This document shows, one piece after another, positions 1 to 64,000 of a stretch of DNA of 64,000 bases (its first letter is position 1; each line of letters starts with the position of its first letter). The DNA is taken from positions 3,753,311 to 3,817,310 of the forward strand of contig NC_081136.1 of NCBI RefSeq assembly GCF_958295425.1, read 5' to 3'. A program made the position numbers and the translations under genes. The notes beneath the pieces were generated by a model. That model searched no databases. It was not told the DNA's origin and was given only the letters and a program-made list of their open reading frames with translations. This stretch comes from Solea solea (taxonomy: Eukaryota > Chordata > Actinopteri > Pleuronectiformes > Soleidae).

Positions 1-37
1 TAATCATATTTTCAGTTTGTAAATGTAGTTGCAAACT

Positions 38-298
38 TCAACTCAAAATGATTACAGTAGCTGTTGCCAGGTGTCCCAGAGGCACGGTAAAGATCCTGGT
101 ATACCCGCGCTTCAGGGTCCTGTAGTGTCCCCACTTCACCATCGGGTGGCGGTACAAGTCTGGACGCAGGGAACAGGACGCATTCCGAACAAAAGGAGAA
201 GAGAACGAAGCTACAGCCCCCTTGGACATGTCTGGGAGTTGGAGTGTCAGCTGGTTCAGGGGTCGCCAGGTCTTGGCTCGGATGACTATCCGTGGCGA
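38..298 (-). other. Unidentified coding-like segment in pawr intron
   Basis: On the minus strand, an AG at 300-299 is followed by 87 open codons ending in a stop at 40-38. The reading is not low-complexity: it contains KTWRPLNQLTLQLPDM, then HPMVKWGHYRTLKRGYTRIF, then FTVPLGH. The pattern GY-x-x-F-x-(V/I)-P-x-G vaguely recalls ADAMTS/papilin spacer domains, but I cannot assign a family. It directly abuts a hAT-like repeat, so it may be a pseudogene exon, transposon-carried coding sequence, or chance. Confidence 0.25.
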
Positions 299-439
299 CT
301 ACTTCTTCTGTTGTCGAAACGGTTTTAATGCTTGGCGAGCGGAGCGGCTTGATACTGTATTCATCAACCTATCCTTTAATCCATCCATCATAGCTATTAA
401 AGATCCACAATACCAAGTACTTTTCCCTTTAAATGCAAC

Positions 440-647
440 TGGGATGGGAATCGGTATCGGTATTGGGCCGATACTGGTCAAAATCACTGTATCGGATATC
501 GGACAGATAAAAACGTAGAATCTGATACAATCCAAACGCTGTTTGTGTTCTTAAAAGCTTCATACGTTCATGAATAGTCTAAAATTACTGTCTGTATCGG
601 AAAATATCGGTATCGGACACAAAAAAGTGGTATCGTCTTGTCCCTAG
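440..647. repeat. Probable non-autonomous hAT-like element
   Basis: The block is built around repeated ATCGGTATCGG / GGCCGATAC motifs. It starts near ctgggatgggaatcggtatc and ends ggtatcgtcttgtcccta, so the two ends are roughly inverted (GGGAxxxGxATCG against its complement). This resembles short non-autonomous DNA transposons common in fish. Similar cGATA-rich remnants occur near 28600-28800, 47338-47710 and 48990-49200. The family name is inference. Confidence 0.4.
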
Positions 648-2764
648 ATACATACGAGCCCGAACGCCACGTTGGCTCCTACAGTAAAAGTCATGTGACG
701 CTACAGATGTGACGAGAAATGAGCGCTGACAAGTTTACAAGAGAGGAAATACACCGAAAAATCCCAGAGGTCCTGTTGGATGTCAACAGCGCAGATCAAC
801 AACTATGGAGGAAAAAAACCCTGTTTGTTGGCCTTTAAACCCGAGAATTAAATCCATGATGTAACTTTATCTGCTTTTGTTCCCCCCCCCCCCTCCATGG
901 TTTTGTCTGACGAAAGGTTAAGAACCCAAACATTGCAGCAATAAACGTCTCGCTGCGAGTTCAGACATACCCCCGTGTCTTAAAAGACGTGGATGTGTTC
1001 AGTTTTTCCAGTTGAGGATCTGCAGTGTTCACATCCAGCAGGACCGAGGGGATTTTGTCTTTTTTATGATTCTATTCATGAGAGCCCACAGACACACATG
1101 TGGATGATTAATATCGAGACACAAGAACACACAGTTGGCCTTTAAATAAAGGATTTCTAGTGGCAGTGTTGCAGGGTCTTGGAATAGCGCTGACAGTTGT
1201 AGATGTACTTCACCAAAGCATCATCCACCACATCTCGACAAATCAGCATAAACCTCTAATTTGACAGTATGCGCCAAGGGAGCGTGGCGTGCTCTTAAGG
1301 TAAGATAAGATTTTGTCCGTTTGTACAGAAAATTAAATAAATAAATGGCCTCTGCAGTTTAATCATAACATATCGGTTAAAAAAAAAGGTCCAGTTTCGT
1401 GCTTCCCTTTGTGTGGAGCAGAGGTGAGAGAAAGGTCAAGCCTCCCTGGAATTCAGGAAGTCGTATTGATTTGGTGCCGTGCTATAAAAAAAGAAAGAAA
1501 AAAGAAGCAGAGCGGAGCTTTTATCGCGCCATTATGACCTCGACGGGCAGAAGATTGGGTTCCACTGTGGCTCCGATGCCTCGCTCGGCAGCCATTATTC
1601 TCCTGCACAGAGATAATCCCAGGCATCTCTGTTCACACCTGTCCACTCGCATTCACTTCACAAAGGGGGGACTGTGTGAGCGAGCCCACGTTTGAATGAT
1701 GCACTCCTTTATACGGGCAACAGGTGGAGGAAATAGAAACATCTGACGAGGGACGAAACAGTTACTGGTGTCACGGTAAAACGATGGTACAATTCCTGAC
1801 ATTGAAAGTGAACGTACTGGTTTAAATTACCATGGTAACCACAGGATGCTAGCTGCACCTGCAGTAACATGCTTTACAAAATCTTACAAATTTGATGGAT
1901 TTTTTTCAAAAAATTTCAAAATTTGTTTATATATTTTTTTCATTTATATACACACATGATATATTATTTTTATATGTTTTGGAAAATTTGTATACATTTG
2001 TTTACTGTTTAATGTTTATTTTGCACAATTTTTATATGTCATTTTACTGTATTGTGTATTTTACAATATTTTAAAAGGTAATTTTAACTGCATTTATTGT
2101 TCATTTTGCACAATTTTATACGTCTTTTTAACTGCATTTAATGTTTATTTTATGATCGTGATTCTATTCCAAATCTATGTAAATATAAATCTTGGTGTAA
2201 TTACCTAATTACCTAACACTAACCAACCCTCTTCTCTTACAATAAACTTTACTAACCGAGTAACAGGAACATTTCAGTCACTGTTAATCTATCTAGTGTT
2301 TAGAGAAGAGGAAATAAAACTCACTGATTGACCAATTACCAACGATTAATTTAGCATTTGCTTCCTTATTAATTAATTCATCACTGCTGCTTTGCATGAA
2401 CCATTATTAACATGGTGTCAGGGATTCTGTGCAGTTGCCACAAAAATGAGGTGTTGTCAAAGTAAAACGTCCTGAGTACAAGATCACATCATGTGTTCGA
2501 GACAAGACGAAGAAGAAGAAAATATCACATTGATCCAATAAAAAGCATGAAACCAAAACAGTGCAGAGATTCCTCAAAGGATTAATCATCCGGGGGGGGA
2601 ATTCCACTGAAATCACTTTAAACCAAACATACAACAATGACAAAACCGTGACACGTTGATTTATTTATATTCTCGGGTTAAATTAAACTTAATTCTTAAG
2701 AGAATTCACAGCCAAAAAACACTGAAATCCAAACACTTTGACTTAAAGTTCAGATGAAGCAGCG
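648..2764. other. pawr intron: no gene seen
   Basis: I see no exon with credible splice sites here. It contains a C run near 881-893 and an AT-rich stretch at about 1880-2170. Within that stretch a roughly 65-70 bp unit (TTTATTTTGCACAATTTTTAT...) is present as two or three diverged direct copies. Short open frames here have low-complexity or random composition. Confidence 0.5.
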
Positions 2765-2850
2765 AACACTCGTACCTCCATGTACCGCCGTGGAGTAAGC
2801 TCACGTACCACCGGTGGTGCGCACACCACAGTGTGAGAACCATGGGGTCT
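2765..2850. repeat. Short interspersed repeat (GTACCACnGGTGGTAC type), copy 1
   Basis: Contains GTACCGCCGTGGAGTAAGCT, then GTACCACCGGTGGTGCGCAC and CACAGTGTGAGAACCA. A clearly related copy lies at 55293-55372 (GTACCACTGGAAGAAGCTCG, then GTACCACTGCTGGTACACAC). The core is near-palindromic. The family is not identified. Confidence 0.5.
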
Positions 2851-3003
2851 AGACCACAACAACTGGACTTGTTTAGGCTTCTTTAGTTGTGAAAATTGCC
2901 TCACACGCACAGATTAGCTCCTCCCCCTCCTCCGATAACAGTGCGTTCACCCACTTTACTCGAAAATCAGCTGCACTGTGGGCTCCATCTCACATATCTG
3001 GCT

Positions 3004-3023
3004 CGGGGGGGGGGGGGGGGGGC
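3004..3023 (+). repeat. G homopolymer run
   Basis: About 18 consecutive G, followed closely by a short CAG run (3092-3110). Simple sequence; the exact length is unreliable in any assembly. Confidence 0.7.
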
Positions 3024-3429
3024 CCAGAGCGCTAAAGCCCCCCCACATGACAGCCTCGCTGGCCTGGGACCAGCTTTCAAACGGCTTTGCTCAGCAGCAG
3101 CAGCAGCAGCTAATAACAGGATGTGGATCTGACCACCGTGGACTGACAACCTGGTCCCAGTCCAGGACTAATTCTACCCTGAGGGCGATGGGAGCCCGGG
3201 GGAGGCTGTCACATACAAGGGAGAGAGAAAGTACTTCTAAAATCACCACCTTAGTTTATTAATAATAACAACAACATGTAGTCGTGTATTTCTTAGATCA
3301 TTTTTGGGAAAAGTGTGTGTTGTGTTACATAATCACTGAAACTTGGCTTCATCACAGACGTCCGGTCTGAGGCCAAGCCACAGGAATTAGGTGAGAGAGT
3401 CTGACTTGATTTAAAGTCAATAACAATAG

Positions 3430-4300
3430 AGGCTGCAGCACCAGCAGCCAACACACACACACACAGACACACACAGGGTTGTACAGCATTCTTAGCAAGG
3501 ACACAATCACCTAAACCCTTTAAACTTAACCATCACAAACTACATGCCTAACCCTTAACCGAAACCCAAGTCGAACCCTGACTTTAAAACCAAGTCTTCA
3601 TCCTCAAAAAGGTATTATCACTTGGGAGAACCAGACAAAATGTCCTCACAAATATAGCATACTATATCCCCTTACCCCTTATCTTAACCACTACAACTAC
3701 ATGGCTAACCCTTAACTTTAACCCAAGTCGAATCCTGACTTGTCTTACCTCTTAGAAAAGGGCCTTTAAAGATGGGAGGACCAGACAAAATGTCCTTAAA
3801 AAAGTTAGCACACAAAACAAGGACACTCAGACTAAATCCCCTTACCCTTATCTTAACCACCAGCAATAGATGCGTAAACCCTTAACCTAACCATGATCCT
3901 CAACCCAAGTTGGGAAGACAAATGTCCTCAAAAAGAGAAGCATACTGAGCAAGGACACTCAGACTAAAGCCCCTTACCCTGACCTTAACCATCACAACTA
4001 CATGCTTAACCCTAACCCTTAACCTAAACCCAGGTCTTAACCTCCAAAAGGCCTTTTAAATTGGGAGTACCAGACAAAATGTCTTCTAAAAGGTAGCATA
4101 TTAAGCAAGGACACTCAGACTGAATCCCCTTACCTTAACTATGAGAACTAAATGCCTAACTCTAACCCAGTCTAAGTGTAAGTCTTAACCCTCAAAAGGC
4201 CTTTTAAGTTTCAAGGACCAGACAAAAATGTCCTTAGATTATCAAAATGTCCTCACAGAGACAGATAAGAACTAAACTTGTCCTAACAGTCTTCTACACA
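3430..4300. repeat. Diverged ~150-bp tandem array
   Basis: A unit of about 145-150 bp recurs five or six times. The landmark CCAGACAAAATGTCCT starts at 3631, 3781, near 3914 (decayed), 4070 and 4218. Between landmarks lies CCCTTACCCTTATCTTAACC / CTAACCCTTAACC text. Related pieces on the other strand occur at 9290-9560 and a short one at 58600-58710, so this is an interspersed family that has also amplified locally. The TTAACCC runs are not telomeric: they are irregular and confined to the unit. Confidence 0.65.
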
Positions 4301-5007
4301 CACACACAGCTATTCTTCTTAGGACACTGTCAACTTCAATCTAACAACTCAAATCATGTAGATTCACTTTTAGTCTCATGAGGACGACCTGACACGGTCC
4401 TGACAAGGTCAGTGCCAGTGACGGTCCTCACGAGGTAACAAATACAAGTTCGCAAACACACCTCCTCCCTCTTTTCCTTTTCCTCCACAATATCTAAGAA
4501 CTGCATTTGTTTCCGTTACAGCAGAGACCTGATTGGAGCAGATGCACGTATGGGAGGAATTTGGAGACTTTTGGGAAATAAATTACAAAATTACTATAGA
4601 TCTAACACACACACACACACACATTAAAGGAGAGAGAGAGAGTCAACAATGTGATGTGTTGAAAAGTGAGAAAACAATGTGGCCAAAGACACTGATTTAA
4701 AAAGAAAAAACAACAACAACACAAAAATCAAGCTTTTACACACATTTGTGAGCGTAACACAATAACTGACCACCACTGATCAATCGTCTTCATCCACCTC
4801 TGGATTAAGAGGGTTTGCACTTAATCCAGATTAGTACCGGAAACTAGTGTAGGCTACATCCTGTCGTTTGTTTTCGTAGTTATCCTTCAAAAATGAACAC
4901 ACGTTTTTATTGTTACTTTGTCTTAAATCATTATGTGGCATATCCAGTAGTTCTTCTTAATCCAGTAGTTCTCTTTGAATGTGAGAAGCTGGAAAATCTT
5001 AAAACTT

Positions 5008-5086
5008 GTTTTAACTAAAGTCGATTAATCAATTATCAAAATAGTAGACGATTCATTTGGTGCTTGATTAATCATCGCAGCCCCAA
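5008..5086. repeat. AATCGATT-type interspersed repeat, fragment
   Basis: Contains GTCGATTAATCAATTATCAA and a TAATCATCGCAGCCCCA end. This is one of nine copies in the window of the same AT-rich family; the fuller copies are listed at 41002, 52171, 53760 and 63519. Diagnostic text is GAGCTGCAACTAACGATTA at one edge and its complement at the other. Confidence 0.6.
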
Positions 5087-5159
5087 TGCGGTTTTCGGTA
5101 AGAATGGAATGTGTATTTGACCTCTGACCTGATGCGAGTGTGTCTGCAGAGGCTCTTAC

Positions 5160-5437
5160 CTCATTGGACGGCATGCTGACCACACCGGTTGACCTCCTCT
5201 TCTCCCGCAGCTTCCTCTTCTCGATCTGACCTTTGCCCTTCCTCGCGCTGGGACCGCTGCTCTTCTTGTCCTTGCCTTTGCCCGGTGACGGACTCTCCTT
5301 GCCGTCGTGCTCGGCGCAGGCCGCGGGGCTCGAGTCCGGGGACGCGCACGGAGCCTTGTCCGCCTGAGGCGGGGCCTTCTTCAGGTGGCTCACCGGCGTG
5401 ACCACGGCGGCGGCAGGTGAAGGTGCGGGTGAAGGTG

Positions 5438-5468
<31 letters not shown>

Positions 5469-5816
5469 TTGTTGTTGTTGTTGTTGATGCTGGTGGTGGT
5501 GGTAGAGGTGCGCCTCCTCCTCGGGTCTCCGCAGAGCAGTGGCGGAGGAGGAGCGCGACACCGCGTACGAGGAAGGGAAGCAGTTCCCGGAGGAGGCGCT
5601 CCGCTCCGGATTGCCGTTGTTGGTGAGCTCGGTGCCGGGTGCAGGAGCCCCAGCAGCGGCGGGGTGACTACGGCTGTTTGCGGCTGCGGAGCCGAGCGGA
5701 GCGCCAGTCGCTGCCGCAATGTCCCCGAGCATTTTGGCTCTCATTTTCTCCCGCTTCGCCTTCCATTCCTCCAGAAAGTCTGTGGTGGCGTTTGATTTAA
5801 AGCCTCCTGTTGCCAT
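5160..5816 (-). CDS. pawr: Par-4 (prostate apoptosis response 4), first coding exon
   Basis: Par-4 is a pro-apoptotic scaffold that binds atypical PKC, WT1, DAPK3/ZIPK and actin. This exon encodes 219 residues from ATG at 5816 to the donor GAG|GTAAGA (phase 0). Recognisable parts: the conserved N-terminus TTDFLEEWKAKREKMRAK at about residues 9-26; a fast-evolving S/A/P-rich linker; 16 consecutive Gln; then the SAC core KSSGPSARKGKGQIEKRKL followed by [10 protein letters not shown], which holds the nuclear localisation signal and the PKA/Akt-type RRST site. The mammalian ELNNN segment (SPSB-binding) appears as ELTNN. The start is supported by the family N-terminus MATGG; the longer upstream frame is 5' UTR. 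The rest, including the C-terminal leucine zipper, lies left of the window. Mammalian PAWR is about 340 residues; the linker and polyQ make this version longer. Confidence 0.95.
5439..5486 (-). repeat. Coding polyglutamine tract in pawr (16 Gln)
   Basis: A CAA/CAG mixture encodes 16 consecutive Gln, preceded by HHHQH and followed by PPSPAPSP. The first half of the tract is pure CAA and the second half mixes CAG and CAA, which should lower slippage. Confidence 0.9.
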
Positions 5817-6340
5817 TTCCTCTCTTTGAAGTCCCTCCTCGCGCGCACAGTGGCTGAAAAACAAACTTTAAAAAAAAAAAAAAAAAAAGCTGATAGTCTG
5901 ATAGCTTTAGTCTCTCTCCTAACAACGACCCCGCATTCCTGAGGTGAATAAAACAAACCGCCCTCTGCTACTGTTGTTGCCAGGTGAAGAGAAAACTAAA
6001 GTGAAACTTTGTCTTTTCCACTCGAAACACGCACTTTCCTTTCATGTAGTCGCCGAGTTATCGCCCAAAAAAGTAGCCTCCTGCGTTAAAAGTTGCAACT
6101 TTGCGGATTAAAAGTCGACAAAAACCGTGCATATAAAAAGTTACTCCAGAGAGAGACGCAGGAGTGCGGACTCACCTGCGTGAAGCAGCGTCTGTCTGCG
6201 GATAATCTGTCCTCGGTCACACCAGGTGTGTGTGTGTGTGTGTGTTTGTGTAATGAATGGTGCTCGCGCTCGCTCTCTCTCTCTCGCCCTCTGACTCCGC
6301 CGACAACACACGAGCGTTTCCGAGCGTTCCCGAACAATTA
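5817..6340 (-). other. pawr 5' UTR: leader of exon 2, short intron, non-coding exon 1, promoter region
   Basis: Upstream of the ATG the exon continues to 5853, where TTTGTTTTTCAG|CC is a strong acceptor behind a long T tract. The matching donor CGCAG|GTGAGT puts the 3' end of a non-coding exon 1 at 6176, giving an intron of about 320 bp. A (GT)n tract at about 6224-6250 lies inside or just upstream of exon 1. No TATA box is convincing, and the start site is not determinable by eye. Confidence 0.7.
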
Positions 6341-7399
6341 AAGTCCCTGTAAAAGTAGTTTTAATGTTTCCCACTGAGGTTTGTAGCCTCGTTAAAGGTC
6401 CTTTATAAGGTTTTTTTTTACGATATAATGCGATGCCCTTATTTTACGTTGAGTCATTAATTACATCATTTTTTTTTAAATAAAACACATACTTTATTTA
6501 ATTTATTTTATTTTATTTATTTTATTATTTTTTGAAAGTGACCATATATTTATTAATTTTTTTCCCCTTTACATTTATTTTGAAGGATGTAACAACGTTT
6601 TAGTTAAAAATACAGATTAAATATGAATAAAGTACTTATTTATTCCATTAAACTCACTCTATTGCAGATTTCTGCCTAAAATGTGAGCGGAAAACTTAAT
6701 ATATCACATAAATAAATAAATTCAAACACTTAAAGTGTAAAAAATCAATATCAGTGTCAATATTTAACACCTTTCTGTTTTAATAACGACACTTTTATTG
6801 CACTTTACTTTCTTCTTTCTTCTATATAATATGCATATATGATAACATATTTGCTTCAATATTCATTCTTCCAACAGTATTTATATACAATTATAAATGT
6901 CCATATTTTAAATCTTGTTTTTATTAACGTTTATTCACTACGTTTAAATACTTCTACTTTATAATACAGATATTATATATTATATATTTTGTTTGTATTG
7001 TTGTATTCATTCCAATTGGACTCAAATAATGTGCCCTCAGTAAGTTTGTGTTTGTTTAAGAAAAAAAAAAAAAGGAGCAGGACATTTGTAGGTCTGATGT
7101 TTTTGCAGGAGAGCATTATTTGTTCATTGTTTCATTGGTTCATTGGTTCATTGGTTCATTGGCGAGTCGTCTCTCCCACGCAGCTCCCACTGACTGACTC
7201 AGTGCCCTCAGGCTCAGCATGACTCAGCAGAGGATCCTCCTCATACTCACACAGTGTATATAGACCATGTGACAAAAATGTGGGACGATATTAAAGTGTT
7301 TATTTCCCTGAAAAAAAAATATGAACGTCCACGACCACGAAAATAAATGTGTGCAACACATGTTTGTAAACAAGAGAAAATTAGCGACTGGGTGCTTTA
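6341..7399. other. Intergenic, AT-rich, no gene seen
   Basis: Mostly TTTATT/AATAAA-type AT-rich sequence with short homopolymers. A four-copy CATTGGTT repeat lies near 7131-7162. There are no splice-supported open frames. Confidence 0.5.
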
Positions 7400-8200
7400 C
7401 TTTTGAAAAAAAAACACAAAACTGTATTAAAGTGCAGAGTTATTGTTATTTATGTTCACGTTTATGCTTATAATGTGGTGATTTAATCTCTAATAAAAGG
7501 TAAAATGTTGTTAACATAACATAAAAAAGTAAGTAGATGTTTTGCCTTTGTTTTTGTTGATATTTCGTACAGTTTAGGATTTCAATATCTGTCAGTCAGG
7601 AGACCTTTGACCTTTGCAAAAAACTGTATAAAAGTGCAGAATTATTGTTATTTATTCACCTTTATGCTATCACGTATCATATCATTAATCTCTAATAAAA
7701 GATCAAAGTTGATGTGTTTGTCACGTGTGATGTTTGTTTAAAGGTAAACTCACTAGAAACTGCAGCATAACAAAAGAAAATTTGAGTAAATGCTTGATTT
7801 TTTCCCTTTTTTGTAGATATTTTGGTCCAAATTTTGGAAAAATTAAGATTATTTCTCAGTCAGAAGGCCTTTGACCTTTGCAAAAATCTGTATAAAAAAC
7901 TGTGTTCACTTTATGCTATAATTGGGTGATATAATCTCTAATAAAAGGTAAATAGTTGATGTGTTTGTCATTTATGATGATTGTTCAAAAGTAAAGTGAC
8001 AAGAAACTGTAGCATAAATGAGTCAGGAGACTTTTGATCTTTGCAATAAAACTGTATAATAGTGCATATAATTTGGTGATTTAATCTGTAATAAAAAGTA
8101 AAAGTTGATGTTTGTTTAAAAGTGAAGTGACAAGAAACTGTAGCATAAATGCTTGATTTCTCCCTTTTTTTGTTGATATTTTTGTCAAACTTTGTACAAA
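7400..8200. repeat. Diverged tandem duplication block, ~4 copies
   Basis: The sequence AAACTGTATAAAAGTGCA, then TTTATGCTATAA, then GTGATTTAATCTCTAATAAAAGGT, then AAAGTTGATGTGTTTGT recurs at about 7421, 7623, 7885 and 8050. Trailing text (ACAAGAAACTGTAGCATAAATG) is shared by the last copies. Copies differ by substitutions and indels; the period is about 150-260 bp. Confidence 0.6.
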
Positions 8201-9139
8201 TTACTCAAAGTGACTTCAACTTCCATCAAAGTAATTTTCTGGTAAGAAGATACTTTACACAATAATCCTTTGAGGTACTTTTATACAAGACTTCTAATGT
8301 CCTGGTCTGGCGTTTCTGCGTTGCTAAAACAACAAAGTCTAATTGCGGCCAAAGAATTTTTAACATCACTTTAAATAAATGAGATTGGACTAAAATTCAA
8401 AATATGCATCTGTGAAAAAGAAAAAAAGAGGCTGTTTTCATGTTATTTGAGGCTATTTTTTGCCTTAAAGGGCCAAAAAACGCCACTAAAAGGCTACTTC
8501 CACATTCACTCATTCATCATCTCACTCACACACACACACGTCAGTCGTGCTGGAGATAATGAGAAAAGTCGAGCGAGCAAGGGAGGGAGTGAGAAATGAG
8601 GACTAAAAATAAACCCTGGATCTGTGGACTCAGGCCACAGCGCTGCATATTTAGCATATTTCCGTCTGAGGAATGAATGAGTGAGTGAGTGAGGGTTAAT
8701 GGGGCAGCCGTTTACCCTTAATGCCAACATTAACGCTAAACATTCCTCTGATGTCTGGGCACTAGGATGAGTGAGTTTACATGTGGTCTGAGCGGCTTTA
8801 TCGTACATGAGTCACTGCTGTTTATATACTGTAAGAGTAAATATTCTCCCAAAAGTAATTCATGTTGGATTTGAACCATAAAAAAACACGTTTCCATACA
8901 TTTTATATGAGAAAAAAAAAATGGACAGAATCATGGTTTTCCTTAGTGAAGTCAATCAGGTTGTAAATAATATGTTGTTTGTTGTGAATCATCACTGTTC
9001 ACGTGTGGTGAAGAGTAAATCTGGAGAGGGGCAGACCTGACGCCGCTGTGTGCGTAACCCCAGACAAATGGCATGTTAGTGTCATTTTTGGAGCCCTTCA
9101 GCAGCACCCGCTCCCGCTGCAAATAAAACACCACGCTTC
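8201..9139. other. Intergenic upstream of the CXADR-like gene
   Basis: I see no gene. There are short simple repeats (CACACA near 8525; GAGTGAGTGAG near 8683). This stretch plus 6.3-8.2 kb separates two head-to-head genes. Confidence 0.4.
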
Positions 9140-9560
9140 AATCAATTGGAAAATGTATTTCAGGCCGGGTCGGGTTCAGGTGGACAATTCATGCTGGTGT
9201 GTCGGGCCGGGTCGGGTTTGGGCTTAAAGACCCATGGGCTGGGTCGGGTGGGGTTGTAATTTTCAGGCCCGTTGAGAACTAGTTAAATGTAAGAGTTAAA
9301 GTAAGGGTAAGGGGTCAGGGAATGTGTTATGTCAATGATGTGTCCTCACTAAGATGTAAAAACAAGTATGCATTGGTGCGTTCTTGTATTTATATCTTTG
9401 TGAGGTCCATAAAAAGTGCAAACCCGATCTTTGTGGGGACATTTTGACCTTGTGGGAACAACGTTAAAGGGCTTTTTGGGGGTTAAAGCCTGGTTTTAGA
9501 ATTAGGTTAAGGTAAAGGTTAAGGTAGGGCACTTAGTTGTGATGGTCATGCTTAGGGTAA
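9140..9560. repeat. Two adjacent old repeat fragments
   Basis: 9160-9290 holds repeated GGCCGGGTCGGGTT motifs, as in some fish hAT-type elements. 9290-9560 is an inverted relative of the 3430-4300 family (TTTGTGGGGACATTTTGACC, AGGTTAAGGTAAAGGTTAAG). Confidence 0.5.
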
Positions 9561-9685
9561 GTGTCCTTTGAGATGCTTTGTCAACATGATCAAAGGGCTC
9601 TTGCCTTTCATGTAAAGATACAAAAATAAGTGTTGCCATTAACGTGCTTACTCACGTTTTCACATCACTGCACGTTGGGAGAAGT

Positions 9686-12600
9686 ATGGATAGAGGCGCG
9701 ACGATGAAGCGCCCTAAAAGGACCCGATGGCTTTGGCCTATTCTCATCATTTCAACTGTATTGACTACCACCCGTGGACGGAATTTTGCCAGAAAGTCAC
9801 TGACGTACCGCTATGCAGTTCGAGGTGAAAATGTCACCCTTGAATGCCATTTCCAGGTTGGTACTGAGGATTTGGATCAGTTGATGATCGAATGGTTCTT
9901 TGAGCCTAGACATGGAGAAACTGACAAGGACCTCCTGATCTCATTGTTTGGAGATACAAAATATCACAAAAATGGCATCCAGGACAGGGTTCACTTTTCA
10001 TCTCTAAATCCCCAGGATGGTGATGCTTCATTGATGTTAAATGACCTTGCGCTTACAGACACAGGTACTTACCAATGTACGATCAAAGCAATGACTCAAA
10101 TCCAAAGCAAGCAATTTGTGCTGAAGGTTATGGAGAAGCTACCTACACCAGTATGTGGTCGCTTTGGTGAAGACAGCAAAGAACTGATTTTGACATGCAT
10201 GATGTCAGAGTACGTCGCACACCAAAGGTTTAGATGGGAAAAAATGACTGGAAATAGAAAGCTTCCTCCATCTGCAGCCAACTATGGACCTCAAAGTTAC
10301 CTGTATATTAGAGAAGTAAAGGAAACTGACTTTGGAACCTACCGCTGCACTGTTGAGAACCCTGTAAGTCAAGGGGAATACTGTGAAGTAATTCTCCAAC
10401 CAAAACCTCAGACCACAGGACCACCAAACATGAACGTGACGACAGTGGTTGCTTCAGTCACAGACATGGAAGGAGGTTCTCGTCACATCCCTCAGACAGA
10501 ATCTCAGACCACAGGACCACCAAACATGGAAGCAACCACAGTGGCTGCCTCAGTCACAGACATGGGAGGAAGTTCTCGTCACATCCCTCAGACAGAATCT
10601 CAGACCACAGGACCACCAAACATGGAAGCAACCACAGTGGCTGCCTCAGTCACAGACATGGGAGGAGGTTCTCGTCACATCCTTCAAACAGAACCTCAGA
10701 CCGCAGGACCACCAAACATGGAAGCGACCACAGTGGTTGCCTCAGTCAAAGACATGGGAGGAGGTTCTCGTCACATCCCTCAGACAGAATCTCAGACCAC
10801 AGAACCACCAAACATGGAAGAAACCACAGTGGTTGCCTCAGTCACAGACTTGGGAGGAGGTTCTCGTCACATCCCTCGGACAGAATCTCAGACTACAGAA
10901 CCACCAAGCATGGAAGCAACCACAGTGGTTGCCTCAGTCACAGACTTGGGAGGAGGTTCTCTTCACATCCCTCAGAAAGAATCTCAGACCACAGAACCAC
11001 CAAGCATGGAAGCAACCACAGTGGTTGCCTCAGTCAAAGACATGGCACGAGCCTCTCGTCACATCCTTCAGACAGATTCTCCGACCACAGGACCACCAAA
11101 CACGGAAGCAACCACAGTGGTCACTTCAGTCACAGATACGGGAGGAGGCTCTCGTCACATCCCTCAGACAGAATCTCAGACCACAGGACCACCAAACATG
11201 GAAGCAACCACAGTGGTTGCCTCAGTCACAGACTTGGGAGGAGGTTCTCGTCATATCCTTCAAACAGAATCTCAGACCACAGGACCACCAAAAATGGAAG
11301 CAACCACAGTGGCTGCCTCAGTCAAAGACATGAGAGGAGGTTCTCGTCACATCCCTCAGACAGAATCTCAGACCACAGGACCACCAAACATGGAAGCAAC
11401 CACATTGGTCGCTTCAGTCACAGATATGGGAGGAGGCTCTCGTCACATCCCTCAGACAGAATCTCAGACCACAGGACCATCAAACACGGACACAACCCCA
11501 GCGGTTGCTTCAGTCACAGACATGGAAGGAGGTTCTCGTCACATCCCTCAGACAGAATCTCAGACCACAAGACCACCAAACATGGAACCAACCACAGTGG
11601 TCGCCTCAGTCACAGACATCGGAGGAGCCTCTCTTCACATCCCTCAGACAGAATCTCAGACCACAGGACCACCAAACATGGAAGCAACCACAGTGGTCGC
11701 CTCAGTCAAAGACATGGAAGGAGGTTCTCGTCACATCCCTCAGACAGAATCTCAGACCACAGGACCACCAAACATGGAAGCAACCACAGTGGTCGCCTCA
11801 GTCATAGACATGGGAGGAGGTTCTCGTCACATCCCTCAGACAGAATCTCAGACCACAGGACCACCAAACATGGAAGCAACCACAGTGGTCGCCTCAGTCA
11901 CAGACATCGGAGGAGCCTCTCGTCACATCCCTCAGACAGAATCTCAGACCACAGGACCACCAAACATGGAAGCAACCACAGTGGTCGCCTCAGTCACAGA
12001 CATGGGAGGAGGTTCTCGTCACGTCCCTCAGAGAAAATCTCAGACCACAGGACCACCAAACAAGGAAGCATCCACAGTGGTCGCCTCAGTCACAGACATG
12101 GGAGGAGCCTCTCGTCTCATCCCTCAGACAGAATCTCAGAGCACAGGACCACCAAACATGGAAGCAACCACAGTGGTCGCCTCAGTCACAGACAACGGAG
12201 GAGCCTCTCGTCACATCCCTCAGACAGAATCTCAGACCACAGGACCACCAAACATGGAAGCAACCACAGTGGTCGCCTCAGTCACAGACATGGGAGGAGG
12301 TTCTCGTCACATCCCTCAGACAGAATCTCAGACCACAGGACCACCAAACACGGACGCAACCCCAGCGGTTGCTTCAGTCACAGACATGGGAGGAGGTTCT
12401 CGTCACATCCCTCAGACAGAATCTCAGACCACAGGACCACCAAACACGGACGCAACCCCAGCGGTTGCTTCAGTCACAGACATGGGAGGAGGTTCTCGTC
12501 ACATCCCTCAGACAGAATCTCAGACCACAGGACCACCAAACATGGAAGCAACCGCAGTGTTCACCTCAGTCACAGACATGGGAGGAGGTTCTCGTCACAT

Positions 12601-15600
12601 TCCTCAGAGAAAATCTCAGACCACAGGACCACCAAACATGGAAGCAACCACAGTTGTTGCCTCAGTCACAGACTTGGGAGGAGGTTCTCGTCATATCCTT
12701 CAAACAGAATCTCAGTCCACAGGACCACCAAAAATGGAAGCAACCACAGTGGTCGCCTCAGTCAAAGACATGGGAGGAGGTTCTCGTCACGTCCCTCAGA
12801 GAAAATCTCAGACCACAGGACCACCAAACAAGGAAGCAACCACAGTGGTCGCCTCAGTCACAGACATGAGAGGAGGTTCTCGTCACATCGCTCAGACAGA
12901 ATCTCAGAGCACAGGACCACCAAACACGGAAGCAACCACAGTGGTCACTTCAGTCACAGATATGAGAGGAGACTCTCGTCACATCCCTCAGACAGAATCT
13001 CAGACCACAGGACCATCAAACATGGAAGAAACCACAGTGGTCGCCTCAGTCACAGACATGGGAGGAGCCTCTCGTCACATCCCTCGGACAGAATCTCAGA
13101 CCACAGGACCACCAAACATGGAAGCAACCACAGTGGTCGCCTCAGTCAAAGACATGGAAGGAGGTTCTCGTCACATCCCTCAGACAGAATCTCAGACCAC
13201 AGGACCACCAAACATGGAAGCAACCACAGTGGTCGCCTCAGTCACAGACATGGGAGGAGGTTCTCGCCACGTCCCTCAGAGAAAATCTCAGACCACAGGA
13301 CCACCAAACAAGGAAGCAACCACAGTGGTCGCCTCAGTCACAGACATGGGAGGAGCCTCTCGTCTCATCCCTCAGACAGAATCTCAGAGCACAGGACCAC
13401 CAAACATGGAAGCAACCACAGTGGTCGCCTCAGTCACAGACATCGGAGGAGCCTCTCGTCACATCCCTCAGACAGAATCTCAGACCACAGGACCACCAAA
13501 CATGGAAGCAACCACAGTGGTCGCCTCAGTCACAGACATGGGAGGAGGTTCTCGTCACATCCCTCAGACAGAATCTCAGACCACAGGACCACCAAACACG
13601 GACGCAACCCCAGCGGTTGCTTCAGTCACAGACATGGGAGGAGGTTCTCGTCACATCCCTCAGACAGAATCTCAGACCACAGGACCACCAAACACGGACG
13701 CAACCCCAGCGGTTGCTTCAGTCACAGACATGGGAGGAGGTTCTCGTCACATCCCTCAGACAGAATCTCAGATCACAGGACCACCAAACATGGAAGCAAC
13801 CACAGTGGTCGCCTCAGTCACAGACATGGGAGCTGGTTCTCGTCACATCCCTCAGACAGAATCTCAGACCGCAGGACCACCAAACACGGACGCAACCCCA
13901 GCGGTTGCTTCAGTCACAGACATGGGAGGAGCCTCTCGTCACATCCCTCAGAGAGAATCTCAGACCACAGGACCACCAAACACGGACGCAACCCCAGCGG
14001 TTGCTTCAGTCACAGACATGGGAGAAGGTTCTCGTCATATCCCTCAGACAGAATCTCAGACCACAGGACCACCAAACATGGAAGCAACCACAGTGGTCGC
14101 CTCAGTCACAGACATGGGAGCTGGTTCTCGTCACATCCCTCAGACAGAATCTCAGACCGCAGGACCACCAAACATGGAAGCAACCACAGTGGTCGCTTCA
14201 GTCACAGACATGGGAGGAGGTTCTCGTCACATCCTTCAGACAGATTCTCAGACCACAGGACCACCAAACACGGAAGCAACCACAGTGGTTACTTCAGTCA
14301 CAGATATGGGAGGAGGCTCTCGTCACATCCCTCAGACAGAATCTCAGACCACAGGACCACCAAACATGGAAGCAACCACAGTGGTTACCTCAGTCACAGA
14401 CTTGGGAGGAGGTTCTCGTCACATCCTTCAAACAGAATCTCAGACCACAGGACCACCAAACATGGAAGCAACCACAGTGGTTGCCTCAGTCACAGACATG
14501 GGACGAGCCTCTCGTCACATCCTTCAGACAGAATCTCAGACCACAGAACCACCAAACACGGACACAACCCCAGCGGTTGCTTCAGTCACAGACATGGGAG
14601 GAGGTTCTCGTCACATCCCTCAGACAGATTCTCAGACCACAGGACCACCAAACACGGAAGCAACCACAGTGGTCACTTCAGTCACAGATACGGGAGGAGG
14701 CTCTCGTCACATCCCTCAGACAGAATCTCATACCACAGGACAACCAAACACGGAAGCAACCACAGTGGTCACTTCAGTCACAGATACGGGAGGAGGCTCT
14801 CGTCACATCCCTCAGACAGAATCTCATACCACAGGACCACCAAACACGGAAGCAACCACAGTGGTTGCCTCAGACACAGACTTGGGAGGAGGTTCTCGTC
14901 ACATCCCTCAGACAGAATCTCAGACCACAGGACAACCAAACACGGAAGCAACCACAGTGGTCACTTCAGTCACAGATATGGGAGGAGGCTCTCGTCACAT
15001 CCCTCAGACAGAATCTCAGACCACAGGACCACCAAACATGGAAGCAACCACAGTGGTTACCTCAGTCACAGACTTGGGAGGAGGTTCTCGTCACATCCTT
15101 CAAACAGAATCTCAGACCACCAGACCACCAAACATGGAAGCAACCACAGTGGTTGCCTCAGTCACAGACATGGGACGAGCCTCTCGTCACATCCTTCAGA
15201 CAGAATCTCAGACCACAGAACCACCAAACACGGACACAACCCCAGCGGTTGCTTCAGTCACAGACATGGGAGGAGGTTCTCGTCACATCCCTCAGACAGA
15301 TTCTCAGACCACAGGACCACCAAACACGGAAGCAACCACAGTGGTCACTTCAGTCACAGATACGGGAGGAGGCTCTCGTCACATCCCTCAGACAGAATCT
15401 CATACCACAGGACAACCAAACACGGAAGCAACCACAGTGGTCACTTCAGTCACAGATACGGGAGGAGGCTCTCGTCACATCCCTCAGAAAGAATCTCATA
15501 CCACAGGACCACCAAACATGGAAGCAACCACAGTGGTTGCCTCAGACACAGACTTGGGAGGAGGTTCTCGTCACATCCCTCAGACAGAATCTCAGACCAC

Positions 15601-18600
15601 AGGACAACCAAACACGGAAGCAACCACAGTGGTCACTTCAGTCACAGATATGGGAGGAGGCTCTCGTCACATCCCTCAGACAGAATCTCAGACCACAGGA
15701 CCACCAAACATGGAAGCAACCACAGTGGTAGCCTCAGTCACAGACATGGGAGGAGGTTCTCGTCACATCCTTCAAACAGAATCTCAGACCACAGGACCAC
15801 CAAACATGGAAGCAACCACAGTGGTCGCCTCAGTCACAGACATGGGAGGAGGTTCTCGTCACATCCCTCAGACAGAATCTCAGACCACAGGACCACCAAA
15901 CATGGAAGCAACCACTGCGGTCGCCTCAGTCAAAGACATGGAAGGAGGTTCTCGTCACATCCCTCAGACAGAATCTCAGACCACAGCACCACCAAACATG
16001 GAAGCAACCACAATGGTTGCCTCAGTCACAGACATGGGAGGAGGTTCTCGTCACATCCCTCAGAGAGAATCTCAGACCACAGGACCACCAAACATGGAAG
16101 CAACCACAGTGGTCGCCTCAGTCACAGACATGGGAGGAGGTTCTCGTCACATCCCTCAGACAGAATCTCAGACCGCAGGACCACCAAACATGGAAGCAAC
16201 CACAGTGGTCGCTTCAGTCACAGACATGGGAGGAGGTTCTCGTCACATCCTTCAGACAGATTCTCAGACCACAGGACCACCAAACACGGAAGCAACCACA
16301 GTGGTCACTTCAGTCACAGATATGGGAGGAGGCTCTCGTCACATCCCTCAGACAGAATCTCAGACCACAGGACCACCAAACATGGAAGCAACCACAGTGG
16401 TTACCTCAGTCACAGACTTGGGAGGAGGTTCTCGTCACATCCTTCAAACAGAATCTCAGACCACAGGACCACCAAACATGGAAGCAACCACAGTGGTTGC
16501 CTCAGTCACAGACATGGGACGAGCCTCTCGTCACATCCTTCAGACAGAATCTCAGACCACAGAACCACCAAACACGGACACAACCCCAGCGGTTGCTTCA
16601 GTCACAGACATGGGAGGAGGTTCTCGTCACATCCCTCAGACAGATTCTCAGACCACAGGACCACCAAACACGGAAGCAACCACAGTGGTCACTTCAGTCA
16701 CAGATACGGGAGGAGGCTCTCGTCACATCCCTCAGACAGAATCTCATACCACAGGACAACCAAACACGGAAGCAACCACAGTGGTCACTTCAGTCACAGA
16801 TACGGGAGGAGGCTCTCGTCACATCCTTCAAACAGAATCTCAGACCACAGGACCACCAAACATGGAAGCAACCACAGTGGTCGCCTCAGTCACAGACATG
16901 GGAGGAGGTTCTCGTCACATCCCTCAGACAGAATCTCAGACCACAGGACCACCAAACATGGAAGCAACCACAGTGGTCGCCTCAGTCACAGACATGGGAG
17001 GAGGTTCTCGTCACATCCCTCAGACAGAATCTCAGACCACAGGACCACCAAACATGGAAGCAACCACTGCGGTCGCCTCAGTCAAAGACATGGAAGGAGG
17101 TTCTCGTCACATCCCTCAGACAGAATCTCAGACCACAGCACCACCAAACATGGAAGCAACCACAATGGTTGCCTCAGTCACAGACATGGGAGGAGGTTCT
17201 CGTCACATCCCTCAGAGAGAATCTCAGACCACAGGACCACCAAACATGGAAGCAACCACAGTGGTCGCCTCAGTCACAGACATGGGAGGAGGTTCTCGTC
17301 ACATCCCTCAGACAGAATCTCAGACCACAGGACCACCAAACAAGGAAGCAACCACAGTGGTCGCTTCAGTCACAGACATGGGAGGAGGTTCCCGTCACAT
17401 CGCTCAGACAGAATCTCAGACCACAGGACCACCAAACATGGAAGCAACCACAGTGGTAGCCTCAGTCACAGACATGGGAGGAGGTTCTCGTCACATCCTT
17501 CAAACAGAATCTCAGACCACAGGACCACCAAACATGGAAGCAACCACAGTGGTCGCCTCAGTCACAGACATGGGAGGAGGTTCTCGTCACATCCCTCAGA
17601 CAGAATCTCAGACCACAGGACCACCAAACATGGAAGCAACCACTGCGGTCGCCTCAGTCAAAGACATGGAAGGAGGTTCTCGTCACATCCCTCAGACAGA
17701 ATCTCAGACCACAGCACCACCAAACATGGAAGCAACCACAATGGTTGCCTCAGTCACAGACATGGGAGGAGGTTCTCGTCACATCCCTCAGAGAGAATCT
17801 CAGACCACAGGACCACCAAACATGGAAGCAACCACAGTGGTCGCCTCAGTCACAGACATGGGAGGAGGTTCTCGTCACATCCCTCAGACAGAATCTCAGA
17901 CCGCAGGACCACCAAACATGGAAGCAACCACAGTGGTCGCTTCAGTCACAGACATGGGAGGAGGTTCTCGTCACATCCTTCAGACAGATTCTCAGACCAC
18001 AGGACCACCAAACACGGAAGCAACCACAGTGGTCACTTCAGTCACAGATATGGGAGGAGGCTCTCGTCACATCCCTCAGACAGAATCTCAGACCACAGGA
18101 CCACCAAACATGGAAGCAACCACAGTGGTTACCTCAGTCACAGACTTGGGAGGAGGTTCTCGTCACATCCTTCAAACAGAATCTCAGACCACAGGACCAC
18201 CAAACATGGAAGCAACCACAGTGGTTGCCTCAGTCACAGACATGGGACGAGCCTCTCGTCACATCCTTCAGACAGAATCTCAGACCACAGAACCACCAAA
18301 CACGGACACAACCCCAGCGGTTGCTTCAGTCACAGACATGGGAGGAGGTTCTCGTCACATCCCTCAGACAGATTCTCAGACCACAGGACCACCAAACACG
18401 GAAGCAACCACAGTGGTCACTTCAGTCACAGATACGGGAGGAGGCTCTCGTCACATCCCTCAGACAGAATCTCATACCACAGGACAACCAAACACGGAAG
18501 CAACCACAGTGGTCACTTCAGTCACAGATACGGGAGGAGGCTCTCGTCACATCCTTCAAACAGAATCTCAGACCACAGGACCACCAAACATGGAAGCAAC

Positions 18601-21274
18601 CACAGTGGTCGCCTCAGTCACAGACATGGGAGGAGGTTCTCGTCACATCCCTCAGACAGAATCTCAGACCACAGGACCACCAAACATGGAAGCAACCACA
18701 GTGGTCGCCTCAGTCACAGACATGGGAGGAGGTTCTCGTCACATCCCTCAGACAGAATCTCAGACCACAGGACCACCAAACATGGAAGCAACCACTGCGG
18801 TCGCCTCAGTCAAAGACATGGAAGGAGGTTCTCGTCACATCCCTCAGACAGAATCTCAGACCACAGCACCACCAAACATGGAAGCAACCACAATGGTTGC
18901 CTCAGTCACAGACATGGGAGGAGGTTCTCGTCACATCCCTCAGAGAGAATCTCAGACCACAGGACCACCAAACATGGAAGCAACCACAGTGGTCGCCTCA
19001 GTCACAGACATGGGAGGAGGTTCTCGTCACATCCCTCAGACAGAATCTCAGACCACAGGACCACCAAACAAGGAAGCAACCACAGTGGTCGCTTCAGTCA
19101 CAGACATGGGAGGAGGTTCCCGTCACATCGCTCAGACAGAATCTCAGACCACAGGACCACCAAACATGGAAGCAACCACAGTGGTTGCCTCAGTCACAGA
19201 CATGGGAGGAGTCTCTCGTCTCATCCCTCAGACAGAATCTCAGACCACAGGACAACCAAACATGGAAGCAACCACAGTGGTCACTTCAGTCACAGATATG
19301 GGAGGAGGTTCTCGTCACATCCTTCAAACAGAATCTCAGACCACAGGACCACCAAACATGGAAGCAACCACAGTGGTCGCCTCAGTCACAGATATGGGAG
19401 GAGGCTCTCGTCACATCCCTCAGACAGAATCTCAGACCACAGGACAACCAAACACGGAAGCAACCACAGTGGTCACTTCAGTCACAGATATGGGAGGAGG
19501 CTCTCGTCACATCCCTCAGACAGAATCTCAGACCACAGGACCACCAAACATGGAAGCAACCACAGTGGTAGCCTCAGTCACAGACATGGGAGGAGGTTCT
19601 CGTCAAATCCCTCGGACAGAATCTCAGACCACAGGACCATCAAACATTGAAGCAACCACAGTGGTCGCCTCAGTCACAAGATCAGGAGAATTAGGTCACG
19701 TCCCCCAGCCTGGACGTACCACATCATTGACGTACTATGCAGCTCGAGGTGAAAATGTCACCCTTGAATGTCATTTCACTGTTCCTCCTGAGGATTTGGA
19801 TCAGTTGACGATTGAATGGCTCTTTAGGCCGGGATCGGGACAAATTGTCCCAATCTCATTTTTTGGAGATACAAAATATCACAAAAATGGCACCCAGGAC
19901 AGGGTTCGTTTTTCCTCTCCAAATCCCCAGGATGGTGACGCTTCATTGACGTTAGATGACCTTGAGCTTACAGACACAGGCACTTACCAATGTACGATCA
20001 AAGCAATGACTCAAATCCAAAGCAAGAAATTTGTGCTGAAGGTTATGGAGAAGCTACCTACACCAGTATGTGGACTCTACAGTGATGTCGAAGAGGGCAA
20101 AGAACTGATTTTGACATGCAGGATCTCTCCAGACATCCTACCCCGAAGGTTCAGATGGGAAAGAATGACTGGAAATAGAAGGCTTCCTCAACCTGCATTT
20201 TTCTATGGACTTCAAGGTGACCTGTATATTAAAGAAGTAAAGACAACTGACTTTGGAACCTACCGCTGCACTACTCAGAACCCTGTAAGTGAAGAGAAAT
20301 ACTGTGAAGTAATTCTGACAACAGCAGTTCTTACTCCCATCGCTGTCAGAGAAAGAGGACTAGAACCACACGTCATCACCCTGCCAGCACCAAACAGTGC
20401 AACATCTGTAGTGATAGCAGTAGCAGTGGTTACTTCAGCCATGGTCATCATTGTCATCATCATCACAGTCGTCATCTTTGAATACTGCAAAAGGAAACCT
20501 CATTGTGAAGTGACAGACGAACGTCCTTCGCGTCAAGAGAAGTGCATTGCAGATGTGAGTAAGATATTGTGGTAAAGTACTGTTTTATTTAAATCATAAT
20601 TTCACATGTCAAGGTTGAACAGTGCAAACATCTTTAACACACGCCTCTTTCCCTCCCTCCCCCTGGCGGCAATTTTTTTTAAATTTCTCAATGAAGGCCG
20701 CGCCAAAGGGTGACCCTGAATACATCAGTCTATACAAGATGGGCCGAAAAAAGACAATAACCTGTGAAGGAGACAACCAAGGTAAGAACTACAACAAGAA
20801 CATTTAGAACTGAACTAGGACTGCGTGCAGTCATGAAAGGGCCCCTTGCATGGGGGGGGGGGTGCATTTCCCTGGCTGACTTCCTGTTGAGTTGAGGCCA
20901 TGGTCCCAATTCACTTTTTTGTTCTTCTGAGGCTGTGACAAGTTCCCACCAAGTTTGGTGAAATTTGGTGCAACTTAATCTTGGCTTGGTCCATCCACGT
21001 TTCGCCTTAGGTGGCGCGACAATTTGTACTCGACACATCTAAGGGAAAATGTTGTCGATGGTCACTTCAGCATACATTGACCGATCGCCTCGAAACTTCA
21101 TACGTGACACAGTAGACCGACCTGCAACACGTATACGTTAATATTATCCTGTGACTTTGCGGTCATTTTTGAGGGAGTTTTATATTTCATTTATTACAAA
21201 ATAAATAAATGTATACATGCAAATTTCTCTTATTTCTTTTAGGAATTGTAATTTCTGAAGAGTGGTATGTCTAG
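9686..21274 (+). CDS. Giant CXADR/CTX-family immunoglobulin protein with 97-unit stalk (3 exons: 9686-20554, 20697-20781, 21243-21274)
   Basis: Predicted 3,661-residue type I membrane protein. Order: basic/hydrophobic signal peptide (about residues 7-31); IgV (Cys54-Cys131); IgC2 with Cys157, 171, 221 and 233, the four-cysteine pattern of CXADR domain 2; 97 stalk units of 32 residues (238-3340); a second, closely similar V-C2 pair (about 3341-3545); transmembrane helix from about 3575; short basic tail. CXADR-like signatures are RVHFSS, GDASL, TDTGTYQC and FGTYRCT. The single open frame runs to 20575, but GAT|GTGAGT at 20555 joins in frame to an exon at 20697 (28 codons, phase 1) and then one at 21243 ending in EEWYV-stop, so I prefer the spliced tail. 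ATG 9686 (A at -3, G at +4) is chosen as start; ATG 9704 is possible; an upstream exon cannot be excluded. Unusually, both Ig pairs, stalk and TM share one exon. Function unknown; cell adhesion or surface protection is inference. Confidence 0.85.
9785..10396 (+). other. N-terminal IgV-IgC2 module of the giant protein
   Basis: V domain with GENVTLEC, a tryptophan in IEWFF, RVHFSS and TDTGTYQC. C2 domain with PVCGRF, LTCMM, RFRWEK and FGTYRCTVENP. At nucleotide level it closely matches 19720-20315; the stretch ACTTACCAATGTACGATCAA and its continuation are identical between the two, so the duplication is recent or homogenised. Confidence 0.85.
10397..19705 (+). repeat. Coding array: 97 units of 96 bp (32 residues)
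   Basis: Consensus unit: QTESQTTGPPNMEATT followed by VVASVTDMGGGSRHIP. Unit starts fall exactly every 96 bp from 10397 to 19613, with no insertion or deletion; only the last unit is one codon short and degenerate. Units contain about 28% Ser/Thr, three Pro and no Cys, as in mucin-like stalks. Variant units (TDATPAVASV, TEATTVVTSV, QRKSQTT, GRASRHI) are arranged in blocks that repeat as higher-order units of 18 (1,728 bp) and 7 (672 bp). Confidence 0.97.
15911..18791 (+). repeat. Higher-order 1,728-bp duplication inside the array
   Basis: The rare variant ACCACTGCGGTC occurs at 15911, 17063, 17639 and 18791, spaced 12, 6 and 12 units apart, so 15911/17639 and 17063/18791 are each exactly 1,728 bp apart. 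The variant GGACGAGCCTC at 16517 and 18245 gives the same spacing. An older 672-bp step (7 units) links 14501 to 15173. This implies unequal exchange of multi-unit blocks. Confidence 0.9.
19706..20407 (+). other. C-terminal IgV-IgC2 module and juxtamembrane stalk
   Basis: Second V-C2 pair (GENVTLEC, IEWLF, RVRFSS, TDTGTYQC, PVCGLY, RFRWERMTG, FGTYRCTTQNP), then a short linker to the membrane helix. It retains all canonical cysteines and tryptophans. The V domain carries an extra sequon (KNGTQ) compared with the N-terminal copy. Confidence 0.85.
20408..20480 (+). other. Transmembrane helix of the giant protein
   Basis: About 24 hydrophobic residues (VVIAVAVVTSAMVIIVIII and onward) followed by EYCKRKPHC. 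The near-membrane Cys and the basic stop-transfer residues resemble the CXADR layout, where juxtamembrane Cys are palmitoylated; palmitoylation here is inference. Confidence 0.85.
20697..20781 (+). CDS. Cytoplasmic-tail exon 2 of the giant protein
   Basis: The acceptor is TTTCTCAATGAAG|GCC and the donor CAAG|GTAAGA. In the frame set by GAT|GTGAGT it reads AAPKGDPEYISLYKM and then GRKKTITCEGDNQ. YISL fits the Y-x-x-hydrophobic sorting or phosphotyrosine pattern. The exon is not part of the long open frame and would be missed by a single-exon annotation. Confidence 0.7.
20821..21170. repeat. Interspersed repeat in intron 2 of the giant gene
   Basis: Text such as CCACCAAGTTTGGTGAAATT and CCGATCGCCTCGAAACTTCA is typical of a moderately repetitive fish element. 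Family unknown. Confidence 0.4.
21243..21274 (+). CDS. Terminal coding exon of the giant protein
   Basis: Acceptor TTATTTCTTTTAG|GA. Completing the split Gly codon gives GIVISEEWYV and a TAG at 21272-21274. The last residues W-Y-V fit a class II PDZ ligand (hydrophobic-x-hydrophobic), comparable in role to the class I ligand at the CXADR C-terminus. A donor (AAAG|GTGAGT) follows at 21295, so the 3' UTR may itself be spliced. Confidence 0.65.
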
Positions 21275-21779
21275 TGTTTATCAGATCATATAAAGGTGAG
21301 TGTTCATTTTTATTTTTATTTCAGAATATGATGTTGATAAGCTCTCTATATACTTTGTTATACAAGTCATTTTTCTTTTCTTTTTTTTTTAAATTAAACC
21401 TCCTCCTTCCTTTCTTTCCAGGTCGCAGCGGTTGCTTTGGAAACTCTGGTGATGTTTTATTACAAATATCATAATTGTGTTTTTCAGTCACATTTGTTAG
21501 GATTAGGGTTGTGAAAGTGATCTAGATCTTCAGTTCACCTTTGTAGAAAGAGGAGTTTATTTAAAGCAGAATTTTCTAGTCTCAGTGTTTTCTGTAACAA
21601 TAATGGAACAATACTTAAGAATCAACATAACAACAGTACGTAGTGTAATGTTAGCATGTGGAGTAATGAACATGGTTCACTAGTATAATGTCATGTCATA
21701 AAGATGGCTTAGATGCAGAAGGGTCATTCAAAATCACTAATTGTTCATTTGTTCATTTTTATTTGCTGTTTTCTTTGTA

Positions 21780-21835
21780 AATAAATGTATTGATTCAATA
21801 GCAGAAGTGAATATTTGGGCCAAAGTGAAAATAAA
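21780..21835 (+). terminator. Candidate polyadenylation signals of the giant gene
   Basis: AATAAA at 21780-21785 and 21830-21835, about 510 and 560 bases after the stop codon. Two hexamers close together are plausible, but the AT-rich context makes chance likely too. Confidence 0.4.
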
Positions 21836-21879
21836 ACAATTTAATCTTGAGAATAAACTTGCAATGTTAAAAAAGTCAT

Positions 21880-22655
21880 AAAAAAGTATTACAAGAATAA
21901 AATTGTAATATTGACATTATTCTCCTAATATTCTGACTTTATTTCCGAAAGATTACAACTTTATTCTCCTAACATCACCAAATTATTCTCGAAAGATTAC
22001 GACTTTATTCTCCTAATTTTCCGACCTTATTCTCGAAAGATTGCGACTTTATTTTACTCTCCTAACATTACGACATTATTCTCAAAAGGTTACGACTTTA
22101 TTCTCCTAATATTCCCACTTTATTTCCGAAAGATTACAACTTTATTCTCCTAACATCACAAAATTATTCTCGGAAGATTACAACTTTATTCTCCTAACAT
22201 TGCGACTTTATTCTCGAAAGATTACAACTTTATTTTACTCTCCTAACATTACGACATTATTCTCAAAAGGTTACGACTTTATTCTCCTAATATTCCCACT
22301 TTATTTCCGAAAGATTACAACTTTATTCTCCTAACATCACAAAATTATTCTCGAAAGATTACGACTTTATTCTCCTAATTTTCCGACCTTATTCTCAAAA
22401 GATTGCGACTTTATTTTACTCTCCTAACATTACATTATTCTCAAAAGGTTACGACTTTATTCTCCTAATATTCCCACTTTATTTCCGAAAGATTACAACT
22501 TTATGCTCCTAACATCACAAAATTATTCTCGGAAGATTACAACTTTATTCTCCTAACATTGCGACTTTATTCTCGAAAGATTACGACTTTATTTTACTCT
22601 CCTAACATTACATTATCCTCAAAAGATTACGACTTTATTCTCCTAATATTTGAAC
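21880..22655. repeat. Tandem array with ~180-bp higher-order period
   Basis: Subunits of about 35-48 bp (GATTACGACTTTATTCTCCT, AACATTACGACATTATTCTC) are arranged in a larger unit. ATTCCCACTTTATTTCCG recurs at 22111, 22292 and 22470 (spacing 181 and 178). It lies in the gap between the tail-to-tail giant gene and ppp1r12a. Confidence 0.85.
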
Positions 22656-23135
22656 GCTGGTGGATTAAATTACACTCACGGAGTTCCACTTAAATGTCTA
22701 AAACACTTTATATTTTGCGTCAGCAGTTTTTCCCCAGAGTAAATTTGTCTTTGTTTCATTGACAAACTCGATGCCTTCATTTGTCAGAGTTTGTCACAGA
22801 GAGGAAAAGAGAAAGATAAAGAAAGAGAGGAGAGGAGAGGAAAGAAGAGGAGAACCCATCGACCGCTGAGGGTTTTAGTTCATCCACTGTGTCTAAGTCT
22901 CAGCAGAGTTTTGGGTTTTTCCGATCGAGCAGAGATGGAGATGAAGCTGCAGTGGAAATAAAACGAGTGTGAGAGGACGAGTGTAATCGTCTGTGCAGCT
23001 GCCGAGGTCTAATTCCTTCTGTACGGATGATTTCCAGCTCAGAAGAGCACGGCGTGTCATCCAGTGGTGGAGCCGCTGTCACACCACCAACCAGACAACT
23101 ATTTCTTTTTTTTTTTTTTTAATTCTCTAAAGATC
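22656..23135. other. Intergenic, no gene seen
   Basis: Includes a GA-rich tract (22798-22855) and a T run (23106-23120). I see no coding signal. Confidence 0.4.
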
Positions 23136-23139
23136 TTTG

Positions 23140-23245
23140 CCGGGGCCCCTGGGGTGGCGCAGTGTTTAGCACTCTTGCCTTTGCAGCAACAAGACCAGGG
23201 TTTGAGACCCGGTCGGAACGAGGGTCTTTGAGCATGGTGTACAAA
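23140..23245 (+). mobile_element. tRNA-derived SINE fragment
   Basis: An A-box-like TGGCGCAGTGTT at 23155 and a B-box-like GGTTTGAGACC at 23199-23209 have the spacing of an RNA polymerase III internal promoter. The text between (TTAGCACTCTTGCCTTTGCA) is typical of a widespread fish SINE. Confidence 0.65.
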
Positions 23246-23719
23246 AACAAGTCAAAACTTAAATGACGCAAAGTCATTTTTAGCAGTTCAAGAAAAAGGG
23301 TGAAATACATTTTCTTAGGAGAATCTTTTTTATTTTTATAAAAGAAAAAGATAGATAGAACAGAAAGAAAAATAATAGAAAGAAAAGGAAGAGCAGAAAG
23401 AAGAGGAAAAATTGAACAGAAAAAAGAATAGAAAGAGGAAGAAGAACTGTGTCAATGGGATCTGTGTGAGAATCTGAAAAGCGGTGCACCATCTGCTGGT
23501 GAGATGAGGAACTGCAACTACAACTGAAGCTCAGCAGCAGAAAACAAAGAATCAAAGACATTAAATCGAGTACAATATTATTACACAGGAAACAATGTGG
23601 GACACAGATATTTATATCAATAATTGTTATTGTTGCCTCCACACACAACTGGCCTATATATAATATAGAAACTTAAAAAAAGAAAACTTGAGAACAAAGA
23701 GAAGGAAAGAGAGGAGACT

Positions 23720-25586
23720 GTGGAACTTTACAATGTACAAGTTTATTTTTAATGAACTCTTCAGTGGTTGGTAGTCACAGCACAGCTTTTGCATGTTTGA
23801 AGCCACACACACCTATTTTACAAGATGATGGGGAAAAAAAAAACCCTCCAAAAAAAATAATAATTAGAATAATAACAATAATAATAATAAAGGAAGAAAA
23901 GGTGTTTCTTTAAATCCACCTGCAGTGACTTTTTCTTCTTCTTCCCTCGTTTTCTTTGAACTTAAAAAATCTCCTTAAAAAGGCCACTGAAATGCAGAAA
24001 ACGTGTCGTTCTTTTTATTATTTGTGTTGTTGCTTAAACCTGACATCACGAAAGCCCTCACACGGCATTGACAGTGCATGTAGACATTATTTATACATAT
24101 ATATGTATGTGTATATATACATATATATATACATACACACATATATATATGTTTATATGTATATAAAAACAAAAACAAAAATGTTAGATACCTAAGATAT
24201 AGATATTCTCTGTTTGGTTTTTTCTTTTTCTTTTTTTCACCGCGGCTATAATACGACAGCTTTTTTAAAAAAAAAGAAAGAAAAGAAAGAAAAAGTCAAA
24301 TTTTAAACAGCACTCGTCCGAGAATACAATGAAAAAGTGAAATGTAGTGAAGCGACGATTCTTTCTCATGACGTATATGTAAAGATTTAGATTTTTTTAA
24401 ACCTGCACTGTGTCCACAGCGACTTAAAAAGAAAAAATTAAAACCGTTTCTGTTGTCACGTGTGTCCTCTGGAATTCATATATATTTAATTTTTTTGAAT
24501 AAGTAACAGACGTTAACGCATGCCACGTGTGTGTGTGTGTGTGTGTGTGAACGTGCGTGTGTGCGCGCTGCTCTCAAAACAAGTACGTACAGGTATATAC
24601 AGCGTCACTCAGTACCTGCTAAAACAACAAAAAACATCCAAATAAACAACAAAAAACGGTGAGGAAAAATTACAGGAGTATAAACCGACTACACTACAAA
24701 CAAAAGAGGAGGAGGAGGAAGAGAGGGAGGAGCAGTGGAAGAGGGAGGAGCGTGACTCGTCGTTAAAGCGTTAAAAATAAAAAACAATAATTATTATAAT
24801 AATAACGATAAATGCGTATTGCACAAACAGTGAAAGCTTAAATTCCACCAGAAAAATTCAGATTTTTCTTTTCTTTTTTTTGTTTTCCCTCTTGGAGGAA
24901 GAAACGCGACAGGGAGTAAAAAAAAAAAAAAAAAAGTGTGTGTTTGGGAGGACAAAGAGAAAGAGGCGGGGCAAACAAAAAGAAGGAGGCGTGGCACGGC
25001 ACACAACACGGGGAAGAAGGGGGAGGAGACTGTGGCACAATTATTTTTTTTTAAATAAACAAAAATCAGGTGTTGGATTATAATCTGTAATCTTCAGAGA
25101 GAAAGAGAGAGAGAGAGGAAGGAGAAGAGGAGGAGATGGATGTGAGTGTTTGTCCTTTTTTATTTATTCATCTCTTCTTCCTCATTATTTACATCTAAGG
25201 CTTCATTGGTTAAATAGTTTCCAGGCGTTTTTTTTTGTCGCCGCCCACAACGCTGTCACATGCTGCTCACACACGCACACACACACACACACTGTCACAC
25301 ACACTTTCTTTTCTTTTTCTTTTCTTTCGCTCTGTAAACTCGAGTGGTTCTTTCAAGATGAACGGATGAAGATGAAGAGAAAGAAGAAGAGAGAGAGAGA
25401 GAGAGAGGGAGGGAGGGAGGGGCGTCTTTGTCTCTGATGTCTGCTGCAATTAATAATCTAAATGTGCAATTCCATTAGTCACTGCCATGGGGGAGGAGAG
25501 AGGGAGAGAAAAGGGGGGAGGTGCAGAAGATGGAGCGGCAGGTGGTGGAGGAGGAGGAGTAAAGAGTGAGGGTGGGCGGGGCTTTA
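23720..25586 (-). other. Probable ppp1r12a 3' UTR
   Basis: Runs downstream of the canonical stop. It contains A/T-rich and (CA)n/(TA)n tracts (24080-24165, 24531-24549, 25266-25300) and GA tracts. AATAAA on the minus strand at 23747-23742 is a plausible end signal. The extent is inferred from the stop codon and this hexamer. Confidence 0.45.
23742..23747 (-). terminator. Candidate ppp1r12a polyadenylation signal
   Basis: Minus-strand AATAAA in the context TTAAAAATAAACTTGTACA. The 3' end would be near 23720. Confidence 0.4.
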
Positions 25587-25673
25587 CTACTTGGAAAGCT
25601 TGCTAATGACTCGGATGAGTGCGCCGTTCTCGTCCTTTAGTCTCTGGTTGTCCGATTTCAAGTCCGGCAGCAT
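25587..25673 (-). CDS. ppp1r12a: ppp1r12a canonical last exon (leucine zipper, LZ+)
   Basis: Acceptor CTCTCAG|ATG, phase 0. It encodes 28 residues beginning [17 protein letters not shown] and ending ISKLSK, nearly identical to the mammalian LZ+ end. Leu at positions 5, 12, 19 and 26 form four heptads. Confidence 0.95.
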
Positions 25674-28600
25674 CTGAGAGAGAAACGAGAGGAGGAGGAG
25701 AAGAAGAGAGGGTGAGATGAGTGTCCACAGATAAACGTGTTGTTTAAAAAAAATAAATAAATAAATAAATAAAAAAGAAAAATCTGGTTAATTGCAGCCT
25801 GTGGAAGCGATGAAGAGCCTCGCTCTCGCTGCAGACGCTGCTGCGTTCTGTCGTGTTTTTGTTTTTCACAGATGAGACGGTTTACGTATTTTTCACACAC
25901 GTGAGGTTCACGCTAAAAACATAAGAGAAAAGATCCGTTGATGACGATGTTATCTGGTGGGTCTGAGAACGCGAGAAAAGTCCAGGTCGTTAACTCTTTA
26001 AACGACGAGACAACATGCTAGCACATTCTGCAATTTCGCAACGGTTCGTGCCATCGGTAAAACACCATTTACATAAAATAAAAAACTAGCAAACCTGCTC
26101 CAACAACTAATTAAAACTTTATAACTTTATACTAATGAAAAATACATGCTTTTTTTGCTCCATTTTTGGTCGCCACCACCAATATTTCTCTTTTCATCAG
26201 CATCTCACTGCTCCACTTCGTGACTCAGCTGGTTTTCCACTCACTATGACATCACTGCGTGGGATAAAACAACACGTCGTCTAGCTTAAGTGGCATAATT
26301 GTGTGTTTATTTCTTTGTTTCTTCACAGAAAAGGCTTCAGACGGTTCCTCCACCCATTGTGCATCAGTCCACCGACTCCCAGAGACACTGAGCCCTGTTA
26401 TTTTACGACATTTTAGAGGAAGCAGAGTTTCCTTCGTCGTCTTAGAGTAAACATGTCTTTTCCTGCAGTTGTAGCCTCCAATTTATACTTTTCAATGTCT
26501 TCAGATTCAGAGTAAACACTAAAAACTGCAGCGACACGTGTCCGCTTTATGTCGTTTAAACGTCAACATCATCATCAACGCGTCTTTTCTCTTGAGCGTC
26601 ACAGGTGAAGACGCCACCATTAAAAAACAAACACGACAGAATGCGCACGCACACACACACACACACACGCGTGCCACATACTCGTACGTAGTCACACAGC
26701 AACTCTCGTCTTTTCTTTTATCTTCTTTCTTTCTTTGCTTAATCAATCAATAAATAAATAAATAGGAAGTCGCTTGTTTTTCCCGGGTGATAAAAGAGTA
26801 AAAGTAAAAGCGCTCACACACCACAGGCCAAAGTTCAGAGGAGATTAAAAAAAAAAGAAGAAGAATGAAGCCATGCAGCTCTTTTCATCACCGTATCAAT
26901 ATCTGGACTGATTTGTCTGTACTTACTTAAATAAATCTTGTTTTAAAAGCAGCTTTGTGTAAGAAATGTATCATAATAAGTCGTAGTGTTACGCGAAGAT
27001 TTTACATAGATTTTAAAACATTAAAACAAAGAAATTGTGTGTTTGTCAGTGTTTATTTTTGAGGACAAATAAATGAACGTGAGGACTTAAAAGTGTAAAA
27101 AAGAAAAAAATAAGTGATCTATTCTGGTCAGGAAGTGTAAAAAAAAAGTTCAATATTTCACAGAATTTCAAAATAAAAGCGTACGTATTGATATACTTTC
27201 AATGATTTTTCCTACATTAAAGTTGATAATTGTGTGGTTTTTCCAGTGAGCAGGTGTCGGGGGGGAGACTCTTAAATCATAATAATCATGAACGTTGAAT
27301 TATGCGTGAACGTGTCATTAAAGCTCGTCTTAATTTGTGCTCCGACTGAGAACTCACAGTAGCAGGTGCTGACGTTACAGGTCGCTGCAGCTGCTCATTA
27401 TTATTTATTATGCGTTTCCAGTGTCATATCTTATTGATTTTTTTCCTTATAATCTGTATAACTCAGACCCTTTAATGCTGTTTTTAGTCCGTGTGCCTAA
27501 TTACTTTGTGTTATTGGTTAAAATAACAGCAGTTTTACATTATTTTACATAAGATATGCCGATTTCCCTGCTAAAACATAAACACCTTATCACTTTAAGA
27601 GACAGCAATACATCCTTTAAGACCACAATAATAGTTTTCTTCTGAATGTTGCCTGTGAAAATGTGATTATACTGTATATACTCATTAAAATATGATCGTT
27701 TAACAACAATTTTAAACTGAATTTAACATATTTGTTGATTAAATAGCTTATATTTAGCTAATACAGAGGAAAATATCCTTCAAATCTGTCTACTAAATAA
27801 TGCATGCATGGGATTTGGTGCTATTTATTTAACTTAAATAACAATTTCTGTTTATTTGACAGTGTCAAGTGCGAGTTTGTTGGAGGAAAGTGCACTTTCA
27901 TTCAAATTTCATGTTCACAGTTATTTGAGGAAAAACAGTTTTGGTCTTTGAAAGATTTGGGCCAAACATTTGACGCTAAACTAAAACAAGACAACAAATA
28001 AATGCAACTTCATGCAAAGAAGCCAGAACAAGCCAAACAGAAGAAGTCAGCTCCCTCTGAAGGAAACATCACAACTAGAAACCGCAAAAAAAAAGAAAAG
28101 AGGACACTTTCCTTTACTGTACGTGTTTGTTTGTGTGGATTATTCACACGTGGGGCCAATTTCAGTTGTAACTGTAACTCACCTTACGCTCAATACTTCA
28201 GGCTCCATCCATACTACTACGCTTTCAGATAAATACAGTCTGTGTAATCGAGGTAAACTGTGTCTGTTGTTTATTTCGTCTCAAAAAGGACTGATGAGAA
28301 GACGCCAATGAAACTGAAAGTCTCAAGAGTCGAGTCACGGTGGAGAGTAAACCATCAGTAAGTGAATGTGAGCAACGGTGTCAACATTCCGTAAAAATCT
28401 GTGTGAGATTAAAACACAACCCTGTCGTGTTTGGAAATTAAAACACTATTTCGGGACTTTTACTGTGTTTTCACGCCAAAAACCTTGCAGGCAACGTTAT
28501 TTCCAGGGGCGAGCAAAGTTCTGCTAGAAGCAAAGAGGAGGAGCCATTTTCTCTTTATCTTTTGAGGAAGGTAGATATGTCGTAGATAGAAGTAGACCCA

Positions 28601-31600
28601 TATAAAATTGTCGATGGCCAATGCTGATATTTAGAAGTCAGGGCAGCCGATAGACGACAATTCAAGACGATTTATCATCTGATTTTCTTTAATTCCTCCA
28701 CCTAATAAAATGTACACTAAGTTTCTAATAATGCCGATTATTTAAAAAAAAATATAGCATACATTGGTTTATTCAGATGGGCTGATTAATCTGGCTACCG
28801 CTAGTCCTAGAGCTCTAGATGACCAACTTTAACTCTGTCCTCCCATTTTTTGAAGTAAAATCTTAAGTTTCCATGGTTGCAACCTTCAGCGTCACCAACT
28901 GGACTCAAACGTGCGCGAGGAGTCGCCGCGCACAGTTCGTAGACGTGGAACGTGGACTTTGTACGTGATTTGGTAACGCAACAGATTTTAGCCACATTTT
29001 TTGTGAAAGCAGTAAAACATAAATGGTAAGGTAAGAACATAGTAGTATGGATGCAGCTTCAGTCTCAAGTGGTGGATGTTGTGCTTGTAAAAAAAAAAAA
29101 GGAGAGTGTCCTGCTGTAGAAAAACCAAAAAACCAAAAACAACAACACACTCCCCAATCTGAAAACCAAAAGCTCTGGGGAGGCAGAGGGAGTGGAAAAA
29201 GTGGCATTTGGGCGGCTGAACACCTGCCTGTCTATGGGTGCGGGGCAGAGCGCTAATGGAGCATGAGAAGAATGTGGATGGGGAGGAAAAAAGGTGGAGG
29301 AGGAGGAAGAGGGAGAAGAAGGAGGAGGAGGAGGTGGTGGAGGAGAGACGGACGTGGCTTAGAGGTCGACGCTGGGCAGCTGGCTGCAGGCGGACTGCGA
29401 GAGCTTTGCCACCACGCGGGCCAGAGCCCGGTTCTCAGCCTGCAGCCGCTCCTTAACCTGCCGCAGGGCCTGAACCTGCTTTACCTGGGGGAGGTTCTGC
29501 AGGGAGGGAGGGAGGGAGGGAGGGGTGAGGGGTGAGGGGGTGAGGACCACAACACAGGAGAACAAGGAGACACCGGAGGAGGAACGATGGAAACAGAAGA
29601 GAGTGAAGGAATGGCAAAATTAAAGAGGATTAATGGAGGACAGGACAATTTAAATGAAGAAGAGGAGAAGAGGAGGGGGCCAAGAAGAAGGAACAAAAGG
29701 GAGGACAGAAGGAAAATTGTTAGAAAAATGGGAGAAAAGGAATGATTAATCGTTTTTTTTGTGGGAACAGACGAGATCGGCCCCTAAAAACAAACACAAC
29801 TTTTGTTATCACAGCGATGGAGGAACACTTTGTTTTTCCCCCTCTCCTCCTCCTCCTCAAAAAGCAGTTCTTCTCCAGAAAAAGGAACGTTTAATTGTCC
29901 GAGAGTTTCGGACGCTGTGTCAACACAGATTACAACAGCTGACCTCAGCTGTGGCCTCAGCAGATTAACAGACGCACAAGAAAACACGGCACAAGTTCTT
30001 GTTTTTTGTGGGTTAACAAAAATGTTGTTCTTTTTAAGGGAATAATCCTATTTAGCCTTTATTCTATTTTGGTCAGTCAGTCTGGTTTGATTTAAGCTGG
30101 TTTTTTTTTGACGTTTTGCAGCCATGGATTTAAGTTTTTAACGTCTCCAGATGAAATCATCTTTCAATAAGCAAAGAATTTAGTGTATCACTCATCAAAA
30201 AGACACAGAAAAACACACTGCGATGACATTTTTAACGGGAGAAAAGACCGATTATGGTATAAATGGTTGTTTTCTTTGTGCCGTGATTGCTGTAAAATCT
30301 GTTTCTGTAATTAAGAGCTGCTGTTTTGTTTCAAAATTTACAGTTTTATGAGAAAACGGCAACAAAGTAGGGTGTTACTTTTGTACTTCTGTCAAAAAAC
30401 CTGACTCGGAGTTGTTCGTTTCTAACCAATGCTGTTCCAGAACACAATCCTGCACACAACGCTTACATTTTTTTTATCAAAAACTCATGATTTAAAGTCG
30501 TCGTGTGTCATCTGGGATGTAAAAACGTAACATTTTCTCACAGGTGAGGTCAAATTTAGCCAGTTTTTGTGCAGCCACGGGACCACGTGCAGTTTTTTTG
30601 GTGCTGTGCAACGCGAGATGATTAACAAAATAAAAGCACAGCAAGTAGATTCAGGGTCGTCTCGATTTGTCATTTTGTAATAATGTCATGATATTTTCCA
30701 TTTCTACCAGTTGTTTTCTTCTTTCTTGCACTGACTTTTGCTTTAAATTTCTCTTTATGCTTCCAGTTCTGTGTAAATTTTCTAAAAAGATTTAGTTTAG
30801 ATTTAGTCTCGTTCTCAAGAACGTGAATGACCCATAATTTTCTATAAAAAGGAGACACTTGTGGGTTTAATTTAAGCTCCTGTAGTCGCGGCTAACTCCA
30901 AATCACCGCCTCCAAACAAGCTGTGACAACAGTAAGTGTGCGTCAAACCCTACTGTACACGGAGAGAAGAGAAAATTACCTTAAGTTCCTCCTCCATCTC
31001 AGAGATCTTCCTTTCTAGAGCTCTTCTTTCCTGCAAGGCGAAGGAAAACAGGGTCAGACTCTCAACTCGCACCTCACTCAGCGGGCGAGGAAACGGAAAA
31101 GAACACACACACAGAACTTAAAAGTTCACACTGCAGTAAAATGAAGAGGTGTGTGAGTGAGGTGGTGAGGGTGCAGCGATAGCTCACACTTTGCACGATC
31201 TGTGAAAGGCGTCTGCAAGCAACAGCCAGATGAGAATCAGTGATGGATGATGATTTTTAAGATGTTTAAAAGTGGAAAAAAAATGTGTATGTAGACATTT
31301 AAAGGATGTGTTGAATGAGTTTATGAAATTATTTGACAGAATGTCTTTTTTTAGCATTAAAAAAACGACATTCTCATATTGTGAGGACACAAACATGAAG
31401 GTGAATGATGATGATGATGATGTCGTTGGCTGCACAGACGCCAGCATGATTAACAAACGAGTGACTTCAAATAAAAAAAAATAAAAGAAAGCATGACAAC
31501 ACACACACACACACGTGCGCATGTTCTTCAAATGTGGACAAATTTACCAAAACATTTCCTGCACAAAGAAAAAGGTCCAGTGTGAAACATGTTAGGTGGG

Positions 31601-34600
31601 TTTATAGGAAACTGAATAGAATGCCTATAAATGTGTTTGAGTGAATAATCGCTTAAAAATTAAAAAAAGAAATAGGGTTTTGTAGCCTTAAAATAAGCCG
31701 TTTATATGTACTTATTTGAATAGCAGCCAGAAAGTTAGATATTCAAACTGTTCAATATTCATGTTAATAGATTTAACTCATTAAATTACTTTATCTTAAA
31801 AAAAAAAAAATAAAAAAAAATAAAGAAGTGGAAAGTCTGGAACTTAAAAATATAAAGATATAAATGACTTCCAACATTTGTGGTTTAATTGGCCATTGGC
31901 AGCCATTTTTATTGTTGATTAAGTTTCTTTAAATATGAACAAATCTGTGTTTTAAACTTAAAAAAAAAGCAGAATTAGCATGGAAGAGAGGATTGAGAAA
32001 TACTGGTGTAGAGAGGAGGGGAGCTATTGTTATCTGCAGTCTCACCATTAGATGTCACTAACTCTTACACACTGGACCTTTAAAGATTGACATACTTTCA
32101 CAAGCACACACGGGAAAACAACAGTGGTGACCACACGCTGCCTCTGAGGTTCAAATAAAATGAAATAAAAAACAGGTGATAGAGAAGGTGGCGGTGTTCT
32201 GGGTGGCGAGGAGGGAGGACGTCTCTGCCCTCTGACCTCTGACCCCCTGAGCCTCGCAGGCCACAAGGGCACGTGTGAGACGACAGGCAGCAGCAGAGAG
32301 AAGACTTATACAAAAAAAACTGATACAGGGGAGAATTCATACCGCCACCCAGATGATAATGGGGCCTGCTTGTCACCTTCAGACATAAACCCATCGGCAG
32401 TGTTACCGTCACGTTAAAAGCAGGTCAATTTCATTTATTTCTATTTATTTTCTTAAGCTTTAAAAAAAAAACACAGGTTAATATAATTTATGAGTAAAGT
32501 TTAAGACAAAATACAGCCGGGATCAGTCGTTCTTACCCTTTTCTCCATCTCGAGCTGTGATCGGTCGGCGTAGCGTTCCTGCCTCTGCAACCACAACAAC
32601 ATACACAGTGAATAATAAATCTGGATTATGTTATTATTACGATTGATTATAATAAGAATCGCAAACAAGATTATTCAGAGAACACAGCACAACACACCAG
32701 AGTAGAACATAAACTACAAATATATTAAACAAATAAACCATTCTAATGTTTTTTTCCCCAGGCTTTAGACCCATTTAAAGCTGCTCATTTTAAGAAGATA
32801 GCAGCTAGTTGCTTAGAAGCTAGCTGCTTTTAAAGGAGCTGATTATTATAAGAAGCTAAAAAGCTTGCTGCTAGTTTTAAGAAGATAGCAGCTCGTTGCT
32901 TAGAAGCTAGCTGCTTTAAAAAGGAGCTGATAATTATTATAAGAAGCTAAAAAGCCTGCTGCTAGTTTTAAGAAGATAGCAGCTTGTTACTTAGAAGCTA
33001 GCTGCTTTAAAAAGGAGCTGATAATCATTATAAGAAGCTAAAAAGCCTGCTGCTAGTTTTAAGAAGATAGCAGCTCGTTGCGAAGCTAGCTGCTTTTAAA
33101 GGAGCTGATAATTATTATAAGAAGCTAAAAAAGCCTGCTGCTAGTTTTAAGAAGATAGCAGCTCGTTGCTTAGAAGCTAGCTGCTTTAAAAAGGAGCTGA
33201 TAATTATTATAAGAAGCTAAAAAAGCCTGCTGCTAGTTTTAAGAAGATAGCAGCTCGTTGCTTAGAAGCTAGCTGCTATAAAAGGAGCTAATAATTATTA
33301 TAAGAAGCTGAAAAGCTAGCTGCTAGTTTTAAGAAGATAAACAGCTTGTTGCTTAGAAGCGAGCTGTTTCTAAGCGACTAGCTTACAGTTGCTTTTATGA
33401 TAATTATTATAAGGAGCTAAAAAGCTAGCTGCTAGTTTTAAGACGAAGATAGCAGCTAGTTGCACAGCTATGCTAGCAGTGATAGTTTCTAAGAAGCTTA
33501 AAAAAAACAAACCTAACCTCTATTTCAGGTCTAAGCATGACATGTATTAATATTTGAGGTGTGTATTTGACTGAGATGATAATCAGAAACAATTATGAGA
33601 TACCAGGTTATTTGCTGCACTTTTTAAGAAAACACATGCATATACGTATAATATGTTATACGTACATTTACTTGACAAAAAGACAGTAATTGAGAGGAAG
33701 CAGCATTTCTGTTGGATAATAGTTTATGGAGAAGGTGTGGTAGGTATAGTTTGTTCCACACTTTCTTTCTGCCATTTCCTTTGTCGTCATCTCTAATGTG
33801 TGTACTTGCATACTTGGGGTAGAAAAAAATGACATGACTTATTTCTAAATGTGTCCATACAGTACGATGATGATCTGATTGTAACATTGTAACATGCCTT
33901 CTTGACCCAGGAATCACCCTGAACAGCCAGAATGAACACCGGCAGCTGTTTTCTGTATATAATCTGCTATTTCGATGATTTTCGTCTCGTACCTGTGTGG
34001 CCTTCTCTAGTTGTAGCTTCAAGTCTGCCAGCTCCAGGTCCGTGTCGCGTAACTGGGCCTTCAACTTCTCGTTCTCGGCTAAGATCTGCTCATAGAGCTG
34101 AAGACACGGGCGAGTCAACAGGTGCGTCGAAAAACAAATCCACCGCGATGAGCGCTATATGGGGGTTAATTAATTTATACCTTTTTATAGTCTGTGGTGT
34201 CGTCTCTGTCCAGTCGGCTCGAGTATGGCCTTCGACTCTCGTAGCTACGGCTGAAAAGAGTGTCGTTGCGGTCCATGGACGAAGTGCTCTCATTCCTGAA
34301 AGGGTGAAGACACTTTAGAGGCACAAAAGTGACGTCTGATAAGAAAGGATGTGATGTAAGGAGAGGGGGGAGGAAACATACCTGGACAATCTGTCACTCT
34401 GTAGGGAAACAAAAATAAAGGGAGAATTAGCATAAGAAGACTTTGTCTCATAAGGACAGTGTGGACCGAACGTCTCGTTCTTAAAACAGACCACCATATC
34501 TGATGTGAGACGCCGCGCGGGCCTTGAGGCACGGCGGCGTCTCACATCAGATATGGAGGTCGTGTCGGAGGGTCGAGCTTCCAGCTATTTTGAAAGTGCA

Positions 34601-35415
34601 GCAGTCTGCTTCCCGAGGCTTATCGAGCGGCACCACAACATATCTGACTCAAACTCTCCAGAGAGCCTGGGAGAATTTACACAAGCAGATCGTAGCCAGC
34701 GAAAACTACACTCCACATGTGTTTGTTGTCTAATCTGCTGTCAAAGGGAATTTATCCAAGCACCTTTTAAAGCTGCCGTAGGCAAGATCTCTAAGAAACT
34801 AGCTACGTGCTGAATACATGTGGGTTTTTAATGAAGCTTATTGTCTTGAATGTCTTTCTTTTGAAATGGGACTTTTCGAAATATTGCAATTTGAAAATTG
34901 CAGTAAACCATAATCGCGATTTAATTGAAAGTTCGATTAATTGTTCAGCATTTAAATACCGGGAGGAGTCAAATGCTTTTCTCATGAGCATTTGAGACAA
35001 ACTACTACTAAACTAAACTAAACCATGGGCACAAACTCTAAGTTATTCCAGTTAAAATCCCCCCCTTTACACGTCTCTCATCTACAAAATTCAGTCCATG
35101 CCGTCCCAGTGAACCCTGTGACCCAGACTTCCTCAACCCTCACATGTTTTCAAAGCACAACGACGTACGGCGGAGTCGACTGGTGGTTTGCAAGGTCTCC
35201 GCGGCAACCAGACAATGACCGGAAGACGGAAGACATAAAAAATTCAAAGGCCGCAAGCGGTGAGGAGGAAAAAAGATAAGAGTGAGGGAGGTGTGGTGGT
35301 GAATTAACGGCTGTGCGGGACAGAGCAGTAAATATCAAAAAACTTGGTGGACATGACTGGCCTTGACTTGATGAGGGACGTCACGGGGAATCAAACGGAA
35401 ATCGTAGAGGGTGTG

Positions 35416-35475
<60 letters not shown>

Positions 35476-38400
35476 CTGTGGCTCTCTATTGGTGCTGCTC
35501 TCCTCAGAGTCCGACTGCTGCTCAGGGTCATTTTCATCACCCTGGATTTAAACAAAAAAACACAAAACAAGGAGCGTCTCAGCTGAGGAGTAAACAAGGG
35601 TTATTAAAGTGATTATGAATATTTAAAACTATCACTGTGTGTGTGTGTGTGCGCGAGAGTCCTCTTACATCCTGGGTCCAGAAGGAAACCCCGGTGGAGC
35701 GTCGCTTCTCGCGGGGCCGCCTGCGATCCCGTATGGAGCGAGGCTGAGACTTGTCCTCTCCCTCCTTCTCCTCCTCCTTCTTGTCTGCTTCTGAGCATCG
35801 AGGGAAATTAAGTTAAAAAAAAAAAACAAAAAACAGTAAATCGCAACACCAAAGAATGAGTTACACACACCTAAAAAAAAAAACTTTCAAACTCATTGAT
35901 TTTTTTTTGCCTGAAAAATAGGTGCAAAAACTGTATAATACATATATTATATTATTAATTCAATATAAATTATATTTTTCACAATTTTTTTTACAATGTT
36001 ATTTTCTACTTCTATTCTTATTTTTCTCAAGAAATTTCAGGTTGTTTTGTAAAAAAACACTTAATTTAATGTAAAACAAAGGGAAACATTTGGCGTTCTT
36101 ATTGTTTATAGGTTATCATCATATATGTGGCCCCTGGTCTTAAAATGAGTTTGAATAAATGATATTGGATTTAATTTTCAATGATAATTTGTAATTTGCT
36201 TTAATTATATTTGTATAAAAGGTGACTTAAGCAACTATAATTAGAGGTACTGCATGTGGCAACTCCTCTCTTTGTGTTGGAAAAATCTATGTAGCATTCT
36301 GTTAGCATCAAAACTCAGTGTGGGCTACTGTACAAACAAAATACTCTGGTAATTAAATGTAACCTTTGCTCACAGAAACTTCTCTTTACTTTACCTTTTT
36401 CGGTGTCTCTGGAGGAGCGGCTATAGGAGGAGGTGATCCCCGACAGGCTGTTGGGCCTGTGGAGGGAACTGGAGCTGGAGGACAGAGTGGAACTGGAGTA
36501 GGACGGGGTGGAGGCAGTGCTGGCTGGGGAAATGGCGGAGGTGGAGGAGGACGATAAGGACCGGTAACGCTGGAAGAGAGAGGAAGAGAGAGAGAGAGAA
36601 ACGACAGGTAAGAGCGATGATGGAGGCAAATATTTCGAGGTGTGAATTATGGCACTTTCGATTTTTATTCGGGATTCTGAATATCTGAGGTCATGGGGCT
36701 CTGGAAATCGGATTGGGGGAGAGAGGGAGAAAGAGAGAAAAGAACCTCTTCAAAGCTGCGGTACTTTGACCGGTAGTCGTCCTCCTTGGTCTCTGTCTCC
36801 TTCTTCTCCTCCTGCTGCTTCTCTTTGTCCTGCTTCTCTCGCTCCTCCTTCTCCTCCTCGCGGGTCTTGATGGGGCGACTCCGCCCGATCGTTTTCTCGG
36901 CCTCCTGCAGGTCGGTCAGAGTCACGCCCTGGAAGAGAGAGGAGAGAGAGAATATTTAGCCTTGTGATGTGGAGACCGTTGCTGGGTATGAGTTTTATGA
37001 TTCATAACGTCACAACAGCCGAATCACCGTCGGCTTGTAAAACGAGCAGCTATTTGTAATAACGGAGACGCTAAGTGCTGCCAGTGTACACAAAGAGCAC
37101 AGGCTCGAAACAACATTATAACAAACGTTTACTACGCGGTCTCACGTCTCTATAAAAGCACAAGCAGCTGTGGCTGCCGATGACAAGACACCGGCTCTGT
37201 CGACTCTGTGTAAAAGACTTTTGACATTTAAAAGACGAACCTGAGTGGACCTCCTCGACTGTCGGGCCTGTCTGGAGCGAGCTTTCCTCTGGGACTCGGA
37301 CTCCTCGTCTCGCACTGGCGTCAGGTATGACCTGACGTAAAACACACAGAAAAAAATCAAGGTTTAATACTAAAGAACACTGTTTTCTTTAATAAATACT
37401 GTTAAAAGGCCTGGTAAATAAACAGTGTTAGTGCTCATTATTGACGTTTTCTCAGCTTTTTTTCCCCCTCCTCTTTCACCTCCCGCATCTTTCCCTACAA
37501 GTCGACACTTTGTCGCTCATCTTGTTGCTAAATCCGTCCTCTTTCACTCAGTGTGATTTCTGTTGCCGTCAGACATGCGTTGTTTTGACAGCGCCACCTC
37601 AAGTGCGCTGATGTCGAGCCTTTCTTCTTCGCACATTAATGCAGAGTGTGATTTAAACTGTGTTTTTTTTCCTCGTTATTTTTCAGGGTAGGTTAACAAA
37701 AACACACACATCTACTCTACAAAGCCTATTTTACAGGTTATATGCATCGTTTTAAGAGGTGTGGGACATTAGGTAAGTACAACACACACATTCTGCAAGA
37801 AAAAGCACATTTAATGGGTAGGTTTTATTACAATTGTGGTTTTTAAGGTGGCACTGGTTAGCCTAATTTTCCTGCAGTAAAGAGAATGTGCTTGAAGCTG
37901 AATATGTCTGCATTAAATAAACTATTATTACACTGTACCCGTTGTAACTCAACTGTGATTTTATACATGTTTGTTCTTTGGTATAATTAAGGCTCTAGAC
38001 TTGATTCCGTCATGTTCCATATTACCCATAATGCCCCAGGAGCTCAACTGGAGACTGCAAAGCAGTAAGAAATGATCTGTTGCTGTTGGCGTCTAATCTT
38101 AACCACTGTTGCAACGTCTCTCTCCTTGTTTTTGGATGTAAATCAGGTTCTGTTGATTGTGGTTAAACGTCTACTTTGTTAAGTGGAGAAGGATTTAAAT
38201 GAATAATTTAGTTAAGTTACATTCAAATCGATCATAGAGGACTTAAGTTATGTTGTGATTGAAATCTCTACGTTTAAGGAGCTTTTAAGGAGATTTCTTT
38301 GAAGTCAATCGGTTCATCCTTGTCCGTGTCCAGCAGAGTGGAGCTGTGGCCTTGAGGAGGAGAATGTGCAGCTTCTGTCCACCTTCCTTATAAGGAGAAG

Positions 38401-41400
38401 TCGCTGGAGCAGCCCCACAGCAGTGGCCCCCACTCGCACCGTGACAGGTGGCTTATTTCAGCACAGTAACAGGAAGTGCACACACACACGCTCCTACTCC
38501 CACAGACAGACGCACAACAACTCTTCCCACTCTGCACTTGTGTGTGCAAAGCTGGAGATATCACACACACAGACACACATTCACACACAGAGACAGAGAC
38601 ACACACACACACACAGAGACAGAGACACACAAACACACACCCTTTTCTCAAACACAGTAAACGTGTCCGGATTAATGTTTGAGTGACGGAGGCTTTTTAG
38701 GTTAAAGCTCTTTTCTTTAAACTGCTTACATAAATATTACATTCAAATATCTGGACTTCATCATTTCATTTACATAAAATAATAACAAACAAAGTCAATA
38801 AATATAGAAAGTAAACATTGTAGTCGCCACTATAAACATACACCATATTTACAGCTACAAACAACATTTTACATAATAAAAATGATCATTAAAGTCTTGA
38901 GCCGACTTCTAAGAGGGAGTGTGTCACATTTCCTGAGAACCACTTCACCATGAAGCAGCCTTTTCTGGCTGTAAAACTGCAGTTTGTGTTCACCGTTCAC
39001 TCCCTCACACCAAAGCCCATAGAGAAAAGTGACAATTTTAGCACAGACACAGACGCTGCTGGGCTACCGCCATCTCATTGGGTACGTTTTTTTGTCACTA
39101 ATTTGTTCAAAAATAAATACCAAAAAAGGCATTTCAAACACTGCGGTTTACAAACTTCAGTTTCTGGCCAGGAAAAGTATATTCAAAACATTTTAGACTT
39201 AAGCAGACATAGATTTCATTAGGCGACCCTTATGTTAGGTGGCTGAAATAAAGTTTTTCCTTATGTCCCTGCTGGCAGCCATTTTATTAGTTTTTATCAA
39301 CCAGCTCCCTCAGATATAATGTGAAGTAAAATGCAATTAATGGGCTAATTTGTGTGGTTGGGGTCGGGAGTGTGTGATGGTAAAGATGTGGGCGCGTTAC
39401 CTTCGTCTTTCAGACGTGGGGACAGTGCCAGCGGTGGTGGTAGTGGTAGATATGCCGGTGGTGGTAGTGGTAGACGTGGTGGTCGTGGTAGAGCCAGTGT
39501 TCATAGTTGGGATAACGGCAGCAGACTCCTTCTCCTTCTCCCTCTCTGCTCTCTCCTCTGACCAGTACCTGATTTTAGAGTAGTGGTTTCTTTTTAGTCA
39601 AAGAATATCTGCTAGTAGCAGGTTGAGAGGTCACAGATTGTTGAATGAAAAAAATATAAGAATAAATAAAGGCAGAATAAATGCTGCCGTTCCCGTTACC
39701 TGCTGGTGAGACTGGTGGAGCCAGTGCGTGTGGAGGAGGAGCCCAGGCTGGAGAGCAGGCCGCGGTGGCCTGTGGGCGAGGTAACGGATGACGAGGTGGT
39801 GGTGGTCGTGGAGGAGGACGTGGTCGAGGAGCTCAGGTCCTCGTGTCTTCTGCCAAAAGAGCCGCTGCGTGATTTTGGTCAAGAGAGAGCATAAAGTGAG
39901 ACGAGACAGAGCGCGGTTCAAGTAGAGGCCCGGAGATAAAAATACGACTAACAAATCAACTCTGAAACCGTTGTGGTTAATGATAATTAACTCTAAATTA
40001 TGTGAAGATTGAATACTTTTAAACATCTTTTAACTTCGACTGTGTGTTTTTACACATCCAAGAGTCTATTTAATATTAAATTATGCAATCGTGTGACAAA
40101 GTCTGAAGTTATTCATGGAGTTGGGTTTAGTTTAATTGTCATTATTAGTAAATATCATTGTATACAAGATTAAGGTGCCTTCACAGTATAAGCATATAAA
40201 ACCAGAGTTTAAAAAGAGTTTTGCATAGATTAAAAACCCTTGCAATAATAGGCCCAAGATTCTGGAACTCCGAACCTGAAGAAATAGTAAGTGTATATCT
40301 GTCTCAAATTTAGCATTAATCCTTAAATGACTGCATTTTCAAGCTTGTTTTAATGTTAATTAAGCAGTCGTCTGTAACAAGTGCTTTTTAAATTAAGCCA
40401 GATGTTATCTCTGAGTGTATTAACCTACTGAGGAATCTCTTCAAACCTACAGGCAATCGATTAAGATGAACCCAAAAAAAAAAAAAAAGGACACGTATGC
40501 AGAGCGTGGACACACACACACACACACACACAAAGAGACAGATGACAGGTGGGTATGGAGACGTTGAGCGTCAACCCCCCCCCGGGTGAGACGGGTGGTG
40601 TACCTGCGGTAAATGCTGTAAGACTGGTAGTAGGAGGTGGGCGGCTGCCAGGGTTTAGTATTACAGGCGTTAGGGTCCAAGCTGGAGGTGGACGAAGACT
40701 TGGCCGGCACGTCCCGCGTGCTGCCGCTCCGCCCTAGCGCTAGTGTATGGGACGTGCTGGTGTGGCGTTGGCAGGTGGGTGGGTGGGTGGGGAGCGAGAG
40801 AGGCATGTTAGCGGTGCGGGCGCACACACATACACAGACAGATAAAAGAACAGAGGAACGTGTATATATTTACGACAAGCTTTGACAAACTACTGATGCG
40901 TTCATGTCACATGGGAAGTGGCTGCTGTTTTGGGTTTTTATAGGTTATTGTTACGACAACCACCTTAGTTTATGCTGTCATTTTCTATTTTTACGATCTC
41001 AGAGCTGCAACTAAGGATTAATTTTATAATCGACAAGTCTGTCCATTCTTTTCACGATGGATCGAGTAATCGATAAATCAATATCAATCGATAAAATGTC
41101 AAAAGCATCAAACAAAAGTTGATGTTTTAATGGTTTCTTTGTCAATTGGAACAAAGTAACGAAATAATTTACTCACATTTAAGAAGCTGAGACAATCAGA
41201 AATCTTGTTTTAATCATGAAAAAAAGCTTCAAACCTATTCAATGATTAAGTCATTGTTTCAGCTCTACTCGAAACACTTGTTTGTTTAGTTTCAGAGACC
41301 TGTTACTATCGAGGAAACACGGTGGTGAAAAGAAGAACAAAGTAACTCAGAAACTGCTCAGTTTTTGCCCCCCCAAAAAAATGCAGCTCTGGAGTTTTGA

Positions 41401-44400
41401 AACAAAAACAGAAGCAGCTGCATTTTAAGACTTTACAGTTTTTAGACGCAACACAATGTCTAGTTTAATGCAGACAGCAGCTGGAGCTCCAGTTAGCATC
41501 CTGCCCCCGACGTCACCACAAAGACTTGAAGAGCACTCGATCCATTTAGACTGAACAAACACTCTCGATAAGCAGCATAGAGCTATAAATGCCACTGAAG
41601 TCAGATTTAAAGACGTAATTTTAAGGCCTGATACACCATATTGGTGATTTTCCCATATGACATGAATGCAGCGCACGAGTCCAAGTCTAGGTTTCTGTGC
41701 CATGAAACCATGACAGGACAAGTACAGTCATGCAACACACTCACATGACAGTGATAGAAACAAATGATAATAATAAAAAGCCGCATTGCGATGCTTTCTC
41801 AGCAGCAGCTGTGCAATAAAGCATGAACATAAATATCGCTAATGACAGAATGCAAGCACAGTGTACTGTGTTTGTCTACATTGTCGTGACGACGATGATG
41901 ATGATGAACACATCAGATCAGACGTGAGGAGCAGAGGGGATCTGATGACGGGTTTCGTTTAGCCGCGATTTCGGGGCTAACCTGCGCTGATAGCTGGAGG
42001 TCCGGTTGGTGGAGGCGCTTCCTTCGCTGTTGTTCTTCAGGTCGTCGTCCCAGCGCCGCCGGGTGTAGGAGCCGCTGCGTATCAGAGAAGTAGAGTCCCT
42101 GTGGAAGCACAAGGTACAATAGTACGCCGGGCTTCGCCACACACACTTTCTCATTTACCTGGGATTTTGGGGGAAAAAATTATGGCGCGTTTCGACTGAA
42201 ATTACCCGGGGAAGTAAGTGGAGAAAAGGGGGCTGTGCACTGTACTTTAAAACTAGCCTGCTTTAGATCAGACTAACACAATAATTCCATTAATCCTAAC
42301 ATCAGTGTAAATGCGCTGACGAAGAAGGGAGACATGTTTGCAACTCATCTAGCTTTCTTCCAATTACTGCTCCTTTGTGTGTAAAATATGGCAAAAGCAA
42401 ACAAAAAGCGGTTGCTCAGGGTGACATACACACACCCTGCAATACACAGCAGTGGGCAGCAGGGGCCGCTCATGCGTGAACACACAGAGCCACTCTGACC
42501 TGTTTTCCTTCTCGTCGATGTCTGAAGTACTCGCCAGTCTCCTGGGGACGTTGGGGGTCACGTAGGCGAGTCGTGTACTCTTGTCCTTTTCCTGTAGGTG
42601 GAGGATCAAACGGGTGATCTGTGTTACATTCATTTATATTTTTTCTGCAGATGTTTCAAGATGATTTCACACAAAAAAAACCCTCACGGACCTTTTCTTT
42701 GTCCTTGTTGTCCAGGGTGGAGGAGAGGCGAGGGCTGGAGGCCGAGCGCATCACGCCCGTCGTGTCCTTCTCCCGCTGAGCCTCCTTCGTGGCCGTGATC
42801 TCCGCCAGCGCCCCGTAGCTGCCGGTCTTCCTCAGACCCAGGCGCCAGGAGGCCGGCGACTCGTCCTTCCGCTCCTCCTCCACTTTAGTGGAAACCTTTC
42901 CAGCAGGCTGAATGACCTGGAAGGGACACAAGGGCAGGGATTAAAGAAGACGTATGTATTTACAATTATAAAATATGTTGGTTTTTTTGTTATAGTAGTA
43001 GTAATAACAGTTTGGTTGTCAAAGGGCTGCAAATTCTCAAGATTATTGGTCATTTTAAAAGGAAGGACATGCTGGTTAAAAGGAATAATGACATCCAGAT
43101 TTAATTTAAGAATATATTGGGAGGCTGGGAATCAGGAACTGGAACTGGAGTAGAATTAGAAGCCAGTGTGTGCCAGGAACCAGTTACCCATGAGAAAACT
43201 GAGAATTTTCCTCAAAGATATTTTGTTTTGAGTCTGCAAGGACAAGGACTTTTATTCTTTTTAACTCGACTCAATTCTTGAAAAACACACTTTTTAATTG
43301 TCAAATATTTGACAGAATTGATCATCTTAAACAAAGAGTCAAAGCTCGTTCAACTGGTCGGGATTTCGGCGTCACATTTTTGGCCACAAAGAGCAAGCAA
43401 CATAAAAAAAAAAACCCACAGAAGCCACACAGACACACGGTGAAAGCACGACGAGGACGGTGCATTTAGGTGCAAACACGATGTCGGGTCGATGAGTGAA
43501 AGTCAGCGATAACTGGATCATCAAGCCCGGGGACAATTAGGGGAGTGTTAAAACAACCTTGTGTGTGAGATGGGGGGGGGGGGGGGCGGGGGGGTTGAAC
43601 AACTGTGCTTCACACACACCGATGCCTCACCATGGGTTTTTTGGGCAATAGAGAAATGCCAGTTTTGCGCAAGCCTTGTCGCCACAATGCAGGACAGCCC
43701 GGCTCCGCCACAGGCATGAGGGGAGTAATATATTCAGACTAAAGCCAACCAAGACAAGAGCCCAGAGAGGGGAGGGGAGGGGAGGAAGGGGAGGCCGGGA
43801 GAATGACAAGAGGTAAAGACAAAGAAAAAAAAAAAGCCAGAATAAGACAGAAGCAGCAGCAGCAAAAGAAAACGCACTTTACAGCAAGGAAAGATTTTTT
43901 TTATTTTTTTAAAGCCCTAGTCACACAGCACAATGCTTACTGCCAAACCAGCAAGGGTGGTGGTGGGGTTAACAAACATCTGGTAGTGTCAAAACCTGGT
44001 TAATGTTTTGCACACTCTTGTTAGACAGGAGACATTGTGATGTGCGAAAAGCTAGGCTTTAAAAAAAATAAAAATGTAAAAAATAAAAAAGAGAACAGAG
44101 CAGAACAGAAAAGGTCATTGCAAGAGAAGAGAATAAAGAGAAAATGATAAAGTCTGTTGACAGAAGGATAGTGAGTGCTAGAGGGTGCCAATTTCAAAAT
44201 AAGATGCATTGATGAGGTTTCTAATGAAGTCTCATTTGATTACATGTTAAATATAATATTAACGTCCCTAACTTTCGGTGTGGACTCGGCTTTTAGGTCA
44301 GGTTGTTTTGCACCAGTTACTATATAGTTAAATGTGTTATTTTTAGCCAAAAGTCATCAAATTTGTACTTTCTGATAAATAAATAATAATAATAATAATA

Positions 44401-47400
44401 ATAATGACAATAATAATAAGGTGAAGACTAATGAGGCCAAGAAAGAGAGAAATTAGGACACAAATTTAGCTAAATTGACTAAATTAAACTGATAAATCCC
44501 ACCTCAGAGTATTTACAACCTAGTGTATAATATTTTAGCAAATTTAAGATGATTTAAGGCCTAAATTTCATATTACATATTAACATTTTTAATGTTATGC
44601 CTCCATTTTGCCAGCAGAGGGTAGCAGACTCAAGCGAGAGAAAAGAAACAACTACCACCCCACATGTACTGTACCTACTCATCCTGAAGAGACGGACTAA
44701 TAAAAATAACAAAACTGATAGATGTTGGTGGATTTTCTTGGTTTGTGTATGAAAGGAAACGTTCCTCAGCAGCTTCGCGTAGCATACGAGGCGTTCAAGT
44801 GTCTGCCAATCGGAGGAGTGAAAACTGCCGTTGTTTTTATACCACATCATACCTTCTTCACCGGCGACGTGGGTGTCGGCACCTGGTTGGTCTGGATCGT
44901 TGGCGATGTCGCGGTGATGCTGGTCGGAACGGGCGTTGTGCTGTTGCTTACCGACGCTGAGGGTTTGCTTTTGTCTGTGGCGGTAAAACAACAAAACAAA
45001 TTACGAGTTACCACTGATGACCAGTGAAGTGTCACACTATTTATGTACTTGGGTTAGGGCGTTCTTAAGATGATACAACCACAAAAAATGGTTTCGCGGG
45101 GTCATCACGACCCTTGACCGATAAATTCCAATCAGGTCGTCCTTCGGTCCAAGTGAATGTGCTGCTGCTTTTAATTCTGCCTCTGTTTGGTCTTCGAGTA
45201 CGCCGTGTTCTTTATCCATCCAGCAAAACTGTCAGACCCCAACTGAGGGAGCGTCCGTTTGTGTACAGCAGTAGCACAGACGTGGGTGGGTGGGAAGAAG
45301 GGTTTACGCCATGAAACTGTTGAACTACTGGGTTTTTTTGAGCAGCAGAATTCACTCATGCAGGCGTCCCACTTTACTAGCGCAATGTTGCTATTGCCTC
45401 CACCCGTCTTTGTGTGAACTCATTTCACAATGGATTGAATAATAGCAGATATTTGTCTACATTTAAATGTTACAAACTAGAGTTTTATGAAATTTGACCA
45501 TCGAGGCCAGCATAACTTCTTCTCCTTCTTCTGGCTTCTCCTTTTAGGGGTCGCCACATGCCTCCATTTTGCCCTCTCCCTTGCGTCCTCTTCTGGAACA
45601 CAGACTTGTCCTTGTGTCCTCCTGCCCCAGCAGCAGAGCTCCGTCTTCAACATCCTTTATCCAATATATAACCTCAATCCTCTCCTCTGCACGTGACCAA
45701 ACCATCTCAACCCTGTCTCCCTTATCTCCAAACCGTTCAACCTGAGATGCCCCTCAAAATATGCTCATTTCTAATCACGTCCATCCTGGTCAACCCCCAA
45801 CGAAAAATCTCAGCATTTTCACATTTCTTAAATGAAAAGTTATAGTTAAAGTTATCTTCTCCTAGTACACTGTGCACACATTACAGTAAATCAGGATTTT
45901 TACGAGTGGCGATGACGAGCAAAGTCCCTTTCGCTTTGGGGACATGATTTAGCGACACTACGCACAGTACCTGCTTCAGTCTCCGACTCGGAATCCTCTT
46001 CCTCCTCTTCCTCGCTGGAGCAGCTCGATTCGTCCCTCTTCCCTTCCTCTTCTTCATCCACCTTCTCCGGCTCCAGGGTCTCGATGCGCGGGGCCGTCTT
46101 CTCCGGCTCCAGGAGCAGCGTTTCTTTGCTGCAACACAGAAAAGACCATTGCCGTTTGTAGACAGAGGACAGTCGCGCAAATTATTGGAAAGAAAGGGGG
46201 CGTAAAAACAATTTTTTTTTACCTCTTGAGCGGCTTCAGTGATTGGTTGTTATCCCCAGTGGTTGTTGTTTCAATCAAAGGAGATTTCTTAACGTCTTTC
46301 TTCTCACTCAAGAGCTGGAAAAACAGAACCTCAGGCTTTCATGGCAATTTTTTTTAAATGAAAAAGCCGATAAGCAAACATGACTCACCAGATTCTGTTT
46401 CTTCTGCAGTTCCTCTAAATATCCCAGCACGTCTTCGTCTGATACGTCGAAGGCCGTCTGGCCCTGCGGGGGAGAGAGCGAGAGAGAGAACATTAAAATA
46501 CAAGTTGTGTAAAACGAGTAACTGCACGGCAATTTGAAAATACCGACCATTTTATTCATGACGTCCATGTCGCATAGATGCTCCACCAGTATCCGACATG
46601 CCTCCTCTTTGCCCCAGTGTGCTGCTGCATGTAGTGGAGTCCAGCCGTCATAGTCCTTAATATTTACATCATACCCTGCTTGGATTAAAAGCCTACACAG
46701 TGAGGAAAGAGAGGAAAACAATGGGGTTTTTGTTAGAGTTACGACATTTTCTCACATTTCTTAACTTGTGTTTTAAAGGTGTTTCGGCTTTCATAAGTGA
46801 GTCAAAAAAACATCGTTGGCGTCTCCAAGCACAGCTGGATGTGGCTGAGACAATTTAAAGCCTTAATATTTCAGCCTATAAATCTGCGTCCTCGAGTGGC
46901 GGAGGCTGCGTTAGATCAGCGCGACGGAGACAACGTCGGAACAACGGGACTCTTGACGAGACGCAGAGACGGGAGACATGTTTGTATTCGGCGGAGAGAG
47001 AGAGAAATTCCTGATGCTCGACCTCGGCCGCAATCTCGACTTTAAACAGTATTTATATAATGTAAAAGTTAGAGGCTGAGCTTTATGTAACAGGCTGTAA
47101 ACTGTGTTGGTCTGAGCTCCAGCAGGGACACTGTGAAATGAGGTCTGCTGTTGGTGGTGGATTTTCAAACAGGGATGTACAGGGTAAGGATGAGCTGACA
47201 CAGTATCAGTATTGTGCTGATAAGTGGCCAAAATAATGGGACAGGATGTACTGTATGTATCATAAATGCTTATACATGGGGAACATGATGTAAAGAGAGA
47301 GTGTCATGTGAAAACGATGTGAGGGAGAGCTTCAGATGTTCGAGGTCGACCGATATGGGTTTTCTACAACTGATATTTGTTTGGCCTATATACTTGGACT

Positions 47401-50400
47401 ATTTTCTTTCTGGGAGAGGATGGGATAAACTAAAATATAATCGTGTTAGACAAGACAAATGGTCCAAGTCGGTTCCAAACATTATTTGCCAGAAACACAC
47501 TCTTTTTACAATTTTTTACGGATGCTCGTTACAGCTCCAACTTAAACTTTACGCCACCTGTTTGAAATAATACTGAATTTCAAACTAAAAAGTAACAGCC
47601 CTAAGTTGGAGCATTACGTTTCTGTTATGACTACGTAGTAAACGGATCAAGACAAATGTCTTATTCATAGCGAAAAGCTTGTAATATTGGCATCATATCG
47701 GACACCTAAATTCCCCAGCTCAAAAAGCTATTGTCTTCTATGCAAACATTTAATATCTTTAAGTTCTTATTCCTGCAATTGAATACAGAGTAGTGAACAT
47801 TAAACGTGAAAAATTACACCACAAAATCAAATTGCATATTGAAAATCTTTAAGAAACACAACTACAGCTATGGTTCAGCCCTACAAGTGCTTACTTTAAA
47901 ACCTCAACGTATCCCTTGGCAGCGGCTACGTGGAGCGCCGTTCCTCCGGACTTGGCGTGCCGGACGTCCTGAATCTGGCCGCTGTTGAGCCACTGCCGGG
48001 CGTCCCGCAGCATGATCCGCTCCTCCTCTTTCCGGGCCGCCTCGATATCCACCCCTAACATTGGAGACAGAAGGACAGGCGAGATGTTAGAACGTGACGT
48101 CCAACTTTCCAGCTGTAGCTTTCCGAGCCGAGCCGAGGCACACGGCACAATTACAGTTGAGATATTTATTAAGAGTTCTTGTCTTACACCAACTGCAGCG
48201 CGGTATGCGAGTGTTTGGAATACGTTACATTAGTCCGTGACTTTGGATTATGGCAGCGAGAGCCGTGTAAATATTTCCGCGCATAGCCATGACATGCAGC
48301 TTCGCGTATGTAATCCTGCTATGACAATGCAGCAATAATGATAGCTATGACGACTCTGTTACATAAGCTGCCACCCGCTCGCCCCTGTGCTTTTATTAAA
48401 CTGGGCCTCGGTGCTATTTATTGGTGCTCCAGAGGAGAGAAATAGAGAAATAGACACAGCATTACTCTGGAAACCAAAGCTCTCGCTCTCCGCTTTGACA
48501 AAACGTGTTTTTGGAGCCAATAATCTGTCAATTCAGTGATGAAATAATAGCTGCTAAGACACCGGCCTTAAGCCAGTTAAGTGGGTCAATATGTCTGTGC
48601 TACACACCGCATGCATGAACGCCAGGAGTGAAAAAAAACGGCCCTGCGTCGTTTCGCCGACACCTGGTGGGAAGGCGAGACGGTCTGAGACGCGCCGCTG
48701 CACGATTCGACTCGCCGGATCGAGCGTCAGCTGTGTTGAGCTGCGTAAACAGTGATGCGGGAGGCGCTCTGAGGAACGAGCCAAAACATCAGCTGATATT
48801 AAAAAGGGTTTGTTGGGCTTTTTTTTGTGCTTCTCACATCATCAGTCTTTTCATGACACCTTTGAAAGACGTCTTTTTCTCCCCCCACGTTGTCTTAAAA
48901 CAGTAGTTCATAAATTCGTAAATAAATGTCTCTTAGATTCAAACCACTGTCAAATAAGATCGATTAAGCTAATTGTAATTAATTATCGTCAAGTCTGATG
49001 TGCCAGTTATAGGACTTTTTGCCGGTATCCAATATACCAGGAGTGCTTGGGCCGATAACCAAGAAAAGTGGTCAATTAGTTGTTGTAGAGGCCGCTAGCA
49101 CAGAAGTCAAGGAGGTAGAGGTGTATTTATCGGTAGATCCTGGTGTGTTTGCCAATATCCGATAATACATTTTGAAGCCAATATCGTGCATCCCCAAGTT
49201 TGGCTGACGACAAAGAAAAAGCATCTGCAAAAAGTGTAAGAAGTGAAATCTATTGCCTCCACCTCCTTGTGTGTATACTGTGCTGCCACTGTATACACAC
49301 AAACGCTCCCTCAGGCAGGTCTGATAGTACTTGCTTGCTCGAGCAGGACGCAGAATATTATGTTAAATCGTTCCTGTTCACGGAGACCTAACAACAACAA
49401 CAATTACCAAATGTTACGCAGTGCAGCTTTAAAATAGCACAGATAAATAAAAATAAAATCCTCTTTCCACCACATTAAAAACACAGTCTCCCATTGAGGA
49501 AAAGAAAGGGTAATATTCCGGCCGGGTTGAGGACTGGACATGTTGCTCATTAAGAGGATTACGGAGCTCAAGTCTTAAGAAAGTGAACCCAAATGGGAAG
49601 AAGATGACTCAGTGTCTGAGTGTATGTTTGACTGGATTTCAAGTTCCTTCTCAAACGGCGCGTGTGCGTGTGTGCGCGTGTGTGTGTGTGTGTGTGTGGT
49701 GACTGTTGAACAGTAACTGGACCTACGTCTCACCGTGGCAGGCCGCTGAGTGAAGCCGTAACTCAGTAATGCCAGCGCTGAATAACGTGGCTTGTTTTTG
49801 ATGGAAACTCCCACAACTCGAGTCGAATGACGACACACTCAAGTCATAATAAAAAGTCATAAAAACCAGATACACTAGTACTTATAGTACTAGTTATCGG
49901 CAAACCTCCGACAATAGGACTAATGACTAAAACAGTAGGCTGAATAGGCTTCTACTTCCTTGACTTTTACGCCCTCACCAAACATGATAAAAGAGCAGTC
50001 TTTGTAATTTGCTAATTGCTGTGTTTTAAATTGCTCATCCCTTACACGTATTTGATTGCTTTTTAAAGCTCCAGTGTGTTGGATTTATTAACCATTTGGC
50101 AGAAATGGAATATAAAATAATTGTACTGGTGTTTCACTGACTGTACAATAACCTGCATGTGTGATTTATTGTTTTCTTTATACTTACATTCTCTATTGAT
50201 GAGAAAACCATGTTTTCATTGCACAAACTAGACACGTTTTGAGCTTTAATTTATAACTGAATGAAACTTCACCAATAGAGGTCACTATATCCTACACACG
50301 GTCCCTTTAAATTAGGAATTGCTCCAGTGCATCAGTTTTTGTTTTTTAAACCCATTTTATGACTTAATTTGTGTTGGGGCCATTGGATGCAGCTCTTAGA

Positions 50401-53400
50401 AAATTGTAATAAACACAAATCAAAGTGTAGATATTAGGCAAAGGTTGACATGCTTATAAGAGAAAAACATGGCAGTCTAAATTTTAAATCTCTTGAGATT
50501 TGAGGAGTTGGATTATTTTAGTGTAGCATACTATTGCAAGCTTCTCCAGACGTCCAGATCCTCGCTTTAATCGAGTTAAGACACACAGGAATGCCATAAT
50601 TCAAGCATTACAAAAGCCACACTCAATCTATTAAGGGAGGGCAACATAAAGTGCATATATATCACATGTATTGTGGTAGAAAAACAATGTAGACTTCATC
50701 AGGACAATTCAGTTTTAAGTGGGGAATGGGAGCTGGCCACTTAGGGTTACGTCCCGTGATCATTTGCCTACAGTGAGTCTATAAAAAGCAGGGAGGCCTC
50801 TAAGTAGGACTTCGGAACGAGAGCTGAACGGGAGAGTTGGCAGCGGTTCAACACCAAGTTTTTTGTCATCTTCTACAGAAGCAGAAAATCCAATAGACCA
50901 AATAAGGACTTGCCTCCTGCTTCACCTTACAGACATTTTACTGTCACTGGGAAAAGTCTAACTGAACGCAAACACCATCGTTCCAACATTTCATTTAAAA
51001 AGAGTTGGAAGATCAGGCACAATGTGAGGAACATTTATGAGCGTGTCGACCTTCAGTAGTATGTTTAAAGTGACAGAGAGCAGCATTCATTCAGCGGCAG
51101 GTGGACTGTTTGACCCTATCCAGGGTCACAGAACCAGATCGAAAGGTAGTTTCTGCCAAAGGGGGGAAACCACAGCCCTCTCTGTAACAAGTGTAACCTT
51201 ATAACTGATTGGTATCTCTTTTGGAGGGCAGAAAATCACATTACAAACATACAGGAAAGGTTACACAACGGCGTGTTGCATAACACCGCCTGCTCACTCC
51301 AGCAAATATAGGAACAACCTGTGCATTGTCTGCAGCTCGTAAGAAGACGAGAGTTTTTTATGACTGAATAAATATATACCAATGAGCCATATAATTAAAA
51401 CAAGTCGTCTGGTTTTAACGTCATGGCTGTATATGTACATATACACGCACATGTGCAGGTTGTAGCATGAGGCAAAGCAAATGAGATAAGTCAAATAAAA
51501 TGCAAAAGGTTTTGTCCTGAACTTAACTGGTAACCTATTGGTATCACACTCGTAATGTCATTCATTTTCAGAGTTACAGAGAAACAAATGTGCTATTGTC
51601 TCATTGGGAAGCAAACAAATAATCATGTGATTAAATTGTTGGTTTGTTTAGGTTTGGGTGGACCAAATATTAAAATATTTTAAAGGGGAGAATGTGAATA
51701 TGAAAAGCTTTTTTTGAGACTTGGTTTAACTTTTGCATTCAAAACACTGAATAAAATGACAGTAGAAAACTTATTACAACGCCTTATGACGCCACCTGTT
51801 ATGGTTGATCCATGTGAATTCTTACTGTTCACAAAAATAAAAAGGAATTTATGCTGTTGTGAAGATTACAATCGTGTTAAATGACGTTCGCAGAGGCAGC
51901 GGTCAGGTGCTCTGAAGCAGGCCGGCTTTCATCTTATAAAGAAATCGGAGAAATTGAAGGTGACACTTGGAGATGCTTCAGTGGATGAGAGTGAGACGAG
52001 TCTCTCCACTGCTGCGTCACACGGAGCGTAAAACCATGTAAACAGCACATTAGGGCCCAATTATCACTACACGTCATGTGCTTTCAAACACTTGGACCCT
52101 ACTGTAACACTGGGAACAGTCTTCAAATGGCCTGTTGCTCAGAATGAGCAGGACTTTAGACATAAAGTCCTCTAGGGCTGCAACTAACGAGTATTTTCAT
52201 AATCGATTACACTGTCGATTACTTTCTCAATTAATCCAGTGATTGTTTGGTCCATAAATTGTCAGAAAGTGCTCCCAAATGTCTTGTTTTGTCCAAAAAC
52301 CAAAAACTATTCTGTTTTAATGATTTCTTTGTGATATGGAGCAAAGCAACCAGAAAATATTCACATTTAAGAAGCTGAAAAAAAATCAGAAAACTTTAAT
52401 CAATTGTCAAAACAGTTACAATATTTGATTATTTGAGCAATTGTTTCCCTTAAGTCCTCATTTTAATCACTTATCCAGATGTTTGTTTTCACTTGGGCGT
52501 TGGGGGAAGCTCAACCTTGCACCTCAAAAACCTTAACTACACAGCCTAGAAGAGCATCAGACTGACAATCTGAAGACAACCAGCAGAGGGCGCTGTGCGC
52601 ACAGCTTGGTCTGGGATCTACTAAGACCAAGTAAATCTTGGTACACCAGGAAAAAAACAAGACCGTGAAGTTTTGTTTTGAGGTGAAAACTGACGACGTG
52701 GTTGCTACGCCCTCGAGTGCGCTTTGATATTTCTGCTGACTCATTTTTGTTCTAAGGGAGGATACTAATTACTAAAATAAAGTAATTATTTCATCCAATT
52801 AAGCAAGTCTTGTGACGCCCTGCCGCAACATGATGTACTAATCGGCTTCATCAACTGCATTGTGGAGATGAGCCTGCATTTCTCTACAGTCCCTCTGTCT
52901 TAAGCAGCTCCCCTACTTCATGAATCCTGAAGTCCTCCTCAGAAACACCACTGTGAGCTTCCTCTTCCTACAACGCCGCAGATACAGGCGATTGTGGTGG
53001 TAGGAAGCCCACCTTCCATGTTTGTGCGATGCTGTCATGCCGTGTCGTGTCTAAACACCGTGTAAACCACGCCGCGAGGACTTTAAAATCAGTGTAAGTG
53101 CATGGTCATGTTCCGACATTCTGGACGAAAGGTCATTTCTAACAAGGTTGCTGTTTTCAAAGACTTCAATTTCACACCTTACTGTAACATCTTCTAAAAA
53201 GGTAGCACGTTAGACCAGCCAACCTTTATTAGTGAAATGTGAGGCCCCGGAAAAAGCACCAGCCCCCAGCCTGAGGCAAGTAAACATGTCTGTGCGTGGC
53301 CCCCTCGCTGTAGCAGAGGGGCCCCCTTTCATCATCCGTAAAAATGCCCTGGCCAAAAATAGAAAGGCCTGATTTTTCAGTTTTGAATCATCACATGAGA

Positions 53401-56400
53401 GCTAACAACACAGCTGGACTCCCTTTCTTTTGTATTACGTAAGTTCACTTCAAGCTGCAACTGCAGGGGAAAAAGGCGGGTGTAGGATGACTAATAAATA
53501 CTAATGCATGCATGAAACTCTGCTGCGCTGCGCTGCGCTGGAGCCCCCCCCCCCCCCCCCCCCTAAGCCTTTAAAGATAGATTACACAACATATTTTTGG
53601 TCTTTAATTATCAATTCTTTCAGAATAACAGTTTAGTAAAATGTAAAGAGAGACTTGAACTTCTAATGTGTGCATTTTTTTTTTAAGAAGAATCTATTTT
53701 AATGATTCTATTCATATCTATCTATATATATTTATATACTTACAATAAAGGTATTTCCAGTAGAGCTGAAACAATTGCTTGATTATTAATTGATTACTAA
53801 ATTAATTGTCAGCTATTTTGATAATCGAATCATCTGTTTGAAGCTTTTTTCTGATCGTTTTAGCTTCTTAAACGTGAATATTTTCTTAATTTCTTTGCTT
53901 CATATAACAAAGAAATCATTAAAAAACTGAATCATTTCCACATTTGACAAACACTGATCAACATTTTTCAGCATGATTACTCAATTAATTGTGAAAATAA
54001 TCGTTAGTTGCAGCTCTAATTTCCACTCATCTGCCAACTCTGCAAAGCAACCTAAATATGAGCTACATACTTTCTCAACTTTCTTTACTGATGTTTTCCG
54101 CCTAATTAATTCTTCACTATCTGGACTGACGTTGGATATCTTCATAACAAATCTCTTTAAAAATGTTGGTGTAATCTTTCCTTTTTGTTTTATTTTAAAA
54201 CAGCGGCCACTTTGACAACAAGTCAAATAGTGTTCATAATAACATTGAACATAACAACACACAACACGTGGCTGCTCTGCTACACTGCGGGTCAGAGGTC
54301 ACGGTGCGTGTGATCCCGTACCTTGTCGGTTGATCTCGTTCTTCAGCAGCTCCTCCATTGGCTCCTCTTCGGCAATGTCCAGAGGCGTCTCGCCTTCACT
54401 GTTCACCACTCCCACATTAGCACCCTGGCTTATAAGATATCTGCAATAAAACAAACAAACAAACAAACAGGATACACTTAGAGTCGTTGCACTAGCATGA
54501 ATCAAAGGTCAAATGACTCTTTGACAGGGTGAAGAGGAAAAGACTTGAGGGCAAAATGTCACTTCCAAGAGGAAACAGTTGAAGCACAGGAGGTTTTCAT
54601 CGTCGTGTTGCTCTTGGTTTGCGGCCAACATTGACTGACGCAACCGCACAGTTGTCTGCTCAGCTCCTGTTTGACTGGTCACGCCTCGGCTACACCTTCA
54701 GGCCCAATCGCAGACGCTTGCCAATTACAATAATTACAATAACAGGAGTGTAACTATCAGAACTCGTAGGTTTGACGCTAAAATTAGCTCCATGGATATT
54801 TCCTCTATGTATGCAGTTGAGTGCACGGTTAGTTTAAATGATGATAAAAGTGGTCTTCCTCAGGCTGTGCAACCACAGCAAACAGAACCACACCTAAGAA
54901 ATAAAGAAAGTCAAGACAAATACAATGTTTGACATTTTTGTGCATCATTTATTAACCAACATGTGCCCTGACTGTATCTGTTATGAGCTTATATGGGCTG
55001 TTGATTAACTTTTTATCATTTTTGACAGAAGCCTTTATCAAATGGATCTGCTCAACTCGATGGTTTTATTAAATATGTCAATAAAACTGGATTCTTTTTG
55101 ACGGTGGATTATCGTAAACTCTACACTACAATCACTAACGTTAAAATACAGTGGTGTAAATAAATAGGTCACGCATAGTCAATCGGGTTTAATCGGGTAA
55201 ATTGTTTCACCTCTACTGGTATAGTAAAATTAGATTAAGATTATTTGTTCCGTTTTCTACAGCTCCATTCGGATCAAACACCCTTAACACGATTTCCCTC
55301 CAAGTACCACTGGAAGAAGCTCGCGTACCACTGCTGGTACACACTCCACAGTTTTAGAAACACGCAGCTCTGAACAGTCTCTATGACCCATGTTACAGGC
55401 GTGTAATGTGAACTCATAAAAGGTCACAAGTTCAACCATAAAAACCCCTGAAATACATATTAGAAAACCCCTAGAATTGAAGCATTAAAGTGCAGCATGT
55501 CCACGGCTCCTTAAGCGATTTAACTTAAGCTTTTTAACCATTTGACATCTTTACGTCAGCTGCGTCCAATTAAAGCTGCGGTGGCAAGACTCGGGTCCTT
55601 CCCATTAAAGCGACGCACCACTTGAAACAAGCCCTGCCCCCCCACCTCCCAAATGGCAAGTGCGAGTGCACTAACGTTTAAAACATTCTTGATTGGACTT
55701 TCTTTCCTGCCCCATTATGGGTCAGCTTCAGTGGATTTGACGGGGTTTGTGGTCTGGACTCCCGCTGCGAGTTCCCTAACCAACCCCTGCCATTTTTGCA
55801 GGCTGCGGTGACACCAGGGGGGGGTGGGCTTGCAGATACCAACGCGGCCTCCTTTACTGTTCCCATTACTGTGAATGAGGATGCTTGAGGACTAAAAATG
55901 GGACGGGCTGCCGAGGACTCGCAGAAAAAAATAAAAACACCGCCCACATCAGGTTTGCTGACGAGTTGCTCCCTTCTATGACATGATGTCTCCATTAGTC
56001 ACTCATTCCACGCCAGCCACTTGACCTTTTCACTCACTATGTGACAACAACAAACTTCTTGTTTTCTGTAACTGGAGCCCGGCGTGGACGGGAGGCAGAC
56101 GGGACTCTGAAAAGTCAACACCTCTGGAAACTGCGTTTGAATGAAGCGGCTAATATTTCACTTCCTCCATCGAGGAGGATTATGTTTTACTGTCCTGTCC
56201 TGTCCTATCTGTTGCTGGTGATTTCCCCTGTGGTTGATAGTATTCTAGTCTGTCTAGCCTTTGTAAACAGAAATGAATATGTAAATAAAACTACTAATGG
56301 CAGTCACTGATACATTTTTACATTAAAATTAGCAGCTAAATGCTTTTTAAAACTGTGTAAACTCATTAACTCGCCAGAAAAGGAATTATTTTTCCCTATT

Positions 56401-56497
56401 TTTCCTCATTTAAGTCACAAATGTCTAAAAAAACGTTTTCCGTGAGCACGCCATTGACCCGTGAACTCTCTTATAAAAGCAGGAGTATATATATATT

Positions 56498-56558
<61 letters not shown>

Positions 56559-57260
56559 GCGACATGTAGAAAAACACAAAAAGAAGACGACAACAACGAC
56601 AGCAAATGGAAAAGCAAGAGAGGCGGAGCTATGACATCATCATTTTCCCGCAGTTGAGGTATTGGTCGTCTAAATGAAAACTCAAAGGTGTCGTTTTTAG
56701 ATTAGGAATCTCTTTAGAATGGGAAGCCTGTGGCCAAGAGGATAGGGATTGGGCTTTTAAGCAGAGGGTTGCCGGTTGCCAGGGGCACTCGAGTGCAAAA
56801 ATAACATATTATGTTATTGTATTTCATGTGTCTGAAGTCCAGCCATTTTATTTTATTTAAGAAACTTTAACATCAAAACATGGTGTAAAATGGCAGCCGG
56901 GCTTTTATACCGTCACTGTGAGGAAATATCTGAGCGGTAGCTTTCATACAAACATGTCGTTTCCAAGAAAAGAAACAGCTGCACGGTCTCACACACACAC
57001 ACACACACACACACACGTGTGAAGGATGAGGTAAAGACAACAAGCCTGATGAACCAGATATGAGTGCGATTCTTAGAAACTGGGGTGTTTTTTGTTGCTT
57101 TTGAAAAAACAGGACTCTGCCGTACTTACTCTGCTATGTCTAGGTATCCGCAGGACGCGGCGGCGTGGAGGGGGATCCAGCCCTCGTTGTCCGGCTGGTT
57201 GATGCTGGCTCCGTGCTCCACCAGGAACGTCACCATGTCAACGTTGTCGTCTATGCATGC
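25587..57260 (-). CDS. ppp1r12a: Myosin phosphatase targeting subunit MYPT1 (exon 2 to stop; exon 1 outside window)
   Basis: MYPT1 targets PP1c-delta to myosin light chain. In order the exons give: ankyrin repeats (57260-46389), acidic [16 protein letters not shown] region, S/T-rich centre, the two inhibitory ROCK/ZIPK sites (RRSTQ-GVTL and [12 protein letters not shown], human T696 and T853), and a C-terminal coiled coil/leucine zipper that binds cGMP-dependent kinase I. The 24 standard segments I placed total 2,829 nt (942 residues plus stop) and keep frame throughout; human MYPT1 minus its exon 1 is of similar length. Missing: exon 1 with the KVKFDD PP1-binding motif, expected right of 64000. 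Extra in-frame exons (43631-43738, 40604-40756) and an alternative end (29359-29496) indicate isoforms. The orthologue is ppp1r12a rather than 12b or 12c by near-identity of the ankyrin and phospho-site regions and by linkage to pawr. Confidence 0.97.
25674..29358 (-). other. ppp1r12a intron between alternative last exons
   Basis: No further exon seen. It holds (CA)n near 26650, AAT/AAAT runs near 25750, and old repeat text at about 28600-28800 (GCCGATAGACGACAATTC...). If the upstream terminal exon is used, this region would include its 3' UTR. Confidence 0.5.
29359..29496 (-). CDS. ppp1r12a: ppp1r12a alternative last exon, second leucine zipper
   Basis: Acceptor CCCTCCCTGCAG|AAC after a pyrimidine-only tract, phase 0, matching the upstream EEELK exon. 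It encodes 45 residues: [18 protein letters not shown], then [14 protein letters not shown], then a polar tail ending PSVDL. Leu 11, 18, 25 and 32 are a perfect heptad series. It is unlike the canonical end in sequence but equivalent in form. The 31-nt exon that toggles LZ in mammals is not what this is. Confidence 0.8.
   Translation of the reverse strand, partial: NLPQVKQVQALRQVKERLQAENRALARVVAKLSQSACSQLPSVDL
29497..30979 (-). other. ppp1r12a intron
   Basis: Contains a GGA/GGGA-rich tract (29500-29540) that forms the pyrimidine tract of the alternative acceptor. No other gene signal seen. Confidence 0.5.
30980..31030 (-). CDS. ppp1r12a: ppp1r12a exon: coiled coil [17 protein letters not shown]
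   Basis: 17 codons, phase 0 at both ends, acceptor CCTTGCAG|GAA, donor AAG|GTAATT. It is the common donor exon for either leucine-zipper terminus. Confidence 0.95.
31031..32536 (-). other. ppp1r12a intron
   Basis: I see no exon. Includes a GATGAT run near 31405-31420, (AC)n near 31500 and A runs near 31798. Confidence 0.5.
32537..32584 (-). CDS. ppp1r12a: ppp1r12a exon: [16 protein letters not shown]
   Basis: 16 codons, phase 0-0, acceptor GGTTGCAG|AGG, donor AGG|GTAAGA. Continues the C-terminal coiled coil. Confidence 0.95.
32755..33500. repeat. Intronic ~90-bp minisatellite, ~8 copies
   Basis: GAAGATAGCAGCT starts at 32794, 32881, 32972, 33063, 33151, 33243, 33333 (variant) and 33445 (variant), spacing 87-92 bp and 112 for the last. 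The unit is rich in AGCT/GCTAGC and includes AGGAGCTGATAATTATTATA. Confidence 0.9.
33993..34097 (-). CDS. ppp1r12a: ppp1r12a exon: [16 protein letters not shown] coiled coil
   Basis: 35 codons, phase 0-0, acceptor GTCTTCAG|CTC, donor CACAG|GTACGA. Nearly identical to the mammalian C-terminal coiled coil. Confidence 0.95.
34181..34295 (-). CDS. ppp1r12a: ppp1r12a exon: [10 protein letters not shown]...DDTTDYKK
   Basis: 115 nt, phase 2 in and phase 0 out. Contains [16 protein letters not shown], matching the mammalian ERKPYSSRLEKDD segment. Confidence 0.93.
34382..34398 (-). CDS. ppp1r12a: ppp1r12a 17-nt microexon
   Basis: Acceptor TTTCCCTACAG|AGT and donor TCCAG|GTATGT frame 17 nt encoding SDRLS plus two bases of Arg. 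It is required to bridge phase 0 (35476 exon) to phase 2 (34295 exon), and aligns with the mammalian TDSISR text. Confidence 0.85.
34494..34556. repeat. Perfect 23-bp inverted repeat (hairpin)
   Basis: Arms 34494-34516 (CCATATCTGATGTGAGACGC...) and 34534-34556 are exact reverse complements around a 17-nt loop; pairing extends outward by four bases with one mismatch. In the ppp1r12a transcript it sits about 96 nt upstream of the 17-nt microexon. Confidence 0.95.
34557..35420 (-). other. ppp1r12a intron upstream of microexon
   Basis: No exon or gene seen. The short open frames here have no family resemblance. Confidence 0.45.
35421..35472. repeat. (GT)26 microsatellite at a splice donor
   Basis: On the transcript strand it is (CA)n starting 4-5 nt after the donor CAG|GTAA of the 35476-35541 exon. 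A shorter (CA)n sits at 35636-35652, downstream of the next donor (35669). Confidence 0.95.
35476..35541 (-). CDS. ppp1r12a: ppp1r12a exon: [16 protein letters not shown]
   Basis: 22 codons, phase 0-0, acceptor AAATCCAG|GGT, donor CACAG|GTAACA. Acidic/serine-rich segment following the T853-type site. Confidence 0.95.
35669..35790 (-). CDS. ppp1r12a: ppp1r12a exon with [12 protein letters not shown] inhibitory phospho-site
   Basis: 122 nt, phase 1 in, 0 out. Encodes [17 protein letters not shown] and then [15 protein letters not shown], equivalent to human T853 phosphorylated by ROCK. Confidence 0.96.
35791..36394 (-). other. ppp1r12a intron
   Basis: AT-rich, homopolymeric; no exon seen. Confidence 0.5.
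36395..36569 (-). CDS. ppp1r12a: ppp1r12a exon: serine-rich segment with [14 protein letters not shown]
   Basis: 175 nt, phase 0 in, 1 out, acceptor TCTTCCAG|CGT, donor AAAG|GTAAAG. The mammalian equivalent is NRPNSLVGITSAYSR. Confidence 0.95.
36746..36928 (-). CDS. ppp1r12a: ppp1r12a exon: [18 protein letters not shown] plus charged coiled coil
   Basis: 61 codons, phase 0-0. It begins immediately after the RRSTQ junction, so the T696-type site spans two exons. The rest is a highly charged E/K helix. Confidence 0.96.
37241..37331 (-). CDS. ppp1r12a: ppp1r12a exon with T696-type inhibitory site
   Basis: 91 nt, phase 2 in, 0 out. Encodes [17 protein letters not shown] and then ARQSRRSTQ, the major ROCK/ZIPK phosphorylation site of MYPT1. 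Confidence 0.97.
37332..39400 (-). other. ppp1r12a intron
   Basis: No exon seen. Includes a CA/CAGA-rich tract (38480-38640) and generic AT-rich sequence. Confidence 0.5.
39401..39568 (-). CDS. ppp1r12a: ppp1r12a exon: [15 protein letters not shown] plus Thr-rich run
   Basis: 168 nt, phase 2-2. Encodes a Thr-rich low-complexity stretch ending [11 protein letters not shown]. Mammalian counterpart: RLWAEDSTEKEKDS followed by a Thr-rich run. Confidence 0.94.
39700..39864 (-). CDS. ppp1r12a: ppp1r12a exon: [14 protein letters not shown], Ser/Thr-rich
   Basis: 165 nt, phase 2-2, acceptor CACGCAG|CGG, donor AGCAG|GTAACG. Matches the mammalian SCSFGRRQDDL segment of the alternatively spliced central region. 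Confidence 0.94.
40604..40756 (-). CDS. ppp1r12a: ppp1r12a cassette exon (51 codons), probably alternative
   Basis: 153 nt, phase 2-2, so it can be skipped without a frame change. Acceptor CACACCAG|CACG (phase forces this choice over the nearer TAG), donor CGCAG|GTACAC. Encodes [16 protein letters not shown], then [17 protein letters not shown], then [11 protein letters not shown] do not recognise a mammalian counterpart at this position. Confidence 0.7.
40757..41981 (-). other. ppp1r12a intron with AATCGATT repeat
   Basis: 41002-41268 is a fuller copy of the AATCGATT family (AGAGCTGCAACTAAGGATTA ... ACATTTAAGAAGCTGAGACA ... TTGTTTCAGCTCTACT). No exon seen elsewhere. Confidence 0.6.
41982..42098 (-). 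CDS. ppp1r12a: ppp1r12a exon: [20 protein letters not shown]
   Basis: 117 nt, phase 2-2. The mammalian equivalent is SSSYTRRKWEDDLKKNS. Confidence 0.95.
42500..42591 (-). CDS. ppp1r12a: ppp1r12a exon: [20 protein letters not shown]
   Basis: 92 nt, phase 0 in, 2 out; the donor AACAG|GTCAGA is weak at +3. Highly conserved text. Confidence 0.96.
42692..42916 (-). CDS. ppp1r12a: ppp1r12a exon with [17 protein letters not shown] core
   Basis: 75 codons, phase 0-0, acceptor CCTTCCAG|GTC, donor AAAAG|GTCCGT. Includes [18 protein letters not shown] and [14 protein letters not shown], near identical to mammals. Confidence 0.96.
43631..43738 (-). CDS. ppp1r12a: Predicted ppp1r12a cassette exon (36 codons) with WRQGLRKTG
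   Basis: Acceptor GGCTTTAG|TCT after a C/T-rich tract and donor CCCATG|GTGAGG enclose 108 nt, phase 0-0, open in the frame of both neighbours. It encodes [20 protein letters not shown] and then [16 protein letters not shown]. WRxGLRKTG repeats the signature of the next exon ([10 protein letters not shown]), suggesting an old exon duplication used alternatively. Confidence 0.6.
43739..44852 (-). other. ppp1r12a intron
   Basis: Contains (AAT)n near 44383-44420; no other exon seen. Confidence 0.5.
44853..44974 (-). CDS. ppp1r12a: ppp1r12a exon: [10 protein letters not shown]...PTSPVKK
   Basis: 122 nt, phase 1 in, 0 out. Ser/Thr/Pro-rich linker equivalent to mammalian TKPLASVTNAN ... TPTSPIKK. 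Confidence 0.93.
45512..45830 (-). mobile_element. RTE-type LINE fragment (3' part)
   Basis: Plus-strand text CTTCTGGCTTCTCCTTTTAG, GTCGCCACATGCCTCCATTT and CCAAACCATCTCAACCCTGT is the complement of the reverse-transcriptase C-terminal tail seen in many fish LINEs of this kind. The minus-strand reading is broken by stops and shifts. Clade assignment is from memory of the motif, not a search. Confidence 0.5.
45971..46128 (-). CDS. ppp1r12a: ppp1r12a exon: acidic region [16 protein letters not shown]
   Basis: 158 nt, phase 2 in, 1 out. Begins [20 protein letters not shown] and ends in an acidic cluster, like mammalian [20 protein letters not shown]. Confidence 0.96.
46223..46314 (-). CDS. ppp1r12a: ppp1r12a exon: [20 protein letters not shown]
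   Basis: 92 nt, phase 0 in, 2 out. Follows the last ankyrin-repeat exon. Confidence 0.95.
46389..46463 (-). CDS. ppp1r12a: ppp1r12a exon: [20 protein letters not shown]
   Basis: 25 codons, phase 0-0, acceptor CCCGCAG|GGC, donor CTG|GTGAGT. End of the ankyrin domain. Confidence 0.97.
46548..46692 (-). CDS. ppp1r12a: ppp1r12a ankyrin exon: [20 protein letters not shown]
   Basis: 145 nt, phase 2 in, 0 out. Ankyrin repeat [20 protein letters not shown]. The donor ATG|GTCGGT is unusually weak. Confidence 0.96.
46693..47894 (-). other. ppp1r12a intron with old repeat
   Basis: 47338-47710 looks like a cGATA-rich transposon remnant (GAGGTCGACCGATATGGGTT ... TTGGCATCATATCGGACACC). No exon seen. Confidence 0.4.
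47895..48054 (-). CDS. ppp1r12a: ppp1r12a exon: [20 protein letters not shown]
   Basis: 160 nt, phase 1 in, 2 out. Inter-ankyrin helix plus the repeat [19 protein letters not shown]. Confidence 0.97.
48055..54321 (-). other. Large ppp1r12a intron, repeat-rich
   Basis: No coding exon seen. Contents: cGATA-rich remnant 48990-49200; (GT)n near 49678-49698; AATCGATT copies at 52171-52450 and, inverted, 53760-54020; C run at about 53546-53563; otherwise unassigned sequence. Confidence 0.5.
54322..54440 (-). CDS. ppp1r12a: ppp1r12a ankyrin exon: [20 protein letters not shown]
   Basis: 119 nt, phase 2 in, 1 out, acceptor TTTATTGCAG|ATA, donor CAAG|GTACGG. Contains [16 protein letters not shown]. 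Confidence 0.97.
54441..57129 (-). other. ppp1r12a intron
   Basis: No exon seen. Holds (AAAC)n beside the exon 3 acceptor, the second GTACCAC-type repeat (55293-55372), (TA)n at 56484-56558, a possible tRNA-like SINE remnant (56720-56790), and (CA)n at 56990-57016. Confidence 0.5.
57130..57260 (-). CDS. ppp1r12a: ppp1r12a exon 2: [20 protein letters not shown]
   Basis: 131 nt, phase 0 in, 2 out, acceptor TTTCTTAG|GCA, donor GCAGA|GTAAGT. Two ankyrin repeats, including [20 protein letters not shown]. Exon 1 (N-terminus, PP1-binding motif) is not found to the right within the window. Confidence 0.97.
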
Positions 57261-59337
57261 CTAAGAAAGAGAGAGAGAGAGAGAGGGAGAAAAGGAGGAT
57301 AAGACCAGTGTACAAAAAAGAAGTTACAAATAGCTCGCACACAACGGGAATTGCACAACGTATGATACCAGACTTGAACACGCGACCGGAATTAGTGGGG
57401 AATTTTGGCAGCTGTGGCGAGTCCCGAAAATGCCTGCACATAGCAGGGCTGTTTAAAATACCACATAGTGTAGTACAGCTGATGGAGGCTCTGAACTCTA
57501 CATGTTCCTCGACTGCAAAAACAGTCAGGGAATCTATTTACAGTTTCTTTAAAGCGTGAGGGGTAAAAGGGTGAAACCGCATTTAACTGCTTGAATTTCT
57601 TCTTTTTCGCTTATTCAATCATCAGCTAGTAGCTAGCTAGCTTCATAAATACAACCCAACTCATTATAGTCAATATGAGGTAGTCAATATCAGGCATGTT
57701 TGATAATTGTCGATTTATCAAATCTACCAATTAGAGCTGCAACTAACGATTATTTCGGCTAATCTGTTGGTTTTTCTAACGATTAATCGAGTAATCGCTT
57801 GGTCCATAAAATGTCAGAAAATTTTGTAATTGATTAACCGGGTAATTGTTTCAGCTCCGCGACGCATTTTTGTTCTCAGAAACTTGATAAATGTTGCAAA
57901 ATCAAAGACTGTCATCCAGAGTTTGTTTTTGTTTCATGTATTCAATATTTTTGTTTATACATATTTTTCATGGAAAATAGTGCAGATATAAAATGAAGAT
58001 TTTGAGAGACAAACCGTTACTGACGTTAACCAGTTTTTTGTTTCTTAATAATTAAACGTTTTAATTAATTTAAAAAAGAAAGGTGTGCTAAAAATTAGAC
58101 ACAGGTACAATGTAGTAGGATGTAGCCTTTTTTTTTTTTTTTTTTTATACTTCCAAGTCCTTTAGTGGCGCAAAACAAAAGTGACACCCACAAAAATAAA
58201 CAACACCAACAAGAGGGAGAGATCTATTTTGAGGTCGTGTGACTCATTTACTGGCAGGTGTTGTGTGAGAAAGTGTTGTTGTTGATAAAAATGCTATTCA
58301 AAAGACTGAATATGTAAAATATCTAATATAATAACATATTCTGGACGGTTGGCAGCTGCTTTTGTGGCTACTACATGCTTGAGATGGAGCAAAGTGACTA
58401 GATGTGATTAAAATAAACATTATTGGTGAGATAATGTGACAAATAAGGACACAGTGACATGAAACAATGGAATAGCTTTGTTATCGTGTTAAACCAATTG
58501 GGACTGCGATACGAGTTTACAGGTGACAGTAACTCAAGTGATAATGCAAAAAAAAAGTGTGTTAAAATTGGGAATATAATGTATTTAAGTGCACATACTC
58601 ATGTGTGTACACATACAGACTAAAGGCCCCTTAGATTTGTGAGGACCTGCTAAAAAGTCCTTATAAAGACAGGTTACAAACTAAAGTTGTCCTTACAGGC
58701 TTCTACAGACATAAACACATACAGACAGACAGACACAGGTCCTGAGGTGAAGAAGTTACCTTAAACCAAAGACACCTAATGTGACCTCATAAGCCGTGGT
58801 CACACATTAAACTCCTGCAGAAACATAACAAACAGCAGAGGTAGCAGCAGACTAAACAACGCTCTCAACACTCAATTACTTCAAATCCGCCAATAACCGA
58901 GAATAAAAACTAAACTAGACCCTAAACCCTCTCCCCCCCCACCCTACACCGTGAACACACCGTGAAAGGAAACGCCCCACTCTCTCTCTCTCGCTCTCTG
59001 TCATGTGGTTGCTATGACAACAACAGCGTTGACAAGCGAAACAGATACACATGATTACACAGCGGCCTCACGTTCGGGGCACACGACTATCTGGCTGGAA
59101 TCCTTGTCCAAATTTGGGCCGTATGCGGTGCCGTACATGGCCACAGATGAAGAGCGCCTGTGTGGAGGCCTCACTGAGCTTATCTGACCGTGCGTGTGTG
59201 CGTGCGTGCTTGGGCTGTTTGACAGAGTTACTTCAGGTGCACATGGACTGTGTTCATGTGACTTTATCGTTTAAAAAAAAAAAAGAGTAAACAAAAACAG
59301 GAAAAAGTGGAGCAGTTTCTTACTGAAAAATGAAACG
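57261..59337 (-). other. ppp1r12a intron 1, first part
   Basis: AATCGATT copy at 57731-57862, T run at about 58128-58146, a fragment of the 3430-4300 family at 58600-58710. No exon seen. Confidence 0.5.
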
Positions 59338-59522
59338 ACATTTACATTCCGAGATTAGAAAACCTTTACACTCAGAGATTAGAAAATGTTTGCATTCTGA
59401 GATTAGAAAATGTTTGCATTCTGAAATTAGAAAACGTTCACATTCTGAGATTAGAAAATATTCACATTCAGAGATTAGAAAACGTTCACATTCCGAGAAC
59501 AGAAAATATTCACATTCATACA
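59338..59522. repeat. 24-bp minisatellite, ~8 copies
   Basis: Unit GAGATTAGAAAACGTTCACA plus 4 bases, repeated with substitutions only. The 24-bp length keeps both strands partly open, giving short spurious repeat peptides. Confidence 0.85.
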
Positions 59523-61089
59523 TCAGTGTTTACAAAACCTGGAAATCATGATGTTCTCAAATGTCTTTTCAGTTTTAATGATTGTTTTTGTCAAATGGAG
59601 CAAAGAAACCAGAACACTTGTATTAATTGTAAAAAAAAAAACAACTCTAAAACCAATTAATCGATTATCAAAATAGTTAATAATTAATGGAAAAAGGGTT
59701 GCAGCCCTAAATGACACCTTCATGTGTTTGTTGGTGGAGACTTTTTCCTCGTGTGGGGAGAAAACTGTGATATCAAAACAGCCAAGACTGTATTTAATGC
59801 AGATTGAATCGAGGATTTGTCATCATATATTCTGTCAGGTGTGAAAGACGTTTTCCTTTGGTGAAGACGGAGGCAGACAGGTGTGTCACCCTCTGCTGGT
59901 CCTCGCCTCCAGAGACTCATTATAATGGGGTCTCCCATTCTCGTGGGATTTCACATAAATAATAGTGGCCCCTGTCAGGAGTCCACTGAGACAGCTGAAC
60001 TGGCAACCAAGACAAACTGTCTGTAAATTACTGAATTCACCTTCTTTTTCACAACTCGACAAGATTAGAATGTGAAAACACAGCTGCAGAGCACAATCTG
60101 GAGCAGAAATATTTATAAATGTGCTTTACAAACTTACTGTACGTGGAAATAACCATTTTTTAATGGAGCTGAAACGATTCAATGTGATTCTTATTTGCCT
60201 AAGCTTTTAAAAAATTACTTTTTGCTTCATATCAGACAAAGCAAACTACTTGAAAAACTACTTTCTGAATCTGATTCAAGAAATAACTGATTAAAATAAT
60301 CATTTAATATTAGTGTAGACCTTGTTTAAACCAATTCTAAGTGGAGTTTATTTTTCCTGAAGGCAATTGCCGCAAATTAGCAAATCACAAAGATTGAAAT
60401 GTAATTCTTCAAATTTGTATTAGTTTCACCTTCCAATAGTTTCCTCTCATGTGACGATGAAAACGCCCCGCGAGCCTAAACAGACGACGTGAGATGACAT
60501 AAGACAGTATACATATCTGATGTTGTCTGAGGTCAAGGACCATTAACAAACCGGCACTGCTTTGATATTTCGTCCTATTTTCATTTTCCTCTTTTTTTAA
60601 TGTGTCAAAGCCAAAAGCTTCTGTTTCTCGTCTAAATCCTCCCACTGGAGTTCCTCTCCCACTTATCTCTTCAAAGTCTTCTCCTTCTCCAAGAATGGGA
60701 AACAAGGTGAACGCTGCTTTAATTGAGCACTTGTACTGTAGATATTTACACACACACCTGCATAATACACCTAAACAACAATAATTACACATAACCTACT
60801 GTAAATATTGTCATTTTAGATGACTTATATTTTAGAGAAGGTACCTATTGTATATTATTATGCTAATGTATATATTTTATTGTCTAATGACTTTTCTTAA
60901 GACTGCGTTACACTCTTAGAAAGGTCACTATTGTACATTTTTTTATAATTAATATCTCAATTAAAAAGATTTAAAAAAATTCGGGTTGTTCATAATGCTT
61001 TGTAAAAAAAAAAAAAAGTAAAACAAAAGGGAAATGGTTGTCGTTAATAGATTAGTATGCTATTATTTGACCAGTCCTACCCACTTGAG
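59523..61089 (-). other. ppp1r12a intron 1, middle part
   Basis: AATCGATT-family copies at 59548-59709 and (weak) 60163-60310; the rest unassigned. Confidence 0.45.
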
Positions 61090-61362
61090 TGTCTGTCTCT
61101 ACCTAACCTTCCCTCTTGTCCTTTCTCTCCCTCACCTGTCCTATGTCCCCCATTTTTTTTCATTTCACCCCAACCTGTCTAGACAGATGGCCACACACCT
61201 TTGAGTCTGGTTCCGTCAGAGTTTTTTTCTCTTCACTGATGCCTTGTGCTTCCTCATTGTGTGAACTGTTGGGTTTCTATTCTCTCTATAATATATTACT
61301 ATGTACAGTGTCTTGAGATAAAGTATGTTATGAGTTGGCACTATACAAATAAAATTGAATTG
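61090..61362 (+). mobile_element. LINE 3' tail (L2/CR1-like) or derived SINE
   Basis: Text AACCTGTCTAGACAGATGGC, TTTTTTTCTCTTCACTGATG, GTGTCTTGAGATAAAGTATG and the end CACTATACAAATAAAATTGA followed by ATTG matches the common fish LINE 3' tail ending in an ATTGA-type repeat. No coding part remains. Confidence 0.6.
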
Positions 61363-64000
61363 TTTTAGAGCATCCACTTTAAGTCACAAATCCAACAATT
61401 AATCTGGTTAAAACAAGCTATCTAGATAGCTAAGTTTTCAGCTTCTAAAATGTGAATATTCTCTGGTTTCTTTGCTTGATATAACAAAGAAATCATTGAA
61501 ATTATGACATTACACAGGTCTATAATTGAGAAAATAACCGTCCGATTAATCATTTATGAAAATAAATAATCTTAAAAGTGCTCTTTTTAACCTACAGATA
61601 ATAACCTATAGAGAAGTGTTTGCGACCATGACGCAGATAAATCTGAGAAAGAAGAGAAAGTATTCGGTGTCTTGACAGCAGGCAGAGGGAGTGAGTCACG
61701 CCTGGGCATAAAAAGAAGAGGAGAGATGGCGATGGCGCTTGTTAATTTTCGAGTTATATAAGGAAACATTATGGTCTTAATCCTGTCCAACGCGTCACAA
61801 TCGGACCCCCCAAGTGACTTATAGAGACGAGTGCTGTGCTCGCAGTGACACACTCAGAGGTGTTATGACTCATTCTCAGACACAGAATTCACCATTTTGC
61901 AGACAACAGTCCATAGGTGTACAGACACACTACAAGGCTGACATAATGTACCGAGTTGTGGAAGTTTTTCTTGAAATTGTCCAGAAGAGACTGAGACGTG
62001 ACAACTCAAAATGTCCACACAAGTCCTGAGGGACTGAGAACACGAGATAATATCCCAGTTCACAAACTCTGGAGAACGTGTCGACTCGATTTTCAGATTT
62101 TGAGGAACGGTGAGATGGCGTCAGATGAAAGACGCCTACGTTCGCAGCCTGCAAATGAATAAACACGAGGACAACATGTACTGTTAATAACAAGGACCAG
62201 GGAGCACAGTCACACACAGATTGACATGAATTGACGTTGTTTTTTCCAGCACCAGCTGATTGAAGAACACTTGAAATATTATAGCGTATTTGCACAACAG
62301 AGTAAAAACAGTCAGTAATTATATTTAAACATTCATTATGGACTTTAATTTTTTGCTTTTAAATTTAAGCTGCACTGTAATATTGTCTTTTATTTGGTTG
62401 TAAATATGAAATCAATACATCACTTATGTGTTTGGGGGCCTCACTATTAAGTGTCATGTACACAAATGGTACATTTCTTTTAATTGAAAGTGATATTTTA
62501 AAGGTAACTAATGGTATAGGAGCGATACCCTTGTCCTTGCTGTCATTACTGATGAATTAAACTCTCTAAAACAGGTCATCTTCTGGGAAGTTGATGTAAT
62601 TGAAAGAAAAAAATCAAGTACTAATTTAATGAATGGACACAGGATGCTGCGTTTGATTAGTCGATGCAGTTTCATGTACGTTACGTGGCCAGTTCTGGAA
62701 AATGTATGTAACAACAAAAACAGGAAATAATGAGAAAACAAATTGAATTTTAGGATTAGAAACAATACTATTTGTATGGTAAACATTTACATGGCTATTA
62801 AAATGTCCAAATTACCAAAAACAGTATAATATCCCACTTTTAATGTTGGGTATCATTTGAATTGTATCAATTCTGGTTCCAATTCGGCTCATCAGTTCAT
62901 GTTCTCATAGATTGCAACTTTCAATTTCAGTATGATTAAAAAAAAACTTCTCTATAAAACAAAAAAACTTATTTTAGGAATCAAACCACAACATTTTCCT
63001 CCGTTTACAGGTATTATCGACAAAATTCATCCGTTGTGACAGAACCAGCTTAACCATCATATACACCAAAGGTCTAATGGTGAATAATAAGTGTTTCAAA
63101 CCTTACTTTCTCACACCACGACATACAAGATTGGCATTATTCGAGCAGCACAAAAAAAAAGGCACCCGTGATGTGCACCTAAAGTATGAAAAGAAGCTTG
63201 TGCTGTGACAGCAAAGAAGAACATGGGCTCAGGCCTCGTCAGGAACATAAATAAATAGAGAAAGGCTTCATTTTAAAGCACCATGGGGGTAACTCGGCCC
63301 CTGAAGGCAGCACATAAAGAGCAAGACCACTGGGAGACGACATCAAAAACTTATGTTGCAAAGAGAGATGTGGGGGGGCATCTCAAGGTGCCATCTCTGT
63401 TTTTTTAAAACATCCAACATCTAACAGACCTGGCTTTATACTGAGGGATTCTCATGACCTTTTATGCAAAACAAAAGACCATTTCATATCATGTTTAGTT
63501 CACACAACAAACTTTAATAGGGCTGGAACTAAGGATACTATTCATAATTAATCTGTCCATTATATTCTCAATTTAGTCACGTAGTTTAGTCCATAAAGTG
63601 CTGATAAATGTCGATCAGGGTTCCTCAAACCTCAAAATGATGTCTTGTTTTGTCCACAACCCAAAATTCTTAATCACTTGTTTATGAATGTTTTCTGGTT
63701 TCTTTGCTCCGCGTGACACTTAGAAGCTAAATTTTGAATAAAATACTAAAACTAATGGTTGCCCGATTAATAATCGATAAACCTTTGCAGCCTTAAACTC
63801 TGACACCTATGAAATCTGTGGATTTTTATAGACGTTTACATCATCTGTTGAAAATCAAGATATGGGATTAATAAACCTAATCTAGAACTCCAAGGAAAAC
63901 CAATCCAAAAAGGGCACAGAGGCATTAGTAGGAACTTCTAGGAGCTTCTAATGTTTTCTTGTGTGCCTTTAATTTACGCAAACTTACCATTTAACCAAAC
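61363..64000 (-). other. ppp1r12a intron 1, right part
   Basis: AATCGATT-family copies at 61430-61570 and 63519-63797. No exon, RNA gene or other gene recognised up to the window edge. Confidence 0.45.

Follow-up and report, generated by a model that had tools for sequence, protein, structure and literature searches.

A predicted CXADR-like receptor gene of sole with V-C2 immunoglobulin modules on both sides of an expanded 96-bp coding minisatellite

Locus and gene structure

The window analysed in this study is a stretch of 64,000 bp, which a genome search placed on chromosome 3 of Solea solea (positions 3,753,311–3,817,310). An ORF scan of this window revealed a single plus-strand frame without any stop codon from 9644 to 20575; counted from its first GTG, it has 3,643 codons. 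With an ATG at 9686, the frame 9686–20554 reads a signal-like start, a V-C2 immunoglobulin (Ig) module, a long tandem array, a second V-C2 module, and a transmembrane (TM) stretch. Joining this exon to two short downstream exons resulted in a computed translation of exactly 3,661 residues ending in ISEEWYV, with a mass of 380 kDa in unmodified form and a calculated pI of 5.0. A preliminary description had given the same number of residues and had likewise described one continuous frame. The features of the gene are as follows.

9686..20554, plus strand: coding exon 1 with signal-like start, distal V-C2, array of 32-aa repeats, proximal V-C2, TM stretch, and start of the tail (open frame, match to database protein P0004)
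9686..9778, plus strand: probable signal peptide MDRGATMKRPKRTRWLWPILIISTVLTTTRG, start aligned with the signal-like start of paralogue P0002/L003
9815..10129, plus strand: distal V-set domain (PF07686, E 5.2e-21; CXADR matches)
10148..10396, plus strand: distal C2/I-type Ig domain with four cysteines (PF13927; Cys 157, 171, 221, 233)
10407..19678, plus strand: tandem array with the unit PQTESQTTGPPNMEATTVVASVTDMGGGSRHI (TRF: period 96, 96.6 copies)
15770..17401, plus strand: 17-unit block, letter for letter the same as 17498–19129 (units from 56 and from 74 onwards, lag of 18 units)
19736..20044, plus strand: proximal V-set domain (PF07686, E 5.6e-22; CXADR E 3.1e-31)
20066..20320, plus strand: proximal C2/I-type Ig domain with four cysteines (PF13927; Cys 3462, 3478, 3528, 3540)
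20399..20494, plus strand: TM stretch, hydrophobic SVVIAVAVVTSAMVIIVIIITVVIF, helix 244–275 of a 301-aa model
20697..20781, plus strand: coding exon 2, cytoplasmic tail (splice product as in P0004; similar tail in the S. senegalensis protein P0001)
21243..21274, plus strand: coding exon 3, C-terminus ISEEWYV and stop (splice product as in P0004)
21780..21785, plus strand: AATAAA, possible poly(A) signal (pattern alone)

The probable signal peptide was assigned by similarity to paralogues; its region revealed 81% DNA identity over 73 nt to the locus L010. Directly after the end of exon 1 at 20554 follows GTGAGTAAG. The NCBI-named protein P0004 of S. solea (LOC131457015, 629 aa) is identical, letter for letter, to the final 629 residues of the spliced product, which supports the tail junctions. 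Together with the hydrophobic stretch and exons 2 and 3, this identity bears out the TM stretch and short tail proposed earlier. Overall, predicted database proteins of S. solea and S. senegalensis speak for the tail junctions and for the Ig-repeat-Ig order, and the Ig-repeat-Ig frame is confirmed as real rather than a chance reading.

The earlier proposal of two heads on a stalk of about 3,100 residues is supported in part: the frame is continuous, but P0004, the S. solea database protein, starts at nt 18782 inside the array, includes about 10 units, and lacks the distal head. We consider it unlikely, though, that shorter products alone are made from the locus, i.e., a proximal protein initiated within the array or behind it, possibly along with a secreted distal V-C2 as a product of its own, while the giant frame is never translated whole. 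Such a reading draws on the start of P0004 and on a GTAAGT at 10364 in the distal C2 domain, which lies in codon phase 0 and, with the frame followed by hand, could be spliced in frame to exon 2. It has to be set against the absence of any stop or visible hydrophobic stretch from the distal module to the array, the lack of a signal-like start in the 629-aa form (by eye), and a pattern scan of the array, in effect one repeated unit, that revealed neither GTRAGT or GTRWG donors nor pyrimidine-rich acceptors. In addition, P0001 unites the end of a distal C2 domain, repeats, and the proximal module in one predicted protein. Donor-like sites of the GTAAGT type occur at equivalent positions in the two C2 domains (10364 and 20285), and use of the one at 10364 could yield an in-frame short form without array or TM stretch.

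In the neighbourhood of the gene, the minus strand between 33627 and 48229 carries exons of a myosin phosphatase target subunit of the ppp1r12a type (PDB 1s70, E 1.2e-27), for which Pfam revealed ankyrin repeats and a PRKG1_interact match below its cut-off. A minus-strand open frame at 5028–5867, with a weak TFIIA match as its only Pfam result, is presumably the first exon of pawr. We take pawr and ppp1r12a to be adjacent in human, with the giant gene sitting between them in sole. Further tandem arrays were detected downstream of the gene at 21913–22650 (181 bp × 4.1, made of 22/44-bp subunits), at 32780–33366 (91 bp × 6.5), and at 59344–59518 (24 bp × 7.2). Scans of the window for Rfam families (gathering threshold) and tRNA genes resulted in no hits.

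The 96-bp tandem array and the stalk

TRF described the array with 92% matches, 0% indels, and a score of 15,401. In translation it fills 97 slots of 32 aa. Of these, 95 hold full units, the first is diverged, and the last passes into the linker in front of the second V domain. This agrees with the 97 units of equal length counted at first. Among the full units, 57 different DNA sequences and 53 different protein sequences occur, the mean identity of the units to the consensus being 95%. A four-unit probe searched against the 642-Mb S. solea genome found the array only at this locus (30 of the 30 matches listed, in a search whose completeness is not guaranteed by the program). Since one of the two remaining plus-strand frames of the array contains just one stop codon (the third has nine), its openness alone is weak evidence for coding.

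Single-step codon variants among the units (15 synonymous, 51 non-synonymous, 0 stop) are close to the expectation from mutation alone of roughly 27%, 70%, and 3%, respectively, and thus give no sign that the amino acid sequence is held. Stalk residues that drift neutrally while the frame is kept would fit a spacer. The 17-unit block present twice in identical form is best read as a recent segmental duplication inside the array. As to the source of the repeat unit, alignments of its consensus with the signal peptide, both modules, the stalk-TM region, the intron, and the flanks never exceeded shuffled controls: the observed DNA scores for six regions were reached by 35 to 185 of 200 shuffles, and the protein scores by 63 of 300 (stalk-TM) and 271 of 300 (signal peptide). 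No source of the unit was thus found among these parts of the gene and its flanks.

PMC11829150 gives 20.96 Gb in 2.27 million HiFi reads for S. solea, and division of these totals results in a mean read of about 9.2 kb. As this is close to the length of the array (9.27 kb), the unit number may be off, and a real array with far fewer or more units than assembled would also agree with the 17-unit block present twice and with the about three units of P0001. We nevertheless regard a unit number created by the assembly as improbable, because the 57 distinct unit sequences offer anchors for assembly; moreover, the window contains no N, and the longest exact run of whole units spans 1.6 kb, well below one read. 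Even a miscounted array would be compatible with the two-headed membrane protein that we favour.

The stalk is acidic (net charge −166), predicted to be disordered, and composed of Pro, Thr, and Ser to 37.8%, with a Thr:Ser ratio of 2.0 when all residues are counted. At least 10 Ser/Thr occur in every 50-residue window, a raw residue count and not a number of predicted O-glycosites. The mucin-domain criteria of PMC9209528 comprise at least nine predicted O-glycosites per 50 residues, sites less than six residues apart, and more Thr than Ser. Measured by these, the excess of Thr was found (in residues, not predicted sites) and the density is possible, while the spacing rule failed, 0% of the 50-residue windows conforming and the median largest step being 8 even with every Ser/Thr used. 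The stalk, initially called mucin-like, is thus a borderline case and mucin-like in composition only.

The two V-C2 modules

Sequence searches of PDB resulted in CXADR chains in the top 12 rows for either module, with best E values of 3.2e-24 (distal) and 3.1e-31 (proximal); this ranking compares PDB chains only, and members of the CTX family without structures may be closer. Foldseek likewise placed mouse CAR (3jz7) first for both, albeit with low overall TM-scores (0.41/0.55 and 0.26/0.39) and loose superpositions of the two domains (rmsd 6.4 and 9.0). The predicted models had a mean pLDDT of 64 and 59, with mostly 70–90 in the Ig parts and 25–33 in most of the repeats. As CXADR came first by sequence as well as by structure, the CXADR-like identity assigned at the outset to both modules holds.

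Distal and proximal V-C2 share 84% identity at the DNA level and 72% at the protein level, and the six Ig cysteines of each module are unchanged in every row of two alignments (A3 with seven and A4 with eight rows). The differences between the modules include three DNA gaps of 3, 9, and 6 bases and no stop codon, compared with about 3.1 stops expected if unconstrained (P = 0.04). Between the modules, pN/pS was 0.98 overall (Fisher P = 1.0) and dN/dS about 1, while comparison with the paralogous locus L003 resulted in dN/dS values of 0.52 (distal) and 0.39 (proximal). The latter values, together with a neutral ratio without stops between the copies, point to long-term constraint that was weak or offset since the duplication. 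Positive selection on the modules was considered but is not claimed (C2: pN/pS 1.38, Fisher P = 0.42; V: 0.70, P = 0.39).

That the open frame is a mere remnant of a once-useful CXADR-like gene, whose second module and minisatellite are drifting, is in our view improbable, since the dN/dS of about 1 between the modules and the neutral pattern in the array are opposed by the lack of stops and the whole-codon gaps between the modules, the cysteines kept in both, the similar tail in S. senegalensis, and the dN/dS of 0.39–0.52 against L003. The two S. solea modules differ in 56 alignment columns. In 15 of them, the proximal module of S. senegalensis matches the distal S. solea module, in 33 the proximal one, and in 8 neither; by eye, the agreements with one or the other are clustered. 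L003 sides with one of the modules in 21 of the 56 columns (proximal 15, distal 6). This pattern is no more than suggestive of gene conversion between the modules as opposed to plain inheritance.

Relatives in sole and other fishes

The S. senegalensis protein P0001 (451 aa) consists of the end of the distal C2 domain, about three units, proximal V-C2, TM stretch, and tail. Its repeat part begins with a near-identical first unit, followed by a single full unit and by a final one that merges into the linker. Identity to the giant S. solea product amounts to 93% in the initial 60 residues of P0001 and to 88% in its proximal portion; P0001 is a probable orthologue. As the predicted protein starts inside the distal C2 domain, it has no distal V domain; of the arrangement to be checked in a sister species, two V-C2 modules flanking a repeat, Ig sequence on both sides was found, but on the distal side just the end of C2. 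Since P0001 spans from there to the proximal module, the arrangement is at least partly shared between the species, which supports an origin of the two-module arrangement before the Solea species split. The gene model of P0001 may skip repeats.

Among the 13 matches of the proximal module listed in the S. solea genome, two belong to this gene, seven to single-frame V-C2 copies, and four are short and exon-sized. Two of the seven copies lie on a 366-kb contig and are probably second haplotypes, leaving five distinct further loci (L003, L004, L005, L007, and L009), each of which reads, by eye, a signal-like start, V-C2, TM stretch, and tail in one frame. The stalk of L007 contains a 105-bp segment × 1.8. 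A pair of single-frame CXADR-like loci at about 32.05–32.09 Mb of contig C25 is found again on the 366-kb contig C73, probably as second haplotype (L005–L008). The young paralogues L005 and L007 differ by dN 0.018 and dS 0.023 over 210 codons. In a tree of 12 proteins, the distal, proximal, and S. senegalensis proximal modules were grouped with a support of 100/99, and L003/P0002 and L004 joined this group at 98/98, with long-branch warnings. P0002, a 268-aa protein of S. senegalensis, shares 92% identity with sole L003 across 224 residues and has a differing end without TM stretch; given this deviant end, truncation or mis-splicing of the database protein is possible.

Protein searches resulted in few further relatives. 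The proximal module matched two proteins among 914 candidates, and a broader alignment search, in which scoring was restricted to the 7,997 candidates with the most shared words, so that other fish may be missed, resulted in six including these two. For proteins of comparable length (0.55–1.75 times), residues 1–330 matched one of 4,942 candidates, the titin P0003, which was judged an unrelated Ig protein (29% identity over 18%). Among the proteins found, just this gene and its S. senegalensis counterpart have CAR-type Ig sequence on both sides of a repeat, the counterpart with part of the distal pair only. The best-ranked titles and abstracts of the open-licence literature contained neither a CXADR-like protein with a repeat stalk nor this gene.

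The five sole loci, P0002, and P0005–P0007 (Phycodurus, Nerophis, Entelurus) all have V-C2 in common with the giant gene, and apart from P0002 also a TM-like stretch and short tail; the sole loci share its organization in one open frame, and L003 agrees with it in the signal-peptide region and the donor-like tail end as well. In contrast to the giant gene, they have one V-C2 pair, no giant array, and 28–47% identity to the proximal module, at sizes of 299–444 codons (sole open frames) or 268–327 aa (proteins). P0004 and P0001, as the same gene and probable orthologue, respectively, differ in length (629 and 451 aa) and contain neither the distal V domain nor the greater part of the array. The parentage of the gene, which the preliminary description had matched to no known family architecture, is more ordinary than thought there, as it is one among several single-frame CXADR-like loci.

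Comparison with known receptors

CXADR, CLMP, ESAM, and IGSF11 belong to the CTX/CAR group, whose C2 domain contains an extra cysteine pair and whose members are marked by homophilic adhesion and a location at junctions. The giant gene shares with this group the signal-like start, V-set and C2 domains, two cysteine pairs in C2 (disulfides putative; six cysteines per module, kept in A3 and A4), and one TM stretch, and differs by two V-C2 pairs instead of one and by the repeat stalk of about 3,100 residues. In CXADR and the CTX/CAR group, the V domain is split between two exons. A cxadr-type gene on sole contig C4 revealed an exon, flanked by AG and GT, that holds the second half of V alone, whereas the giant gene runs from start to TM stretch in one predicted exon. 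The half V domain in the C4 exon indicates that the single-exon group lacks that intron, and retroposition would be the simplest cause. With regard to retrogene features, the one comparable intron, inside V, is absent and two tail introns are present. CXADR ends in the PDZ ligand SIV/TVV, the giant tail instead in EEWYV, for which another class of PDZ ligand is possible.

Ig-plus-mucin receptors are known from the TIM family and MAdCAM-1; like these, the giant product has an Ig head on a Ser/Thr-rich stalk, but with heads at both ends. MUC7 is a mucin with subexonic repeats according to PMC4997351. In both genes, the repeats lie within one coding exon, the array of the giant gene being far longer and failing the spacing rule for mucins.

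Proposed origin and architecture

Altogether, we consider it probable that the locus is a functional CXADR-like sole receptor gene of the single-exon type, in which V-C2 was duplicated around an expanded 96-bp minisatellite and which encodes a two-headed type I membrane protein. Judging from the sequences compared here, it represents an extreme case within a compact set of CXADR-like loci and would have arisen by doubling of V-C2 and a locus-specific minisatellite expansion. In this scenario, a tandem duplication gave rise to two V-C2 ectodomains, between which a 96-bp in-frame minisatellite specific to the locus reached about 97 units through unequal exchange or duplication of segments. The resulting type I membrane protein would carry one V-C2 head at the membrane and a second at the far end of the stalk, an acidic and disordered chain of about 3,100 residues rich in Ser/Thr. 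We infer translation of the whole frame, its role, and a stiffening of the spacer by O-glycans.

As a passive spacer, the stalk would hold a CAR-type head, adhesive or ligand-binding, at a distance of hundreds of nanometres; assuming 0.25 nm per residue, its reach would be roughly 0.8 micrometre. The protein may mediate long-reach adhesion at the surface of epithelial or germ cells or serve as a decoy away from the membrane, the most likely role being a long-reach adhesive or ligand-binding tether; the surface shield proposed at first is conceivable as well. A more specific version is put forward as speculative and rather doubtful, namely a two-headed CAR-type tether with homophilic or ligand-binding heads and a stalk reaching at most about 0.8 micrometre, whose minisatellite-set reach would vary between individuals and sole species and whose heads would exchange sequence by gene conversion.

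Significance

The gene is unusual in build though ordinary in parentage. It offers a clean case for the growth of a coding repeat, with one genomic place, few units in the protein of the sister species, a frame that is kept, and a recent duplication of 17 units. The one S. solea database protein found is without five sixths of the predicted product.

CAR-group receptors are small proteins acting across the narrow gap of cell junctions. The giant gene would combine the CAR fold with an ectodomain more than 10 times longer and two heads, making a long-reach tether from one in-frame minisatellite. If this is true, such a two-headed tether could bridge widely spaced membranes or present its head as a pathogen decoy.
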